From assembly GCA_001603805.1 (NCBI GenBank), contig LUZY01000005.1:1-64000 (forward strand): 64,000 bases of DNA, in the 5' to 3' direction. The first letter of the stretch is position 1. Every line of letters starts with the position of its first letter. The notes beneath the pieces are model-generated. The model searched no databases. It was not told the origin of the DNA and was given only the letters and a program-made list of their open reading frames with translations. The stretch is from Deferribacterales bacterium Deferri_01. Its GTDB lineage: Bacteria; Chrysiogenota; Deferribacteres; Deferribacterales; Geovibrionaceae. Below are positions 1 through 64,000 of this stretch, one piece after another. The translations under genes were made by a program, and so were the position numbers.

Positions 1-72
1 AAGTTAAGTCCTCCAGCGCCGATGATACTTTGCTAAGAGAGAGCATGGGAGAGTAGGTCACCGCCAGGGATT
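1..72 (+). rRNA. rrf: 5S ribosomal RNA, 3' part (partial at window edge)
   Basis: The window opens inside a 5S rRNA. The stretch from AAGTTAAG through GCGCCGATG and on to GGGAGAGTAGGTC followed by GCCAGGG is the usual 3' two-thirds of bacterial 5S. The 5' part, and presumably 23S and 16S, lie upstream of the window. The exact 3' end, around base 70-73, is inferred from family knowledge. An intrinsic terminator follows at 85. Confidence 0.9.
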
Positions 73-84
73 AAATATACGGAT

Positions 85-117
85 AGCCCGATATCGAAAG
101 ATGTCGGGCTTTCTTGT
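85..117 (+). terminator. Intrinsic terminator of the rRNA operon
   Basis: An 11-bp stem (85-95 with 100-110, one G-U pair) closes a GAAA loop and is followed by a T-rich stretch (110-119). It lies directly after the 5S 3' end. Confidence 0.8.
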
Positions 118-211
118 TTGTATTATTCTTGTGACATGCTCTCCCCACATGATGTTACCGTTTGCAGGGTAAGACAGACGTAGGTCACTGCCAGGGATTA
201 AATATACGGAA

Positions 212-246
212 AAGCCCAATATCGAAAGATGTCGGGCTTTCTTGTT
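212..246 (+). terminator. Duplicated intrinsic terminator
   Basis: This is the second copy of the 5S terminator: stem 212-223 with 228-239, GAAA loop, then T-rich sequence. It has one mismatch (A218/C233) and is probably still functional. Confidence 0.65.
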
Positions 247-274
247 TGTATTATTCTTGTGACATGCTCTCCCC

Positions 275-361
275 CGCACAAGGAGTGTGCGCTTCAGGAG
301 CGAAGCCGCATTGTATGCGGCGTAAGCGTGTGCGCAAACGGAACAGGATGTTACCGTTTGC
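275..361 (+). repeat. Dispersed three-hairpin element, copy 1
   Basis: Three hairpins in a row. H1 is CGCACA/TGTGCG (275-280, 286-291). A linker ending GCGAAG follows. H2 is GCCGCAT/ATGCGGC (305-311, 315-321). A linker containing AGCGTGT follows. H3 is GCAAACGG/CCGTTTGC (334-341, 354-361). Inside H3 a four-pair apical helix AACA/TGTT closes a GGA triloop, with A353 unpaired on the 3' side. The same architecture, with other stem sequences, occurs at 13.5, 28.6, 56.0 and 62.8 kb. Confidence 0.75.
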
Positions 362-399
362 AGGGTAAGACAAACGATAAACATGTGCTATACTTTTTT

Positions 400-843
400 A
401 TGGGAACAATTCAACCGTATTATAAAGGCATATATGCTTTCATCTTCAGTAAGGAAAAACAGAATCCGTTTGTGCAAGGAACTTCCGAAGCAAGAGAATG
501 GGAGTTCGGCTATTCAAGTGCGGAAGATGCATATAATAGTGGTGTTGAGGCGTATAAAAGCGGAAAAAGTTCTTTAGATTGCCCTGATTATTATGATGAT
601 CTGCGTATACATATATGGAACGGAGCATATTATGCATCAAGACCATTATGGTTTAGGATTGTTTCTTTTCCTTTCTATCTTACTTGGTTGTTTCTGGTGA
701 CATCATACCGTATTCTGTGGTTTGCATATCACCTTGGTGAAGCTTTAATGTTGATGTTTTTTGCGTTAGTTATACTGGCGCTTCTTATGGCATGCATTGT
801 AGTGATTATTTATAGTTTATTCACAGGAGGAATAGTTACTTAA
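400..843 (+). CDS. Hypothetical membrane protein
   Basis: Not recognised. The frame is open from 229, but 229-399 is terminator and repeat sequence, so I place the start at ATG 400 (147 aa, no clear ribosome-binding site). The N-terminal half is soluble and holds NPFVQGTSEAREWEFGY, faintly like the NP...W..G. motif of ribosome-modulation-factor-like small proteins; that resemblance is weak. The C-terminal half has two strongly hydrophobic segments (about residues 77-100 and 108-135), so it is probably membrane-anchored by a hairpin. Base composition is visibly more AT-rich than the neighbours. It stands alone between an rRNA operon and a convergent gene, which fits an accessory gene. Confidence 0.5.
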   Translation: MGTIQPYYKGIYAFIFSKEKQNPFVQGTSEAREWEFGYSSAEDAYNSGVEAYKSGKSSLDCPDYYDDLRIHIWNGAYYASRPLWFRIVSFPFYLTWLFLVTSYRILWFAYHLGEALMLMFFALVILALLMACIVVIIYSLFTGGIVT

Positions 844-857
844 AAGAACAAATCACT

Positions 858-2342
858 TCAAAACAGCATAGTTATCTTCATGCCACCGTTACTTCTCTCA
901 ATGGACAGATTTCCGCCGTGCTTTTCCATTATAACACTTGCGATAACCATTCCCCAATAATCGAAGCTTTGTGTAAGCATATTATGATTCCACGGCTGGC
1001 ACATTGTCTCTAAAACAGGCTGAGGAACATCAAGATCATCTACGTATATGCTGATAGCAAAACGTCCATTAAACACTTCTGACGTAATTTTAAACTTCAT
1101 AGGCGGCTCATCGCCAAAATAACGTATAGTATCTTTAATAATGTAGCAGAAGCCAAGCTTAAGGAAATTCTTGTTTGCTTCCATTCTGCATGAGCGTGTG
1201 AACCGGAATGTGTAGTCTATTTCGTACTGATCGGTAAAGTTATAAAGAAAGGCAGAAAAGGTTTTATCAAATTTCTTTAATGCGATAGCACGGATAAGTC
1301 CGTGGAAAAAATCTGCAATATCAAGATTATCAGTGTATTTGAGATTTATTACGTTAGTGTAGTCGTTATATCCTGTGATGATTTCTTCGATCAGCTTAAA
1401 CTTGTCATCAACAATCTGCCAGCGATGTTTCATCATGTCTGTCTGTTCGGTGGATTCCTTTATCTTCTTAAGAAAACCGCCTGCGACAGTAAGTGCATTA
1501 AGGATATTGTGCGAAAGATGTCTGGAAAGTCCGGACACAATAGCCTTCTCTTCAAGGTACTTCATCTGTTTTTCTAGCTGCAGCTTACGGCTTATGTCCT
1601 GAAAAATCAGCTCATAATGAATATCTTTCCCTTTGATCAGAGTCATGTAGCCTTGAATATCTATATATTCATTATCTCGTTTTCTCAGCCGTGCGTTTAT
1701 ATCGCCGATCGTGTCTCCAACAAGATTTTTCAGCCCCTCCATAAACTCTGAACGTTTTTCTGACTCAAGCAGGAGAATAAAATTCATACGTTCTGTTTGT
1801 TCTTTGGAGTAGCCGGTCGTAGATGAGAACTTGTTGTTAGCGAAAATGATTTCGCCGCTTTCATTAATTTCAACAATGCTTTCACCGGCGGAGTTGATAA
1901 TATTTTCAAGTTTGTTTTTGAGAAACTGGATTTGGTTATTTTTGCTTTCAATAAGGTTATAAAGCTCAACCAATCCCTTATTAGCTTCTGAAAGCAGGGC
2001 GTTTTGCTCTTCCAGCGCTTTAAGCTTATTGATGCGCGGTGAGATGGAGTAGCCTTTTATCAGGAGTCTTATAGAATTGATAATCGAATCTGTCTCTTCG
2101 GACGCAGGAATAGTGAGAACATCATAGTATTTCTCATTGCTGATCAGTATGTTGACTTTGTCTTTAATAGTGTCTTCATATCTGTCCACAATGAGGATGT
2201 CTGCGAGATCAGGGACCGGAGTAAAAGAAAATTGTCTGTTCAGACCGGAGTCAAGCTCAGGATAATTCCTGAGGCTTTTAAATATTCGGGCTTCCAAGCT
2301 CGAGTATGAGTTCCTGTCTGATGGATTCGAGAGTTTGCTCAT
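858..2342 (-). CDS. PAS-domain histidine-kinase-like protein, degenerate ATPase
   Basis: 494 aa. An N-terminal region (about 45-100) looks like an alpha/beta receiver-type fold. A coiled coil (about 105-145) and a PAS domain (about 145-255, with IVEINESGEIIFANNKF) follow. A DHp-like helix carries LSRHLSHNILNAL, with H278 (or H275) as possible phospho-acceptor. The C-terminal HATPase-like region is poor: the N box reads FCYIIKDTIRYFGD and the usual GLGL glycine box is replaced by YWGMVIAS before MEKHGGNLSIE. Catalysis is therefore doubtful. The ATG overlaps the end of glnD by 65 bases and has a GGAG upstream, so the two are probably co-transcribed. A nitrogen-signalling role is only positional inference. 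Confidence 0.75.
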   Translation of the reverse strand: MSKLSNPSDRNSYSSLEARIFKSLRNYPELDSGLNRQFSFTPVPDLADILIVDRYEDTIKDKVNILISNEKYYDVLTIPASEETDSIINSIRLLIKGYSISPRINKLKALEEQNALLSEANKGLVELYNLIESKNNQIQFLKNKLENIINSAGESIVEINESGEIIFANNKFSSTTGYSKEQTERMNFILLLESEKRSEFMEGLKNLVGDTIGDINARLRKRDNEYIDIQGYMTLIKGKDIHYELIFQDISRKLQLEKQMKYLEEKAIVSGLSRHLSHNILNALTVAGGFLKKIKESTEQTDMMKHRWQIVDDKFKLIEEIITGYNDYTNVINLKYTDNLDIADFFHGLIRAIALKKFDKTFSAFLYNFTDQYEIDYTFRFTRSCRMEANKNFLKLGFCYIIKDTIRYFGDEPPMKFKITSEVFNGRFAISIYVDDLDVPQPVLETMCQPWNHNMLTQSFDYWGMVIASVIMEKHGGNLSIERSNGGMKITMLF

Positions 2343-4869
2343 CAGTTATTTTTTCTCCGTTCAGATCCGTCAGGTAGAAAGAGTCCACAACTTTATCCAC
2401 ATCAGTGGAGATCTTTGCCTTTATAAGATTAAGTCCAAGTTTTTTGAATATCCCCAATATATTATACAGCAGCCCCAGACGGTCTTCCGTAAATATGTCA
2501 AGTATGGTGTACTGCCCTGAAATTTCGTTATCAAAAACAAACTTGTCCTTTTTATACGTAATGGATGCAGGTTTTTTTCCAAAAACTGCCTGCTTGCTTT
2601 CAAGGGCACGGTCAATGTCAAAATTACCGAGAACAGCTTCTCTGACTCTCTTAACCATATTATCACATTTTTCCTCTAAGCTGTCTCTCTGATCCCACGG
2701 GTTCTGGACAATAAGCTTATCGATTGTGATGTTATTTGCAAGAGTGTTAATCTGTGCCCACATAATATTAAGTCCCAGTGAAGAAAGCGCTCCTGCCATG
2801 CGGCGGAGAACACCGGCGTAATCCTGTGTACAAACGCTTATTTCTATTCCGCCGAGATCTTCCCGAAGTTCGGTTTCAATAATTACATCATGACTGTTTT
2901 TGACATTAACAGCAAGGTGCAGCAGACGTAAAATGTGTCCTACGGAGTTTGTGTAAAGCAGTTCATCATCGATGCTTCCTGCAAGTTCATGCAGTTCTTC
3001 GCTGTCCGCTGTACGCTCAAGAAGCTTCTCTCGTTTACGTGAGATAACCTTTTCCTGCTCCTGCTCAAAGTCTTCAGTATCGAGGTTAACAAGAGCTTTC
3101 TGATACAGCTCACTCAGGAGGGTGTGTCTCCATTCGTTGAAAACCTTGCCGCCCACTGCGTTCATGTCAGCATAAGTGAGAAGGAAGAGAAGCATAAGTT
3201 CTTCCTTGCTGCTGATGTAGTTAAGGAAGTGTCTGATAACCTCAATGTCGTGTATATCTCTTCTCTGGGCAATCTTACTCATAAGAAGGTGATGAAGCAC
3301 AAGGTTTGACACTGTATCCGTATCATCCATGCTCATGCCGAGACGCCGGCAGATTATTTTGCTCATGCGTGCGCCGACTTCAGAGTGGTTTTTACCCTGC
3401 CCCTTGCCTATATCATGCAGAACGATGGACAGGGCCAGCAGATCCTTTCGCTCCAGAGCGTTAAGCACTTCCAGATAAATTGAAAGGTGCGGAGGATTAT
3501 CCAGCAGCAGCCTGTCTATATACCCCAGAGCGAGAAATGTATGCTCATCAACTGTGTAATGGTGGTAGTAGTCAAACTGCGGCTTGCAGTCGATCTCTTC
3601 AAATTCGGGTATCATTGCCTGCAGCACACCTGCTTTAGCCATTCTTGAGCATATTTCTGATGAGTCGGAAAAACGTGAAAGTATTTTAAGAAAAAGTTCT
3701 CCGTGCTGGCGGATATATTTTCCGTCTATCATATAAAGGCTTGAGCGGATAGCATCGTATGTGCTGTCGGATATTTTAAGCCCCTGAACAGATGCAAACA
3801 TGAATACTGTGAGCAGCCGTTTTGGTTTTTCGATAAATACGCTTTTGCTCTTAAGCGTGAGCTGATTACCGTATTTTATGAATCCTTCGCCAAGATCAGA
3901 CATCTTCACGGATTTACGGTGAAGCATTTTCAGCGTGAGTTCCGCCATAGTGCGGTTTATGACTCTTTCTGTTATTTCTGCAATGGTTTTGGCGGTTTTG
4001 TAATAATCCCTCATGAACTTTTCAACACTCATGATGGTTGATGTTGAGTGGTAGCCGAGCTGTTCAGCAAGATCTTTCTGCGCATCAAGGCTCATAATGT
4101 CGTATTTTCTGTTATGGAAGTAGTGAAGCTCATTGCGGATATGAAACAGAAACTCTGATGCTTTGTTGAGGGAGGCAAGTTCTTCCGGCATGAGCATATT
4201 ATTTCTTATGAGAGCATCGAGCGAGTTGGTTTTGTAGAGAATTTTGCATATCCAGCAGATTGTGTTTATATCCCTAACTCCGCCGTTGCCTTCTTTGATA
4301 TTTGGTTCGAGGCGGTAAATGGAATCTCTGTATTTGCTGGAGCGTTTTCTAACTGACTGAATTTTATTGAGGAGAAATGCGTTTACCCCTTTTTCCGCCA
4401 GACGGTCGTTCATGATAGTGCAGAAAAGGTCATATACTCCCGTGTCTCCGATGAGAAAACGGTTATCGATGAATGATGTGCGGACAACATCATCCTCAAG
4501 TGCAGCGTCAGCTACTTCACTGATTTCTTTTATCTGAATTCCGGGGTTAGTGCCTATATCCCATATATCAGTTGTGAAAAGGCTGAGAAATTCTTTTTGT
4601 TTATCAGTGAGGTCGCCCTCATGGAGTATCAGCAGATCAATATCCGAGTGGGGAGCCATCTGTTTGCGGGCATATCCGCCAAGGGCAAGAATGGAAAGAC
4701 CGCCAGCATACCATGAATGCTTCTGAACAAGGGTCATCACAAGCTCATCCACAAGAGCGGTCATATTCTCAAGAACCTGCTGTGCTGTGCGTCCTTTTGT
4801 TCTGCTGTCTTCTTTTATGCGGTTCCATTGTTCTTTGTAGCTTTTTTTTATACTGTTAGCGTCAATCAT
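2278..4869 (-). CDS. glnD: PII uridylyltransferase/uridylyl-removing enzyme GlnD
   Basis: 863 aa, normal length for GlnD. It uridylylates and de-uridylylates the PII nitrogen-status protein in response to glutamine. The nucleotidyltransferase signature LALGGYARK...HSDIDLL sits at about 61-80 with D76 and D78. The HD domain is visible from YYHHYTVDEH to LHDIGKG and LVLHHLL. Two ACT domains lie at about 675-745 and 790-860. The start ATG is 6 bases after the upstream gene's stop, with AGGA as ribosome-binding site. The 3' end overlaps the PAS-kinase gene. No PII or glutamine synthetase gene is in the window. Confidence 0.95.
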   Translation of the reverse strand: MIDANSIKKSYKEQWNRIKEDSRTKGRTAQQVLENMTALVDELVMTLVQKHSWYAGGLSILALGGYARKQMAPHSDIDLLILHEGDLTDKQKEFLSLFTTDIWDIGTNPGIQIKEISEVADAALEDDVVRTSFIDNRFLIGDTGVYDLFCTIMNDRLAEKGVNAFLLNKIQSVRKRSSKYRDSIYRLEPNIKEGNGGVRDINTICWICKILYKTNSLDALIRNNMLMPEELASLNKASEFLFHIRNELHYFHNRKYDIMSLDAQKDLAEQLGYHSTSTIMSVEKFMRDYYKTAKTIAEITERVINRTMAELTLKMLHRKSVKMSDLGEGFIKYGNQLTLKSKSVFIEKPKRLLTVFMFASVQGLKISDSTYDAIRSSLYMIDGKYIRQHGELFLKILSRFSDSSEICSRMAKAGVLQAMIPEFEEIDCKPQFDYYHHYTVDEHTFLALGYIDRLLLDNPPHLSIYLEVLNALERKDLLALSIVLHDIGKGQGKNHSEVGARMSKIICRRLGMSMDDTDTVSNLVLHHLLMSKIAQRRDIHDIEVIRHFLNYISSKEELMLLFLLTYADMNAVGGKVFNEWRHTLLSELYQKALVNLDTEDFEQEQEKVISRKREKLLERTADSEELHELAGSIDDELLYTNSVGHILRLLHLAVNVKNSHDVIIETELREDLGGIEISVCTQDYAGVLRRMAGALSSLGLNIMWAQINTLANNITIDKLIVQNPWDQRDSLEEKCDNMVKRVREAVLGNFDIDRALESKQAVFGKKPASITYKKDKFVFDNEISGQYTILDIFTEDRLGLLYNILGIFKKLGLNLIKAKISTDVDKVVDSFYLTDLNGEKITDEQTLESIRQELILELGSPNI

Positions 4870-4875
4870 GTCATC

Positions 4876-5340
4876 CTATTGGTAAACAAAATTTTCAAAA
4901 TATATGTCTTTTGCGGCGTCTGCCCCGAATTTAGAGGTTACGGTTCGCTCAATGTTTTGCTTGAGTATATCCTTGCCCTGCTGAGAGTCAAGAAGGGAAG
5001 GGTTTGTCATGCTGATAGCTTCTGTAACTGCCGCAGCAGTGTTGTCAATATTTTTGCCCATTTCATCAGCGGCTTTTTTGCTGCCGGTGTTTATTGTAAC
5101 ATCAAGACGCACATAAACACTTTTACCGCCTTCTGATGTTGTTCCCACAACATCTTTAAGCTGAACCTGATACTCGCTGCCGACCTTGACAACTTTGGAT
5201 GAATAGGAGCGGAGAGGGCTTCTCTGGTTGTCCAGCACGTTTTCAAACATTGGGACAAAGCTCTGCCTGAACTGAAAGATATACAGCATGAGCAGAACAG
5301 CAAGAATTATAAGCAAAGCCCGAAGGAAATATTTTTTCAT
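4876..5340 (-). CDS. fliL: FliL-like flagellar basal-body-associated protein
   Basis: 154 aa. One N-terminal membrane anchor (about 5-24, ALLIILAVLLMLYIFQF) precedes a periplasmic domain. The FliL pattern is seen in YVRLDVTINTGSKKAADEMGKNID, LLDSQQGKDILKQNIERTV and the C-terminal KDIYFENFVYQ. FliL supports the stator at the flagellar motor. No other flagellar genes are adjacent: it is first in a unit with glnD, so it may be a stand-alone paralogue. The assignment rests on the C-terminal motif and topology. No good ribosome-binding site is visible before the ATG. Confidence 0.7.
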   Translation of the reverse strand: MKKYFLRALLIILAVLLMLYIFQFRQSFVPMFENVLDNQRSPLRSYSSKVVKVGSEYQVQLKDVVGTTSEGGKSVYVRLDVTINTGSKKAADEMGKNIDNTAAAVTEAISMTNPSLLDSQQGKDILKQNIERTVTSKFGADAAKDIYFENFVYQ

Positions 5341-5535
5341 ATGCTGTATTTTAACAGATTAAGGGAAATGAGAAAATAGAAAAGCCTTCCTTTTTAAGAG
5401 TAAAGGCTATATGTTTGATAAGTCCAAGTACAAAAGGCGCCCGCTCTATGCAGAACGAACGCCTTTTCAGGTTTATCTTATGAAACCTACAGGGTCTTTT
5501 AACTATTATAAAAAACAGACGGATCTCTACCATCT
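5341..5535. promoter_or_regulatory. Divergent intergenic region with inverted repeats
   Basis: 195 bases between two divergent genes. Three inverted repeats are visible: AGCCTT/AAGGCT near 5382-5407, AAAAGGCG (5432-5439) with CGCCTTTT (5460-5467), and AGGTTT/AAACCT near 5469-5488. Promoters for both directions must lie here, but I could not fix -10/-35 boxes with confidence. Confidence 0.4.
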
Positions 5536-6783
5536 ATGAATATTTACATTTATACCTTCGGATGCAAAGTAAATCAAGTGGAAAGTGAACACCTGATCGG
5601 CAGGGCGGCTGAAAACGGCTTAAATATTGTCAAAGAAGCCGGAAAGGCGGATGCCGTGATCATCAACTCATGCGCAGTTACTGAACGTGCGGTCAATAAG
5701 ATGCTCTCTCTTTTACGTAAAATAAAAAAGGACCGTCCCGGTGTTTTTGCACTCGTGACAGGGTGTGCGGCGGATCTTCTCTCAGAAAAGCTCAAAGAAA
5801 GCGGTACGGATATTGTTGTCACGAATGCAGGAAAAAAGGACGCTGTTGAGTATCTCCTTGAGAAAAAAGATTTTTATCGTTCCATAGATACCCGGACAGT
5901 GCTTGATATAGGCTATACACCAATGAAAAGCCGCACAAGGGCATTCGTCAAGATTCAGGACGGATGCGACTCCTTCTGTTCGTATTGTATTATTCCCATG
6001 CTCCGAGGCAAACCTGTGAGCAAGCCTGAGAATGATGTGGTCAGCGAGGTTGCAAGACTTGTGGCGGAAGGGCATAAAGAGATTGTGCCTGTGGGGATAC
6101 ATATAGGAAAATACGGGCAGGATTGCGGTTCCAGCCTTGCATCTCTTCTGGAAAAACTTATTGCTGTGGAGGGTGATTTCCGCATACGTCTCACATCTGT
6201 GGAGCTTAATGAGCTTGACGAAAAGCTGGAGGAGCTTTTTCATAGTGATAAAATATGCAGACATCTCCACATCCCTCTCCAAAGCGGTTCAACAGAAATC
6301 CTGAAAAAAATGAACAGGCACTACACCGCAGAGGAGTATATCGAAAAAGTTTCCGCTTTTAAACAAAAGATAAACGGTCTGACCGTGGGTGCAGATGTTA
6401 TAACTGGCTTCCCCGGCGAGTCTGAAGATCACTTTGATAATTGCATAAATACCATATGTTCATCAGGAGTTGATTTTCTCCATGTATTTCAATATTCTGA
6501 CAGAGAGGGAACGGCGGCAAGCACCATGCCGGACAAGGTCAAAGGCGCTGTCAAAAAGGCAAGGGCAGAGAAACTCCGCATCCTTGGCGAAGAGCTTAAG
6601 TCAAAAGCTGCGGATAAGTGTATAGGCAAAACATTCAGAGTTCTGGCGCAAAAGGGCGGCGGTATAACCGATAACTATTTTGATGTTGAAATGCCGGAAA
6701 AAAGTGTGCCAAACCGTTTCTATACTATCAAAATAACAGGGCGCAGTGATAACTGTGTTTTGTATGGAGAAGAAGATGGGTAA
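5536..6783 (+). CDS. mtaB: tRNA t6A37 methylthiotransferase MtaB
   Basis: 415 aa, family length. It is a radical-SAM enzyme that adds a methylthio group to t6A37 of tRNAs reading ANN codons. The N-terminal UPF0004 domain has its three cluster cysteines at C10 (YTFGCKVNQVES), C46 and C77. The radical-SAM motif is C144-x3-C148-x2-C151 (GCDSFCSYCIIP). Further family marks are LHIPLQSGS and GADVITGFPGE. A C-terminal TRAM-like region follows. The last 8 bases overlap the next gene, implying translational coupling. Confidence 0.93.
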   Translation: MNIYIYTFGCKVNQVESEHLIGRAAENGLNIVKEAGKADAVIINSCAVTERAVNKMLSLLRKIKKDRPGVFALVTGCAADLLSEKLKESGTDIVVTNAGKKDAVEYLLEKKDFYRSIDTRTVLDIGYTPMKSRTRAFVKIQDGCDSFCSYCIIPMLRGKPVSKPENDVVSEVARLVAEGHKEIVPVGIHIGKYGQDCGSSLASLLEKLIAVEGDFRIRLTSVELNELDEKLEELFHSDKICRHLHIPLQSGSTEILKKMNRHYTAEEYIEKVSAFKQKINGLTVGADVITGFPGESEDHFDNCINTICSSGVDFLHVFQYSDREGTAASTMPDKVKGAVKKARAEKLRILGEELKSKAADKCIGKTFRVLAQKGGGITDNYFDVEMPEKSVPNRFYTIKITGRSDNCVLYGEEDG

Positions 6784-8431
6784 AAAAATACTGGTAATAG
6801 GCGGCGTTGCCGCAGGGGCTACAGCGGCTGCGAAAGCCAGAAGAACAGACGAAGATGCTGAAATAACAGTTCTTGAAAAAGGCAAATATATCTCATACGC
6901 AAACTGCGGGCTTCCTTATTACACCGGCGGCGTTATAAAGCCCCGAAAAAAAATTCTCCTCCACACTCCGGATACATACGGCACACGCTTCAACGCAGAT
7001 GTGCTTGTGCGGACCGAGGCAACAGCAATCGACCGCAAAAAACGCACCGTAACCGTTAAGGACAAAAACGGCGAGCGTGAACTTCCCTATGATAAACTTA
7101 TAATAGCTGTGGGCGGCAAAACAATCATTCCGCCAGTAAAAGGCATAGAAAAAACACCTTTCTTTACAATGCGTACAGTGGATGATGCCGACTCTGTCCG
7201 CAAATTCATTGAGAAAAATAAACCTAAGACGGCTGTTATTATCGGCGGCGGATTTATCGGCGTTGAAACTGCTGAGGCGATGATGCACTGCGGCATAAAA
7301 ACCGTTATTGTTGAAGCTAAAGCAGAAATAATGCCTAATATGCCTCGGATTGCCGCTATGAATCTGCGTGAACATATGGAAAGAAAAGGCATAGACTTCA
7401 GGCTTGGAGTCTTTGCTCAGGAAGTTTCGGAATCAAAAGGTAAAATCAGCATCAGCCTTTCCGGCGGTGAAACCCTTAAGGCGGATATGCTTTTTCTCTG
7501 TGCCGGGGTTGCTCCTGATACGGCACTTGCGAAAGACTGCGGGCTGGAAATAGGCGCTGCAGGCGGCATAGCGGTTGATGATACAATGCGCACAAGCGAT
7601 AAGGATATATTTGCCGCAGGCGATGTGGTGGAAAAGCTTAACCGTGTCACAGGTAAAAAAGTTCTGCTCCCTCTGGCTGGTCCTGCCAACAGGGAAGGGC
7701 GTACAGCCGGTTACAACGCCGTTACTGACAGAGATATGAAATTTCCCGGAGTCGTAGGAACATCTATAGTCGGTTTTGACGGTTATTCCGCAGGGCAGAC
7801 AGGCATTACATACGAGCAGGCTTTGCAGGCGGGGATAGATGCTGACTATGTTTATACGGAAGACGCAGACATAGCGGAATATTACCCCGGAGCAACTTAC
7901 ATATTCATGATGACAGTATTTGAGAAGAAAACAGGACGGCTGCTGGGCTGCGCTGCTTCCGGAGAAAAAGGGGTGGATAAAAGGCTGGACGTGGCGTCTG
8001 CTGCTCTTTATGCGGGTTTAAGCGTGTTTGATCTTGAAAATCTTGAGTTTGCCTATGCGCCTCAGTTTGCAAAAGCAAAAGATAATCTGAATATTGCAGG
8101 TTTTGTTGCGTCAAATAAGTTGAGAGGGACAGGTTTTGCCGTTTCTCCCGAAGAGTTCAGCGAAATCCGTAAAAAAGATAAAATACAGATACTTGATGTC
8201 CGCACGGTGAAGGAACATGATGATGCATGTGTTGAAGGTTCGGTGAACATTCCTGTAAATATGCTGCGGGAGAAACTGAACACACTGGATAAAAATACTC
8301 CGGTTTATGTTTACTGTGCTGTGGGTTTCAGGGGGTATCTGGCAGTTAAGATGCTTCGCAATTCCGGATTTGAAGCATACAACGTTTCCGGCGGGATGGA
8401 GACAATAGCAAGACTTGAAAAAATTATGTAA
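6776..8431 (+). CDS. CoA-disulfide reductase/NAD(P)H oxidoreductase with C-terminal rhodanese domain
   Basis: 551 aa from ATG 6776, chosen because GGAGAAGA lies just upstream and the protein then begins at KKILVIGGVAAG, the FAD-binding motif. Residues 1-440 are a pyridine-nucleotide-disulfide reductase of the CoADR/NADH-oxidase type with the single active cysteine in ISYANCGLPYYTGG (C44). An NAD site (AVIIGGGFIGVE) and FAD site (DIFAAGDVVE) follow. The last 95 residues are a rhodanese domain with active cysteine in VYVYCAVGFRGY. Fused enzymes of this kind reduce CoA-persulfides, polysulfide or CoA disulfide. Two more sulfur-handling genes lie just downstream. Confidence 0.9.
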   Translation: MGKKILVIGGVAAGATAAAKARRTDEDAEITVLEKGKYISYANCGLPYYTGGVIKPRKKILLHTPDTYGTRFNADVLVRTEATAIDRKKRTVTVKDKNGERELPYDKLIIAVGGKTIIPPVKGIEKTPFFTMRTVDDADSVRKFIEKNKPKTAVIIGGGFIGVETAEAMMHCGIKTVIVEAKAEIMPNMPRIAAMNLREHMERKGIDFRLGVFAQEVSESKGKISISLSGGETLKADMLFLCAGVAPDTALAKDCGLEIGAAGGIAVDDTMRTSDKDIFAAGDVVEKLNRVTGKKVLLPLAGPANREGRTAGYNAVTDRDMKFPGVVGTSIVGFDGYSAGQTGITYEQALQAGIDADYVYTEDADIAEYYPGATYIFMMTVFEKKTGRLLGCAASGEKGVDKRLDVASAALYAGLSVFDLENLEFAYAPQFAKAKDNLNIAGFVASNKLRGTGFAVSPEEFSEIRKKDKIQILDVRTVKEHDDACVEGSVNIPVNMLREKLNTLDKNTPVYVYCAVGFRGYLAVKMLRNSGFEAYNVSGGMETIARLEKIM

Positions 8432-8510
8432 AACTGTTCCCTGCGGTTGCATTATTGTTTCTGCGGTGAGATATTATAGAGTACGGAGATGAGTACAAAG
8501 GGGGATTGCC

Positions 8511-8858
8511 ATGTCTTGTGAGCCGGGACAGGTGCTGGATGCCGATGGCGGAGGGAGGAGAAATTCTTCCATTATTTCTGCTGCTGATTTTGTGAAGCTT
8601 CAGCCTGAGACAATTCAAGTGATTGACATCCGCACAAAAAATGATTTTTCTAAAGACGGTCTGAAGGGTGCAGTAAATATTTTTCTTCATGACATAGTAA
8701 ATGAAGCGGATAAGATAGACAAAAGCCGCCCTGTTTATGTATATTGCGCTAACGGCTCAAAGGGCTCAATTGCCGTTATGGTGCTGCGTGACCTCGGCTT
8801 TGAGGTCTATAATATAGACGGCGGGCTGAATGCCTTTAAGGAAGCAGGAATCATTTAA
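8511..8858 (+). CDS. Single-domain rhodanese-like protein
   Basis: 115 aa with a strong ribosome-binding site (AAAGGGGG). The rhodanese fold is visible from VIDIRTKNDF to the active loop VYVYCANGSKGS, with the catalytic cysteine present, then GFEVYNIDGGLNAF. It closely parallels the C-terminal domain of the preceding reductase, suggesting duplication or a sulfur relay between the two. An N-terminal extension of about 20 residues carries one more cysteine (C3) and no signal peptide, so it is probably cytoplasmic. Confidence 0.88.
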   Translation: MSCEPGQVLDADGGGRRNSSIISAADFVKLQPETIQVIDIRTKNDFSKDGLKGAVNIFLHDIVNEADKIDKSRPVYVYCANGSKGSIAVMVLRDLGFEVYNIDGGLNAFKEAGII

Positions 8859-8885
8859 TTATAGATGCAGGAAGGAGATTGCAGG

Positions 8886-9764
8886 ATGGATACTATTCTC
8901 AGAACGGATATGCCGAAACTTAAGTTTATCGGCAGCGGAAAGGTAAGGGATATTTATGATCTCGGTGAGCAGATGCTTATCGTCACCACAGACAGAATAT
9001 CCGCTTTCGATGTCGTTCTCCCCAACGGAATACCCGGGAAAGGTAAAGTTCTTACAAAATTGAGTAAATTCTGGTTTGAAAACACTAAGGATATAGTGGA
9101 GAACCACCTTATCACAACAGAAGTCGATGAAATGCCCGAAGCCTGCCATGAATACAGGGATCAGCTTGAAGGACGTTCGATGCTTGTTAAAAAAGCCAAG
9201 CCTTTCCCTTTTGAGTGTGTTGTAAGGGGCTATATCACAGGTTCAGGCTGGAAGGATTATAAAGCCACAGGCGAAATATGCGGAATAAAACTTCCTGCAG
9301 GGCTTGTGGAATCACAGAAGTTTGAAACACCTATCTTCACTCCCGCCACAAAGGCTGAAGTGGGCGAGCATGATGAAAATGTTTCCTTTGAAAGAATGTC
9401 TGCTGATCTCGGTAAAAAAGACGCAGAAGAGCTTAAACGCCTCACTATAGCTGTGTACGAAAGAGCAAGAGACCTTGCTGATGCTAAAGGGATCATAATA
9501 GCAGATACCAAACTTGAGTTTGGCATGTTTGGAGATAAAATAATCCTTATTGACGAAGTTCTTACACCTGATTCATCAAGGTTTTGGAAAAAAGCAGGCT
9601 ATCAGGCGGGTAAACCGCAGGAAAGCATGGATAAGCAGTATGTCCGCAACTATCTTGAAACCCTTGACTGGGACAAAACAGCCCCCGGACCCAAGCTCCC
9701 TGATGATGTGGCTAAAAACACTTCTGCTATTTATCATGGTATAATGGATATATTGATGAAATAA
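8886..9764 (+). CDS. purC: Phosphoribosylaminoimidazole-succinocarboxamide synthase
   Basis: 292 aa. It joins CAIR and aspartate in purine synthesis. The start at 8886 is set by GAAGGAG at 8871-8877; an in-frame ATG at 8865 lies upstream of that site. Family motifs are [43 protein letters not shown] and ADTKLEFG. The length matches the longer (yeast-like) form rather than the roughly 240-residue enterobacterial form. No other pur genes adjoin it. An intrinsic terminator follows. Confidence 0.95.
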
Positions 9765-9818
9765 AGAAAGCTCCTGCCTGCGGGCAGAGATGCGGATTCT
9801 TTTTATAGTTTATAAGTT

Positions 9819-9843
9819 CCCCGCTTCGGCGGGGATTTTTTTT
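9819..9843 (+). terminator. Intrinsic terminator after purC
   Basis: CCCCGC (9819-9824) pairs with GCGGGG (9829-9834) around a TTCG tetraloop, followed by eight T (9836-9843). Confidence 0.92.
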
Positions 9844-9859
9844 AAATGAGGTAAGCAGC

Positions 9860-10180
9860 ATGAGATTCGGCATTATTCTTCAGTCTAATGATCCTGAAAC
9901 AGCCTGGAACGGAGTACGCTTCGGAGCGGCATCTCTTAAACAAGGGCACGAAGTAAAAATTTTCCTTATGAGCAAAGGTGTTGAAAGTATTAAGATTGAC
10001 AGCGGCAAGTATAATGTGAAGTCTATGCTGGAAGAATTCACAGCCGGCGGCGGGGTTCTTCTCGCCTGCGGAACATGTATCAAATCCAGAGAAATGGCTG
10101 ATGACGGTGCTTGCCCGGTTTCCACCATGAACGACTGCATTGATATGGTTGAATGGTCAGAAAAAGTTATTTCTTTTTAA
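9860..10180 (+). CDS. DsrE-family sulfur-relay-like protein
   Basis: 106 aa. DsrE fold: FGIILQSNDPETAWNGVRFGAASLKQGHEVKIFLMSKGVE, then the cysteine loop LLACGTCIKS and a third cysteine in GACPVSTM. DsrE/TusD-type proteins carry persulfide sulfur on a conserved cysteine. The neighbourhood (reductase-rhodanese fusion, rhodanese) supports such a role. It lies after the purC terminator with a GAGGTAAG ribosome-binding site, so it probably has its own transcript. The exact partner is unknown. Confidence 0.82.
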   Translation: MRFGIILQSNDPETAWNGVRFGAASLKQGHEVKIFLMSKGVESIKIDSGKYNVKSMLEEFTAGGGVLLACGTCIKSREMADDGACPVSTMNDCIDMVEWSEKVISF

Positions 10181-10194
10181 GGTTATCAAACAAA

Positions 10195-10230
10195 AGCCCC
10201 CGCTTCCGGCAGGAAACGGGGGCTGTTTTT
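10195..10230. terminator. Bidirectional intrinsic terminator
   Basis: AGCCCCCG (10195-10202) pairs perfectly with CGGGGGCT (10217-10224). A T-tract follows on the plus side and AAAA precedes it on the other, so it can end both the DsrE gene and the convergent aro-ispH/S1 operon. Confidence 0.88.
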
Positions 10231-10247
10231 CAGGGGCCAGTCTGATA

Positions 10248-12791
10248 TTAGTCTTCGTTGGTCTCAAGAGCGTCAAGCTTGTCTTTCAGCATGCTGCCGA
10301 GGCTGAAGCTTGAGTTTCCGTCATCCATCTTTTTGAGGAATTCTTTAACTTCTTTTCTTTCAGAATCCTGCTGGTGTCTTCTCACAGAGAGGATCACACT
10401 TCTTTCTCTCTGGTCGTTTTTGATAACAACCGCTTTGATAGTGTCGCCGACTTTGAACTTGCTTTCGGGCTCAATCTTGTCCACATCAAGCTCAGACACG
10501 GGTATGAATCCGCTGAGTTCTCTGGGGAGAGCAACTGTCACACCGTCTTTAGTTACGGCTGTTATTACAACTTCTGCCATTTTACCAAGGGGGAGAAGTT
10601 TACCTATCTCTCTCCATGGGTTAGGCTCAAGCTGTTTGAGACCGAGGCTGATTCTTTCTCTTTCGGGATCGATTTTAAGGACTTTAGCCTCAATTTCGTC
10701 ACCTTCTTTGAAGTTGGAAAGATCTTCAGGCTCTTCTGTCCATGAGATGTCTTTCTTGCGTATAAGACCGTCAAGAAACTCACCGAAGTCAACAAAGAGA
10801 CCGAACTCGGTAACGCTTTTGATTACCCCTTTAACATTTGAGCCTTCGGGGTGTTTATCTTTAAGGGTATCCCAGGGGTTTTCGTTAAGAAGTTTCAGGG
10901 ATACGATAACTTTTCTGTTTGCGTTATCAACGCCAACAACAACGCCTTCAACAACATCTTTCGGTTCAAGCTTAACCTTGGCATTTTTAAGCCATGAAAG
11001 CTCTTCCTGAGGAACGAAGCCGTCAACACCGGGTTCAAGCTCAAGGACAAAGCCTTTGCTTTTTCTGGTGATCACAGTTCCTTTCACTATCTGGTTGTCG
11101 GGATATTTATCATCCACGCTGCTCCAGGGGTCGTTGTGCATCTGTTTCAGACCGACTTCAAGTTTTTCGTTCTCTTTATCAACAGAGAGAACAAGAACTT
11201 CAAGCTCTTCGCCTTCTTTCAGATACTGTGAGGGGTGCTTAACCACGCCCCAGCCGATATTATTTTTATGGAGAAAGCCGTCAACCGCACCGAAATTCAT
11301 GAATGCTCCGTAGTTTTTAACGGTTTTTACGCATCCTTTCAGAACGTCTCCTTCTTTTACTCCATCGAAGAATTCTTTCTTGTTTTTGTCCAGTGATTCG
11401 GACATGTTGATTCTTCTGGAAGCGAGAAATGAGCGCTGTTTTTTGTTCACTTTCAGAACTTTGCACTCAATTTCCTGACCGATGTAGGATTTAGGCTCCT
11501 GCATTTTGTTTTTGAAATCGATATGGTTTTCAGGGATAAAGCAGTCGATATCGTTAAACTTGCCGAGGAAGCCCTTATCTACGTTACCGGTAACTTTAAC
11601 TTTTACAGGTTCGCCGGATTCAAGAGCAGCTTCAACAGCCAGCCAGTCTGTTTCTTTTTCGATGGCTTTTCTGGAAAGTTTAATGTATCCGCCGCCGCCG
11701 GTCATGCCCTGATACATAACTTCGATTTCATCGCCCACTTTTACGTCAACTTCTCCTTTACCGCCAAATTCGGTTTTAGAGATAATCCCTTCGGTTTTGT
11801 AGCCGATGTTGACAAGGATTTCGCTTTCATTGATTTGTGCAATGACACCCTTAACAATGGAGCCCTTTTCAGGGAGCTGGAACGATTCTTCAAGAAGCGT
11901 TTCAAAGTCCTCCATTCTCATTTCGTCATTGCTGTTAGAGTTATTAACATTCATTTCCTGACCCCTTCCAAAGTATTCTATTACCTCATTTATGAGATCG
12001 CCCGGCGTGCTTGCGCCCGCTGTGATCCCTATGGTATCCTCTGGCATAAAGTTAACGCCCTCCAGCTCCTCCGCAGTTTCAATGTGGTAGGTTCTGGGGC
12101 AAAGTTCGCTGCATATAGTGAAAAGACGTGTTGTATTGGCGCTGTTTTTTCCGCCTATAACTATCATCGCATTCACTCTGCGGGCGAGTTCAATCGCCGC
12201 GGACTGGCGTTTCTCTGTCGCGCTGCATATGGTATGCGCTGTTTCCAGCACACGGCTTTTATTTTTAAGAACTTCCGTAATTTTTGAGAAAGTATCTTTA
12301 TTCTGCGTTGTCTGCGCCACAAGAGCGCACTTATCGAAATCAGGGAGCGCATTCGCTTCTGCTTCGCTTGAAATTATATAAAAATCACCTTCAATGAAGC
12401 TGACAATACCTTCCACCTCAGGGTGTTCCCTTTCTCCGAAGACAACAACCGAAAAACCGTCTCTGCTGAATTCACCCGCTGATTTCTGGGCTTTCTTAAC
12501 AAAGGGGCAGGTTGCGTCCACCGTATCTATTCCTTTATTTTCAAGATTACGGTAGGTTTCTCTGGTTACTCCGTGGGAGCGTATTATAACGGTGCTTTTG
12601 CTGTTCAGGTCATCGGGTGATTTGCAGACACTGACGCCTTTTTCGCTGAAGCGCCTGACAACCTGCGGGTTGTGTATGATCGGTCCCAGAGTGCAGACGT
12701 TTGATTTAACGCCGGATGTCTCTTCCACGAGACTCACGGCACGCTCAACGCCGAAGCAGAACCCTGCATGTTCGGCAAGAAAAACTTTCAC
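10248..12791 (-). CDS. ispH-rpsA: Bifunctional HMBPP reductase (IspH)-ribosomal protein S1 fusion
   Basis: 847 aa. Residues 1-275 are IspH (LytB), the last MEP-pathway enzyme, with all three 4Fe-4S cysteines C12 (HAGFCFGVERA), C95 (DATCPFVKKA) and C189 (HTICSATEK). A hydrophilic linker (about 276-300) joins six S1 RNA-binding repeats starting near residues 305, 390, 475, 560, 645 and 730, as in ribosomal protein S1. IspH-S1 fusions are known from several anaerobic lineages, notably clostridia. The gene ends the aro operon, 7 bases after cmk. A strong internal ribosome-binding site before M280 could yield S1 alone (separate entry). Confidence 0.95.
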   Translation of the reverse strand: MKVFLAEHAGFCFGVERAVSLVEETSGVKSNVCTLGPIIHNPQVVRRFSEKGVSVCKSPDDLNSKSTVIIRSHGVTRETYRNLENKGIDTVDATCPFVKKAQKSAGEFSRDGFSVVVFGEREHPEVEGIVSFIEGDFYIISSEAEANALPDFDKCALVAQTTQNKDTFSKITEVLKNKSRVLETAHTICSATEKRQSAAIELARRVNAMIVIGGKNSANTTRLFTICSELCPRTYHIETAEELEGVNFMPEDTIGITAGASTPGDLINEVIEYFGRGQEMNVNNSNSNDEMRMEDFETLLEESFQLPEKGSIVKGVIAQINESEILVNIGYKTEGIISKTEFGGKGEVDVKVGDEIEVMYQGMTGGGGYIKLSRKAIEKETDWLAVEAALESGEPVKVKVTGNVDKGFLGKFNDIDCFIPENHIDFKNKMQEPKSYIGQEIECKVLKVNKKQRSFLASRRINMSESLDKNKKEFFDGVKEGDVLKGCVKTVKNYGAFMNFGAVDGFLHKNNIGWGVVKHPSQYLKEGEELEVLVLSVDKENEKLEVGLKQMHNDPWSSVDDKYPDNQIVKGTVITRKSKGFVLELEPGVDGFVPQEELSWLKNAKVKLEPKDVVEGVVVGVDNANRKVIVSLKLLNENPWDTLKDKHPEGSNVKGVIKSVTEFGLFVDFGEFLDGLIRKKDISWTEEPEDLSNFKEGDEIEAKVLKIDPERERISLGLKQLEPNPWREIGKLLPLGKMAEVVITAVTKDGVTVALPRELSGFIPVSELDVDKIEPESKFKVGDTIKAVVIKNDQRERSVILSVRRHQQDSERKEVKEFLKKMDDGNSSFSLGSMLKDKLDALETNED
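11952..11969 (-). promoter_or_regulatory. Internal ribosome-binding site and start codon for free S1
   Basis: On the minus strand GGAAGGGG (11962-11969) lies 7 bases before an in-frame ATG (11954-11952) that encodes M280 of the fusion, exactly at the IspH/S1 junction. Initiation there would give a 568-residue S1 protein, close to E. coli S1 (557). The site and spacing are visible; its use is inference. Confidence 0.5.
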
Positions 12792-12798
12792 TAAAACC

Positions 12799-13473
12799 TC
12801 AGGTCCTTCGTTTCCTATTAATCTCAGCAGACATTATTGATATAACTTCATCTATTGTCAAGCCAGTTGTGTCTAATTCAACGGCATCTTCAGCTTTTTT
12901 CAAAGGTGCTTCTGTTCTTGAAGAATCCATTTCGTCTCTTCTGAGAATATCGTTTTCAAGCTGCTCCAGAGGGACTTCCACGCCTTTAGTCTTCCATTCC
13001 GCCTGTCTGCGCCTTGCTCTTTCCGTAGGGGAGGCTGTGAAGAAAAACTTGACATCAGCCTCAGGCAGAACAACGGTGCCTATGTCTCTGCCTTCCATAA
13101 TCACTTCCCCTTTGCGGGCAAGCTCTTTCTGCTTGGCTGTCATAAGGCGGCGCACATCGTGCATAGCTGATACCGCACCCACAAGGGCGGTAACTTCAGG
13201 CGTACGGATAATGTCAGTTATTTCTGTATCACTACCGTTAATATTTATGAACATACGCTGACCTTCCGGAGCCGGTTCAAAGCGCATATCAGTATTTTCA
13301 AGGATTTTTATAAAGGAATCGTCATCTGATGGGAACTTCATTCGTATATAGGCGCATGCTCTGTACATTGCGCCTGTGTCAAGGTAGGTAAAACCGTACT
13401 TTTTTGCTATAAGTTTTGAAACACTGCTTTTCCCGCTCCCTGCGGGTCCGTCTACTGCGACCTGAAAACTCAT
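12799..13473 (-). CDS. cmk: Cytidylate kinase
   Basis: 224 aa from ATG 13473, with AGAGG upstream; the longer frame to 13524 runs into repeat sequence. It phosphorylates CMP and dCMP. The P-loop is DGPAGSGKSS near the N-terminus. The CMP-binding pattern YLDTGAMYRA and EGRDIGTVVLPEADVKFFFTAS are typical. The order aroA-cmk-S1 is widely conserved in bacteria, here with IspH fused to S1. A dispersed repeat separates it from aroA within the operon. Confidence 0.95.
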   Translation of the reverse strand: MSFQVAVDGPAGSGKSSVSKLIAKKYGFTYLDTGAMYRACAYIRMKFPSDDDSFIKILENTDMRFEPAPEGQRMFININGSDTEITDIIRTPEVTALVGAVSAMHDVRRLMTAKQKELARKGEVIMEGRDIGTVVLPEADVKFFFTASPTERARRRQAEWKTKGVEVPLEQLENDILRRDEMDSSRTEAPLKKAEDAVELDTTGLTIDEVISIMSAEINRKRRT

Positions 13474-13483
13474 TAAACCTCTG

Positions 13484-13686
13484 TGTTCTGATAGTTCGCC
13501 GGAACCAGCGTCCTGCTGTTCCACCTCACGCGCAGCCTTCGGAGCAAAGCTCCTTGCTGCTTTCTCTTCGCTTTACGCTCCGAGGGCACATCCCTGTGCC
13601 TTTGTTCTGATAGTTCGCCGGAACCAGCGTCCTGCTGTTCCACCTCGCACGCAGCTTTTGGAGCAAAGCTCCCCGCTGCTTTCTCT
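13484..13686 (-). repeat. Dispersed hairpin element, copy 2 (two tandem units)
   Basis: An 84-base unit occurs twice (13484-13567 and 13603-13686, about 90% identical) between aroA and cmk. Read on the minus strand it has H1 GGCACA/TGTGCC (13585-13600), linker AGCGAAG, H2 GCAGC..GGAGC/GCTCC..GCTGC, then H3. H3 copies are 13501-13522 and 13620-13641: GGAAC/GTTCC stem, single-base bulge (13506, 13625), four-pair apical helix with one G-U, and triloop GGA (TCC on plus). The 16-base H1 is identical to one at 28650-28665. Confidence 0.8.
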
Positions 13687-13694
13687 CTGGGAAA

Positions 13695-14978
13695 TTACTT
13701 GTTCTCGATCTCTTCCAGAATACTTACAAAGTTTGGAAAAGATACATCAACGCTCTGTATTTCGTCAACAGAAACCTTCTCCCCGAAACGCTTGCACATA
13801 AGGATTGAAAGCATAGCTATTCTGTGGTCAAAGAAGGAACGCAGGTGAGCCTGAACAGGCTCTTTTTTCAGGGGGTAGATCTTCATTCCGTCTTCAAATT
13901 CTTCCGTTTCTGCCCCTAACTGATTAAGGTTATAAAGCGTGGCGGCTATACGGTCAGATTCCTTGACACGAAGTTCATGGGCATCTCTTATCTCCACAGG
14001 TGAATCTGCAAACAGACCGAGAAACGCCAGAAGAGGAAGTTCATCTATCAGGTTAGCAATCAGTTCCCCGTCAACTTTTCCACCCCTGAAAGACTGGTGC
14101 TTTATATGAATATCACCCATGGGCTCTATTGTGTTTTCGTAGTAATTAAGCTCAAATTTTACGCCGAATGACGAAAGAGCAGTAAGAAGTCCGGTTCTGG
14201 TTTCGTTCAGCCCGACATTTTTGATGGTTATCTCTGCTCCTTCAAAAATGAGTGCCGCACCTATGAAAAAAGCGGCTGATGAAAAGTCTCCGGGTACAGC
14301 GGCGTCTGTCCCTGTAAGTGGTCTGCCGCCGTTTACTATGACAGTTTTCCCGTTTACAGAAATATCCGCTCCGAAGTTTTTCAGCATTATTTCAGAGTGG
14401 TTTCTTGTGGAAGCCGGTTCAGTGTATGTGGTGTGCCCTTCTATTTGTGCCGCCGCCAGAAGAACAGCGCTTTTTACCTGTGCGCTTTTTGTTTCGCCGG
14501 TTATGTCAGCGCCGTGCATCTTGGAAGGGAGGATTGTCAGGGGGAGAAGCGTGCCGTTTGATGCAGCCTCCATCCTTGAACCCATGAGAGAAAGCGGTTT
14601 GATAACTCTTTTCATCGGTCTCTTGCGGAGGCTGTCATCACCTGTGAGAACAGCATAAACCCCTGCGGGGGCAATAAGCCCGCTGATTAGCCTTGCGGTT
14701 GTGCCGGAGTTGTCGCAGTTGATCACGTCAGACGGTTCATTAAAGGCTCTGTATCCTTTAGAGACAACCACAAATCCGTTTTCCGCAGGGATAAACTCCG
14801 CTCCGAGGGCCTTCATCGCCTCCATAGTTGCTATGGTGTCACGGGACATGAGGGGATTTGTAACCCTTGTGCTGCCTTCTGCCATGGCGCCGAGCATAAA
14901 AGAACGGTGGGTTATGGATTTATCCGCAGGAACGCTTATTTCGCCTTTGACTGACTTTATTTTGCCGAAAGTGATCAT
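13695..14978 (-). CDS. aroA: 3-phosphoshikimate 1-carboxyvinyltransferase (EPSP synthase)
   Basis: 427 aa, normal length. It transfers enolpyruvate from PEP to shikimate-3-phosphate. Seen: substrate-binding PADKSITHRSFMLGAMAEG (about 18-36), CDNSGTTARLISGLIA (about 88-103), ESDRIAATLYNL and a C-terminal DHRIAML. Its ATG overlaps the tyrA stop by 4 bases, so it is translationally coupled within the aromatic operon. Confidence 0.96.
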   Translation of the reverse strand: MITFGKIKSVKGEISVPADKSITHRSFMLGAMAEGSTRVTNPLMSRDTIATMEAMKALGAEFIPAENGFVVVSKGYRAFNEPSDVINCDNSGTTARLISGLIAPAGVYAVLTGDDSLRKRPMKRVIKPLSLMGSRMEAASNGTLLPLTILPSKMHGADITGETKSAQVKSAVLLAAAQIEGHTTYTEPASTRNHSEIMLKNFGADISVNGKTVIVNGGRPLTGTDAAVPGDFSSAAFFIGAALIFEGAEITIKNVGLNETRTGLLTALSSFGVKFELNYYENTIEPMGDIHIKHQSFRGGKVDGELIANLIDELPLLAFLGLFADSPVEIRDAHELRVKESDRIAATLYNLNQLGAETEEFEDGMKIYPLKKEPVQAHLRSFFDHRIAMLSILMCKRFGEKVSVDEIQSVDVSFPNFVSILEEIENK

Positions 14979-15802
14979 TTTATGCTTCTCCTGATGCTGC
15001 TGGCTTCTTCTATGCGTTTATATATTTTTTCTTCATTTTTGTCTGCTATGTCTTCCCTCCATGATTTGAGGAGGTCGATATAGGTATCTATAAGTTCTAT
15101 TACCGTTTTGTCGTTGTCCAGAAATATATCTGTCCACATCCGTGGATTGCTGGCGGCTATTCGGGTGAAGTCCCTGAATCCGCCTCCTGTATATGAGAAA
15201 GCCTCCGGGCATGCCTGGTTCACCGCTTCCACAAGGGAAAACGCCGTAACATGAGGAAGGTGGCTTATTGAACCGAAAACCAGATCATGTTTGTCAGCCG
15301 TCATAACGGTAACTCTCATGCCTATGCCCTCATGAAGCGCACGCAGATCATCTTCCGGAAAACCTTCCGCCACGGGAGTCAGCACATGGACAGCATTATC
15401 AAACAGCCCGTTTACTGATGCTGAAAAGCCCGAAACTTCACGCCCTGCGATCGGGTGACCGCCGCAGAAATTGAGTCCAAGCTCTCCAGCAAGGGCGCAT
15501 ACGGATGATTTTGTGCTTGCTCCGTCCGTTACGGGGGCTGTTACCCCTTTTCCGGAGAGTGTCTTCAGCACCGCTTTTGTGGCTTCCACCGGAACGCAGA
15601 TGTAAATAAGATCAGGTTTCATTTTAAGAAACTGATCAATATCATCAGTGAGAGCCTGAAATATATCCGCCTGTGCCGCTTCGGCGAGGGTGGATGCGCA
15701 GCCGTCAAGTCCGTATACAGAAAGACCCCGATCGCAGAAGGCTCTTGCGAAAGAGCCGCCTATCAGACCGAGGCCTATGATACCTATGGATTTAAAAGCC
15801 AT
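14975..15802 (-). CDS. tyrA: Prephenate dehydrogenase
   Basis: 275 aa. It makes 4-hydroxyphenylpyruvate (or tyrosine, if arogenate-using). N-terminal Rossmann motif GIIGLGLIGGSFARAF, then GGHPIAGREVSGFSAS and SHLPHVTAFSLVEAV, typical of TyrA. There is no fused chorismate mutase and no ACT domain, so feedback inhibition must be through the catalytic domain or other enzymes. It starts 2 bases after the aroF stop. Confidence 0.94.
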   Translation of the reverse strand: MAFKSIGIIGLGLIGGSFARAFCDRGLSVYGLDGCASTLAEAAQADIFQALTDDIDQFLKMKPDLIYICVPVEATKAVLKTLSGKGVTAPVTDGASTKSSVCALAGELGLNFCGGHPIAGREVSGFSASVNGLFDNAVHVLTPVAEGFPEDDLRALHEGIGMRVTVMTADKHDLVFGSISHLPHVTAFSLVEAVNQACPEAFSYTGGGFRDFTRIAASNPRMWTDIFLDNDKTVIELIDTYIDLLKSWREDIADKNEEKIYKRIEEASSIRRSIK

Positions 15803-15804
15803 CG

Positions 15805-16821
15805 TCAGCTTATTGTCTTGCCTATGGCTTCGGCTATTACTTTCATCCTTTTCATAAGGATGTCGAAATCATCGGGGACGATTGACTGATCACCGTCGCT
15901 CATTGCGTCCTCAGGGCAGTTGTGAACCTCGATCATCACGCCGTCAGCTCCTGCCGCCACAGCCGCCTGTGCCATGGGGAGAATGCAGTCTCTTCTGCCT
16001 GTTCCGTGGCTGGGGTCAACTATGATGGGTAGGTGTGTGTTAGCCTGAACAACGGGAACAGCGGAAAGGTCAAGGGTGTTCCTTGTTTCTGTTTCGTATG
16101 TTCTGATACCTCTTTCGCAGAGTATAACCTGATGGTTGCCGCCTGCCGCTATGTATTCAGCCGCCATGAGAAATTCTTTAATAGTGGCGCAGAGCCCTCT
16201 TTTGAGCATTACAGGGGTTTTTATTGTCCCCAGCTCTCTGAGAAGGCGGAAGTTCTGCATGTTTCGTGCGCCGATCTGGATTATGTCTGTATATTTGAGG
16301 ATGTCGTCCATGTCTCTGGGATCCATCATCTCTGTGATAACGAGCATGCCGTATTCGTCTGCCACTTCACGGAGATATTTGAGCCCTTCCACGCCGAGAC
16401 CCTGAAATGCGTATGGTGAGGATCGGGGCTTGAAAGCGCCGCCTCTAAGAATTTTTGCTCCGGCGTCGCTGACTCTTTTGCCTATGGCAAAGAGCATGTC
16501 TCTGTTTTCCACAGAGCATGGACCAGCCATGATCGCAACGTTTCCACCGCCTATTTTGACCCCTTTTATGTCGATTACCGTAGGTTCGGCTCTAAAGTCC
16601 CTGCTGACAAGCTTGAAAGGCTTAACAATGGGAAGAACCTTTTCAACACCGGGGATGGATGAAAGGGGTTTGTCTCTGAGGGTCCTTTCATCGCCAATTG
16701 CGCCGATTATTGTTCTTTCGGTGCCTCTGGATATATGTGTCTGAAAACCGTATTCCGTAAGCTTGGTTGCAATATGGTTTACCTGTTCGTCTGATGCGCC
16801 TTTTTTAAGTACGATTATCAT
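15805..16821 (-). CDS. aroF: 3-deoxy-7-phosphoheptulonate synthase, type I-beta with ferredoxin-like domain
   Basis: 338 aa from ATG 16821, six bases after a GGGGT; an ATG at 16827 is too close to that site. It condenses PEP and erythrose-4-phosphate, the first shikimate step. The N-terminal ferredoxin-like regulatory domain ([17 protein letters not shown]) precedes the KDO8P-type barrel: [46 protein letters not shown]. This is the Thermotoga-like architecture, in which the N-terminal domain confers tyrosine/phenylalanine feedback control. Confidence 0.95.
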
Positions 16822-16837
16822 GTGCATACCCCGCTTT

Positions 16838-17929
16838 TTAGAGGACAGCTTTAAGCTGCGTTATGAATTCTTTATTTTCCGCTTCTGTGCCGATGGAAAC
16901 TCTTATGAAGTCTTTCAGTCCGGCGCCGAGATAGCGGACAATCACACCCTTCCGGAGGAGATCGTTGAAGACCTTCTCACCGTTTCCGGTTTTCACGAGG
17001 ATGAAGTTTGCCTGTGTGGGGAGGTACTCAAAACCGAGCTTTTTAAACTCTTCATAGAGGTAGGCCTTGCCCATGCGGTTTTCACGGATGACTTTTTTGA
17101 GGTGGTCGGTGTCCTCAAGGGCAGCTTCCGCCGCAACCTGCGCCGCCATGTTGGTGTTGAAGGGCTGGCGCACACGGTTCATCATGTCAATTGCAACAGA
17201 GTCTGCTATGCAGTAGCCTACACGGAGAGCAGCAAGACCGTATGCCTTGGAGAAGGTGCGCATTATCATTATATTCGGATAATCCTTCTGCATTTTCATT
17301 GCATCGGGGAAATCCGGAGCATCAACATATTCGCAGTAGGCTTCATCAATGATAACTATGGTTTCAGCGGGAACTTTTTTCATGAAAGCCTCAAGCTCCG
17401 CCTGAGTGAAGTATGTCCCCGTAGGGTTGTTGGGGTTGCCGAGGAAGATGATCCTTGTCTTATCTGTCATGTTTGCAACAAGGGCGTCAAAGTCGAAGGA
17501 GAAGTCGCTTTTAACAGGAATCCATTTGCATGAAGCCCTCATCGCCTGCGCTATTATTCCGTAAACGGAGAATGACGGAGCGGGGCTCATCACATGCTCA
17601 TCGTGGGCAAGGAAAGTTCTCATCGCCAGTTCGATTATTTCGTTTGAGCCTGTTCCGAAAATAAGCCTGTCAGGGCTTATTCCGAGCTTTGCGGCAAGTC
17701 TTGTACGGAGATAGAACACGTCACCGTAAGGATAGCGGGACATCTCCGGCAGAAAATCCGCCACAGCCTGAATGACTTTGGGTGAAGGCCCCAGCGGGTT
17801 TTCGTTGGAGGCGAGCTTCACCGCCTTTTCAATACCCAGCTCTCTTTCCAGTTCTTTAACCGGTTTGCCGGGCACATATGGGCTAAGCCCCTGAATTTCT
17901 TTACCTGCGAGTTTTGCGTAGTCTATCAT
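16838..17929 (-). CDS. hisC: Histidinol-phosphate/aromatic aminotransferase
   Basis: 363 aa. Class-II PLP aminotransferase of the HisC family: KLASNENPLGPSPKV, NPNNPTGT, IIDEAYCEYVD and the PLP lysine in MRTFSKAYGLAALRVGY. No other his gene is near. Placement between pheA and aroF suggests it transaminates phenylpyruvate and 4-hydroxyphenylpyruvate in this operon, perhaps in addition to histidinol phosphate. The start overlaps the pheA stop by 4 bases. Confidence 0.93.
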   Translation of the reverse strand: MIDYAKLAGKEIQGLSPYVPGKPVKELERELGIEKAVKLASNENPLGPSPKVIQAVADFLPEMSRYPYGDVFYLRTRLAAKLGISPDRLIFGTGSNEIIELAMRTFLAHDEHVMSPAPSFSVYGIIAQAMRASCKWIPVKSDFSFDFDALVANMTDKTRIIFLGNPNNPTGTYFTQAELEAFMKKVPAETIVIIDEAYCEYVDAPDFPDAMKMQKDYPNIMIMRTFSKAYGLAALRVGYCIADSVAIDMMNRVRQPFNTNMAAQVAAEAALEDTDHLKKVIRENRMGKAYLYEEFKKLGFEYLPTQANFILVKTGNGEKVFNDLLRKGVIVRYLGAGLKDFIRVSIGTEAENKEFITQLKAVL

Positions 17930-18996
17930 TTTTCCCCCTTGGGATAAGAACCCAGCACCTTGAAGTGGGTAACGCTTTCGGAAAATTCGTCAATGACGCT
18001 TTTCAGGGGTTCAACATCCCTGTGACCGTCGGTGTCCACATAGAAAACGTATTCCCACGCCTGTTTTTTGGAAGGGCGGGATTCGATCTTAGTCATGTTT
18101 ATACCCTTGGAGGCGAATACTTCAAGGGCTTTATACAGTGAGCCGGATTTATGAGTAATGCTGAAAACCATGGATGTTTTATCATTGCCCGTGGGCAGAG
18201 GCTGGAAACTGCCTATGATAAGAAACCTTGTGTAGTTGTTCGGCATGTCTTCTATACTGCGCTCAATTATTTTTAAGTTATAGCAGATTTCCGCCATTTC
18301 AGAGGCGATAGCAGCCGCCCCTGCATCCTTGGATGCTATTTCGGCGGCTTTTGCTGTGGATTCAACATCATAAAGTGGAATGTCGGCGGCATGTTCTGCG
18401 AGCCATTTTCTGCATTGAGGTATGGCGTGCGGGTGAGAGTATATCCTCTGCACGTCCTCAAGCTTGCCCGACTGATTCATAAGGTTCTGGTTTATCTCAA
18501 GAAAAACTTCGCCGCAGATTTTGATGGAAGAACCTGCAAGCATATCAAGGGTGTGGTTAACCACGCCTTCAAGGGAGTTTTCCACAGGGATAATGCCGTA
18601 ATCCAGCCTGCCCCGTTCCACAGCATCAAAAACATCCGGTATCCCCCGCATTGGGATAAGCTCTGCCGAAAGTCCGAACTGCTTTATGGCGGCAAGGTTG
18701 GTGAATGTGCCTTCCGGTCCGAGATAACCTATGCGCTGAAGCTCCTCAAGGGAAAGAGAGGCGGAGATAATCTCCCTGTAAACTCTGCGGATAGCCTCAA
18801 AGGGGAGGGGGCCGTGGTTTATTTTGGAAAGACGCTCATAAATCTGCTTCTCACGGGAGGGAACATAGAGGGGCTTGCCCAGTTCCTTTTTTATCTCGCC
18901 GATTTTCATCGCTTCCTTCGCACGGGAATTCAGAAGGTCAATTATTTCGGTGTCGATCCTGTCAATTTCTTTTCGGTGCTTATCAAGTTCATCCAT
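17926..18996 (-). CDS. pheA: Bifunctional chorismate mutase/prephenate dehydratase (P-protein)
   Basis: 356 aa, three domains. AroQ chorismate mutase covers about 1-85 (LDKHRKEIDRIDTEIIDLLNSR). Prephenate dehydratase covers about 95-270 (GYLGPEGTFTNLAA, ENSLEGVVNHTLD, NNYTRFLIIG). The C-terminal ACT domain has the phenylalanine-binding ESRP signature (MTKIESRPSK). It is the first gene of the pheA-hisC-aroF-tyrA-aroA-cmk-ispH/S1 transcript. The upstream 160 bases are shared with a divergent glycosyltransferase operon. Confidence 0.96.
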   Translation of the reverse strand: MDELDKHRKEIDRIDTEIIDLLNSRAKEAMKIGEIKKELGKPLYVPSREKQIYERLSKINHGPLPFEAIRRVYREIISASLSLEELQRIGYLGPEGTFTNLAAIKQFGLSAELIPMRGIPDVFDAVERGRLDYGIIPVENSLEGVVNHTLDMLAGSSIKICGEVFLEINQNLMNQSGKLEDVQRIYSHPHAIPQCRKWLAEHAADIPLYDVESTAKAAEIASKDAGAAAIASEMAEICYNLKIIERSIEDMPNNYTRFLIIGSFQPLPTGNDKTSMVFSITHKSGSLYKALEVFASKGINMTKIESRPSKKQAWEYVFYVDTDGHRDVEPLKSVIDEFSESVTHFKVLGSYPKGEK

Positions 18997-19073
18997 CCGT
19001 CAAATCTACCAGAACACACTTTTTTAAGCAAGGCTAAAGAACTGTTCAGCGGGGCTTTAACAATAATATAAGC

Positions 19074-19105
19074 TTGACACAGGCAAGTCTGTTTTGGGAT
19101 AAAAT
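19074..19105 (+). promoter_or_regulatory. Candidate promoter for the GT9 operon
   Basis: TTGACA at 19074-19079 is a perfect -35. A usable -10 is GATAAA (19098-19103, 18-base spacer); a perfect TATAAT at 19105 is 25 bases away, too far. The assignment of the -10 is therefore uncertain. Confidence 0.4.
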
Positions 19106-19158
19106 ATAATGACTGTTTCCATAGGAAAGCATCCTGAAAAAATATTAAGGCAGATTCT

Positions 19159-20187
19159 TTGAAAATACTTGTTTTTAATCCCTCGTTTCTTGGCGATTCG
19201 GTACTTACAACACCTTTGATAAAGGCTGTGCGACATTATTTTCCGGACAGTTCGGTGGACTTCTGCGTCCGTCCGGAGAATGCGCCCCTGTTTCGGGGCA
19301 TGGAGCTGATAAACGAGGTAATCACTTTTGATAAAAGAGGCAGCGCAGGAGGCGTGGCGGGGACTTTTCGTTTCGTCCGTGAGCTTAAAAAGCGTGAATA
19401 CGACATAATTATTTCATGCCATAAATCATTCCGCAGTTCTCTGACCATGGCTCTCACCGGTGTTCTGCGCCGTGTGGGATTCAGCCAGTCCGCTTTTTCT
19501 TTTCTTTATACAGAGACTGTGAGCAGAAATATGAACCTTCACGAAGTTGAGCGCAATCTTATGCTTCTTGAACCTCTTATTGCGGATTTCAGCCTTGAAG
19601 AAGTGAAAAAAACGGCGGGAAAAGCTGAGGTGTTTGTGGATGAACGCATTAATTCAAATGCTGTCAAATATATAAAATCAGCATCCGGCGGACGTAAGCC
19701 TATCGGCATAAACGCAGGGAGCGTCTGGGCTACTAAGAGATGGCACGGAGAAAGATTCGCAGAGGTTGCAGACAGGCTCTATGACAATGGCTTTTTCTGT
19801 GTGCTGTTCGGAGCGCCGTCAGATTCTGAAAGCTGCGCTCTCGTTGCGGCTTCTGCTGAACGTCCTTTGATGAACACATGCGGCAGGCTTCCCCTTGGTC
19901 AGCTTCCGTCTTATATAAAAGCTATGGATGCTCTGATAACCAACGACAGCGGACCACTGCACATAGCATCAGCCGTGGGGACGCCTGCCGTGGCGATTTT
20001 CGGACCCACTGTGAAGGAGCTTGGTTTTTTCCCCTATGATGATAAAAGCATTGTGGTTGAAAAAGAGCTTTACTGCCGCCCCTGTGGACTGCATGGCGGG
20101 AACGACTGTCCTGAAGGTCATTTCCGGTGTATGGGCGAAATCACCGCTGATGATGTATTTGAGGCTGCCAAAAAGGTATTGAAATGA
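19159..20187 (+). CDS. waaF: GT9 glycosyltransferase, ADP-heptose:LPS heptosyltransferase II-like
   Basis: 342 aa, starting with TTG (19159) after AAGGCAG. GT-B fold of family 9: KILVFNPSFLGDSVLTTPLIKAVRHYFP at the N-terminus, INAGSVWATKRWHGERFAEVADRL mid-protein, and donor-site TNDSGPLHIASAVGTPAVAIFGPT. Such enzymes add heptose to the lipopolysaccharide inner core at the cytoplasmic face. The next gene is a second GT9, overlapping by 4 bases. I favour heptosyltransferase II because of the NxGSxWxTKRW pattern; acceptor specificity is not provable here. Confidence 0.85.
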   Translation: MKILVFNPSFLGDSVLTTPLIKAVRHYFPDSSVDFCVRPENAPLFRGMELINEVITFDKRGSAGGVAGTFRFVRELKKREYDIIISCHKSFRSSLTMALTGVLRRVGFSQSAFSFLYTETVSRNMNLHEVERNLMLLEPLIADFSLEEVKKTAGKAEVFVDERINSNAVKYIKSASGGRKPIGINAGSVWATKRWHGERFAEVADRLYDNGFFCVLFGAPSDSESCALVAASAERPLMNTCGRLPLGQLPSYIKAMDALITNDSGPLHIASAVGTPAVAIFGPTVKELGFFPYDDKSIVVEKELYCRPCGLHGGNDCPEGHFRCMGEITADDVFEAAKKVLK

Positions 20188-21152
20188 AAGAAAAAAATAT
20201 AAGAAAAGCCCCAATGAGGGACAACAGAACAAAAGTGCTTTTTGTGCGTTTCAGCTCTCTGGGGGATGTTATCCTCACCACAGGGGTGATCAGGCGCTTT
20301 AAGGAACAGTTCCCTGATTATGTGTGCGATGTCTTTACATCCTCTGCATTTGCTCCGGTTTTTGAGGGGCTTAATTTTGTTAACCGTGTTGTGTCCTTTG
20401 ACAAAAAAGGCGGTTTTAAAGGCTTTGCGAAGACGGTTCAGGAAGAGATTAACGATTATGATTATGTGATAGATCTCCATGCAAATCTCCGCTCATTTCT
20501 GCTTAAGTTTATGGTAGATGCCAAGTTCCTTAAATATCAGAAAGATTCCGCCGCAAGGAGAGCTTTTGTTAAAAACCGCAAATGCACGGAAAGACTTGGG
20601 ATGCACGTTGTGAAGAAATACGCAGAGGCGCTGAATCCCCTTGGCATGAGAGAATGCACATTGGAGGAGCTTCGCCCTGTTCTTTATTCTGACAAGGCTG
20701 AAAATTCCGGCATAGTCCTCAACCCCTTTGCCAGCAAACCCACAAAACAATGGGATAAGTTTCCCGAACTGGCTGAAAAACTTGTGGAGATGGGGCATAA
20801 GGTGACTGTGATCGGGCAGGGGAGCTTTCCAAAGGTGGACGGCGTAACCGATCTCACTGGCAAGACCAGTCTTAGTGAAATGTTTGATGTTATAGCTTCT
20901 GCGTCTGTTCTCATCACCACAGACAGCGGACCCATGCACGCAGGAACCGCTCTGAATAAAAAAGTTATAGCCATATTCGGCTCTACAACAGCCGATTTCG
21001 GCTTTGCGCCGGACTTTGACGGCTGTGCAGTTGTTGAGGTTCAAGGGCTTAAATGCCGTCCGTGCCATGTGCATGGGCAGGAAAAATGCCCCGAAGGGCA
21101 CTTTAAATGTATGCATGACATCAGCGTGGATGATGTTTTAAAACTGCTCTGA
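20184..21152 (+). CDS. GT9 glycosyltransferase (heptosyltransferase family)
   Basis: 322 aa, translationally coupled to the preceding gene (ATGA overlap). GT9 marks: KVLFVRFSSLGDVILTTGVIRRFKEQFP, NPFASKPTKQWDKFPELAEKL, TTDSGPMHAGTALNKKVIAIFGSTTADFGF. A cysteine-rich segment LKCRPCHVHGQEKCPEGHFKCM near the C-terminus closely matches YCRPCGLHGGNDCPEGHFRCM in its neighbour, so the pair arose by duplication or the segment serves a shared structural role. Probably the other inner-core heptosyltransferase. Confidence 0.82.
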   Translation: MKEKNIRKAPMRDNRTKVLFVRFSSLGDVILTTGVIRRFKEQFPDYVCDVFTSSAFAPVFEGLNFVNRVVSFDKKGGFKGFAKTVQEEINDYDYVIDLHANLRSFLLKFMVDAKFLKYQKDSAARRAFVKNRKCTERLGMHVVKKYAEALNPLGMRECTLEELRPVLYSDKAENSGIVLNPFASKPTKQWDKFPELAEKLVEMGHKVTVIGQGSFPKVDGVTDLTGKTSLSEMFDVIASASVLITTDSGPMHAGTALNKKVIAIFGSTTADFGFAPDFDGCAVVEVQGLKCRPCHVHGQEKCPEGHFKCMHDISVDDVLKLL

Positions 21153-21163
21153 GCCTGCTTTCG

Positions 21164-21192
21164 TTGACATTGGCATCGGGCGTTGGTATATT
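21164..21192 (+). promoter_or_regulatory. Sigma-70 promoter of tkt
   Basis: TTGACA (21164-21169), 17-base spacer, TATATT (21187-21192). It starts 12 bases after the previous stop and lies about 50 bases before the tkt ATG. Confidence 0.75.
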
Positions 21193-21244
21193 CTTTTCTC
21201 AAAATATAATGAACACGGAATTATAAATTTTCAGGGGTGTATAA

Positions 21245-23158
21245 ATGTCCGAGAAAGGCTTCACAGGCTCATTGAGCGAAGCGGAAATCAATGAACTCAA
21301 AACCGTTGCCACACATTGCAGGGGCGACATACTCAAAATGACCACACTTGCTGCAAGCGGTCATCCCGGCGGCTCTATGTCTTCCATAGACATGTATCTC
21401 ACTGTGTACAAATACGCCAATATCACTAAAGACAACTACAAATCCTCTACCAGAGACAGGATTTTCGTTTCCCACGGGCACACCTCCCCCGGCGTTTACA
21501 GCACACTGGCAAGAAACGGCTTCTTCCCTATTCAGGACGCCATAGCATATTTCCGCCTTGCAGGTTCTATATACGAAGGTCACATTGAGCGCATGGTTCC
21601 CGGTGTGGAATGGTCCACAGGAAACCTCGGTCAGGGGCTTTCTGCTGCCTGCGGAGCTGCCGTGGCAGGCAGGATGAGAGGCGAGGAGTTCGACATCTAT
21701 GTATTTATGGGTGACGGTGAACAGCAGAAAGGACAGATTCCCGAAGCAAGAAGATTCGCCTCAAAATACGGATATAACAACATCACTGCTTTCATAGATT
21801 ACAACAAACTTCAGATCAGCGGCAGCATATCTTCCGTTATGCCTCAGAACATCAGGGGCGAGTTTGAGGCGGATGGCTGGCATGTTATCGAGATAGACGG
21901 ACATAACTACGCACAGATTTTCAACGCTGTTGCCGCTTCCAAGAAAATTGAGAAGCCCGTTCTTGTTCTTGCCAACACAATAATGAGCTACGGCGTGAGC
22001 TTCATGGAAAATATAGCCGGCTACCACGGCAAACCGCTGACGGAAGCGCAGCTTGCTGATGCTCTCACTGAACTTGGTCTTGAAAATGACATAGAAGAAC
22101 TTAAAACAAAAAGAGCAGCTTTTAAATTCAACCACGAAGCCCATGAACTTGTTCAGGAACCGGCAAAGGTATTTACCGGAACACCCAAGACCTACGCAGT
22201 CGATGTGAAGACAGACAACCGCTCTGCATTTGGGGATGCTCTTCTTGATGTGGTTAAGGAAACAAAGGCAAACGGCGGAACACCCATCGCAGTATTTGAC
22301 TGTGACCTTGCTGGATCTGTAAAGACTGACGGCGTGGAGAAAAACTGCCCCGAAAACTTTGTTCAGGCAGGCATTCAGGAGCATCACACTGCAACGTGCG
22401 CCGGAGCGGCGAGTGTGAATGGCGTAGTAAGCTTTTTTGCTGACTTCGGCGTTTTCGGTGTGGATGAAGCATACAACCAGCAGAGGCTGAATGATATAAA
22501 CGGAAGCAACCTTAAGGTTGCCACCACTCACGTTGGTCTTGATGTGGGTGAGGACGGCAAAACTCACCAGTGCCTCGATTATGTCGGCGCTATGAGAAAC
22601 ATATATGGCTTTAAGGTTATCGTTCCCGGAGATCCCAACCAGACAGACAGAGCGGTAAGATACGCCGCATCAACTCAGGGCAACTTCCTTATAGCTATGG
22701 GACGCTCAAAAATACCCACAACTGCAAAAGCTGACGGAACTCCCCTTTTCGGCGGAGACTATAAGTTTGAATACGGCAAGGCGGATGTGGTTACGGAAGG
22801 CGATATAGCTCTTGCGTCTTACGGTGCGATGCTCCCCAGAGCTGTTAAGGTTGCCAAGCTTGCCGCAGAAAAAGGTGTTAAAGTCGCAGTTATAAACATG
22901 AGCTGCCCACTTGAGCCTGATATGGAGCTGCTTAAAAAATATGCTTCAAAAACAATTTTTGTTTATGAAGATCACAATGCTAATACCGGGCTCGGTTCTG
23001 TTATAGGTGCAAAAGCCGCCGAAGAAGGACTTGGGCTTAAGGTGAAGACTTTCGGCGTGCGCTCATACGCCTATTCCGGTAATCCGGATGGGATACTCAA
23101 ACTTCTGGGGCTTGATGAGGAAACAGTTTCTTCAGAAATTGCAAGATTATCGAAATGA
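21245..23158 (+). CDS. tkt: Transketolase
   Basis: 637 aa, single chain. TPP enzyme moving two-carbon units in the pentose-phosphate pathway; it supplies erythrose-4-phosphate for the aromatic pathway. Seen: SGHPGGSMSSIDMY, SHGHTSPGVYSTLARNG, GNLGQGLSAACG, TPP/Mg motif GDGEQQKGQ...YNNITAFIDYNKLQ, and central GIQEHH. The sequence is nearer the compact archaeal/actinobacterial-like group than to E. coli TktA by eye. It has its own promoter and a strong terminator, so it is monocistronic. Confidence 0.93.
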   Translation: MSEKGFTGSLSEAEINELKTVATHCRGDILKMTTLAASGHPGGSMSSIDMYLTVYKYANITKDNYKSSTRDRIFVSHGHTSPGVYSTLARNGFFPIQDAIAYFRLAGSIYEGHIERMVPGVEWSTGNLGQGLSAACGAAVAGRMRGEEFDIYVFMGDGEQQKGQIPEARRFASKYGYNNITAFIDYNKLQISGSISSVMPQNIRGEFEADGWHVIEIDGHNYAQIFNAVAASKKIEKPVLVLANTIMSYGVSFMENIAGYHGKPLTEAQLADALTELGLENDIEELKTKRAAFKFNHEAHELVQEPAKVFTGTPKTYAVDVKTDNRSAFGDALLDVVKETKANGGTPIAVFDCDLAGSVKTDGVEKNCPENFVQAGIQEHHTATCAGAASVNGVVSFFADFGVFGVDEAYNQQRLNDINGSNLKVATTHVGLDVGEDGKTHQCLDYVGAMRNIYGFKVIVPGDPNQTDRAVRYAASTQGNFLIAMGRSKIPTTAKADGTPLFGGDYKFEYGKADVVTEGDIALASYGAMLPRAVKVAKLAAEKGVKVAVINMSCPLEPDMELLKKYASKTIFVYEDHNANTGLGSVIGAKAAEEGLGLKVKTFGVRSYAYSGNPDGILKLLGLDEETVSSEIARLSK

Positions 23159-23160
23159 TT

Positions 23161-23185
23161 AAGGAGCCGAAAGGCTCCTTTTTTT
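23161..23185 (+). terminator. Intrinsic terminator after tkt
   Basis: AAGGAGCC (23161-23168) pairs with GGCTCCTT (23173-23180) around a GAAA tetraloop, then a T-tract. Confidence 0.93.
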
Positions 23186-23298
23186 GTAAAAGATCTTAAG
23201 AAAATTTATTGAAATTCTGGTACACTAGTTTAACTTGAAAAATATATCTAAAAACACAAAACAAATTTATCATTATTCTGTATTTCGAGGAGTATCAT

Positions 23299-25311
23299 AT
23301 GAACGTTTCATTTAGGATGAAAATACTTGTCCCTGTAATTGCGGCAATAATAGGGTCGTTTCTTGTCACCGGAGTCATAATCTATCGGGTGGTGTATAAA
23401 GAGACTGAAATTATTGCTAAAAATGATGTCAGCAATCTTTCTAAAAGCTACGGAAATCTTTTTAAGGGCGATATTGAAAAAAGTATAGCCGTGTCAGAGT
23501 CTCTTGCTGAGGCTGCAGTGACCTTTACTGAGGGCAAAGTCAGCCGTGATCAGGTTATGGAGCATCTGGTCAATGTTCTGGAAAATAATGATCATTTGTT
23601 TGATGTGTGGATCGTCTGGGAGCCTAGCCTCTTTGACGGGAAAGACAGCGAACTTGCAGGCACAGGAGCAGCAGGAACAAACGAGAAGGGGCAGTTCTGT
23701 CCCATGCCCTACAGAACCGGCGGTGGGGTCAGCAGAGCATTCACAACCTCGATGTACGATGGAGAGGGAGCAAGTGACTGGTATCAGAAGCCCCTCAAAA
23801 GCGGCAGTATGTATGTTTCTGAACCTGCGACCTATGACTTTGAGGGCAAACCGCTGACAACTGTTGCAATAGGTGTGCCTTTCAAGCTGGACGGTCAAAT
23901 CATAGGCGTTGCCGGAGCAGATATACTTCTGGACAGCCTCACAGAGATGATTAAGGGCATTAAAGTCTACGATACAGGCTATACTTTCCTTCTTTCTAAT
24001 AAATTCACAATTATAGCCCACCACGATAAAGAACGTGTAGGGAAGCCTTCTGAATCTGAAAAACAGGTTTCACCTTACATCAATGATGGTAAAGAATTTG
24101 CAGTGGAGAAAATAAATGCCGCCGGTAAAATGGCATATACTCTTTACACACCCATCAGTATTAAAGGAACTGATTATAAATTTGTTTTCGGACTCAGCGT
24201 TCCCCTTGAGGAAATTTACAAGGCTCTTGCTCATATCCGCTTTACCATCACAATAGCAGCCCTTATTGCTGTTCTTCTCGTTGCAGCAGTTATCTATCTG
24301 ATTGCACAGGGGCTTGTGCGTCAGCTCGGTGGAGAACCGCAGGTTGTTGTTGACACTATGCAGAAAATTGCTTCTGGAGACTTCACCGCAAATCTTAAAA
24401 TAAGGCAAGGGGATACAAGCAGTCTGACACACTCTGTGCGTGATATGGTTGATAAGCTGAGTGCCATGATACAGAATGTTACTACCGTTGCAGATGATCT
24501 TAAAAGCTCAAGCTCTGATCTTTCTGCCGGGGCGCAGGAACTCTCCGCCGGGATGAGTGAGCAGTCAGAGCGCTCTGAACTTATTTCCACGGCGTCGAAC
24601 GAGATGTCCGCCACAACAGGAGAGATAGCAAGAAATCTTACGGAGATTTCAGATTTTGCTCACCATACATCTGCAAAAGCGGTTAACGGCCGTAATGTTG
24701 TTGATGACTCCCTCAAGGGTGTTATCAGGATAAAAGATACGGTAGATAAATCATCCGAGCTTGTACATTCCCTTGGTAAAAAATCTCAGGAGATTAAAGA
24801 CATTGTCAGTGTGATCAGTGATATAGCAGACCAGACGAATCTTCTTGCGCTGAATGCCGCTATAGAGGCTGCAAGAGCCGGCGAAGCTGGGCGTGGATTT
24901 GCTGTTGTCGCTGATGAGGTGCGGAAACTGGCTGAACGCACACAGAAAGCAACTTCTGAAATATCCGATCTTGTTCTCGGAACACAGACTGAAATGAACA
25001 ATGTTATCTCATCAATGGAAGGAGTCACAGGGCAGGTTCATACCGGTCTGGAATCATCAAAACAGATTGCAGTTGTTCTCAAAGACATTGAAGAGGGTGT
25101 GTCTCAACTTCAGTTTATGGTGGAGAACATATCTTCCGCAACACAGGAAATGGCTGCAACCAGCGGACAGATTCAGCAGGATATTGACTCTGTTGCGTCC
25201 GTATCTGTTCAGGTTAAATCGACCTCTGATCATCTGGCGGAGAATGCCTCCGGTCTTGAAAGTATTTCTGCAAGGCTGAGGGAGATGATGGGAAGCTTTA
25301 AAATAAGATAA
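23299..25311 (+). CDS. Methyl-accepting chemotaxis protein with Cache sensor
   Basis: 670 aa. TM1 (about 10-32) and TM2 (about 310-335) bracket a periplasmic dCache sensor with [36 protein letters not shown] and [10 protein letters not shown]. Then a HAMP segment ([20 protein letters not shown]) and the cytoplasmic signalling hairpin with [19 protein letters not shown] and [18 protein letters not shown]. Dimeric receptors of this kind feed CheA. The ligand is unknown; dCache domains often bind amino acids or organic acids. No che genes adjoin it. Monocistronic, with its own terminator. Confidence 0.94.
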
Positions 25312-25336
25312 TATAATATAATATAATATATTCAGC

Positions 25337-25364
25337 AGGCGGGGGTAATTCTCCCGCCTTTTTT
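25337..25364 (+). terminator. Intrinsic terminator after the MCP gene
   Basis: AGGCGGG (25337-25343) pairs with CCCGCCT (25353-25359), then a T-tract. It is preceded by a short (TAATA)n-like microsatellite at about 25310-25331. Confidence 0.88.
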
Positions 25365-25397
25365 GTTAAGATAATTGTCATAATCAGGACACTTCTA

Positions 25398-25426
25398 TTC
25401 ACATATCAAATATCACGCTGTATAAT
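25398..25426 (+). promoter_or_regulatory. Sigma-70-like promoter of the lipoprotein gene
   Basis: TTCACA (25398-25403), 17-base spacer, TATAAT (25421-25426), 62 bases before the GTG start. Confidence 0.65.
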
Positions 25427-25488
25427 ATATCAGATGCTCATATGTATGTTTAAAAACTTTATTAAACGTTATACAGCGGAGGTGTGTT

Positions 25489-25968
25489 GTGAGATATCTG
25501 ATCAGAGTTCTTCTTTTTACCTGCTGTGCGGCATTTCTGGCTGCATGCGGCGGTGATGGCTCCGGCAGTAAAGAAGGTGTGGACCCCATTACTGCTCCCT
25601 ACACAGGGACCTATGTATTTGATTCGCTTCTGATAACTTCAGTTGACGGCAACATGGATTCCGAAGACTGCGATCCCTTTAAGGCAGAGTTCAGCTATTC
25701 TCCTGAACGTTCGGTTGGTAAGGTTCAGTGCGGTGTATATGAAGATGAGTCCATTTATTATTACATAGATACAGCAGATTCTTCTTCGTGGGTAAACTGC
25801 GAGGAAGTTGATTTTACCATAACAGGAACCTATACTGCGGAAATAACATATTCATGCACAGATTATCTGGATGATGTTTATCAGGCAGTGGGGAGCATCA
25901 CAAAGACAGACAATTCCTTTACTGTATTGTCTGAAGATAAATACTGGGAAGATCCGGACAATCTTTAA
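25489..25968 (+). CDS. Hypothetical lipoprotein
   Basis: 159 aa, GTG start with CGGAGG upstream. A lipoprotein signal ends in the lipobox LAAC (C20), followed by a glycine/serine-rich tether. The mature part is acidic and likely all beta (PYTGTYVFDSLLITSVDG, FTITGTYTAEITYSC), with four further cysteines in two possible disulfide pairs. I recognise no family. It is flanked by its own promoter and terminator, so it is independently expressed. Confidence 0.8.
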   Translation: MRYLIRVLLFTCCAAFLAACGGDGSGSKEGVDPITAPYTGTYVFDSLLITSVDGNMDSEDCDPFKAEFSYSPERSVGKVQCGVYEDESIYYYIDTADSSSWVNCEEVDFTITGTYTAEITYSCTDYLDDVYQAVGSITKTDNSFTVLSEDKYWEDPDNL

Positions 25969-25977
25969 AAAATTCAG

Positions 25978-26000
25978 CGGGGCTTCATTGCCCCGTTTCC
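25978..26000 (+). terminator. Intrinsic terminator after the lipoprotein gene
   Basis: CGGGGC (25978-25983) pairs with GCCCCG (25990-25995), then TTTCC; the T-tract is short. Confidence 0.7.
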
Positions 26001-26122
26001 TCTGTTTTTTTACATATAACTGCTCAAGTATTGCCTGATTCTCTTAATGCAGTGATATTTCCTTTTCTTTTACCCTAATGAAACTATACTGAAAATATCA
26101 GAAGCAGGGGGCTGTAGGGAAC

Positions 26123-27013
26123 ATGAACGAAATTCAGCGGCAGGAGCTTGCCGCAATGATTGACAGATACTCCGAAAAAGATACGGTTTCACAAACCATT
26201 ATTCCCAAACTGAGTCTTATGAAATCAGAAACCAAGAGGGTAAAAGCATCCACGGTCTACATGCCTTCGCTCTGTTTAATTGTGCAGGGGAAAAAGGAAA
26301 TTTTCCTTGATTATGAGCTTTATACCTACTCTCCGTCTGAATATCTTGCTGTTTCTGTGGAGCTTCCTGTTGTGGGGCAGATCACCGAAGCGTCAAAGGA
26401 GAAGCCTTATCTCGGACTCAGCATAGAGCTTGACCCGCTTGCTATCAGTGAAATGCTGGTGCATGCTCCTGAACACGGGGCAACGTCCAGAGGTCTTTTT
26501 GTCGGGAAAACGGATGAAGGGCTCGCAGACTGCATCCTGCGTCTTGTTCGTTTGCTTGAAAGCCCTGCTGATGTGCCTTTTATGTCCCATTTAATTTTTA
26601 AAGAATTTTATTACCGTCTGCTCAAAAGCCCGCATGGGTGGAATCTGGCTCAACTCGTCATGACCGGAAGCAGCATGCAGAGAATAGCCAAAGTTATAAA
26701 AGTCCTTAAAACTGATTTTGCCCGAAACATGCGTATTGAAGAGATGGCAGAGATAGCAAATATGAGCCAGTCCTCATTCCATCACCATTTTAAAGAGGTT
26801 ACAGCCATGAGCCCGCTTCAGTTTCAGAAGCGTTTGCGGCTGACGGAAGCAAGGCGCATTATGTTAGCCGAACAGGCAGATGCAGCAAGCACTGCCTTCC
26901 GGGTGGGTTATGAAAGCCCTTCACAGTTCAGCAGGGAATATTCAAGAATGTTCGGCGCCCCGCCTTTGAGTGATATATCAAATCTCCGCCGTTACGCAGT
27001 GGTGGAGGAATAG
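26123..27013 (+). CDS. AraC-family transcriptional regulator
   Basis: 296 aa. The N-terminal AraC_N cupin-like domain reads SLCLIVQGKKEIFLDYELYTYSPSEYLAVSVELPVVG. The C-terminal pair of helix-turn-helix motifs (about 195-290) has MRIEEMAEIANMSQSSFHHHFKEVTAMSPLQFQKRLRLTEARR and AFRVGYESPSQFSREYSRMFG. Regulators of this subgroup often control an adjacent oxidoreductase or esterase. Here the convergent neighbour, whose stop lies 5 bases away, is an alpha/beta hydrolase, so a functional link is possible but not shown. Confidence 0.9.
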   Translation: MNEIQRQELAAMIDRYSEKDTVSQTIIPKLSLMKSETKRVKASTVYMPSLCLIVQGKKEIFLDYELYTYSPSEYLAVSVELPVVGQITEASKEKPYLGLSIELDPLAISEMLVHAPEHGATSRGLFVGKTDEGLADCILRLVRLLESPADVPFMSHLIFKEFYYRLLKSPHGWNLAQLVMTGSSMQRIAKVIKVLKTDFARNMRIEEMAEIANMSQSSFHHHFKEVTAMSPLQFQKRLRLTEARRIMLAEQADAASTAFRVGYESPSQFSREYSRMFGAPPLSDISNLRRYAVVEE

Positions 27014-27018
27014 AGGCA

Positions 27019-27954
27019 TTACAGTATGCTCCTGATAAACCCTGCAACAGCGTCAATTACTTTAGGTGAAACAGGATAGTCGGGATTGTAATATGAATTC
27101 TTCTGAGTCTGCATCGTATCCGCTTCCTTAAGCACATGGTTTACTCCGTCTAAAATATTCAGACGGATATTTTTATTCGCAGCAGCAAGAATTTCCGCAT
27201 CTCTGACACTGATCTGTAAGTCTGTTGTTCCGTGGATAACTAATACCGGCATTTTCAGCCTGCCGATTATTTCAGCAGGGTTATATTTAAACCATGAAAT
27301 GACATAGGGCTGAACACTGGGTCTGAAAGCAGGCATCATAAGCTCTGTAATATTGTCTGCAAGCTCACCTTTTTTCAGATGTTCCATGATTCTGCGGGCT
27401 TCAGGAAGATAATCAGGGGCATTTGCTGTGAACTGCTCCTCAAGCACTTCATATGCAGGGCGTCCTGCTCCTGCGAGGGATACAAAACCGTCAGCCTTCA
27501 AACGCTCCGCAGCAAGTGATCCTATGAGTGCGCCTTCACTGTGACCGACAATAATAAGCTTGCCGAAGCGCCCGCTTATTTTTAAATATTCACCCCAGAA
27601 AACGGCGTCATCAACAAAATGGTCAATTCTTGCTTCGCTTTCCGGCATTGAAATCTCTCTGCTTGCCTTAACACCTCTTTTATCATAACGAAGTGAAGCT
27701 ATCCCTTTTTGAGCAAGTCCTTCTGCAAGCTGTTTAAGTGAGGCATTTTTGCCTGATATTCTGTTGTTGCCGTCTCGGTCTGTAGGACCGGAGCCCGCGA
27801 TAATAAGCGCTACAGGCGGCCTAACTGAATCTGTGGGAACTTCCAGTGTGCCGTAAAGCCTTCCTGCTGGTAATTTAAGTACGGCTTCCTCTGCAGCGTA
27901 TGAGAATAAAGGCAAAACCATAAAAAAAAGAGACAAAACTATATTACGGTACAT
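27019..27954 (-). CDS. Exported alpha/beta hydrolase (esterase-like)
   Basis: 311 aa with a signal peptide (residues 1-20, cleavage near SYA-AEE). Alpha/beta-hydrolase fold: oxyanion region LIIAGSGPTDRDGNN, nucleophile elbow VGHSEGALIG (Ser), acid in VIHGTTDLQISVRDAE (Asp), and His in LDGVNHVLK. The layout resembles EstD-type bacterial esterases. The likely location is periplasmic. Substrate unknown. Confidence 0.87.
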   Translation of the reverse strand: MYRNIVLSLFFMVLPLFSYAAEEAVLKLPAGRLYGTLEVPTDSVRPPVALIIAGSGPTDRDGNNRISGKNASLKQLAEGLAQKGIASLRYDKRGVKASREISMPESEARIDHFVDDAVFWGEYLKISGRFGKLIIVGHSEGALIGSLAAERLKADGFVSLAGAGRPAYEVLEEQFTANAPDYLPEARRIMEHLKKGELADNITELMMPAFRPSVQPYVISWFKYNPAEIIGRLKMPVLVIHGTTDLQISVRDAEILAAANKNIRLNILDGVNHVLKEADTMQTQKNSYYNPDYPVSPKVIDAVAGFIRSIL

Positions 27955-27996
27955 AAATCACCCGTTAAAAGTTAGATAGATCAAATCATAACAGGT

Positions 27997-28296
27997 TTAT
28001 TTTATGATGTCTTTGGCAAAAAGATGATCAATTCTTGATTTAATATATCTGGCACATTCCTGAAAATCATCCGATTCTGTATCGATGTCCGCTTCTGTCA
28101 TGAAAAACTTATATGGCGGAATATCGAAAAGAGAGGCAATTTTTTCAATCATTTCAGCAGAGGCAAAACTTTTGCCCGATTCCATCTTGTAAATTTGTGT
28201 GGTGGAAACGTCCAGAAGCTCCGCAAGATGTTCCTGCGTGAACTCTCTGCTGTTCCTGAATTTTTTTAAATTATAACCGAATATCTCTTTAATCAT
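27997..28296 (-). CDS. XRE-family helix-turn-helix regulator
   Basis: 99 aa. The N-terminal HTH_3 domain (about 8-62) reads NLKKFRNSREFTQEHLAELLDVSTTQIYKMESGKSFASAEMIEKIASLFDIPPYKFF. A short acidic C-terminal helix follows. It is a single-domain Cro/CI-like DNA-binding protein. No toxin or phage partner is adjacent. The upstream 540 bases are gene-free and repeat-rich. Confidence 0.85.
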   Translation of the reverse strand: MIKEIFGYNLKKFRNSREFTQEHLAELLDVSTTQIYKMESGKSFASAEMIEKIASLFDIPPYKFFMTEADIDTESDDFQECARYIKSRIDHLFAKDIIK

Positions 28297-28450
28297 CTAT
28301 GCCTCTGATTACTATTTATAATAATAAAAGTTATTTTTGTCTGGACAACTGAATCATATTCTTATATACGGTAATTAAATTCAGTTAAACGTATAAAGGC
28401 TTGTTATACAAGCGTTTAATATGCGGATTGCTGAATAGTTGATATCTGAC

Positions 28451-28486
28451 GGCATAGAGATGCCACAGGGGGACTGCAAAGTCCCC
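28451..28486. repeat. Two adjacent short hairpins
   Basis: GGCAT/ATGCC (28451-28455, 28460-28464) and GGGGACT/AGTCCCC (28469-28475, 28480-28486) lie in the gene-free stretch 28297-28837. They resemble the two-hairpin layout of the dispersed element but lack its conserved linkers and bulged hairpin, so membership is unproven. I see nothing else in 28297-28575. Confidence 0.45.
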
Positions 28487-28575
28487 TTCAAACTAAAGTT
28501 AGATTCAGATAAAGATAAATATAAAGAAGAAAACCGGTAATCGGTTTGTTTTGAAAATTTGTCCCATATTATGGG

Positions 28576-28834
28576 CAAAAAACTACATCCTGTGTTTTTT
28601 GCCTACACGCTCGCGCCGAACTTCGTTCGTCTTCGCTTCGCACGGCGTCGGCACATCCCTGTGCCTCTTAATTTATCTCACAAAAAACTATATTCTGTGT
28701 TTTTTGCCTACACGCTCGCGCCGAACTTCGTTCGTCTTCGCTTCGCACGGCGTCAGCACATCCCTGTGCCTCTTAATTTATCTCACAAAAAACTATATCC
28801 TGTGTTTTTTGCCTACACACTCGCGCCGAACTTC
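28576..28834 (-). repeat. Dispersed hairpin element, copy 3 (2.5 tandem 105-base units)
   Basis: Units start at 28576, 28681 and 28786; the third stops at 28834, just inside the end region of the permease gene. On the minus strand each unit reads H1 GGCACA/TGTGCC (28650-28665), linker GCCGTGCGAAGCGAAG, H2 GAAC/GTTC, linker GCGAGCGTGTA, then H3. H3 (28576-28601, 28681-28706, 28786-28811) has an 8-bp CAAAAAAC/GTTTTTTG stem, a one-base bulge (28584), a three-pair helix and a triloop. The 105-base period is a multiple of three, which creates spurious open frames. Confidence 0.88.
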
Positions 28835-28837
28835 AGT

Positions 28838-29668
28838 TTATTCTTTGGGATCTAAAACGTCTCTCAGTCCTTCGCCAAGAAGGTTGTAGCCAAGGACGGT
28901 TATAAATATCGCAATTCCGGGGAAGAAGGAAAGCCACCATGCGAACAGAATATTATCTTTGCCCGCGGTGAGGATATTGCCCCAAGAGGGCACAGGAGGC
29001 TGAACCCCGAGCCCAAGAAAGCTTAAAGCGGATTCGGTGAGTATTGCGCCCGCTATGCCTAAGGTGGCTGTGATAAAGATTGGTGTAAAAACATTGGGGA
29101 AAATATGTTTGAAGAGTATCTTGGCTGTACTGATGCCCTGTATTCTTGCCGCAGTGATATAGTCTCTGGTGCGAACGCTCATTACCTCTGCACGCACAAG
29201 CCTTGTCACGCCCATCCAGCTTGTGAGTCCGATTACCGCCATTACGTTAAAAACCGACGGGTTTAAAAAAGCGATAACAGCTAGTATTAGAAAAAAAGAC
29301 GGGAAACACAGCATTATATCAACAAAGCGCATCACTATCATATCTGTAAATCCGCCGAAATAACCTGAAATAAGCCCCAACACAGTGCCAATCATCACGG
29401 ATATACCAACAGCCACAAACCCAACAAAAAGAGAAATTCTTGTTCCATAAACAACCCGGCTGAAAATATCACGCCCCAGTTCGTCTGTGCCGAAATAATA
29501 TACTGATGAGGGGGGGAGCAGAACTGAATTAAAGTCAATATGTGCCGGATCATGAGTGGCTATCAGCGGAGCAAACACAGCCACAAAAACGAAAAATGCA
29601 ACTATAGCGGCACCGGCAAGAAATAGAATGTTCCCCTTTGCCTTATTAATTACTCTTTTTCGAGCCAT
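28838..29668 (-). CDS. dppC: Peptide/nickel-type ABC transporter permease (DppC/OppC family)
   Basis: 276 aa. The N-terminal OppC_N segment and TM1 (about 14-38) are followed by five more predicted membrane segments. The cytoplasmic EAA loop reads DYITAARIQGISTAKILFKHIFPN. The family signature near the end is ESALSFLGLGVQPPVPSWGNIL. It pairs with the overlapping dppB-like gene upstream (23-base overlap). No ATPase genes (dppD/F) are in this cluster, so they must be elsewhere. Confidence 0.9.
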   Translation of the reverse strand: MARKRVINKAKGNILFLAGAAIVAFFVFVAVFAPLIATHDPAHIDFNSVLLPPSSVYYFGTDELGRDIFSRVVYGTRISLFVGFVAVGISVMIGTVLGLISGYFGGFTDMIVMRFVDIMLCFPSFFLILAVIAFLNPSVFNVMAVIGLTSWMGVTRLVRAEVMSVRTRDYITAARIQGISTAKILFKHIFPNVFTPIFITATLGIAGAILTESALSFLGLGVQPPVPSWGNILTAGKDNILFAWWLSFFPGIAIFITVLGYNLLGEGLRDVLDPKE

Positions 29669-30635
29669 ATCTTATCCTCGGATCCACAGCCGCATATGCT
29701 ATATCTGCAATGAGATTGCCCGCCAGCGTCAGCATAGCGCCTATTACAAGAACTCCCATCACAACTGGGTAGTCTCTCATCATGACTGACTGATAAAAAA
29801 GCTGTCCCATGCCGGGGATGCTGAATATTGATTCAAAAATAACGCTTCCGCCTATGAGCCCCGGAACGGAAAGACCTATTATTGTCACAACGGGAAGAAG
29901 GGCGTTCTTGAGAGCGTGTGTGAACACAACCCTGCTTTCGTTCAAACCTCTTGCCCTTGCGGCTGTAACATATTCCTCTTTAAGGACATCAAGCATGCTG
30001 TTGCGGGCAAACCGGCTTATGCCTGCCAGCCCGCCGAATACGGATATTACAACAGGCATAAAAGTATGCTTGGCAATATCTGCAATTTTTCCGAAGGTGG
30101 ACAGGTAGTCATAATTAAATGAGCGAAGCCCGGAAATAGGAAACCAGCCCTTGACAACGCCGAAATAATACATGCACAGAAGCGCCAGCCAGAAAGTCGG
30201 CATGGCAAACCCTGCAAAGACGAAAACCGTCACGCCTTTATCGAACAGGCTGTCTTTGTAATAGGCTGAAAGCACTCCTAAAGGCAGGGCAAATAGAAAA
30301 ATAAGCACCATCCCCGCCACATTCAGCCATATTGTGACAGGCAGTCGTTCTTTAATCTTTTCCATCACTGTTTTACCGTCCTGGCTGAAAGATTCACCGA
30401 AGTCAAAACGGGCGAATTTTCCCAGCCAGTTTATATAACGTTCAAGGACGGGTTTATCCAGTTCATACATTTTAACAAATTTTTGGTAGGCAGTTTCGGA
30501 GAGTTTAGGATTCATAGAGGCGATAAACTGCGCCGGATCGCCCGGCGCAAGGTGTATCACCACGAAGCTGATAAGAGTTATTCCTATGAAAAGGGGAATC
30601 ATCCCCGCCAGTCGCTTTGCAATATACCGGAGCAT
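29646..30635 (-). CDS. dppB: Peptide/nickel-type ABC transporter permease (DppB/OppB family)
   Basis: 329 aa. Typical DppB start MLRYIAKRLAGMIPLFIGITLISFVVIHLAPGDP. EAA loop EEYVTAARARGLNESRVVFTHALKNALLPVVT. C-terminal GGSVIFESIFSIPGMGQLFYQSVMMRDYPVVMG. Forms the membrane channel with the dppC-like partner. It starts 17 bases after the substrate-binding protein gene. Confidence 0.92.
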   Translation of the reverse strand: MLRYIAKRLAGMIPLFIGITLISFVVIHLAPGDPAQFIASMNPKLSETAYQKFVKMYELDKPVLERYINWLGKFARFDFGESFSQDGKTVMEKIKERLPVTIWLNVAGMVLIFLFALPLGVLSAYYKDSLFDKGVTVFVFAGFAMPTFWLALLCMYYFGVVKGWFPISGLRSFNYDYLSTFGKIADIAKHTFMPVVISVFGGLAGISRFARNSMLDVLKEEYVTAARARGLNESRVVFTHALKNALLPVVTIIGLSVPGLIGGSVIFESIFSIPGMGQLFYQSVMMRDYPVVMGVLVIGAMLTLAGNLIADIAYAAVDPRIRYGSKKSN

Positions 30636-30652
30636 GTCAGTTCCTCCGGCGT

Positions 30653-32290
30653 TTATTTTTCAAAACGGTATTTCTGCTCACCTGCGGGAACATACCATTC
30701 TTCAAGGTTATAGGTTATACCCGCCGGGGCAGGGTCAACTTCCCTGAATCTTTTGCTCAGAGCAACGAGAGCATTGGGGACATAAAGGAAGGTATAAGGT
30801 TGATCCTCTGCAAGGATTTCCTGAAACCTGTCGTAATATTTTTTGCGTTCCTGCGGATTCATTGTATGCCTGCCGTCATCAATAAGCTGGTCAACCTCTG
30901 GGTTGCTGTAGCAGATGAAGTTAAGCATCTTAGGTCCGCATTTGCTTGAGTGCCAAACATCATACGGATCAGGATCCTGAACTATGTTCCAGCCCATAAC
31001 AACCGCATCAAATTTGCCTTTATCAATGTATTCGTTTATGAAGGATGCCCACTCAAGGACCCTGATTTCGACTTTTATTCCTATTTTGCTCCAGTTTTGC
31101 TGAACAGTTTCGGCTATTTTTGTTCTAACACTGTTTCCCTGATTGGTCATGAGCGTGAAGCTGAATTGTTTTCCGTCCTTATCCAAAATACCGTCACCGT
31201 CAGAGTCTGCCCATCCGGCTTCCGCAAGGAGCTGTTTTGCTTTCTCAGGGCTGTATTCATATTTTTTTACATTGTCGTTATACCACAGAGTGCCCGGTTT
31301 ATAGGGTCCGTGGGCAGGAACACCTTCACCGAAGAGGATTCCGTCTATTATTTCCTGCTTGGGTGTAGCGTATGTCAGTGCCTGACGTATGCGTTTGTCT
31401 TCAAACAGGGGATTTTTCATATTATAGCCTATATAGGCATAGCTGGGGGCAAGATATGTATACTTGTCATAGCTGTTGGTGAAAAGCGCAGTATCAGTCT
31501 GTTTTACCCATTGTGTAGGTGTGAGCCCCATAATGTCCACGCTGCCGTTGAGCAGTTCCATGAAGGTTGTGTTAAGATCCGGGATGATGCGGAAGATCAG
31601 TCTGTCAAGGTTGGGTCTTCCGTCAAAATAGTCTTCATTTGCCTCAAGGGTGATGGATTCGCCGGACTTCCATTCTTTAAACCTGTACATTCCTGTTCCC
31701 ACAGGTGAGCGCATAAGAGATGATTTTGCAGCTTCCTTTCCTTCGAGAAGGTGTTTGGGGATAACAGCCATGCTCCAGCTGAGAAGAGCAGGGGCAAAGG
31801 GCTCTGCGTAGCTGATTCTGACTGTGTAAGGGTCTATTACCTGAAAGCCTGTTACCAGACGAAAGTCTGCATCGTATGAAGTGGGTGTGCTGTTGTCGAT
31901 CATGAACTTGTAGGTGAATTCCACATCATCTGCCGTAAAAGGTTCACCGTCGTGCCATTTAACATTTTTTTTCAGTTTGAAGGTTATGGTTTTGCTGTCG
32001 TCAGAGATTTCCCATGATTCGGCGAGATCTCCTATGATATTAAGGTTTTTATCAAACTTGACCAGGCCGTTGTAGATATACTGTGACACTTCGTGAGACG
32101 CGCTGTCGGACGTTATGTTGTAAATGAGCCCTGAGGCATCCCCAAGTGTGGAGATAACGAGGGCATCACCAGTGACGCCCTCTGCTTTGCGTTTTTCCGC
32201 AGTTTTGCCGCCTTCTTTGTTTTTATCTTCGCATCCTGATAAAAAGGACACACATAAAACTGCAAGCAGCAGAAAAACAATTTTTTTCAT
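30653..32290 (-). CDS. Peptide ABC transporter substrate-binding lipoprotein
   Basis: 545 aa from ATG 32290. The frame extends to 32416, but only the downstream start gives a signal peptide, with lipobox LSGC (about C20). SBP_bac_5 domain: LAESWEISDDSKTITFKLKKNVKWHDGEPFTADDVEFTYKF and AEAGWADSDGDGILDKDGKQFSFTLMTN. It binds oligopeptides or a related ligand in the periplasm. The start lies one base past the secG stop without a good ribosome-binding site, so translation is probably coupled to secG. Confidence 0.92.
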   Translation of the reverse strand: MKKIVFLLLAVLCVSFLSGCEDKNKEGGKTAEKRKAEGVTGDALVISTLGDASGLIYNITSDSASHEVSQYIYNGLVKFDKNLNIIGDLAESWEISDDSKTITFKLKKNVKWHDGEPFTADDVEFTYKFMIDNSTPTSYDADFRLVTGFQVIDPYTVRISYAEPFAPALLSWSMAVIPKHLLEGKEAAKSSLMRSPVGTGMYRFKEWKSGESITLEANEDYFDGRPNLDRLIFRIIPDLNTTFMELLNGSVDIMGLTPTQWVKQTDTALFTNSYDKYTYLAPSYAYIGYNMKNPLFEDKRIRQALTYATPKQEIIDGILFGEGVPAHGPYKPGTLWYNDNVKKYEYSPEKAKQLLAEAGWADSDGDGILDKDGKQFSFTLMTNQGNSVRTKIAETVQQNWSKIGIKVEIRVLEWASFINEYIDKGKFDAVVMGWNIVQDPDPYDVWHSSKCGPKMLNFICYSNPEVDQLIDDGRHTMNPQERKKYYDRFQEILAEDQPYTFLYVPNALVALSKRFREVDPAPAGITYNLEEWYVPAGEQKYRFEK

Positions 32291-32291
32291 T

Positions 32292-32621
32292 TTAGTTCGA
32301 TTCCATAGGTACTTGGGGTGCAGTTTCAGAAGGAGCAGCAGGAGCTGTCTGCTGAAGGGGCTGGGGAATCCTGTCTGTGATGCTGCCTGTTGTTCTCTGT
32401 TTTGCCATAACGGCAAGTCCCAATGAAGTTATCATGAAAGTGATAGCGATAACTGAAGTTATTTTGTTCATGATATTTGCGGGGGCTCCGGGACCGAAAA
32501 GGCTACCTGAACCTCCGCCGAGTGCTGCTGAAAGTTCAGAGCCTTTGCCCGACTGAAGCAGAACTGCAATTATCAGAAGAATACAAATGAAAATGTGGAA
32601 TACGAGAAGATAAGTGTACAT
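32292..32621 (-). CDS. secG: Protein translocase subunit SecG
   Basis: 109 aa. Two membrane segments (about 2-22 and 52-72) flank the conserved LLQSGKGSELSAALGGGSGSLFGPGAPANIMNKIT. A proline/glutamine-rich tail follows. SecG aids SecYEG preprotein translocation. Placement right after tpiA is a common bacterial order. Confidence 0.95.
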   Translation of the reverse strand: MYTYLLVFHIFICILLIIAVLLQSGKGSELSAALGGGSGSLFGPGAPANIMNKITSVIAITFMITSLGLAVMAKQRTTGSITDRIPQPLQQTAPAAPSETAPQVPMESN

Positions 32622-32637
32622 TATTTAACGACCTCTT

Positions 32638-33399
32638 TTATTTGCTGGAATTTATAATACCGAGAAAATCTTCAGGCTTCAGGCTTGCTCCGCCAACCAG
32701 CGCTCCGTTTATATCGGGCTGATTCATGAGCCCTTTTGCATTGTCAGGTTTGACACTGCCGCCGTAGAGAATTCTCAGTTTATTTGCTATTACCGGTCCG
32801 TAGAGACTTTTAAGCATTTCGCGGATACGGAAGTGCATTGCCTGCGCATCTGAGGGGCTTGCATTTACCCCTGTTCCTATAGCCCAGACGGGCTCATAAG
32901 CTACAGTAACCTGCTCTATTTTGTCAACAGGCACGTCTTTCAGCCCTTTTGCCACCTGTGCGGTAACTGTTTCAAAGTGGGAGTCAGCCTCCCTCTCAAA
33001 GAGAGTTTCCCCTACACAGAGAATAACATCAAGCCCGTGGCTGAGGGTAAGGCGTACTTTTTTATTGATTAGCTGGTCGGTTTCACCGAATATCTGTCTG
33101 CGTTCGGAGTGACCGATAATAACGGAAGTAACTCCCACCGATTTAAGCATGGATATGGAGGACTCCCCGGTGAAGGCTCCTTTTTCTTCGGCTGACACGT
33201 TCTGTGCCACAACCGCAAGTCTGCCTTTGCTGCTGGCGATGGTTTGCTTAACAGGGTAAAGGACAGGGAACGCCGGAGCAACACCCACATCCACGGTGTC
33301 GTAATCTATGCTTGCGTGAAGGAGTTTTCCTGCAAGTTCGGCTCCTTCTGCTGCGTCAAGATTCATTTTCCAGTTGCCGACTATGTAGGGCTTCATCAT
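32638..33399 (-). CDS. tpiA: Triosephosphate isomerase
   Basis: 253 aa. Glycolytic isomerase. Seen: N-terminal VGNWKMN with the substrate lysine, the histidine in VIIGHSERRQIFGETD, the catalytic glutamate in VAYEPVWAIGTGVNAS, and the phosphate loop YGGSVKPDNAKGLM. Two in-frame ATGs (33399, 33396) are possible starts. The first overlaps the bactofilin stop by 4 bases. Confidence 0.96.
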   Translation of the reverse strand: MMKPYIVGNWKMNLDAAEGAELAGKLLHASIDYDTVDVGVAPAFPVLYPVKQTIASSKGRLAVVAQNVSAEEKGAFTGESSISMLKSVGVTSVIIGHSERRQIFGETDQLINKKVRLTLSHGLDVILCVGETLFEREADSHFETVTAQVAKGLKDVPVDKIEQVTVAYEPVWAIGTGVNASPSDAQAMHFRIREMLKSLYGPVIANKLRILYGGSVKPDNAKGLMNQPDINGALVGGASLKPEDFLGIINSSK

Positions 33400-33776
33400 T
33401 CCGCATCACCTTTTTTGGGAGCAGCGGTTTTAAGGGATTCACCCATTTCAAGGCTGCCGTTGAACACCACTCCTTCCTCCATCTGTATGGCGGCGGAACG
33501 TATTGTTCCAGTGACATTTGCCGGTTTATAAAGTTCCACTTTAGTTTTTGCAGTGATTGTTCCGTCAAACTTGCCGGATATTTTAACCTGTCCTGCTTCT
33601 ATTTCGGCTTTTACGTTGCCGGAATTAGCGATGACAAGCGTGTCGCTTGTTTTTATGTTTCCTTCAAAATTGCCGTCCATGCGTACAAGCCCGTCAAAGA
33701 TAAGCGTGCCTTTGAAAGTGGTGTTCTTGCCGAGAAAAGCGTCGATGCCGCCGTTGTCTTCTTTTCCTTTGATCAT
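33396..33776 (-). CDS. Bactofilin (polymer-forming cytoskeletal protein)
   Basis: 126 aa. The short beta-helix core (about 18-110) shows the regular pattern TTFKGTLIFDGLVRMDGNFEGNIKTSDTLVIANSGNVKAEIEAGQVKISGKFDGTITAK. It has disordered ends, as in bactofilins, which polymerise into membrane-associated filaments without nucleotide. It overlaps parB by 4 bases and tpiA by 4. Linkage with ParAB fits reports that bactofilins help position ParABS components. Confidence 0.92.
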   Translation of the reverse strand: MIKGKEDNGGIDAFLGKNTTFKGTLIFDGLVRMDGNFEGNIKTSDTLVIANSGNVKAEIEAGQVKISGKFDGTITAKTKVELYKPANVTGTIRSAAIQMEEGVVFNGSLEMGESLKTAAPKKGDAE

Positions 33777-34618
33777 TCTTCGCCTCTGATTCTTTTTATG
33801 ATTCGGTCAAGCTCATCGTCAGAGCTGTATTTAATCTCTATTGTTCCGCCGTTTTTGGCTGTTTTAAGTGTGATTCTGGTTTTGAAGAACTCTTCCAGTT
33901 CATCTTTCAGCCCCATAAGGAAAACATCCGCCTCGGGCTGCTGCTCTGCTTTCTGTGTCGGCTCTTTTTTCAGCTTGGCAACCAGCCGCTCTGTCTCACG
34001 GACGGAGAGTGCGCCTTCTATGACCTTTTTAAGTGCGCTGATTATCTTTTTATCATCCTCAAGACCGAGGAGGGCTCTTGCGTGCCCTTCTGTGATCAGG
34101 TCTTCCTTCATAGCTTCAAGCGCTTTAGGGGGAAGGTTCAAAAGGCGCAGTGTATTGGCGACTGCGCTTCTGCTTTTGCCTATTACTTTTGCCACCTCTT
34201 CCTGAGTGTAGCCGTGCTGTTCCATGAGGTTTTTATATGCAGCGGCAAGCTCATATGCTCCGAGGTCCTGTCTCTGGACATTTTCAATAAGGGCGAGTTC
34301 AAGTCTTTCCGCTTCGCTGTCAACATTTCTGACAATGGCGGGGATTTTTTTCAGACCTGCAAGCCCTGCGGCACGGAAACGGCGTTCGCCGGCGATTATC
34401 AAATAGCCTTCGTCCGTCTTTGTGAGGACAATAGGCTGGATAACTCCTTTTTCCCTGACTGACGCCACAAGTTCGTCCAGCGGTTCCTGCTCAAACCGGG
34501 TTCTCGGCTGGTTCACATTCGCATATATGAAGGCAAGGTCAATCTCACCAACAGGAGCTTTTGTTTCATTTTTCGGTATAAGGGATTCAAGCCCTCTGCC
34601 TAGAACGTTCTTTTTCAT
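33773..34618 (-). CDS. parB: Chromosome-partitioning protein ParB
   Basis: 281 aa. CTPase/sulfiredoxin-like N-domain with NQPRTRFEQEPLDELVASVREKGVIQPIVL and the GERRFRAAGLAGL box. Then a KorB-type helix-turn-helix (YTQEEVAKVIGKSRSAVANTLRLLNLP) and a C-terminal dimerisation region (GGTIEIKYSSDDELDRIIKRI). It binds parS and loads SMC. No parS site was recognised in the window. Overlaps parA by 4 bases. Confidence 0.96.
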   Translation of the reverse strand: MKKNVLGRGLESLIPKNETKAPVGEIDLAFIYANVNQPRTRFEQEPLDELVASVREKGVIQPIVLTKTDEGYLIIAGERRFRAAGLAGLKKIPAIVRNVDSEAERLELALIENVQRQDLGAYELAAAYKNLMEQHGYTQEEVAKVIGKSRSAVANTLRLLNLPPKALEAMKEDLITEGHARALLGLEDDKKIISALKKVIEGALSVRETERLVAKLKKEPTQKAEQQPEADVFLMGLKDELEEFFKTRITLKTAKNGGTIEIKYSSDDELDRIIKRIRGEE

Positions 34619-35385
34619 AATCTGGGAAGTATCTCTTTAGCGAGGTCGATGTAGCTCGCCGCTCCTTTAGATTTTATGTCGTATTCTATGATGGACATCC
34701 CGAAACTGGGTGCTTCGGAGAGTCTGACGTTTCTTGGAACTATGGTTCTGAACATGTTTTCACTGAAAAATTCCTCGATTTGGGTCATAACCTCTTTGGA
34801 GAGATTATTGCGGGGATCGTACATAGTCAGCAGAATTCCCTCAAGGGCAAGGCTTTCGTTCAGGCTTTCCCTTATCAGGCGTATTGTGTTGAGAAGCTGC
34901 CCCAGACCTTCCATAGCATAATATTCGCACTGGAGGGGGATAAGCACGGAGTCCGCCGCTGTGAGGGCGTTAACAGTCAAAAGCCCCAGTGACGGAGGGC
35001 AGTCAATGAGAATCACTTTGTATTTATCTCTGATTTTTTCGAGCTGTTTTTTCAGCCTTGTTTCCCTCGAAAGGGCTGTCACAAGCTCAACTTCCGCAGC
35101 GGTAAGGTTGATGTTGCTGGGGAGCAGATCAAGATTGTCAACCTTACTGGGCAGTATTGCCTCTTCTATATCGGCATTTCCGATGAGGACGTCATAAACA
35201 CTGGCGTACTCACCCTTGGTTTCAAACCCGATTCCGCTTGAGGCGTTCCCCTGAGGGTCCATGTCCACAAGCAGAACCTTGGCTTCGGCAAAGGCAAGTG
35301 ATGAGCCTAAGTTTATGGCAGTAGTTGTCTTTCCTACGCCGCCCTTCTGGTTGGCTATTGCGATTATTTTTCCCATAGAACTCAT
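34615..35385 (-). CDS. parA: Chromosome-partitioning ATPase ParA (Soj)
   Basis: 256 aa, or 253 aa from ATG 35376, where the usual MGKIIAIANQKGG start falls; neither ATG has a strong ribosome-binding site. Deviant Walker A KGGVGKTTT, Walker A' VLLVDMDPQGNASSG and VILIDCPPSLGLLTVNAL are all present. It works with the adjacent ParB in origin segregation. First gene of the parA-parB-bactofilin-tpiA-secG-transporter run. Confidence 0.95.
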   Translation of the reverse strand: MSSMGKIIAIANQKGGVGKTTTAINLGSSLAFAEAKVLLVDMDPQGNASSGIGFETKGEYASVYDVLIGNADIEEAILPSKVDNLDLLPSNINLTAAEVELVTALSRETRLKKQLEKIRDKYKVILIDCPPSLGLLTVNALTAADSVLIPLQCEYYAMEGLGQLLNTIRLIRESLNESLALEGILLTMYDPRNNLSKEVMTQIEEFFSENMFRTIVPRNVRLSEAPSFGMSIIEYDIKSKGAASYIDLAKEILPRL

Positions 35386-35532
35386 ACATTAGATAATCCG
35401 TGTACAAAAATCAAGATCAATCACCGGAAGAGGGTAAATAACCTGAAACCCTTAAAATACGGCAGTTTCCAGAGCTTTAGCTGACAAAGACCGCACTTTT
35501 TTATTATAAATAGGAGAAATTTTTCAAATATG

Positions 35533-35581
35533 TTGAAAACGTTTGAATTTCTAATATAATTCAAGAGCGGATAAATCCGCT
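35533..35581 (+). promoter_or_regulatory. Promoter with adjacent palindrome upstream of pepA
   Basis: TTGAAA (35533-35538), 16-base spacer, TATAAT (35555-35560). Directly downstream, at the expected transcription start, lies the perfect palindrome AGCGGATAAATCCGCT (35566-35581). It may be an operator or a 5' stem-loop. The rest of 35386-35635 shows nothing I can assign. Confidence 0.6.
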
Positions 35582-35635
35582 TAGAGGCAATTTACCGATT
35601 AATATGCCTGCTTTTTGTAATGACGAGGTTAGTTA

Positions 35636-37135
35636 ATGAAAATATCATGCAGGAAAAAGACTGCTTTCAATTCAAGGAAAGAGGCTGTTATCATCCCCGT
35701 ATATAAAAATATGGGTTCACTTAAGCTGCTCACAGGAAAAAGAATAGACGATGAAATCGCCAATATAGTCAATTCCGACTACTTTAACTTTGAGGATAAA
35801 GAAATAAAAAGCTTCTACATTGATATGAAAAAGAAGCTGAAAAGAATTTTTCTGGTAAACGTGCCGAAAGATCCGGAAGATTACAGGTATTATCTTGAGC
35901 TTGGCGCTCAGTTTTCAAAAATTATCAGAAAAGATAAACTTTTCTCATTTTCCCTTGTGTCATTTGAAGATATATATGCTGAAAAAAAAGAGGGGAGCTA
36001 CACGAAAAGCTTTCTTGAAGGTTTGTTTTTCGGTCTTTATTCCTTTGAAAGATACAAAAGCAGAAAAGAGAGCTTCGACTTTGAAGAGGTTGAGGTTATC
36101 ACCACCTTCACTAAGCTGAAAAAATTCATAGACGCCGGTGCCGAAAGGTGGGCAACCATATTCCAGAACGTCTATCTGGCAAGGGATCTCATCAACACTC
36201 CCCCTATGGATATGACACCCGCTATCTTCGCAGAAACTGTTAAAGCAGAAGAGGGGGATGATTTCGGTGTTACTGTTTATGATGACAGAGAAATAAAGGA
36301 AAAAGGGCTTAATCTTATCGATGTTGTTGGCATGGGCAGTGTCAACAAACCGAGATTTGTTATAATTGACTATAAAGGCGATCCTGAAAACGAAAAGCAC
36401 ATAGCTTTTGTCGGCAAGGGTGTTACATTTGATTCCGGCGGCAGCAACCTTAAACCCACGGGAAGCATGGAAACAATGAAGTGCGATATGGCAGGTGCGG
36501 CAACGGTTTATGCTGTTACGAAACTTGCCCGTGAACTGAAACTTCCTGTAAATATCAGAACATATATACCCCTTGTGGAAAACATGATAGGCGGCAGTGC
36601 CTACAGACCCGGAGACGTGATAACCTCTGCCTCCGGCAAAACCGTTGAGGTGCTGAACACGGATGCAGAAGGCAGGCTGATCCTTGCTGATGCTCTGTAC
36701 ACTGCAACACAGACTGACCCCGAAGTGATTGTTGATGTGGCGACCCTTACTGGGGCATGCGTTGTTGCTTTGGGAAGCCATTGTGCGGGGCTTTTCAGTA
36801 ACAGAAAATTCCTTGCTAAAAATATCAGCGATTTATCAGGCGATATAGGTGAGGATATATGGGAGCTTCCCCTGCTTAAAACTTATGAAAAGAGGATAAA
36901 GAGCGATATCGCCGATCTCCGTAACATAGCAAGGCAGAGAACGGAAGCGGGCTCAACCATAGCGGCTCTGTTCCTGCGTGAGTTTGTGGACAACTGGCCA
37001 TGGATACATCTTGATATCGCAGGTCCCGCATATCTCGAAGAGGAACACCCTGTTTTCGGAAAACATGCCTCCGGTTTCGGTATAAGGCTTCTTCTGGAGT
37101 TTATAGAAAGGTATTATTGCAAAAATGAAAATTGA
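35636..37135 (+). CDS. pepA: Leucyl aminopeptidase (M17)
   Basis: 499 aa with GAGG before the ATG. The C-terminal catalytic domain carries the two-metal site: GKGVTFDSGGSNLKP, KCDMAGAATV and the family signature NTDAEGRLILADAL. The N-terminal 170 residues are the M17 regulatory domain. It is cytoplasmic and hexameric in relatives. The last 11 bases overlap the STT3 gene, an unexpected operon partner. Confidence 0.95.
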   Translation: MKISCRKKTAFNSRKEAVIIPVYKNMGSLKLLTGKRIDDEIANIVNSDYFNFEDKEIKSFYIDMKKKLKRIFLVNVPKDPEDYRYYLELGAQFSKIIRKDKLFSFSLVSFEDIYAEKKEGSYTKSFLEGLFFGLYSFERYKSRKESFDFEEVEVITTFTKLKKFIDAGAERWATIFQNVYLARDLINTPPMDMTPAIFAETVKAEEGDDFGVTVYDDREIKEKGLNLIDVVGMGSVNKPRFVIIDYKGDPENEKHIAFVGKGVTFDSGGSNLKPTGSMETMKCDMAGAATVYAVTKLARELKLPVNIRTYIPLVENMIGGSAYRPGDVITSASGKTVEVLNTDAEGRLILADALYTATQTDPEVIVDVATLTGACVVALGSHCAGLFSNRKFLAKNISDLSGDIGEDIWELPLLKTYEKRIKSDIADLRNIARQRTEAGSTIAALFLREFVDNWPWIHLDIAGPAYLEEEHPVFGKHASGFGIRLLLEFIERYYCKNEN

Positions 37136-39134
37136 TACATCGTTCTTTAAAGGCGGAGCGGCAAAAGGGCTGACAACGGCTCTCACCGCTGTTGTCCTTG
37201 TTTTTATTATGTCGGCGGGGCTGCGGTATATTCAGCTTGAAAGGTGGCGTGAACACAAGGAGTATTACTTTGTGGATAAAATGCCCCAGATGACCACACT
37301 GGATTCCTACAAGTGGCTTCGCTATGCGGATGAGTACAAAAAGGGGGAGTATTATCCGTCAGATAATGATCCGCTGATGTTTTATCCGGACGAGAGATCA
37401 AAACATAAAACAATACCTATGATAAGCTGGCTTATTGCCAAGCTTTCCGTATTTTCCGACGGAAATATATACCGCACTGCGGTTTATCTTCTGCCTTTTC
37501 TGGCGTCCCTGTTTGTGATACCTCTCGGGCTGTATTTTTACTTTACCGGAATTATTCCCGCAGGCATAGCCGGCGGAATTGCCGGTTCGATAGGCATAGT
37601 CTATCTCGTGCGCACTGCTATAGGCAGGGTGGACACAGATGCAATGAATCTGTTTTTCCCGTTTCTGACTTCGCTTTTCATGCTGCTGGCATCGGAGGCT
37701 AAGGATTCAAAAAGGCTGTATATACATTCCGTCCTTGCGGGACTTTCCATGTGGCTGTTTTATTGGTGGTATGAACATCCGGGAATAACAGTGGCTTATC
37801 TGGGTGTTTTCGTACTTGTTCTGCTTTTATCAAAGGCGGGCATCAAGAAAACAGCAGTTTCGGTTGCCTTGTTTGCTCTTTTTGCTAATCCCATTCAGCT
37901 TTTCTATGGTTTTCATCATATTTTTGATTTCTTTGCAGTTTATATAACACCAAGCGGCAGCATAGCCGCTGGTTTTCCCGATGTTTATGCCACAATAACA
38001 GAGGCAAGGCGTACGGAAATTTCAAGGGTTCTTGTGAGCCTGACTCCGTTTAAAGCTCTCTCAGTATCGGGACTTGTTCTTTTTGCTGTCTGCGGCTTGT
38101 TTAATTTCAGGCGGATGCTTCCTCTTGCGCCTGTGTTCGTTCTGGGACTCATGGTATTCAAAAGCTCAAACAGGTTCGGCATGTTTCTCACACCTTTTGT
38201 GGGCATAGGGTTGGGCTATGGTATTTATCTGCTTTTTAAGGCTTTTGAAGACAGGGTGAAACTCCGTGAACAGATTAAATATGCTGTTTCTACTGCTGTT
38301 GCGGCGGCTTTTATGCTGATTGTCTATAACTCCTCCTTTGATTTCAATCCGTCACCTTCAATAGAAGTGGGGATATATAAGCAGATCAGGGAGCTGAAAA
38401 AGGCTGCTCCGCAGGACGCAGTTATCTATTCATGGTGGGATTACGGTCTGGCTTACGAATACGCAGGTTTTACAACTTTTCATGACGGCATGACCCAGAG
38501 AACTCCCAAAACCTATTACGTGGCAAAGTCTCTTACATCAAGCAGTCAGGAGGAACTCTACAACACTATTGCCTTCCTTGCCTCTGAAGGCAGAACAGGC
38601 ATAGACCGTATCTTGTCTGAAGATAAAACCCCGCAGGATATATCAGCTATGGCTGCGGAAAATGAAATACCGGTTCAGGGCGGCAGGTATGTTGTCCTTT
38701 TCACCAGGGATATGCTCTATAAAATGGGTGCGATCAGCCAGCTCGGCACATGGGATTTCGAGACCGGCAAGTCCGTTCCTTTTACCATAATCAACATGCG
38801 CTGCACCCAGAAAGAGGGGGACGTTGTAATCTGCGGCAAAGACAGAATAAACCTTGCCACAGGGATAGTTAACTCATCTCTTCCGCTTTTGAGCCATACT
38901 GTTACGGTAAACGGAAAACTGTTTAATTCCCGTGAGTTTCCCTATGCCAACGGGGTGCATCTCATTGAAAGCAGATGGGAATCAGGTTCCACTGATTTTA
39001 TGATTCTGGATGAGAAAGCATTCAGATCAAATATGGTGCAGATGTTTGTTATCGGCAATGCTGATAGCTCCCGCTTTACCGAAATTTTTAACTCAGTGCC
39101 TTTTATGAGGGCTTTTGTAGTTAACGGACGCTGA
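37125..39134 (+). CDS. pglB: STT3/PglB-type oligosaccharyltransferase
   Basis: 669 aa. About ten or more membrane segments lie between residues 15 and 420, with a soluble C-terminal domain. The catalytic signature WWDYG is at 437-441 (YSWWDYGLAYEYAG). A first-loop acidic motif (MTTLDSYKWLRYADEY) and a second DxD-like motif (RTAIGRVDTDAMN) provide metal ligands. In STT3/PglB these transfer a lipid-linked glycan to asparagine in N-x-S/T sequons on the periplasmic side. No glycan-assembly genes adjoin it. General N-glycosylation of this type is known in epsilonproteobacteria and some other bacteria. Confidence 0.9.
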   Translation: MKIDTSFFKGGAAKGLTTALTAVVLVFIMSAGLRYIQLERWREHKEYYFVDKMPQMTTLDSYKWLRYADEYKKGEYYPSDNDPLMFYPDERSKHKTIPMISWLIAKLSVFSDGNIYRTAVYLLPFLASLFVIPLGLYFYFTGIIPAGIAGGIAGSIGIVYLVRTAIGRVDTDAMNLFFPFLTSLFMLLASEAKDSKRLYIHSVLAGLSMWLFYWWYEHPGITVAYLGVFVLVLLLSKAGIKKTAVSVALFALFANPIQLFYGFHHIFDFFAVYITPSGSIAAGFPDVYATITEARRTEISRVLVSLTPFKALSVSGLVLFAVCGLFNFRRMLPLAPVFVLGLMVFKSSNRFGMFLTPFVGIGLGYGIYLLFKAFEDRVKLREQIKYAVSTAVAAAFMLIVYNSSFDFNPSPSIEVGIYKQIRELKKAAPQDAVIYSWWDYGLAYEYAGFTTFHDGMTQRTPKTYYVAKSLTSSSQEELYNTIAFLASEGRTGIDRILSEDKTPQDISAMAAENEIPVQGGRYVVLFTRDMLYKMGAISQLGTWDFETGKSVPFTIINMRCTQKEGDVVICGKDRINLATGIVNSSLPLLSHTVTVNGKLFNSREFPYANGVHLIESRWESGSTDFMILDEKAFRSNMVQMFVIGNADSSRFTEIFNSVPFMRAFVVNGR

Positions 39135-39194
39135 ATGTAAAGAATTTGTTGTTAAAATGACAGGGAATTCAAAAGAAGTATTGATTTTATCTAT

Positions 39195-39225
39195 ATAGTG
39201 CTGATAATATACTTATCAGCACTAT
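39195..39225 (+). promoter_or_regulatory. Large perfect inverted repeat, probable LysR autoregulatory site
   Basis: ATAGTGCTGATAA (39195-39207) and its exact reverse complement (39213-39225) are separated by TATAC. The site is 18 bases before the LysR ATG and overlaps a possible -10 region (a TTGATT at 39181-39186 could be the -35). LysR proteins often bind such dyads near their own promoter. Confidence 0.7.
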
Positions 39226-39243
39226 CACTTCAAGGAGTTCCCC

Positions 39244-40140
39244 ATGGATTTTAAACAAATAGAAGCATTCGTATATGTTGCAAAATACAAATCCTTTTCC
39301 CGCGCGGCAGAAAAGCTTCTTCTCAGCCAGCCGACAATCTCCACTCACATAAGCACCCTTGAAGAACAGCTCGGTGTCAAACTTTTTGACAGGCTCTCCA
39401 AAGAGGTCATCCTCACGGAAGCCGGACAGGTGTTCTACCCTTATGCCGTGGATATTCTCGACCTGCGTGAGCGTTCGCAGGAAGCGATCAAAGAGTTCCT
39501 TAATGAAATAAGCGGACACCTTCATATCGGTTACAGTACAGTTCCCGCCGAATTCATTCTGCCCGAAGTTATCAGGAAGTTTAAGGAGGAGTATCCTAAA
39601 ACCTTCTTTACTCTGGATATAAACGGGACGCAGAATGTTGTGCAGAGGCTCTCTGACGGCATACTGGATCTTGCTATAGTGGCAAGGAAGATCCCCAAGA
39701 AGGATCTTGAGTACAAGGTTCTCCTGCGGGATAAAATTGTTCTTATAGTTCATAAGAATCATAAGTTTTTTGACCGTGCCAGCGTTTTTCTTGAAGAGAT
39801 CCTTCAGGAAAGTTTCATCATAAGAGAGATGGGGTCCGGAACAAGAGCTGCTGTGGAGCATGCTTTTAAACAGAAAGGTTATGACTTTGAATCTCTTGAT
39901 GCTGTGGCTATGCTCAGTTCAACTTACTCCATCAAGCATGCGGTTAAACGTCAGCTCGGCATAGCCTTCATGAGCCAGATGGCTCTTTCTGAGGATGAAT
40001 GCGGAGGCGGTATTAAGGCTATCCCCATTACTGACCTTGTTGTAGAAAAAGAGATTTACGTTGTTTACAGTAAAAAACGCACCAATAAGAAGCTGATGAA
40101 GCACTTTATCGATACCCTTCTTAAACATGCGCGCGAATAA
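39244..40140 (+). CDS. LysR-family transcriptional regulator
   Basis: 298 aa with AAGGAG before the ATG. N-terminal winged helix (MDFKQIEAFVYVAKYKSFSRAAEKLLLSQPTISTHISTLEEQLGVKLFDRLSKEVILTEAG) and a LysR substrate domain (about 90-295). By eye it resembles the CysB/selenium-metabolism-associated LysR group, but the effector cannot be told from sequence. It stands alone between two transcription units, with a large dyad upstream and its own terminator. Confidence 0.92.
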   Translation: MDFKQIEAFVYVAKYKSFSRAAEKLLLSQPTISTHISTLEEQLGVKLFDRLSKEVILTEAGQVFYPYAVDILDLRERSQEAIKEFLNEISGHLHIGYSTVPAEFILPEVIRKFKEEYPKTFFTLDINGTQNVVQRLSDGILDLAIVARKIPKKDLEYKVLLRDKIVLIVHKNHKFFDRASVFLEEILQESFIIREMGSGTRAAVEHAFKQKGYDFESLDAVAMLSSTYSIKHAVKRQLGIAFMSQMALSEDECGGGIKAIPITDLVVEKEIYVVYSKKRTNKKLMKHFIDTLLKHARE

Positions 40141-40150
40141 AAATCTTCTG

Positions 40151-40176
40151 AGGCGGCTTCTGAGCCGCCTTTTCTT
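40151..40176 (+). terminator. Intrinsic terminator after the LysR gene
   Basis: AGGCGGC (40151-40157) pairs with GCCGCCT (40164-40170), followed by a T-rich tract. A further small dyad CAGTCT/AGACTG lies at 40201-40214. Confidence 0.9.
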
Positions 40177-40291
40177 TTTCAAAACTTCTTTAACCTCCGG
40201 CAGTCTTTAGACTGAATGTGCAAACTACCCTGTACAAAAGGAGCATGCACGGGTTAGTATTAATTTCATATACTTTTTCAGAGGGATTTTT

Positions 40292-41197
40292 ATGAGGCTT
40301 GGTCTTGGTATTCTTTTCATTGTTCTGTGCGTTTCCTGTGCGTCGAAACAGCCTGCACCGTCAGGATCTTACGATAATGTACCGGATGATGAGATACATG
40401 CGTTTGTGGATTCTCCTGTGATGCCCGAAGCTGAGAAAAAGCCCGAACCTCTCCCTGCACCTTCTCCGAAAATACCTGATACTGTATTTATTCCTAAGAC
40501 TACGGAGCAGGTGGAGCATGATCACAGGATACCTCCTGATGCAAAAATTACCGGAGCTGTATATGACAAGCCTTATGTGGTTCGCGGTGAGACGTATCAC
40601 AGGCTGAAATACGTTGAAACCTTTGAACAGGAAGGAATAGCAAGCTGGTACGGCGGACCTGACCACGGGCTGCCCACTTCAAACGGAGAAACTTACAACA
40701 TGTATGCAATGACTGCCGCTCACAAAAATCTCCCCATGGGAAGCAATGTTGAAGTAACAAACCTTGAAAACGGGCGGAAAGTTAATGTCAGAATAAATGA
40801 CAGAGGACCCCATGTGGAGGGTCGGATAATTGACCTCTCCAAAAAGGCAGCAGAGCAGATAGGCATAAAGGACAAGGGTCTTGGAAAAGTCCGTGTGGTT
40901 CTCCTCGCTCCGGCGGGTGAAAAAAGCGATGATGATTTCGCCCCCGATTCGCCCAACATGGCATACGCCGGAACAACAAGTGCAATGTTTGCAGTGCAGA
41001 TCGCCTCATTTACTGATAAAGAACAGGCTCAAGCCCTTGCTGATACATTTGACAGCGGCAAGGTGGAGCGTGCTGTAGTCAGAGGAACAACTTATTACAG
41101 GGTGAAGGTTGGCGGCTTCGGAACAAAGGAAGCGGCAGAAGCCCGCAAGAAGCAGATGGTGTCCCGTTATCCCAGAGCATTTGTGGTGACGGAGTGA
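40292..41197 (+). CDS. rlpA: RlpA-like septal ring lipoprotein with SPOR domain
   Basis: 301 aa. A signal peptide with candidate lipidation cysteines at 13 and 16 precedes a proline-rich linker. A double-psi beta-barrel (about 110-205) contains GIASWYGGPDHGLPTSNGE, MTAAHKNLPMGSNVEVTNLENGR and INDRGPHVEGRIIDLS, including the catalytic-type aspartate and histidine of lytic transglycosylases. A C-terminal SPOR domain (about 230-300) binds denuded peptidoglycan at the septum. Probably an outer-membrane lipoprotein acting in daughter-cell separation. Confidence 0.92.
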   Translation: MRLGLGILFIVLCVSCASKQPAPSGSYDNVPDDEIHAFVDSPVMPEAEKKPEPLPAPSPKIPDTVFIPKTTEQVEHDHRIPPDAKITGAVYDKPYVVRGETYHRLKYVETFEQEGIASWYGGPDHGLPTSNGETYNMYAMTAAHKNLPMGSNVEVTNLENGRKVNVRINDRGPHVEGRIIDLSKKAAEQIGIKDKGLGKVRVVLLAPAGEKSDDDFAPDSPNMAYAGTTSAMFAVQIASFTDKEQAQALADTFDSGKVERAVVRGTTYYRVKVGGFGTKEAAEARKKQMVSRYPRAFVVTE

Positions 41198-41237
41198 AAT
41201 ACAGATTTATCCATAAATAATTAACAAGGAAACTTTA

Positions 41238-41954
41238 ATGCGTAAACACAACAGAGCGGAAGACAGTATGAGAGAGATCAGGATAGCCGGAGACTACATA
41301 AAGCACCCGGCGGGTTCTGTGCTTATAGAGTTCGGCGATACCAAGGTAATATGCACCGCAACATTCAGCGAGGGAGTTCCCCCTTTCCTCAAGGGATCAG
41401 GCACAGGCTGGGTCACAGGCGAATACGGAATGCTCCCCGCATCAACCCACACGAGAAATCAGCGTGAAGCGAGAAAGGGCAAGGTGGACGGGCGTTCGCA
41501 GGAGATCTCACGCCTTCTGGGCAGAGCCTTAAGAGCATCGGTTGATATGACAAAGCTCGGCGAGAATACAATCATCATAGACTGTGATGTGCTTCAGGCG
41601 GACGGCGGAACAAGAACAGCCTCAATTACCGGCGGTTTTGTTGCGCTCCAGCTTGCGGTTAACAAAATGCTTGCGCAGGGTGTTCTCACCGAAAACCCTG
41701 TTATTCAGCCTGTTGCTGCTGTCAGTGTTGGTATAATTGACGGAGTGCCGATGCTTGATCTTAACTATGAGGAAGATTCCTCGGCTGAGGTAGATCTTAA
41801 CCTTGTTGCGGGTGCGGATGGCAAAATTGTTGAGATTCAGGGTGCTGCGGAGAAACTCGCCTTCGGGCGTGATCAGCTTAACGAGCTTTTGGATTTGGGT
41901 TTCAAGGGGCTTGATGCTCTTTTTGCGGCGCAGAAAAAGGTGATCGAGCTGTGA
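41238..41954 (+). CDS. rph: Ribonuclease PH
   Basis: 238 aa. Phosphorolytic 3' tRNA trimming. Seen: GSVLIEFGDTKVICTATFSEGVPPFLKGSGTGWVTGEYGMLP, QREARKGKVDGRSQEISRLLGRALRA, DCDVLQADGGTRTASITGGFVAL and EEDSSAEVDLNLV. The stop overlaps the rdgB start by 4 bases, a common rph-rdgB pairing. Confidence 0.96.
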   Translation: MRKHNRAEDSMREIRIAGDYIKHPAGSVLIEFGDTKVICTATFSEGVPPFLKGSGTGWVTGEYGMLPASTHTRNQREARKGKVDGRSQEISRLLGRALRASVDMTKLGENTIIIDCDVLQADGGTRTASITGGFVALQLAVNKMLAQGVLTENPVIQPVAAVSVGIIDGVPMLDLNYEEDSSAEVDLNLVAGADGKIVEIQGAAEKLAFGRDQLNELLDLGFKGLDALFAAQKKVIEL

Positions 41955-42538
41955 GACTCTGCGTTGCCACTAAAAATGCCCATAAGCTTAAAGAGATAAA
42001 GGAAATATTCAGCGGGCTGGACATTGATGTCTGCTCCGCCTATGAATTCATAGAAAATGATTTTGATGTAGAGGAAACAGGCGCAACATTTGAAGAAAAT
42101 GCTGCAATAAAGGCGGATGCGCTGTCCGCTGCGGTTGACGGCTATGTTATAGCCGATGATTCAGGGCTATGCGTGGATGCCCTCAATGGCGAGCCTGGCA
42201 TCTACTCGGCGAGATACGCCGGAGAAAATGCAACTGATGCTGACAACAACGCACTGCTTATAAAAAATGCCGATAAAGTGCCTGATGCAGACCGCAGGGC
42301 AAGATTTGTATGTGCCATAGCCTTGTCAAAATCTGGTAAGACAGAAATGCTTTTCAGAGGCACTTGCGAAGGGATGCTCGGCAGGGCAGAGAAGGGAGCA
42401 AACGGCTTCGGGTATGACCCTCTTCTGGTAATGCCTGACGGGCGGACTCTGGCTGAATATGCGCCGGAAGAAAAAAACAGAATAAGCCACAGGTTCCGTG
42501 CTTTGGAACTTCTGCGGCAGTATCTGGCGGTAAAATAG
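41951..42538 (+). CDS. rdgB: XTP/dITP diphosphatase (RdgB/HAM1)
   Basis: 195 aa, GTG start overlapping rph. Removes non-canonical purine nucleotides. Seen: ATKNAHKLKEIKEIFSG, ETGATFEENAAIKADALS, VIADDSGLCVDALNGEPGIYSARYAG, GANGFGYDPL and SHRFRALELL. All family motifs are intact. Confidence 0.95.
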   Translation: MRLCVATKNAHKLKEIKEIFSGLDIDVCSAYEFIENDFDVEETGATFEENAAIKADALSAAVDGYVIADDSGLCVDALNGEPGIYSARYAGENATDADNNALLIKNADKVPDADRRARFVCAIALSKSGKTEMLFRGTCEGMLGRAEKGANGFGYDPLLVMPDGRTLAEYAPEEKNRISHRFRALELLRQYLAVK

Positions 42539-42560
42539 CCGCCTGAAATAAGGTGATGAT

Positions 42561-44468
42561 GTGAGACTGTTAAGGTTTTTCGGCGGGTTTACAGTCCTGA
42601 CGGCAATACTCTGTTACGGGCTCATTGTTTTTTATAAGGGTGAGGTGATGTTCTTTAAGCATTATCTCCCCGATGATTATTCTATTCCATACCAGAGCAG
42701 GCAGGGGCAGTCTTTCACGGTTTACGATTCCGAAGGAGTTCTGCTGGAAAAACGCACTTTTATGCGGAGCGATCCTCTGAACCCTGAAGAAATAGGGCTT
42801 TTCAGGGACTGGTTCAGGGTGCTTGATCTTGAACTGGACGGCTATCCTCTCCCCAATGAATTATTTGACCTTTATTTTCTCGACTTTATGAATATTGAGA
42901 CCGAAGCCGTGCGGAGCTACATTGTGAACAGCCATGTGGACAGGCTTCTTGAAGATTCACCGGTAACGGGCATACGTCTGCGATTGCTGCGCTATCTCAC
43001 CGCAGACCGGCTGCTGGAATCCGCAGGATTCCCAGCTCTGTACGCCGCATATGCGGATAATATAGTCATGGGCGACAGCACATACGGTATCAAGGCAGCC
43101 GCACAAACATTCTTTAACTGCAACATTCACAGGGCAAATCAAAAGGAAAAAGCGTTTCTGTTCTCTCTTCTCAAAGACTACTCTCTCTATGAACCAATGG
43201 AAAATTTTGCCGCTGCTGAAAGGCGTGCCAATATTTATCTGCACCTTCTTTATCAGAGAGGTGTACTTGAGTGGGACGAATATGCAGATGTGAGAGACAG
43301 CCGGATCAGGCTTAATATGGCAAAAGACCCTGAACCCGTGGAAATAGAATATCTTCGGGCTGTTGCAGACGAGCTTAAGGAACTGGGTGTTGAAGCGGGG
43401 GAACCCTGCACTGTTTATACTCATTTCGACGCAGAAAAAACAGAGATGCTCCGCCGTTTGGTTTCTGAATATATGGCAGATAAAGACAGCAGGCTCCAGA
43501 CTGCCTTTGTGCTTCTGGATGTGGAGAAGGGCGGAATAGTCGCCATGGCTGGGGCAAGGGAAGGCAAAAGCCTGAAAAGAGCCTACTACACCCGCCGCCA
43601 GACAGGTTCAACGTTTAAACCCATAGTCTACGCCTCAGCATTTGACAGCGGAATGAAACCTACTGATTTTGTTAACGATACCAGACATGTATATAAAATA
43701 GGGCGGCGTAGTTACTCACCTAGAAACTTTGACGAGCTTTATCTGGGCAACATCCCCGCCCGCAAAGGGCTTGTGTACTCCCTTAATAATGCCACTATTC
43801 AGCTAGCGGTGAAAACCGGTCTTAAAAGAGTGGCGGAAGAGGCTGTTAAGATGGGCATGAGGGCGGATGTCCGCCCGTATTTCGCTATGCCTCTGGGTGT
43901 TTTTCCTGTTACTCCGGCTAATCTGGCGCAGGTTTACGGAACTCTGGCTGATTACGGTGTTTACCGTGAGCGGGGGCTGATTCGTAAGGTTGAATTCCCT
44001 GACGGCAGGGTTATTTTCCCCGGAAATGAAATGACAAGGGTTCTTGATGCCAGAGCGGCTTATCAGACACTTTACATAATGCAGGATGTGCCCAGAATAG
44101 GCACAGCGAAGGGCAAGGGGCTGATAAAAGGCACTGCCGCCAAAACAGGCACGACCGATGAATACAGAGACGCATGGATAGCTGCTGTTTTCCCGCCTTA
44201 TGTGGGCATTGTCTGGGTAGGGTATGACAACAGCAGAAGCATGGGAGACAAGGGAACAGGGGGCTCAATGGCTGCACCCCTTATGGCAAAGGTGCAGAAG
44301 GAACTTTTAGATACCGGATACGAAGCTGTATTTCCTGTGCCGGATGGTGTGGAATTCCGCAAAGTTTCATCCGCAGACGGCAGATTGATCACCCCGAAAT
44401 GCTCTTCAAAACGAGGCTACACGGAGGCTCTCTGCACTGATAATCTCCCTGCTGAATGCGTCAGATAA
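42561..44468 (+). CDS. Penicillin-binding protein with degenerate transglycosylase domain
   Basis: 635 aa, GTG start after AAGGTGATGAT. One N-terminal membrane anchor (about 8-27). The C-terminal transpeptidase is intact: S350-T-F-K353 (SxxK), S407-L-N409 (SxN) and K528-T-G530. The region about 50-250 aligns by eye to the second half of a GT51 transglycosylase (YADNIVMGDSTYGIKAAAQTFF, ERRANIYLHLLYQRGVLEWDEY). The catalytic EDxxFxxHxG motif and the GASTITQQ motif of GT51 are missing. It is therefore probably a class-A PBP that kept only cross-linking. It is not a simple class B PBP because the GT51 remnant is in place. Confidence 0.85.
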   Translation: MRLLRFFGGFTVLTAILCYGLIVFYKGEVMFFKHYLPDDYSIPYQSRQGQSFTVYDSEGVLLEKRTFMRSDPLNPEEIGLFRDWFRVLDLELDGYPLPNELFDLYFLDFMNIETEAVRSYIVNSHVDRLLEDSPVTGIRLRLLRYLTADRLLESAGFPALYAAYADNIVMGDSTYGIKAAAQTFFNCNIHRANQKEKAFLFSLLKDYSLYEPMENFAAAERRANIYLHLLYQRGVLEWDEYADVRDSRIRLNMAKDPEPVEIEYLRAVADELKELGVEAGEPCTVYTHFDAEKTEMLRRLVSEYMADKDSRLQTAFVLLDVEKGGIVAMAGAREGKSLKRAYYTRRQTGSTFKPIVYASAFDSGMKPTDFVNDTRHVYKIGRRSYSPRNFDELYLGNIPARKGLVYSLNNATIQLAVKTGLKRVAEEAVKMGMRADVRPYFAMPLGVFPVTPANLAQVYGTLADYGVYRERGLIRKVEFPDGRVIFPGNEMTRVLDARAAYQTLYIMQDVPRIGTAKGKGLIKGTAAKTGTTDEYRDAWIAAVFPPYVGIVWVGYDNSRSMGDKGTGGSMAAPLMAKVQKELLDTGYEAVFPVPDGVEFRKVSSADGRLITPKCSSKRGYTEALCTDNLPAECVR

Positions 44469-44541
44469 GTCAAATATAGCTAAATACTTCAAAATGATAT
44501 AAAGTAGTGGATATGACTCCGCAGCGGAAGGTAATTTGAAA

Positions 44542-45051
44542 ATGAAAAAAAATATATATTTAATCGGTTTTATGGGAACAGGTAAAAGCACAGTGGGCAG
44601 ACTTGTGGCTGAAAAGCTCGGTATGGAATTCTGCGATACTGATGCCATGGTTGAGGCAAAATCCGGAATGACAATCTCTGAAATATTCGACGAGATGGAT
44701 GAGGAAGCCTTCCGCAGCATGGAGACCGATGTTCTGAAAGAGATTACCGAGAAGAAAAACCTTGTTGTGTCAACGGGGGGCGGTATAGTTGTAACCAAAG
44801 GAAATATGGAGATCATGCGGCAGGCAGGCAGTCTGATTACTCTGATGGCTTCGCCGGAGCAGATTTTTGAGAGAATAAAAGATGATAAGGGCAGACCCCT
44901 GCTGCAGGTGGAAAGTCCTCTTGATGAAATAAAAAAGCTGATTTTTGACAGAGCGCCGTTTTACATCAACACGGATTATATAGTGGAAACCACAGAGATG
45001 AGCCCGTCTGAAGCGGCGGAAGAGATAATAAGGTTTGTGGGAAATGCGTAA
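44542..45051 (+). CDS. aroK: Shikimate kinase
   Basis: 169 aa from ATG 44542 (10 bases after GGAAGG); a TTG at 44536 is a less likely start. P-loop GFMGTGKSTVGRLVA, shikimate-binding FCDTDAMVEAKSGMTI and STGGGIV, lid KDDKGRPLL. First gene of the aroK-aroB-TPR-aroQ-pepQ-efp-accB-accC run. The end overlaps aroB by 8 bases. Confidence 0.95.
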   Translation: MKKNIYLIGFMGTGKSTVGRLVAEKLGMEFCDTDAMVEAKSGMTISEIFDEMDEEAFRSMETDVLKEITEKKNLVVSTGGGIVVTKGNMEIMRQAGSLITLMASPEQIFERIKDDKGRPLLQVESPLDEIKKLIFDRAPFYINTDYIVETTEMSPSEAAEEIIRFVGNA

Positions 45052-46081
45052 GATACATGTGGATCTTGAAAAACAGGTGGATGAGTCATATGACATTAAC
45101 CTGTCATCCGGTTTTATAGAGGATACGCTCTCACATTACGAGGATGCGTTTTTTCTGGCGGATTCAACGGTTTACGCATTTTACGGAGAGCTTTTTCAGG
45201 GGCGCAGAACCTTTGTTCTTGAAGCATCAGAAAAAGCAAAGAGCATCGAATCCGTTATCAGCGTACTTGAGTTTCTCCATGACGGCGGCTGCCGCAGGGA
45301 TGGAACGCTTGTTGCAGTTGGCGGAGGTATAACCGGTGATCTGGGCGGGTTTGCCGCTTCTCTTTATATGAGAGGCATAAACTATGTTCAGGTTCCCACA
45401 ACGCTGCTTTCCATGGTTGATTCCTCTGTAGGCGGGAAAACAGGCGTAAATTTCTTGACATCAAAGAATAATATCGGTGCGTTTCATCAGCCCAAGGCTG
45501 TCTATATTGATACGGATTTTCTGAAGACTCTCGATGATGATGAGTTTCTCAACGGAATGGCTGAGGTTGTGAAATACGGCGCAATATTTGATGCAGATTT
45601 TTTTGATATGCTTCTGGAGAAGAAGGCGGAAGTTATTGCCAGAAATCAGGATGTTCTTCTGGAGATAATCACCGAATGCTGCCGCATGAAGGCGGAAGTG
45701 GTGAAAGAGGACGAAAAGGAACAGGGTGTGCGCAAGCTCCTTAACTTCGGACACACCTTCGGACACGCAATAGAGACTGACTCCGGCTTTGCTGTGAAAC
45801 ACGGCTTCGGTGTCGCCACCGGAATGTATCTGGAAAATATGTTCGGGCTGAAAGAGGGTTACTGTTCGGAGGATTCTGTGAAAAGACTCTCCGAAATCCT
45901 TGACGCTTACGGTTTTGACAAAGAGTATAAAATAAAAGATAAAGATGCGTTTTTCGCTGCTCTTTCCGCAGATAAAAAAGCGGATAAAAAAGGACTTACA
46001 GTTGTTTTTGCCTCTGAGATAGGTAAGGCTGAGTGGGTCAGCGGCATTAAAGCGGATCTTGTTAAGGATTTTTACTGCTGA
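45044..46081 (+). CDS. aroB: 3-dehydroquinate synthase
   Basis: 345 aa from ATG 45044. NAD- and metal-dependent second shikimate step. Seen: VAVGGGITGDLGGFAASLYMRGINYVQVPTTLLSMVDSSVGGKTGVN, NGMAEVVKYGAIFD and metal-binding NFGHTFGHAIE. With aroK and aroQ nearby and aroF/aroA in the other cluster, only aroE and aroC of the shikimate pathway are absent from the window. Confidence 0.96.
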   Translation: MRKIHVDLEKQVDESYDINLSSGFIEDTLSHYEDAFFLADSTVYAFYGELFQGRRTFVLEASEKAKSIESVISVLEFLHDGGCRRDGTLVAVGGGITGDLGGFAASLYMRGINYVQVPTTLLSMVDSSVGGKTGVNFLTSKNNIGAFHQPKAVYIDTDFLKTLDDDEFLNGMAEVVKYGAIFDADFFDMLLEKKAEVIARNQDVLLEIITECCRMKAEVVKEDEKEQGVRKLLNFGHTFGHAIETDSGFAVKHGFGVATGMYLENMFGLKEGYCSEDSVKRLSEILDAYGFDKEYKIKDKDAFFAALSADKKADKKGLTVVFASEIGKAEWVSGIKADLVKDFYC

Positions 46082-46082
46082 T

Positions 46083-47519
46083 ATGGACGAAATTAACCGT
46101 TCCAAATATCTTAATGACATAGAGTATTTTTCACGAAAGCTGGAAGAAGATCCGGCTTCCAAGCTGTTTATGCCTCTTTCTGTGGCTCTTCTGAAACTCA
46201 ATAAATATGATGATGTTATCTATTACTGTGCCCACGGGCTTGAGCATTTTCCGGAGCTGCTGGGTGCCAAAACTGTTATGGCACAGGCATATATGGGCAA
46301 GGGAAAAGTTGAGGACGCTAAAGGGCTTCTGAAACAGGTTATTTTAGTCAGCCGTTTTAACTACAAAGCAAACAAGCTCATGGGTGATATATACCGTGCA
46401 GAAAACGATATTGAACGTGCCCTTGAGTATTACAGAAAAGCATACAGGATTTCGCCGGAGGATAAAAAGCTCGGCGAAGATATTATAGAGCTTGAAAATC
46501 TTCTGGAAAAAGGCTTTCAGGCTGCCGATGAACTCGAACTCCCTGACAGGGACAGTGATCTTGTGGAGGCTATGGCAGGGGAACTTGCCGATGAAGTTAA
46601 AGAAGAGCTTTCCCACGATACATATGAAGATAAAGACCTTGCGGAAGATGAAATAGAGAAGACCCTTCAGCAGATCTCCGAAAAAGATGCGGAGGATGAA
46701 GACGGGTTTGATATGGACAGCCTCGGCAGGGAAGACTTTGAGGAAGAGATCAGAGAAAATCTTCTTGCCAGTGTGGATGATGAGATAAGATCAAAAGAAA
46801 TTCAGGGCGATGTGGTTCGTCTTGACGAAGAAGATATTCTCTCCGAACCGCCTGAACCTGCAAAAAAACAGGAAAAAGCTTTTCCGGAGGCAAGTTCAGA
46901 TGACGACCGTATTGAGCTTGACGATTTCGCCGCAGAGATAGAAAAAGCCGAAGACGATGCTGTTATGTCAATGCTGGGAGACGCCTTTTCTTCTTTCGGG
47001 TCATCTTCTTACGGCGATGAAATAATTGCGGATAAACCCCGTGAATTTATAGAAGACAGTGAATCAGAAGGGCATTTCATCCATGATGAGCCTGAACACA
47101 GATTTGATGATGAATCAGAGGAACTGCCAGAAGAACATACGGCAGAGCCGGAAGAAGAAACTGAGCGTGAGGAACTGAACGAGGCAGATGCTGTACAGGA
47201 GCCGGAAGTAGAACCTGAACAGTATTCTTTTGAAGAGGAACCCGCAGAGGAAGTCATTAAGGAAGAGCCCATAAGCCGGCTGGAGCCTGAAACGGAAGAA
47301 ACTGAAGAGATTCTTCCCGACGCAGAGCCTGAAAAGGAAGAACCTGAAGAACCTGCCACGACCGAACAGCCCGAACCCAAGCAGCTTACCCCCCAAGAAA
47401 AACTGGCGGAAGCTAAAAGAATGCTTGTGGAAGCTCAGGTGGTGACCCTTGAAAATGCTCTCGCCTGCGTAATAAATAAAACAAGAAAAAGAAAGCAAGC
47501 CTCGAAGGAGGAAAAATGA
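46083..47519 (+). CDS. TPR protein with long acidic Pro/Glu-rich tail
   Basis: 478 aa from ATG 46083, one base after the aroB stop. The N-terminal 150 residues form about three to four TPR repeats ([64 protein letters not shown]). The remaining 300 residues are very acidic, rich in E, D and P, low-complexity and probably disordered, ending in a short basic helix ([11 protein letters not shown]). No signal peptide or membrane span. Co-expressed with aromatic genes, but function unknown. Confidence 0.8.
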
Positions 47520-47941
47520 AACTGCTTGTAATAAACGGACCTAACCTTAACCTGCTTGGCAGAAGGGAAAGCACGCACTACGGAACGCTTACCCTTACTG
47601 ACATAAATACAAAGCTTATTGAAAAAGCGGACGGCAGGGCGGAGATGGAGTTTTTTCAGTCGAATCATGAAGGGGCTATCATAGACCGTATCCAGCAGGC
47701 ATCAGGTTTTGACGGAATCATACTCAACGCTGGAGCATACACTCATACAAGCATAGCGATACGGGATGCTCTGCTGACAGTGAAGATACCTTTTGTTGAG
47801 GTGCATCTTTCCAATGTATATGCCAGAGAGGACTTCCGCCATAAATCATATCTCAGTGATATAGCAAAAGGCGTTGTTGCCGGTTTCGGCTGGATGTCAT
47901 ACATTCTTGCCCTTGAATCTTTCCTTTCGGAGTCAAAATGA
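47516..47941 (+). CDS. aroQ: 3-dehydroquinate dehydratase, type II
   Basis: 141 aa. Dodecameric type-II enzyme: [51 protein letters not shown] and [31 protein letters not shown], including the active tyrosine-loop arginine and histidine. Overlaps both neighbours by 4 bases. Confidence 0.96.
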
Positions 47942-48996
47942 AAAGAATAGAACGTCTTCTGGGGATGATGAACAAAACAGGTTTAAAAAACCTTCTGCTC
48001 ACAGATCCGGCGGATATATTTTACCTTACAGGCTTCACAGGAAGCACAGCATATTTGTTTGTTGAACCTGAAAAAGCAGTTTTCTTTACAGACGGCAGAT
48101 ACGAAGAGCAGATCAAAACAGAAATCAGCAGCGAAATAAAAACTGTAATAGTTAAAACCTACGGGACTTCCCTCTGCGAGCTTGCCAAACAGAAAGGACA
48201 GCTCACCGTCAGCCCCAAGTGCTCTCTCAGTGTTTACACTATGCTAAAGGACAGTGCAGAGGAGCTGCTCATTGATTCAAAAGATGTAGTAAGCCTCATG
48301 CGGAGCGTGAAGGACAGGGAAGAGGTTGAACTGATCGCACATGCCTTCAAGGTTGCAGGAAACGCATTTCTGGAATCACTGTCACAGTGGCGTTACGGAA
48401 TGAACGAAACCGAATGGGCGGCGATCCTTGAATATAACATGCGAAAAAAGGGCGCAACGGACAGAAGCTTTGAAACCATAATCGCTTCCGGCGAGAGGGG
48501 GGCACTCCCCCACGGAACAGCCGGAGCCCGTGTTATAAATGCAGGCGATCCTGTCACTGTGGATTACGGCTGCAGGTTCAACTATTGCAGTGACATAACA
48601 AGAGTAGTCTATGACGGAAGTGACCCGTTTGTGCTTGAGATAACTGATATAGTTAAAGGCGCAATGGATGCGGCGAAATCAGTTATCCGCCCCGGTGTGC
48701 GTTGTTCTTCGGTTGATAAAGCAGCGAGGGACTACATAGAAAAAAAAGGCTACGGAGAGTTCTTTAATCATGGATTGGGGCATGGTGTGGGCATAAATGT
48801 TCATGAAGCGCCTTCGTTCAATTTCAGGGACGAAACGGTTCTTGTTCAGGGTATGGTACTCACTGTTGAACCGGGTATTTACCTTCCCGGCAGATTCGGC
48901 GTAAGGCTTGAAGACACAGTGGTTGTAAGTGAAAACAGTTGTGTAAATCTTACCGCTGTGCTAGAAGACTACGTTTATAAAATCCTTCAGAGGTGA
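47938..48996 (+). CDS. M24 Xaa-Pro aminopeptidase/dipeptidase
   Basis: 352 aa. A creatinase-like N-domain (about 1-125) precedes a pita-bread M24 domain. Dimetal ligands are seen in [17 protein letters not shown] (two Asp), [16 protein letters not shown] (His), [14 protein letters not shown] (Glu) and RLEDTVVV (Glu). The order aroQ-pepQ-efp-accB-accC is widely conserved in bacteria. Confidence 0.93.
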
Positions 48997-49002
48997 AGCC
49001 CG

Positions 49003-49572
49003 ATGATTACCCCGAACCAGTTTAAAAAAGGAGCAAAAATAGAAGTTGACGGTGAACCCTACACCATCGTCGAATATCTTCATATAAAGATGGGAAGAGG
49101 CGGAGCAAACGTCCGCACCAAAATAAAAAGTCTTCTTACAGGCAACGTTATTGAAAGAACATACAAGTCCGATGAAAAAATAAAACAGCCGGACTTTGAA
49201 GAAAAAGAGATGCAGTATCTCTATAAAGACGGCGAATCCTATGTATTCATGGATAATGAAACATATGAGCAGGTATTCGTACCCGAAGGTGACGTGGGCG
49301 AGCTTGCAGACTTTATGCCCGAAAACCTTAATGTTTACGTACTTCTCTTCAACCAGAAGCCTATGGGAGTTCAGCTCCCTAACTTCGTGGAGCTTCCCGT
49401 AGCGCAGACCGACCCCGGTCTCAAAGGCGACACGGTGAGCGGCGGTTCCAAACCGGCGACTGTCTCCACCGGAGGCGTTGTGCAGGTTCCGCTTTTTATT
49501 AATGAAGGAGATGTACTCAAGATTGATACAAGGACAGGCTCTTACATGGAAAGAGTAAGGTCTGCCAGATAG
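49003..49572 (+). CDS. efp: Translation elongation factor P
   Basis: 189 aa, three KOW/OB domains. Relieves ribosome stalling at polyproline. The loop that normally carries the modified residue reads IKMGRGGANVRTK, with arginine at position 32 (codon 49096) instead of the lysine of most bacteria. R32 is the rhamnosylated residue in EarP-type systems, but the surrounding residues differ from that group and no earP gene is adjacent. C-terminal signature VSTGGVVQVPLFINEGDVLKIDTRTGSYMERV is intact. Confidence 0.96.
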   Translation: MITPNQFKKGAKIEVDGEPYTIVEYLHIKMGRGGANVRTKIKSLLTGNVIERTYKSDEKIKQPDFEEKEMQYLYKDGESYVFMDNETYEQVFVPEGDVGELADFMPENLNVYVLLFNQKPMGVQLPNFVELPVAQTDPGLKGDTVSGGSKPATVSTGGVVQVPLFINEGDVLKIDTRTGSYMERVRSAR

Positions 49573-49582
49573 GAGGAAGACT

Positions 49583-50056
49583 TTGGAACTTAAAGACATC
49601 AGGGAACTGATACGCTTCATTGACAAGTCGGAAATTAAAGAATTTGAATACGAAACAGAAAACGGGGAGAGAGTTTATATCTCCAAAAAAGACGATACAC
49701 CTGTTTTTGCCGCTGCACCCGCAACTGCTTACGCTCAGGCACCCGCAGCACCTGCTGCACCCGCTGCTGCCCCAGCTTCTGCCGTGGAAAGCAAGGAAAC
49801 CGGACTTACCGGTAATCAGGTAGAAATAAAAACACCTATAGTGGGTACATTCTACGAAGCTCCCTCACCCGGTGCAGAGCCTTTCATAAAAGAAGGCGAT
49901 ACTGTTAAAAAAGGTCAGACACTCTGCATAGTCGAAGCCATGAAAATCATGAATGAGATAGAAGCTGAGTTCGACTGCAAGATAGTGCGTAAAATAGGGC
50001 AGAACGCTAAACCTGTCGAATACGGCGAAGTTATCTTCATAGCAGAGCCTGTTTAA
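49583..50056 (+). CDS. accB: Biotin carboxyl carrier protein of acetyl-CoA carboxylase
   Basis: 157 aa, TTG start after a perfect AGGAGG. An N-terminal helix and an Ala/Pro-rich flexible linker (about 50-75) precede the biotinyl domain. The biotin lysine is in EAMKIMNE (about K120). Works with AccC, encoded 10 bases downstream; AccA/AccD are not in the window. Confidence 0.96.
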
Positions 50057-50066
50057 GGAAAGGGCT

Positions 50067-51404
50067 ATGTTTGAAAAGGTTTTAGTAGCGAACAGAGGTG
50101 AAATAGCACTGAGAGTCCTGCGCGCCTGCAAGGAGCTTGGCATCAAAACTGTTGCCGTTTACTCCGAGGCAGACAAGGAATCTCTGCATGTCGCTTTCGC
50201 TGATGAGGCGGTCTGTATCGGACCTTACCAGTCAGCAAAAAGCTATCTCGACATAAAAAGCATTATCGCCGCAGCCGAAATAGCCAATGTGGATGCGATT
50301 CACCCCGGCTACGGCTTCATGGCGGAAAATGCCAATTTTGCCAAAATCTGCGAGGAATGCGGATTCAAATTCATAGGACCCAAGGCGGAACACATTGACC
50401 TTATGGGCAATAAATCCCGTGCCAAGGATGTTATGAAAGGATTCGGCGTGCCGACAGTTCCCGGAAGTGACGGTGCTGTGGCTTCTGCTGATGAGGCGCT
50501 TAAGATAGCAAAAGAAATCGGCTTTCCCGTTATGATTAAGGCAAGCGCAGGCGGCGGCGGAAAAGGGATGAGGGTTGCGCTCAATGAAATGAGCTTCCTC
50601 AACAGCTTTCAGCTTGCCCGCTCCGAAAGTCTTAATGCTTTCAACTCGGATGAGATCTACATCGAAAAGTTTATAGAAAACCCCCGCCATATAGAGATTC
50701 AGGTCTTCGGTGACGGCAAAGGGAAAGGGCTCCACTTCTTTGAGCGTGAATGCTCCATCCAGAGACGCCACCAGAAACTTCTTGAAGAGGCTCCCAGCAT
50801 GGCTATCAGCGATGCCACAAGAAAGAAGATGGGCGAAGTTTCCGTAGCCGCTGTTGAATCACTGGGCTATGAAAACGCAGGAACAATCGAATACCTTGTG
50901 GATGACAAAGAAAACTTCTACTTCATGGAGATGAACACCAGAATTCAGGTGGAACACCCCGTGACAGAAATGATAACAGGCTATGATCTTGTTGTTCTTC
51001 AGCTTCGTGTGGCGGCAGGCGAACCGCTTACCATCAATCAGGAAGACATCAAAATCATGGGACACGCCATAGAGTGCAGGATCAACGCCGAAGACCCCGA
51101 AACCTTCCGCCCCTGCCCCGGCAAAATTGACGGCTATATAGTTCCCGGCGGCTTCGGAGTAAGGGTTGACTCAAGCTGCTATCAGGGCTATACGGTTCTC
51201 CCTTATTATGACTCAATGATCGCAAAGCTCATAACCTTCGGTAAAACAAGGGATATGGCTATAGCGAGAATGAGAAGGGCGCTTGACGAATACGTTATAG
51301 ACGGAATCAAAAGTACGATTCCCCTTCACGAACGTATCCTTGAACACCACGCCTTCATTAAGGGCGACGTAACAACTGCATTCATAGAGAAGTATTTCGG
51401 ATGA
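50067..51404 (+). CDS. accC: Biotin carboxylase
   Basis: 445 aa. ATP-grasp enzyme: [85 protein letters not shown] and [13 protein letters not shown]. Carboxylates AccB. The stop overlaps the next gene by 4 bases. Confidence 0.97.
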
Positions 51405-52993
51405 GGTTTTTACTCGTTCCGCTTACTCTCTTACTTACATTAACATTCGCAAATCAGTCAGCCTCCGCCATCGAACAGGCGGAGGTGGACTCTGTTTATA
51501 TTGAGGCGCTCTATGCCGCTGATGACGGTGATCTTGATACAGCCACATCAATGCTTGAAGGCATAAAAAAGGCTGCGGGCGATCCTTATATCTATCTCAA
51601 ACTTTCAGACCTCTATATCAAACTTCAGATGTACGAAACAGCCAAGCTTCGCCTTGGTGAAGGTCTTGATACTTTCCCTGCCGATCCCGAACTTAACTTC
51701 GCTATGGCACAGCTTTACCTTTTCCATTACAGGGATGCCGGAATGGCTGAAATCTTTGCCTCAGACGCACTTAAAGCGGACAGAGACCCTAAATATCTGT
51801 TCATAATGGCGGATATTTATAAAATTCTCGGTGATGAAGAAGGTCTGATGAAAATTCTGGATGAGCTTGTGTTAAGTGAGCCTTCATCAAGAGTTCTGGT
51901 GGAGAGGGGAAATCTGCACCGTAATCATAACCGGCTCAAAGAAGCAGAAGCCGATTATCTCAAAGCATATGAACTTGACGAAGACCTTGGAGCAGCTGCC
52001 AGACTCTCTGAGATTTATATAGAAGAGGAGAACTATGAAAAGGCTGTTAAATACCTTTCTATCCTCTCCGAAAAACGCCCTGATTTTGTACTTTCCGATC
52101 TTAAACTTGCTGAAATCTACAAACGCTCCGACAATAGCGGAAAAGCTCTTGAAATTTTCAGGCGGATACTGCCGAAGGTGGAAGGACGTGAAAAAATATA
52201 CGTTCTCAGGCAGATTGCAGGCATCTACTACGCTGATGACGATTATAAAAATGCTCTGATATACTTCAAACAGGTCGCAGAACTTGCTCCTCAGGATGTT
52301 CAGGTATTCTACTCCATGGGAGTTATAAACGAGCTTGAAAACAAGTTCGCCGAAGCAGAAAAAAACTATCGCAAGGCTCTTGCGGTGCGCCCTGACTACG
52401 TTGAGGCAAGAAAGCGCATAGGCTTTATCAGCCTTCGTGATAAAAAATATGATGAAGGTATAAAAGTTATTACTAAAATTCCCGCCGACCTTCGTGATGT
52501 GGACTATTACCGCATAACAGGGGCTCTTTATAAAGAAAAAGGAACTCTTTCCAAGGCTTATGAAGTGCTTAGAAAAGGCTATGAGGAAAACCCTTCCTCT
52601 GTGGAACTTGTGATAGACTTTGCTCTTGTTCTTGAAAAGCAGAAAAAGTACGATGAGTGCTTTGAAGTGCTGAAAGACTCGCTGGAGCTTAATCCCGGCA
52701 ACGCCGCCCTGATGAACTTTCTCGGTTTTACTTACGCTGATTTAAGCATTAAGCTTGATGAAGCATATTCCCTCATAGAAAGCGCATTGGCGAAAGACCC
52801 TGAAAATCCTGCTTATCTTGACAGCATGGGATGGGTTCTCTACAGATTTGAGAAATATGAAGAGGCTTACGGCTATCAGATAAGGGCTCTGCGAAAAGCC
52901 CCTGATGAAAAAGAGATCCGTGACCATATGAAAGCCATTCTGGAAAGGCTGGAGATTAACAAGTCGGTTGATGATATTCTCAAAGGAAAATAA
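51401..52993 (+). CDS. Exported TPR-repeat protein
   Basis: 530 aa. Signal peptide (about 1-23, [23 protein letters not shown]), then about twelve TPR units through residue 515 ([97 protein letters not shown]). Probably periplasmic or outer-membrane associated. Translational coupling to accC and overlap with the lolB-like gene suggest a house-keeping envelope role, otherwise unknown. Confidence 0.88.
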
Positions 52994-53618
52994 AAAAACA
53001 CTTCAGAATTATGTCAGAATTATATCAGCGTTTATCCTTATAACTGCCGCCGGAGTCTCCTGCGCTCCCAGACACCCGCTTCTTTTGACTGACAGAAAAA
53101 CTGTTACAGCTGATATAATAGCTGAAAACAAACAGATATGCTCTTACAAAGGGCGCATTTCTGTAATATATCAGGACAGCAAAACCGGCGAGGATGTGCG
53201 CTTCCGTGCGCTTCTTGATAAAAAATGCGTTGATGAATTTGATATGAAGATTCTGGGCGCATTCTCAAGGATCATCTATGATATTACATATAGATACGGT
53301 GATGTTAAGGCATATGAAAAGGGCGTGGAAAGCAGCGAAAAGATCAAACTTTTTATGCAGAACAGAGGGCTGGACGGTCTGATACTGGGGCTGCGCTTTC
53401 CGTATGCTTTACCTGATGAATCATATGATATGACTCTTACGGATGACGGTTACCTTTTCAGCAAACCCTATGCGGAAATTGAAGCGGGAAGCGATATGCG
53501 CATCCGGAAGATCCGTCTGGGTGAAATGACTTATGAATACGGCTACAGTAACGGGAGAATGTCTTCCATTAAGGTTGTCAGTATTGATAAAATACTTGAA
53601 ATAGGGCTCCAGTGGTGA
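52971..53618 (+). CDS. Putative LolB-like outer-membrane lipoprotein
   Basis: 215 aa. A hydrophobic export segment (about 16-32) ends in GVSC, a weak lipobox. The mature part is predicted mostly beta, with ADIIAENKQICSYKGRISVIYQDSKTGEDVRFRALLDKKCVDEFDMKILGAFSRIIYDITY, a pattern like LolA/LolB-fold proteins. The gene lies directly before ispE and prs, the place lolB holds in many proteobacteria. Sequence similarity alone is too weak for certainty. It overlaps the TPR gene by 23 bases and ispE by 7; TTG 52968 is an alternative start. Confidence 0.6.
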   Translation: MIFSKENKKTLQNYVRIISAFILITAAGVSCAPRHPLLLTDRKTVTADIIAENKQICSYKGRISVIYQDSKTGEDVRFRALLDKKCVDEFDMKILGAFSRIIYDITYRYGDVKAYEKGVESSEKIKLFMQNRGLDGLILGLRFPYALPDESYDMTLTDDGYLFSKPYAEIEAGSDMRIRKIRLGEMTYEYGYSNGRMSSIKVVSIDKILEIGLQW

Positions 53619-54460
53619 TAAGTGTCCGAAGTTACGCCAAGATAAATATCTTTCTTCATATAAACGGCAAAAGAAGTGACGGATATCACGATCTTCAGAC
53701 TCTTTTCGCTCAGACCGAACTCCACGATACCATAACCATAGATGAAGCGGACCGCACGGAACTTGTGTGCAATGTCCCGGAAATCCCTGTGGATTCTTCA
53801 AATCTTATAATAAGAGTTAAAGATATACTTTCTTCCCGGTATGGTCTGAAAAAGAAATACAGCATAAACCTTGAAAAAAACATCCCCTCAGGGGGAGGAA
53901 TGGGCGGAGGAAGTTCAAATGCCGCCTGTTTTCTTAAAGCTGTCAACAACATGTCAGACTTAGGACTTTCATATTGCGATATGGCGGAAATACTTGGTGA
54001 AATAGGCTCTGATACGGTGTATTTTCTCCATAATAAACCGTGCTACGCAGAAGGTAGGGGAGAAGTAATAGTCAGCGAGGCGGAGCTTCCGTCTGTGCCT
54101 CTTTTGCTGGTAAATCCCAATATACATGTACCCACCGGTGAAATATTCGGGGGCGGAAATTTGAAGTTGACGGCTAAGGCAGATCTGACTAGAATGCCCC
54201 TCGTTGTGGGCTATGAGGAGCTTTTAGCCATGCTTGACAATGGGCTTGAGGCGGCTGTCTTCGCAAAGCACCCCGTTTTGCAGATACTTAAAACAACACT
54301 GCTTGATTCCGGCGCTGACGGGGCTCTCATGAGCGGCAGCGGTTCCACTGTTTTTGGTATCTACAGAACGGATGAACAGCTTTCTAGTGCCTGCAGCATT
54401 ATCAAAGAAAAATTTGCCGACTTTACGGTATTTAAATCAAGAATAAAAGGAGCAGGTTGA
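53612..54460 (+). CDS. ispE: 4-diphosphocytidyl-2-C-methyl-D-erythritol kinase
   Basis: 282 aa; GTG start at 53612 or 53615. GHMP kinase of the MEP pathway: SYAKINIFLHINGKRSDGYHDLQTLF, the ATP loop IPSGGGMGGGSSNAACFL, and MSGSGSTVFGIY. With ispH in the aro operon, two MEP enzymes are in the window. The stop overlaps the prs ATG by one base. Confidence 0.95.
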   Translation: MVISVRSYAKINIFLHINGKRSDGYHDLQTLFAQTELHDTITIDEADRTELVCNVPEIPVDSSNLIIRVKDILSSRYGLKKKYSINLEKNIPSGGGMGGGSSNAACFLKAVNNMSDLGLSYCDMAEILGEIGSDTVYFLHNKPCYAEGRGEVIVSEAELPSVPLLLVNPNIHVPTGEIFGGGNLKLTAKADLTRMPLVVGYEELLAMLDNGLEAAVFAKHPVLQILKTTLLDSGADGALMSGSGSTVFGIYRTDEQLSSACSIIKEKFADFTVFKSRIKGAG

Positions 54461-55410
54461 TGGATTTTCTTCTGTTTTCGGGCAATGCGAACAGAACACT
54501 GGCTGGAGGCATAGCCACGGAACTCGGCGTCAGGCTTGGGGATGCTACTGTAGGCTCTTTCAGCGACGGAGAGATAAGGGTTAAAATTAATGAGAGCGTG
54601 AGAGGAAGAGACGTTTTCGTTGTTCAGTCAACCAGCGCACCCACTGACAGACACCTGATGGAACTCATGATCATGACGGACGCACTCAAAAGGGCATCCG
54701 CAGGAACAATCACAGCGGTTATCCCCTATTTCGGATACGCACGTCAGGACAGAACATCCGAACCCAGAGTACCTATTACAGCCAAACTTGTTGCTAATCT
54801 CCTTGAGACATCCGGCATAGACAGAGTTATGACTATGAACCTTCATGCCGGGCAAATTCAGGGCTTTTTCGATATACCCGTGGATAACCTTTATTCATCT
54901 CCTGTTATCGTCAAGTACATGATAGATAACGGAATGAAAGGTGATGACTATGTTGTGGTATCACCTGATGCAGGCGGTGTTGCCAGAGCAAGAATCTACG
55001 CTAAACTCCTCGGTACTTCTCTTGCGATAATCGATAAGAGAAGAAGCGCACCCAATGCGGCTGAGGCTATGCACGTTATCGGCAGCGTGGAAGGCAAAAA
55101 CGTAATCATAATTGACGATATGATAGACACTGCCGGCACTCTTGTTCAGGCTGCCAATGCGGTAATGAAACACGGAGCGAAATCTGTTATAGCTTCTGCT
55201 GCGCATGGCGTTCTTTCAGGCCCCGCTATGGAGAGAATCACCAACAGCGTGCTTGAAAAGGTTATAATCTCCGACACCGTGGAGCTTGTGAAAGAGAAAC
55301 AGAACTCAAAAATCATGGTTCTAAGCGTGGCGGGAATATTCGCCAAAGCTATAAACAGAATACAGCATAAAGAGAGCATTAGTTCTCTGTTTGAAATGGG
55401 GCATGAATAA
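54460..55410 (+). CDS. prs: Ribose-phosphate pyrophosphokinase
   Basis: 316 aa from ATG 54460, placed by AAAGGAG upstream. Makes PRPP. Seen: FSGNANRTLAGGIATELGVRLG, FSDGEIRVKINESVRGRDVFVVQST, YFGYARQDRTSEPRVPITAKLVA, and the PRPP loop VIIIDDMIDTAGTLVQAA. The usual following gene for ribosomal protein bL25 (ctc/rplY) is missing: pth follows directly with an 8-base overlap. Confidence 0.97.
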   Translation: MDFLLFSGNANRTLAGGIATELGVRLGDATVGSFSDGEIRVKINESVRGRDVFVVQSTSAPTDRHLMELMIMTDALKRASAGTITAVIPYFGYARQDRTSEPRVPITAKLVANLLETSGIDRVMTMNLHAGQIQGFFDIPVDNLYSSPVIVKYMIDNGMKGDDYVVVSPDAGGVARARIYAKLLGTSLAIIDKRRSAPNAAEAMHVIGSVEGKNVIIIDDMIDTAGTLVQAANAVMKHGAKSVIASAAHGVLSGPAMERITNSVLEKVIISDTVELVKEKQNSKIMVLSVAGIFAKAINRIQHKESISSLFEMGHE

Positions 55411-55993
55411 TCTGCTTATAGTCGGACTCGGAAACCCCGGAGTTCAGTACGCCGCAACCAGACATAACCTTGGTTTTATGGTGGCTGATAAACTCGCAGA
55501 ACGCTATAACAGCGGGTTTAAAGACGGGTTCAAAGGACTTTGGGGTGAATTCCGCACGGATGAGAAGCATTTCATCCTCAAACCAATGACATATATGAAC
55601 TTAAGCGGGCAGTCAGTCGTTCCGTTTATGAGCTTTTATAAAATTGAACCTGAAAGCCTTTTGGTTATTCAGGATGATCTTGATATGGAGTTCGGGCGGA
55701 TCAAGTTCCGTAACGGCGGCTCAAGCGGCGGTCATAACGGAATAAAATCCATAATTGAGCTTCTCGGCACTGATAAGTTTGTCAGGCTGAAAATGGGAAT
55801 AGGCAAAAGCAGAAGCGGCGGCACGGTTGGACATGTCCTCGGCAGATTTGAGGACAAGGATCAGCTTGAAAAGTTTGTGGAGCTGGGTACAGACGCCGCA
55901 GAGGCATTTGTCAAAGGCGGCTTGAAGTCTGCTATGAACACTTACAACAACAAGTCAATCTTTGATGATGCAGACACGCCGGAGAAGAACTGA
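55403..55993 (+). CDS. pth: Peptidyl-tRNA hydrolase
   Basis: 196 aa from ATG 55403. Seen: LLIVGLGNPGVQYAATRHNLGFMVAD with the catalytic histidine, LKPMTYMNLSGQSV, IQDDLDMEFGRIKFRNGGSSGGHNGIKSI. Rescues peptidyl-tRNA. The end of the operon runs into the repeat-rich stretch before hppA, where no conventional terminator is seen. Confidence 0.96.
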   Translation: MNNLLIVGLGNPGVQYAATRHNLGFMVADKLAERYNSGFKDGFKGLWGEFRTDEKHFILKPMTYMNLSGQSVVPFMSFYKIEPESLLVIQDDLDMEFGRIKFRNGGSSGGHNGIKSIIELLGTDKFVRLKMGIGKSRSGGTVGHVLGRFEDKDQLEKFVELGTDAAEAFVKGGLKSAMNTYNNKSIFDDADTPEKN

Positions 55994-56021
55994 ACGGACA
56001 CCAGTATTCCAACAGTTCCAT

Positions 56022-56469
56022 GCGCAGTTCCATGGAAGGAACTGCGCCGTGCGAAGCGAAGGACGGTTTACCCGTCTGCGAGCGTGTATGAAAAAAACAC
56101 AAGATGTAGTTTTTTTCATTGTAAAGACAGACCCTGCGCCGTGCGAAGCGAAGGCTTGCTTGGCAAGCCGCGGGCGTGTATGAGAAAAACACAGGAAGTA
56201 GTTTTTTTCATACTGCTTAAGGTTAAAGAAGTTTAAACGGTGAAAGCCGTTATTCGGCGAAAACCGAAAACATATTTTAATTTAAGCACTTAGTGCAACA
56301 CAACTCCATGGAGGGAGTTGCGCCGTGCGAAGCGAAGGCTTGCTTGGCAAGCCGCGAGCGTGTATGAGAAAAACACAGGAAGTAGTTTTTTTTATACTGC
56401 TTAAGGTCAAAGAAGTTTAAACGGTGAAAGCCGTTATTCGGCGAAAACCGAAAACATATTTTAATTTAA
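56022..56469 (+). repeat. Dispersed hairpin element, copy 4 (three units, two as a 151-base duplication)
   Basis: This fills most of the 489-base gap between pth and hppA. Unit 0 has H1 GCGCAGTTCC/GGAACTGCGC (56022-56047), core GCCGTGCGAAGCGAAG, H2 GACGG/CCGTC, and H3 with an 11-bp stem (56088-56119). Units A (56135-56285) and B (56319-56469) are about 95% identical, with H2 GGCTTGC/GCAAGCC and 13-bp H3 stems (56178-56213, 56362-56397). Unit B also has an H1, CAACTCC/GGAGTTG, which differs from unit 0 by two compensatory pairs. Each of A and B ends with two more small hairpins (ACGG/CCGT and TTCGG/CCGAA). B ends just before the hppA ribosome-binding site. Confidence 0.9.
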
Positions 56470-56482
56470 TAAGGAGGACCAA

Positions 56483-58519
56483 ATGTCAATGATGATGTAC
56501 CTCGCTCCTGTATTGGGTGTGGTGGGTCTTGTTGTCGCTTTTGTTATTTATAACTCTATCAAAAGCAAAACAGCCGGCAACGAGAAAATGAAAGAAATTT
56601 CAGACATGATCCATGACGGAGCCATGGCGTTTCTTGGCAGAGAATACAAAGTTCTTTCTTTCTTTGTAGCAATAGTTTTTGTACTTATGCTGTTCTCTCC
56701 CAACCTTGGAATCAACACCGCAGCCGCATTTCTTGCGGGAGCTATATGCTCTGTAGCGGCAGGATTCTTCGGTATGAAATCAGCCACTCGTGCTAACGTC
56801 AGAACAAGTGAAGCTGCCAGAACAGGCGGAATGGCCAGCGCTCTTTCTGTTGCCTACAACGGCGGTGCCGTTATGGGGCTTTCAGTAGCGAGCCTCGGTC
56901 TTATCGGTGTAGGTATTCTGTTCATGATTTTCGGTGACCCCGAAACATCAAAATACATCAACGGTTTCGCAATGGGCGCATCTTCAATCGCTCTTTTCGC
57001 ACGTGTGGGCGGCGGTATTTATACCAAAGCAGCAGACGTGGGCGCTGACCTTGTAGGTAAAGTTGAAGCAAACATCCCTGAAGACGACCACAGAAACCCC
57101 GGCGTTATAGCTGACAACGTTGGCGACAACGTGGGTGATATCGCAGGTATGGGCGCTGACATTTTTGAATCATATGTGGGATCCATTATCGCTACAATAG
57201 CCATCGCAGCAACAGCTTCTCCTGAACTTATTCTTCAGGTAAGCCAGCCCGGAATGGCGTTCGATATGTTCAAAATGAACATGATGGCTCTTCCCATTGG
57301 TCTTGCTGTCATCGGTCTTTTGGCTTCTTTGGTAGGCGTTTTCTCTATGAAGCTCCTTAAAAACACTCCTCCCGCTTCTGCTCTGAGATATTCAACTTTC
57401 ATCGGCGCTGGTCTTTTCCTCATAGCAGCTTACTTCGTAATCTCTATGTACGGAATTAAAGCAGGCGTGTTCTGGGCACTTCTTGCAGGTACTCTTGCAG
57501 GTATAGCAATCGGTCTTGTTACTGAATACTATACTGCTGCGGCACCTGTTAAAAGGATTGTCCATGCTTCTGAAACCGGTGCAGCAACAAACATCATCCA
57601 CGGCTTTGCTGTTGGTCTTGAGTCCGTTGTTATTCCTGTAATTCTTATATGCATTGCTATATTCGTTGCTAACACAACTGCAGGACTTTACGGCATCGGT
57701 ATTGCTGCTGTTGGTATGCTTGCCACTGTTGGTGTTACCATGACTGTTGACGCATACGGACCTATCGCTGATAACGCAGGCGGTATCTCCGAAATGGCTG
57801 AACTCGGACCTGAAGTAAGAAAAATCACTGACAGCCTTGACGCAATCGGCAACACTACTGCTGCTGTGGGCAAAGGCTTTGCTATAGGTTCTGCTGCGCT
57901 TACTGCTCTTGCTCTTTTTGCTGCATATGCAAGCAGTGCGGGAATCAGCACAATAGATATAACTAAACCTCTTGTTGTTATCGGTCTCTTCGTCGGCGGT
58001 TTTCTGCCTTTCCTCGTTGCGGCTATGACAATGACTTCTGTTGGTAAAGCAGCAGGTCAGATGGTTGATGAAATCCGTCGCCAGTTCAGGGAAATTCCTG
58101 GTCTGCTCGAAGGCAGGGAAGGCGTTAAGCCAGATCCTAAGACTTGCGTTGATATATCAACGGCTGCAGCTCTTAAAGAGATGATACTTCCCGGCGTGGT
58201 TGCGGTTCTTGCCCCTGTTGTTGTTGGCTTCCTTCTCGGTAAAGAGGCTCTCGGCGGAATGCTTGCCGGTGCCACTGTTACCGGTGTTCTTCTTGCTCTT
58301 CTTATGGCTAATGCCGGCGGAGCATGGGATAACGCTAAGAAAGCTATCGAAAAAGGCGACTGGGGTAGTGCAGGTAAAGGCTCTGATCAGCATAAGGCAG
58401 CAGTTGTCGGCGATACAGTAGGCGACCCCTTCAAGGATACAAGCGGACCCGCTATGAACATCCTTGTAAAACTTATGAGTATTGTTTCTCTTATCATTGC
58501 TCCTCTTCTTATAGGCTGA
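56483..58519 (+). CDS. hppA: Membrane-bound ion-pumping pyrophosphatase
   Basis: 678 aa with AAGGAGG before the ATG. About 16 membrane segments. The pyrophosphate site shows [47 protein letters not shown] and, near the end, [23 protein letters not shown]. The potassium-determining position reads [16 protein letters not shown]: alanine rather than lysine, which in this family marks a K+-stimulated enzyme. It may pump H+ or Na+; I cannot settle which. The repeat array immediately upstream probably forms its leader. Confidence 0.95.
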
Positions 58520-58545
58520 TAAGCGAACTAAAATAGAATTTTCCC

Positions 58546-58576
58546 AAAAAGGCGGTCAGAAATGACCGCCTTTTTT
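58546..58576. terminator. Intrinsic terminator after hppA
   Basis: GGCGGTCA (58551-58558) pairs with TGACCGCC (58563-58570) around a GAAA loop, with AAAAA before and TTTTTT after. Confidence 0.94.
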
Positions 58577-58629
58577 GCATGCTCATTGCGCACAAAGGCT
58601 GATACATGCGGCGGGATGTTCAGAAAATT

Positions 58630-58674
58630 AAGGTTAAGCAATACAAAACAGTGCTTAACCTTTTGCTTTTTTTT
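58630..58674 (+). terminator. Second hairpin with T-tract, terminator or regulatory dyad
   Basis: AAGGTTAAGCA (58630-58640) pairs perfectly with TGCTTAACCTT (58652-58662), followed by TTGC and eight T. It could back up the hppA terminator or control ychF, whose possible -10 TATAAT is at 58689-58694. Confidence 0.55.
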
Positions 58675-58728
58675 CAAACTTGTAGCAATATAATTGTTCT
58701 TTAAGCAAGCAGACAATATGAGGTTATT

Positions 58729-59823
58729 ATGGGTTTCAACTGCGGAATAGTAGGTCTGCCCAATGTAGGCAAGTCCACTATATTCAACGCACTCACAAAA
58801 GCTGGAGCGGAAAGTGCCAATTATCCTTTTTGCACCATCGACCCCAACAGGGGCATAGTTCCGGTTCCGGATGAAAGAATGGATTATCTGGTGGAGAAAA
58901 TTAAGCCGCAGTCAACAGTGGCAACCACTATTGAGTTTATAGATATTGCAGGTCTCGTTAAAGGTGCCAGTCAGGGTGAAGGTCTCGGAAACAAGTTTCT
59001 CACCCACATACGTCAGGTGGATGCAGTGGCCCATGTGGTGCGCTGTTTTGATGATCCCAACGTTGTCCATGTAGAAGGCGGCGTTGACCCTGTGCGTGAT
59101 ATTGATATTATCAACACAGAGCTTCTTATGAGCGATATGGAGCTTATCGAGCGTGCGGTTGACAGAAATAAAAAAGCCGCAAAAAGTGGCGATAAGGAAC
59201 TGAAAAAGAAGGTGGAAGCCCTTGAAATTCTTCTGGCGGAAGTGCAGAAAGGCACAATGATCCGCAGTATTGAAGGTTTTGAAGAGCTTACCGAGTCTCT
59301 GAAAGAATACCCTCTTATTACCTCTAAGCCTGTAATGTATGTGGCTAATGTTGATGAGGCTGTTCTTGCAGAAGATAATGAGCATGTAAAAAAAGTGCGT
59401 GAAATAGCAGCAAAGGAAAATGCTGTTGTTGTTAAGATCTGCGGTGCGATAGAATCGGAGATAGCTGAGCTTGACGAGGAAGAGGCGAAAGAATTCCTCG
59501 CCAGTATGGGGCTTGACCGTTCAGGTTTGCAGTCCATGATAGCTCAGGGTTATAAACTGCTTGATCTTTTAACCTTTTTTACCGCAGGGGAAAAAGAGGT
59601 ACGTGCATGGACAGTGACCGGAGGAACAACCGCTCAGAAGGCTGCCGGTAAAATCCACTCCGATATTGAGCGTGGGTTTATCCGTGCGGAAGTTACCTCA
59701 TACAGCGATTTTGAAACCGCAGGCTCAATGGCGAAAGCCAAGGAGATGGGTAAGATGAGGCTGGAAGGGAAGGAATATATTGTTCAGGACGGAGATATTA
59801 TCTATTTCAGGTTTAATGTTTAG
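58729..59823 (+). CDS. ychF: Redox-regulated ATPase YchF (Obg-like)
   Basis: 364 aa. TRAFAC nucleotidase: P-loop GIVGLPNVGKSTIFNALTKAGAESANYPFCTIDPN, switch FIDIAGLVKGASQGEGLGNKFL, the altered G4 motif (YVANVDE) that favours ATP, a coiled coil, and C-terminal TGS domain (LLTFFTAGEKEVRAWTV, YIVQDGDIIYFRFNV). Ribosome-associated. Overlaps the next gene by 8 bases. Confidence 0.96.
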   Translation: MGFNCGIVGLPNVGKSTIFNALTKAGAESANYPFCTIDPNRGIVPVPDERMDYLVEKIKPQSTVATTIEFIDIAGLVKGASQGEGLGNKFLTHIRQVDAVAHVVRCFDDPNVVHVEGGVDPVRDIDIINTELLMSDMELIERAVDRNKKAAKSGDKELKKKVEALEILLAEVQKGTMIRSIEGFEELTESLKEYPLITSKPVMYVANVDEAVLAEDNEHVKKVREIAAKENAVVVKICGAIESEIAELDEEEAKEFLASMGLDRSGLQSMIAQGYKLLDLLTFFTAGEKEVRAWTVTGGTTAQKAAGKIHSDIERGFIRAEVTSYSDFETAGSMAKAKEMGKMRLEGKEYIVQDGDIIYFRFNV

Positions 59824-60610
59824 GGCTCTTGCCCTTTCTCTTTTTCTGGCGCTTTGTCCGGCTTATGCCGTTTTTGCCGAGGAGCCTGTTCATATCAGTG
59901 ATCGTGACGGTATCCTTGAGGCTCTGGGGCATGTCGCCGGAGAAGGAGTCATGGCACGGGAAAAACCGGATACCAAAAGCCCTGTTATCTCAAGGCTGCC
60001 GAAGGGGAGCAAGATCATTGTTCTCTCCAAGAAAGACAACTGGTACAAGGTGCGTCTTTACAACAGGCGTGAGGCTTATGTGCGTGCCGAACTGGTCGAA
60101 TTCCGCTATGAACTGAAAGATGAACATATTACAAAGAGCGATATAGAAAAGAAGTTCATGGTAGACATAAGGAATATGGCTTCGCAGTTCAACCAGATGG
60201 TTAAAGAATCCATTTATTCCAGAAGGCAGAGCATAGTTCCTAACCTGAAAATTCTTGATGGTAAAAAGAAGGGCGGAACAGCAGTTGTAAATGTTCTCTA
60301 CTGCGCAGTGGACGGAACCGGAAAGCCTGTACCGTCCATGAGGGAAAATCCATTAAGCGAAACAATGACGAAGTTTGTTGAAATCGTTATGATGAAAATG
60401 CTGCTGTATGATGCTGATTCATATAAAATTATTTTCCGTATCCCTGTTTTTGACAACGGCAGAGTTGTTGATTATAAAGACAGCGCAGAGTTTACCGTTG
60501 AAAGAACAGAAACAGATCTTCATGATCTGAGAAGCGGGAACGGCAAAATCTGGGATTATATAGCTTCAAGCCAGCCTGCTGACGAGTTTTTTAAACAATA
60601 TCCCCATTAG
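59816..60610 (+). CDS. Exported protein with bacterial SH3 domain
   Basis: 264 aa from ATG 59816 (AGG five bases upstream). Signal peptide (about 1-22, ending AVFAEE). An SH3b domain (about 40-95: GEGVMAREKPDTKSPVISRLPKGSKIIVLSKKDNWYKVRLYNRREAYVRAELVEF) likely binds peptidoglycan. The rest (about 100-264) is an unrecognised mixed domain with no enzyme motif. Translationally coupled to ychF and followed by moaC, an unusual grouping. Confidence 0.82.
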   Translation: MFRALALSLFLALCPAYAVFAEEPVHISDRDGILEALGHVAGEGVMAREKPDTKSPVISRLPKGSKIIVLSKKDNWYKVRLYNRREAYVRAELVEFRYELKDEHITKSDIEKKFMVDIRNMASQFNQMVKESIYSRRQSIVPNLKILDGKKKGGTAVVNVLYCAVDGTGKPVPSMRENPLSETMTKFVEIVMMKMLLYDADSYKIIFRIPVFDNGRVVDYKDSAEFTVERTETDLHDLRSGNGKIWDYIASSQPADEFFKQYPH

Positions 60611-60622
60611 AGGTATAAAATA

Positions 60623-61102
60623 ATGTCATTTACCCATTTTGACGAAGAAGGAAGAAGCCGCATGGTGGATGTCACCGCTAAAAGCGATACGGTGAGGGAA
60701 GCCACGGCGAAAGGACGCATCTCCATGAAGCCTGAGACTCTTAAGCTTGTGCTTGAGAGCAGGATGGAGAAGGGTAATGTATTTGAGGTTGCCCGTGTTG
60801 CAGGGATCATGGCTGTTAAGAAAACAGGCGACCTCATCCCCATGTGCCATCCTCTGAATGTAACCGCAGTTGATGTTTATTTCCATCCTGATACCGAAAA
60901 AAGCGAAATCGAAATAGAAGTTACCGCAAAACTTACCGGGAAGACAGGCATTGAAATGGAAGCGCTCATGGGTGTTTCCGTTGCTGCTCTCACTATCTAT
61001 GATATGTGCAAGGCTGTTGATAAAGCCATGGTGGTAAGCGATGTCAGACTTGTGAGAAAGTCCGGAGGAAAAAGCGGAACATTCGTGAGGGACGGTGAAT
61101 AG
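60623..61102 (+). CDS. moaC: Cyclic pyranopterin monophosphate synthase
   Basis: 159 aa. Molybdopterin synthesis with MoaA. Seen: MVDVTAKSDTVREATAKGRISM, KKTGDLIPMCHPLNVTAVDV, TGIEMEALMGVSVAALTIYDMCKAVDK and the C-terminal KSGGKSG. No other moa gene is near. The next gene starts immediately after its stop. Confidence 0.96.
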   Translation: MSFTHFDEEGRSRMVDVTAKSDTVREATAKGRISMKPETLKLVLESRMEKGNVFEVARVAGIMAVKKTGDLIPMCHPLNVTAVDVYFHPDTEKSEIEIEVTAKLTGKTGIEMEALMGVSVAALTIYDMCKAVDKAMVVSDVRLVRKSGGKSGTFVRDGE

Positions 61103-61933
61103 ATGCGGGTTTGTCTGGCGCAGATAAAGCCCTTTCTGGGTGACACGGCAAAAAACCTTGAACTCCATGAGGAGTGCATAGAACAAGCCGTTGCGGAAAA
61201 GTGTGATGTCATTGTGTTTCCGGAGCTTTCGCTCACAGGCTACTATCTCATGGACTATGTGAATGATGTAGCTATGAAAACAGATGACAAGGCTGTCAAA
61301 AGAATAATATCTCTCTCAAAGGATATTTCTGTCGTCTTCGGCTTTGTTTACGAAGGGGAAGACAACCTTTTCTATAATGTCTGCGCCTATGCCGAAAAAG
61401 GCAGACTCGTTCATCTCCATAAAAAAGTTTATCTGCCTGACTATACTATGTTTGAAGAGGCAAGATATTTCGCAGCCGGAAACGGTTTCTCCGTGTTTGA
61501 CACAGCTTTCGGAAAATGCGGAATGCTTATCTGCGAGGATGCTCTTCATTTAAGCTCAATTTATGTTTTAAGCCGAATGGGCGTGCAGACTGTCTTTATC
61601 CCCTCCAACAGCCCGGCCAGAGGCGTAGTCGGAGACGGTTTGGAAGCTGCTTCCATATGGCAGACATCAAATAAATATACAGCAAGCCTGCTCACAGTTA
61701 ACCTTGTGTATGTAAACCGTGCAGGTGTTGAAGACGGTGTGGCATTCTGGGGCGGTTCAGAGGCTTATTCCGCTCTGGGTAAACGAAAAATCCAACTCCC
61801 TCAGTTTGAGGCGGCAATTGGAATTACAGAACTTGAAACCGCTGATATCCGTCTGGCAAGAATCCATTCCCCCTTCTACCGTGATGAGAAATCCCAGATA
61901 CTCCTTGATTATCTCAAAGGAGATAAGAAATGA
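61103..61933 (+). CDS. Nitrilase-superfamily amidohydrolase, probable glutaminase partner of NadE
   Basis: 276 aa. Glu-Lys-Cys triad visible: E in VFPELSLTGYYLMDY, K in LHKKVYLPDYTMFEE, C in GMLICEDALH. The FPELSLTGY block is typical of the glutaminase domain fused to NAD synthetase in many bacteria. Here it is a separate protein whose stop overlaps the nadE start by 4 bases. It may supply ammonia from glutamine to NadE. Alternatively it is an independent omega-amidase-like enzyme. Confidence 0.85.
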   Translation: MRVCLAQIKPFLGDTAKNLELHEECIEQAVAEKCDVIVFPELSLTGYYLMDYVNDVAMKTDDKAVKRIISLSKDISVVFGFVYEGEDNLFYNVCAYAEKGRLVHLHKKVYLPDYTMFEEARYFAAGNGFSVFDTAFGKCGMLICEDALHLSSIYVLSRMGVQTVFIPSNSPARGVVGDGLEAASIWQTSNKYTASLLTVNLVYVNRAGVEDGVAFWGGSEAYSALGKRKIQLPQFEAAIGITELETADIRLARIHSPFYRDEKSQILLDYLKGDKK

Positions 61934-62742
61934 AGCTTGATCTTAAACTCACAAAGCAGATATTAACCACATTCGTAAAGGAAGAGACGGAAAAAATAGG
62001 GCTTAAAACAGTTGTTCTTGGTCTTTCCGGCGGAATAGATTCCGCTCTTTCGGCTGCTATCGCTGTTGAGGCTCTAGGAAAAGACAGGGTTTTTGCGGTG
62101 GGACTCCCCTATAAACTTTCCAGCAAAGAAAGCATGGCGGATGCCGAACTTGTGGCTAAGGCTTTGGGAATAAACCTCGAAATTGCAGATATCACTCCCT
62201 TTGCGGAGCCTTTTATAGAGAGTGAACCGGACATGAGTAAGCTGCGGATAGGGAACGTTCTTGCCCGTATGCGTATGGTCACTATATTTGACCGTTCCGC
62301 AAAGCATGGCGGTATTGTTCTGGGAACAAGCAATAAAACGGAACTGCTTCTGGGCTATGGCACATGGTACGGCGATTTGGCAAGCGCCATCAACCCTATC
62401 GGCGATTTGTACAAAACGCAGGTATGGGAGCTTTCTGAATATTTGGGAATACCTGAAAAAGTTGTTAAAAAACAACCAACGGCGGATCTGTGGCCTGATC
62501 AGACAGACGAAGGGGAGCTTGGTTTCACATATAAAGATGTGGACAGACTGCTTTATGAAATGGTAGACAACAGACGCAGAAAAGCCGAACTGGTTCAGAT
62601 GGGTTTTGATGAGGATTTTGTACAAAAAATATCAGAAAGAATAATGAGATATCAGTTTAAACGTAAAATTCCTGTTATTGCAAAAGTAAGCCAGCGGACA
62701 ATCGGGCGTGATTTCCGCTACAGCCGTGACTGGGGCTACTGA
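61930..62742 (+). CDS. nadE: NAD(+) synthetase
   Basis: 270 aa, the length of ammonia-type NadE. ATP-pyrophosphatase P-loop GLSGGIDSALSAAIA, then GTSNKTELLLGYGTWYGDLASAINPIGDLYKTQVWELS and KQPTADLWPDQTDEGELGF. Makes NAD from deamido-NAD. It lacks the fused glutaminase domain, but the overlapping upstream gene encodes a nitrilase of matching type. Confidence 0.95.
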   Translation: MKLDLKLTKQILTTFVKEETEKIGLKTVVLGLSGGIDSALSAAIAVEALGKDRVFAVGLPYKLSSKESMADAELVAKALGINLEIADITPFAEPFIESEPDMSKLRIGNVLARMRMVTIFDRSAKHGGIVLGTSNKTELLLGYGTWYGDLASAINPIGDLYKTQVWELSEYLGIPEKVVKKQPTADLWPDQTDEGELGFTYKDVDRLLYEMVDNRRRKAELVQMGFDEDFVQKISERIMRYQFKRKIPVIAKVSQRTIGRDFRYSRDWGY

Positions 62743-62750
62743 CTTAGTAT

Positions 62751-62830
62751 AGATGCGCCAGCGTCCTGCGGTGCATCTGCAACCGCTCGCCACACACGGC
62801 GCAGTCCCTTTCGTGGGACTATGGTTTTTT
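62751..62830 (-). repeat. Dispersed hairpin element, copy 5, doubling as terminator
   Basis: On the plus strand the element begins with H3: AGATGCGCC/GGTGCATCT (62751-62759, 62770-62778), bulged A62760, helix GCG/TGC and triloop TCC (GGA on the sense strand). A core related to GCGCCGTG...GCGAGCG follows, then H1 AGTCCC/GGGACT (62803-62808, 62815-62820). H1 is followed by six T (62825-62830), so it may end the moaC-nadE transcript. Confidence 0.7.
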
Positions 62831-62892
62831 CTTAGTCTGTTAGGTTTGAGGAAGAACACGGTAACTTGATAATATTAACAAATAAAACATAA

Positions 62893-64000
<1,108 letters not shown>

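Follow-up and report, generated by a model that had tools for sequence, protein, structure and literature searches.

RNA antagonists of CsrA have been described mainly in Gammaproteobacteria, in which the sponge sRNAs CsrB/CsrC and RsmX/Y/Z carry several A(N)GGAX or CAGGA(U/A/C)G hairpins on a C-G pair (PMC7652899; PMC4005645). The CsrB repeats read CAGGA(U/A/C)G, the SELEX consensus is RUACARGGAUGU, and the published bridging distance of CsrA is 10–63 nt (PMC7652899). In the RsmZ stem-loops of the NMR study, A(N)GGAX is closed by C-G, below which the next pair is variable; SL3 and SL4 lack N (PMC4005645). CsrA-type GGA hairpins are also found in Escherichia coli in RrA, RrB, and RrF, which bind CsrA and lie in rrn operons after the 5S gene (PMC8144298), and two CANGGANG-type hairpins in the mRNA leaders of Campylobacter flaA and Salmonella fimAICDHF can titrate CsrA beside the protein antagonist FliW (PMC4894983). 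According to a survey, FliW and BarA-UvrY, the activator of such sRNAs, are almost mutually exclusive; the survey attributes FliW rather than sRNAs to groups outside the Gammaproteobacteria and leaves open whether inhibitory RNAs exist in FliW lineages (PMC4682653). A different class of elements, the REP/BIME sequences associated with RAYT, consists of short dispersed extragenic palindromes that form an imperfect hairpin and often lie after genes.

The repeats described here include the hairpin H3 at 28,576–28,601 of a window of 64,000 nt (the whole stretch of DNA analyzed) from Deferribacterales bacterium Deferri_01. They resemble the gammaproteobacterial sponges in their A(N)GGAX loops on C-G, among which are pentaloops lacking N as in SL3 and SL4 of RsmZ (PMC4005645). 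They differ from CsrB and RsmZ in forming about 45 dispersed intergenic loci of tandem units instead of a single dedicated sRNA gene, and in their fixed H1-H2-H3 module, 3′ bulge, 11-bp variable stem, FliW-encoding lineage, and lack of an Rfam match. They share with RrA, RrB, and RrF a location in rrn operons after 5S, but here the module also extends across tens of protein-coding operons and CsrA binding is putative. Compared with the flaA and fimAICDHF leaders, they are repeated 3′ or intercistronic modules, not one 5′ leader, with 68–69 nt instead of 21 between H1 and H3. Like REP elements, they are short extragenic palindromes present in many copies; unlike REP/BIME, they come without a RAYT, are oriented relative to genes, and have a conserved loop on a free stem, whereas the usual REP pattern is a conserved stem sequence. 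The units lie outside the described sRNA families, no Rfam family matching the window at the gathering threshold, and outside REP/RAYT. A text search of the literature on REP together with CsrA found no description of such repeats.

The H3 Hairpin

All ten hairpins of the original prediction are present (table 1), with the sense strand forward at 334 and 56 kb and reverse at 13.5, 28, and 62.8 kb, and at the predicted coordinates each of them has a single base left unpaired on its 3′ side, as read on the GGA strand. Their description as copies of one fixed fine structure is supported and much strengthened by the analysis; the copies at 28681, 28786, and 56088 are degenerate. To score the bulge genome-wide, hairpins were anchored on the H2 flank GYGAGYGTGT with the loop left unconstrained: a single extra 3′ base lies two pairs below the loop-closing pair in 148 of the 159 distinct scorable H3 hairpins, 20 further hairpins being too weak to class. 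The place of the bulge is thus fixed, as had been proposed, and the base that occupies it varies among all four (A 66, G 49, T 24, C 9).

Table 1. Repeat units and their hairpins in the 64,000-nt window
Feature	Position	Strand	Description
H1-like hairpin downstream of 5S rRNA gene	275..291	+	CGCACAAGGAGTGTGCG
H3 downstream of 5S rRNA gene (rrn operon)	334..361	+	CAAACGG-AACAGGATGTT-a-CCGTTTG
H3	13501..13522	-	GGAAC-AGCAGGACGCT-g-GTTCC; loop AGGAC
H1	13585..13600	-	GGCACAGGGATGTGCC
H3, second copy	13620..13641	-	Loop AGGAC
H3 (hairpin under study)	28576..28601	-	CAAAAAAC-ACAGGATGT-a-GTTTTTTG; loop AGGAT, C-G-closed, 3′ bulge A
Two complete 105-nt tandem H1-H2-H3 units	28576..28785	-	97% identity
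H2 region between two GGA hairpins	28602..28648	-	Flanks CGCCGTGCGAAGCGAAG ... GCGAGCGTGT, covarying inner hairpin
H1	28650..28665	-	GGCACAGGGATGTGCC; loop AGGGAT closed by C-G (CANGGANG)
Degenerate H3, second unit	28681..28706	-	Loop GAA, closing C-G lost, bulge kept
H1, second unit	28755..28770	-	AGGGAT loop
Degenerate H3, truncated third unit	28786..28811	-	GGA and bulge kept, closing C-G lost
H1	56025..56044	+	CAGTTCCATGGAAGGAACTG; loop ATGGAA, C-G-closed
Degenerate H3	56088..56119	+	Loop AAGAT (GGA to AGA), 11-bp lower stem, bulge A
H3	56178..56213	+	Loop AGGAA, bulge A, 13-bp lower stem
H1	56301..56320	+	CAACTCCATGGAGGGAGTTG; loop ATGGAG
H3	56362..56397	+	Loop AGGAA, bulge A
H3	62751..62778	-	GATGC...GCAGGACGC-t-...; loop AGGAC, second apical pair G-C (compensatory)
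Degenerate H1	62803..62820	-	Loop ACGAAA, GGA lost

GGA is kept in nearly all of the 148 of 159 anchored hairpins with A(N)GGAX geometry, which comprise AGGAX pentaloops (n = 124) and ANGGAX hexaloops (n = 24), nearly always closed by C-G. In the 124 distinct pentaloops, the successive letters of AGGA are kept in 123, 123, 121, and 123 copies, and X is T in 97, C in 18, A in 8, and G in 1; both N and X vary in the hexaloops. The loop had been read as a GGA triloop. GGA is indeed central and conserved, but the A that flanks it is paired with U in only 19 of 28 own-genome copies (A-C or A-A in most others), while the C-G pair outside that A is invariant in the same set. Because the apparent closing A-U pair is nonstandard in a third of the copies, the triloop is the center of an A(N)GGAX loop, and the conserved unit of H3 is the C-G-closed A(N)GGAX, not the GGA triloop. 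The second apical pair may be A-U, G-C, or U-A, and it is there that the A-T to G-C change at 62.8 kb, correctly described as compensatory, is located. Below the bulge, the stem sequence changes from locus to locus, as predicted, with partly conserved A/T pairs in its mid-part; its length is typically 11 bp genome-wide and does not range freely from 5 to 13 bp.

An alignment of 28 distinct own-genome copies supports this fold: 94.6% of the cells are paired, compared with 63.7 ± 1.6 for shuffles (0/500 as high), both sides have changed in 12 of 14 pairs, and the covariation score exceeds that of every shuffle. In the window, C-A(N)GGAX-G hairpins with a stem of at least 7 bp number 5, against 0.1 expected from a first-order Markov control, and the hairpin under study scores 42.4 bits (E = 6.8e-6) with the H3 covariance model.

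A Repeat Unit of Three Hairpins

H3 is the 3′ half of a dispersed repeat of about 100 nt, whose sense RNA folds as H1-H2-H3. H1 is a second A(N)GGAX hairpin, without bulge, located 68–69 nt upstream of the H3 core in most complete units. With no condition set on the loop, a search for the best hairpin upstream gave CA(N)GGAXG for 50 of the 68 distinct H1 copies; the other 18 fail this motif, and some H1 loops have lost GGA. Run alone on 28 complete 98-nt units, RNAalifold recovered all three hairpins: H1 with a 6-nt loop, H2 in the middle, and H3 with its bulge and a loop of 5 nt. In this full-unit alignment, 23 of 28 pairs have changed on both sides, none of 500 shuffles scores as high, and shifting the partners along the alignment abolishes the covariation.

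H2 is a covarying inner hairpin between conserved flanks, for which a comparison with known CsrA features gave no match and which may represent either a tertiary motif or another binding site. Within the genus, the sequence of these flanks (GCGAAGCGAAG ... GCGAGCGTGT; window 28602–28648, unit alignment columns 23–65) is strongly conserved.

The stems do not reveal which strand is structured because the bias among non-Watson–Crick pairs of the lower stems is not significant (G-U 53 vs. A-C 41, p = 0.26, strand-neutral count). A count on own copies, 26 G-U versus 12 A-C, was discarded because the scan filter favored G-U. The paired changes could also stem from a DNA-level process, for example, template-switch correction of palindromes.

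Copy Number and Distribution among Relatives

With the 28-kb unit as query, BLASTN found 54 places in the genome itself and 44 and 92 in those of two congeners; other genera gave hardly any. The H3 covariance model retrieved 86 copies in the 2.85-Mb genome (E-values up to 10), and a structural scan 89 copies at 45 loci, either single or in tandem arrays of 2–5. A unit-specific DNA pattern, run over 84,980 species in a collection that may omit near relatives, gave 10 single matches scattered over unrelated taxa, which we take as chance.

H1-H3 pairs with unrelated stems and middles are present in three genera of the same family (g2, g3, and g4) and in two genera of two other families (g7 and g16), their two loops being about 63 to 107 nt apart. 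Genera g1, g2, and g4 have the 3′ bulge; g7, g16, and most g3 copies are without it but keep GGA loops. The GGA loops are therefore more widely distributed than the bulge, a lineage feature of H3. Within the genus, bulge and triloop are not lost at random among copies. At orthologous loci of congeners, the loops are retained while the stems often differ through substitutions on both sides of a pair. At locus L061/L132, H3 has an identical stem, with differences at N of H1, X of H3, and the bulge base. Such loci also vary between congeners in where the arrays lie and in how many copies they contain.

CsrA as a Candidate Partner

The C-G-closed A(N)GGAX of H1 and H3 corresponds to the recognition element of CsrA/RsmA/RsmE. 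The conserved loop positions are those contacted by the protein in the RsmZ study, and the positions that vary here (N, X, the second pair, and the stem) are those described as tolerant for RsmE (PMC4005645). In the unit at 28 kb, the H3 loop fits the CsrB repeat CAGGAUG, and the H1 at 28650..28665 contains the core of the SELEX consensus for CsrA, ACARGGAUGU (PMC7652899). Protein recognition of H3 is plausible, and the occurrence of the same A(N)GGAX element in the second hairpin of the unit points to an RNA-binding protein.

The genome has a single csrA, in an operon with fliW (L069 1777–2486, G000:C8 at about 120 kb). Its product is 38% identical to E. coli CsrA, keeps L4 and R44, and has close solved homologs. 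CsrA probably binds the units. The H1-H3 spacing of 68–69 nt is slightly greater than the longest published bridging distance, 63 nt. The fliW-csrA pair adjoins a gene for an apparent flagellar hook-associated protein.

Genomic Context and Orientation

At 36 of 43 own-genome loci, the GGA strand runs in the same direction as the upstream gene (p = 9e-6). The corresponding figures are 33/47, 12/17, and 12/17 in genomes G002, G001, and G003, and pooling the own genome, the congeners, and g2 gives 93 co-directional versus 31 opposite cases (p = 2e-8). The bias is partial, 14 of the 47 loci of G002 being in antisense orientation. In 22 of 36 co-directional arrays, the first H3 is at most 100 nt from the stop codon and H1 thus begins near the stop; because arrays often start at stop codons, it can be argued that they do not have promoters of their own, whereas control of a dedicated promoter and of a terminator by GacA/UvrY is a mark of the CsrB/RsmZ sRNA family. 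The upstream genes (enolase, rho, recA, metG, pheT, gltX, and pth, among others) are mostly housekeeping genes of mixed function and do not form a specific regulon.

The rrn operon (L055 2250–5960, G000:C1; window 1–380) has units in its 16S–23S and 23S–5S spacers and after 5S. The window copy at 334–361 is of the after-5S kind and has a near-identical counterpart after 5S at C1:5881. From their place inside the operon, the rrn copies should be transcribed, and we infer the same for the units outside rrn operons. With two GGA hairpins per unit and 2–5 units per array at many loci, as counted on the DNA, the GGA hairpins of one array presumably share one transcript. GGA is lost in 3 of 6 rrn-operon hairpins, compared with a changed GGA letter in 3 of 124 pentaloop H3 (p = 0.001 in this post hoc comparison). 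A stretch after 5S that includes the 3′ end of 5S and a hairpin-plus-T run occurs twice (window 53–146 and 180–274).

A Possible CsrA Sponge and Alternative Explanations

On the strength of loop identity, covariation, recurrence in other genera, orientation, and gene context, we lean slightly toward a reading in which the transcribed modules bind CsrA and titration is at least part of the effect; given CsrA binding, the chance that titration is the main effect would fall just short of even. Several observations count against this reading: the stems lack a significant G-U bias, the orientation bias is partial, some H1 loops and rrn-operon hairpins have lost GGA, the H2 flanks are conserved as well, genome G018 has a similar hairpin but no csrA, many csrA-containing genomes have no detectable units and csrA does not significantly predict them, and the H1-H3 spacing slightly exceeds published bridging distances. 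The units would be co-transcribed with upstream genes, as parts of 3′ UTRs, intercistronic gaps, and rRNA operons, and in each of them H1 and H3 would both offer an A(N)GGAX site to CsrA, one dimer possibly bridging the two with H2 folded between. Tandem and dispersed units would together make up a distributed sponge, whose loading would scale with the housekeeping and rRNA transcription of its host operons, and this RNA sponge would act alongside FliW, a protein antagonist. In most copies, the 3′ bulge lies two pairs below the closing C-G, and it may separate a short openable apical helix from a rigid lower stem; the 11 bp of the latter would correspond to one A-form turn, and the former would be short as in SELEX hairpins with at most four contiguous pairs. 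In its full form, the proposal is that a distributed sponge of tens to about 100 REP-like modules couples housekeeping and ribosomal transcription to free CsrA, the module persisting across several families while everything outside the loops is replaced; this we consider possible but rather doubtful. Paired consensus CsrA sites by tens of genes and in the rRNA operons of a host with both fliW and csrA would make the inhibitory-RNA question directly testable, and CsrA binding would assign a defined protein partner to a class of intergenic repeats. With its naturally varied stems, loops, and bulges, the family would also be a library for studies of CsrA recognition.

CsrA could also be bound in cis, with little titration, the units stabilizing or processing the upstream mRNA at its 3′ end or controlling the next gene of the operon. 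The location directly after stop codons and between two co-directional operon genes (28 of 45 arrays) agrees with such a role. Hairpins in 3′ UTRs commonly block exonucleases, which also counts in its favor, and 3′-end stabilization would be sensible for upstream genes that are mostly of the housekeeping type. However, the turnover of array positions and copy numbers at orthologous loci and the lack of a specific regulon upstream are difficult to reconcile with it, and 2–5 copies per locus are less expected of a fixed cis switch than of titration or selfish spread. We regard a purely cis-acting element as unlikely.

The units might instead be selfish REP- or MITE-like DNA repeats, whose single-stranded hairpins are recognized by a transposase or the replication machinery, with a coincidental likeness to CsrA sites and a covariation produced by template-switch correction. 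Dispersed, intergenic, tandem, and genus-amplified copies are what such a repeat would give; stems without G-U bias, the conserved H2 flanks, and the MITE-like element with a CATGGATG hairpin in genome G018, in which no csrA was found, also fit. A comparison with RAYT-bound REP hairpins had been suggested by the original prediction, but no Y1_Tnp (RAYT/IS200) protein was found in this genome by a search that detects it in E. coli, so that a RAYT/IS200 transposase was rejected as partner. The strong orientation bias relative to genes and the independent conservation of A(N)GGAX, with N and X free, in two different hairpins per unit and across several genera whose stems are unrelated also speak against a selfish repeat, which we judge improbable. 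Intrinsic terminators or attenuators with an incidental GGA loop, to which the location at gene 3′ ends and the T-runs in some H3 3′ arms might point, are hardly credible: H3 stems are A+T-rich with the T-run inside the stem, arrays often continue with more units and lie between co-directional genes, units occur inside the rrn operon upstream of 23S and 5S, and neither a conserved GGA loop nor a fixed bulge would be needed.

csrA and Related Elements in the Order

The association of units with csrA was drawn from 46 genomes of the order and is phylogenetically confounded. Among genomes at least 90% complete, H1-type hairpin hits were obtained in 15 of 30 with csrA and in 1 of 5 without (p = 0.35); csrA presence is thus not a significant predictor of units across the order, and many csrA-containing genomes of the order have no detectable units.

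Two genomes contain other elements with GGA-loop hairpins. In G018, a MITE-like element with terminal inverted repeats is present in about 17 copies (L100, L103, L109, and L124) and contains two internal GGA-loop hairpins, CATGGATG and N-GGA-C; the E-value of the match, 0.023 per genome in a search of 21 genomes, allows for chance. In G014 (L075, L083, L088, and L098), an unrelated unit with a CATGGATG ... CAGGA(C/T)G pair has many copies near contig ends, which suggests a recent expansion that breaks the assembly.
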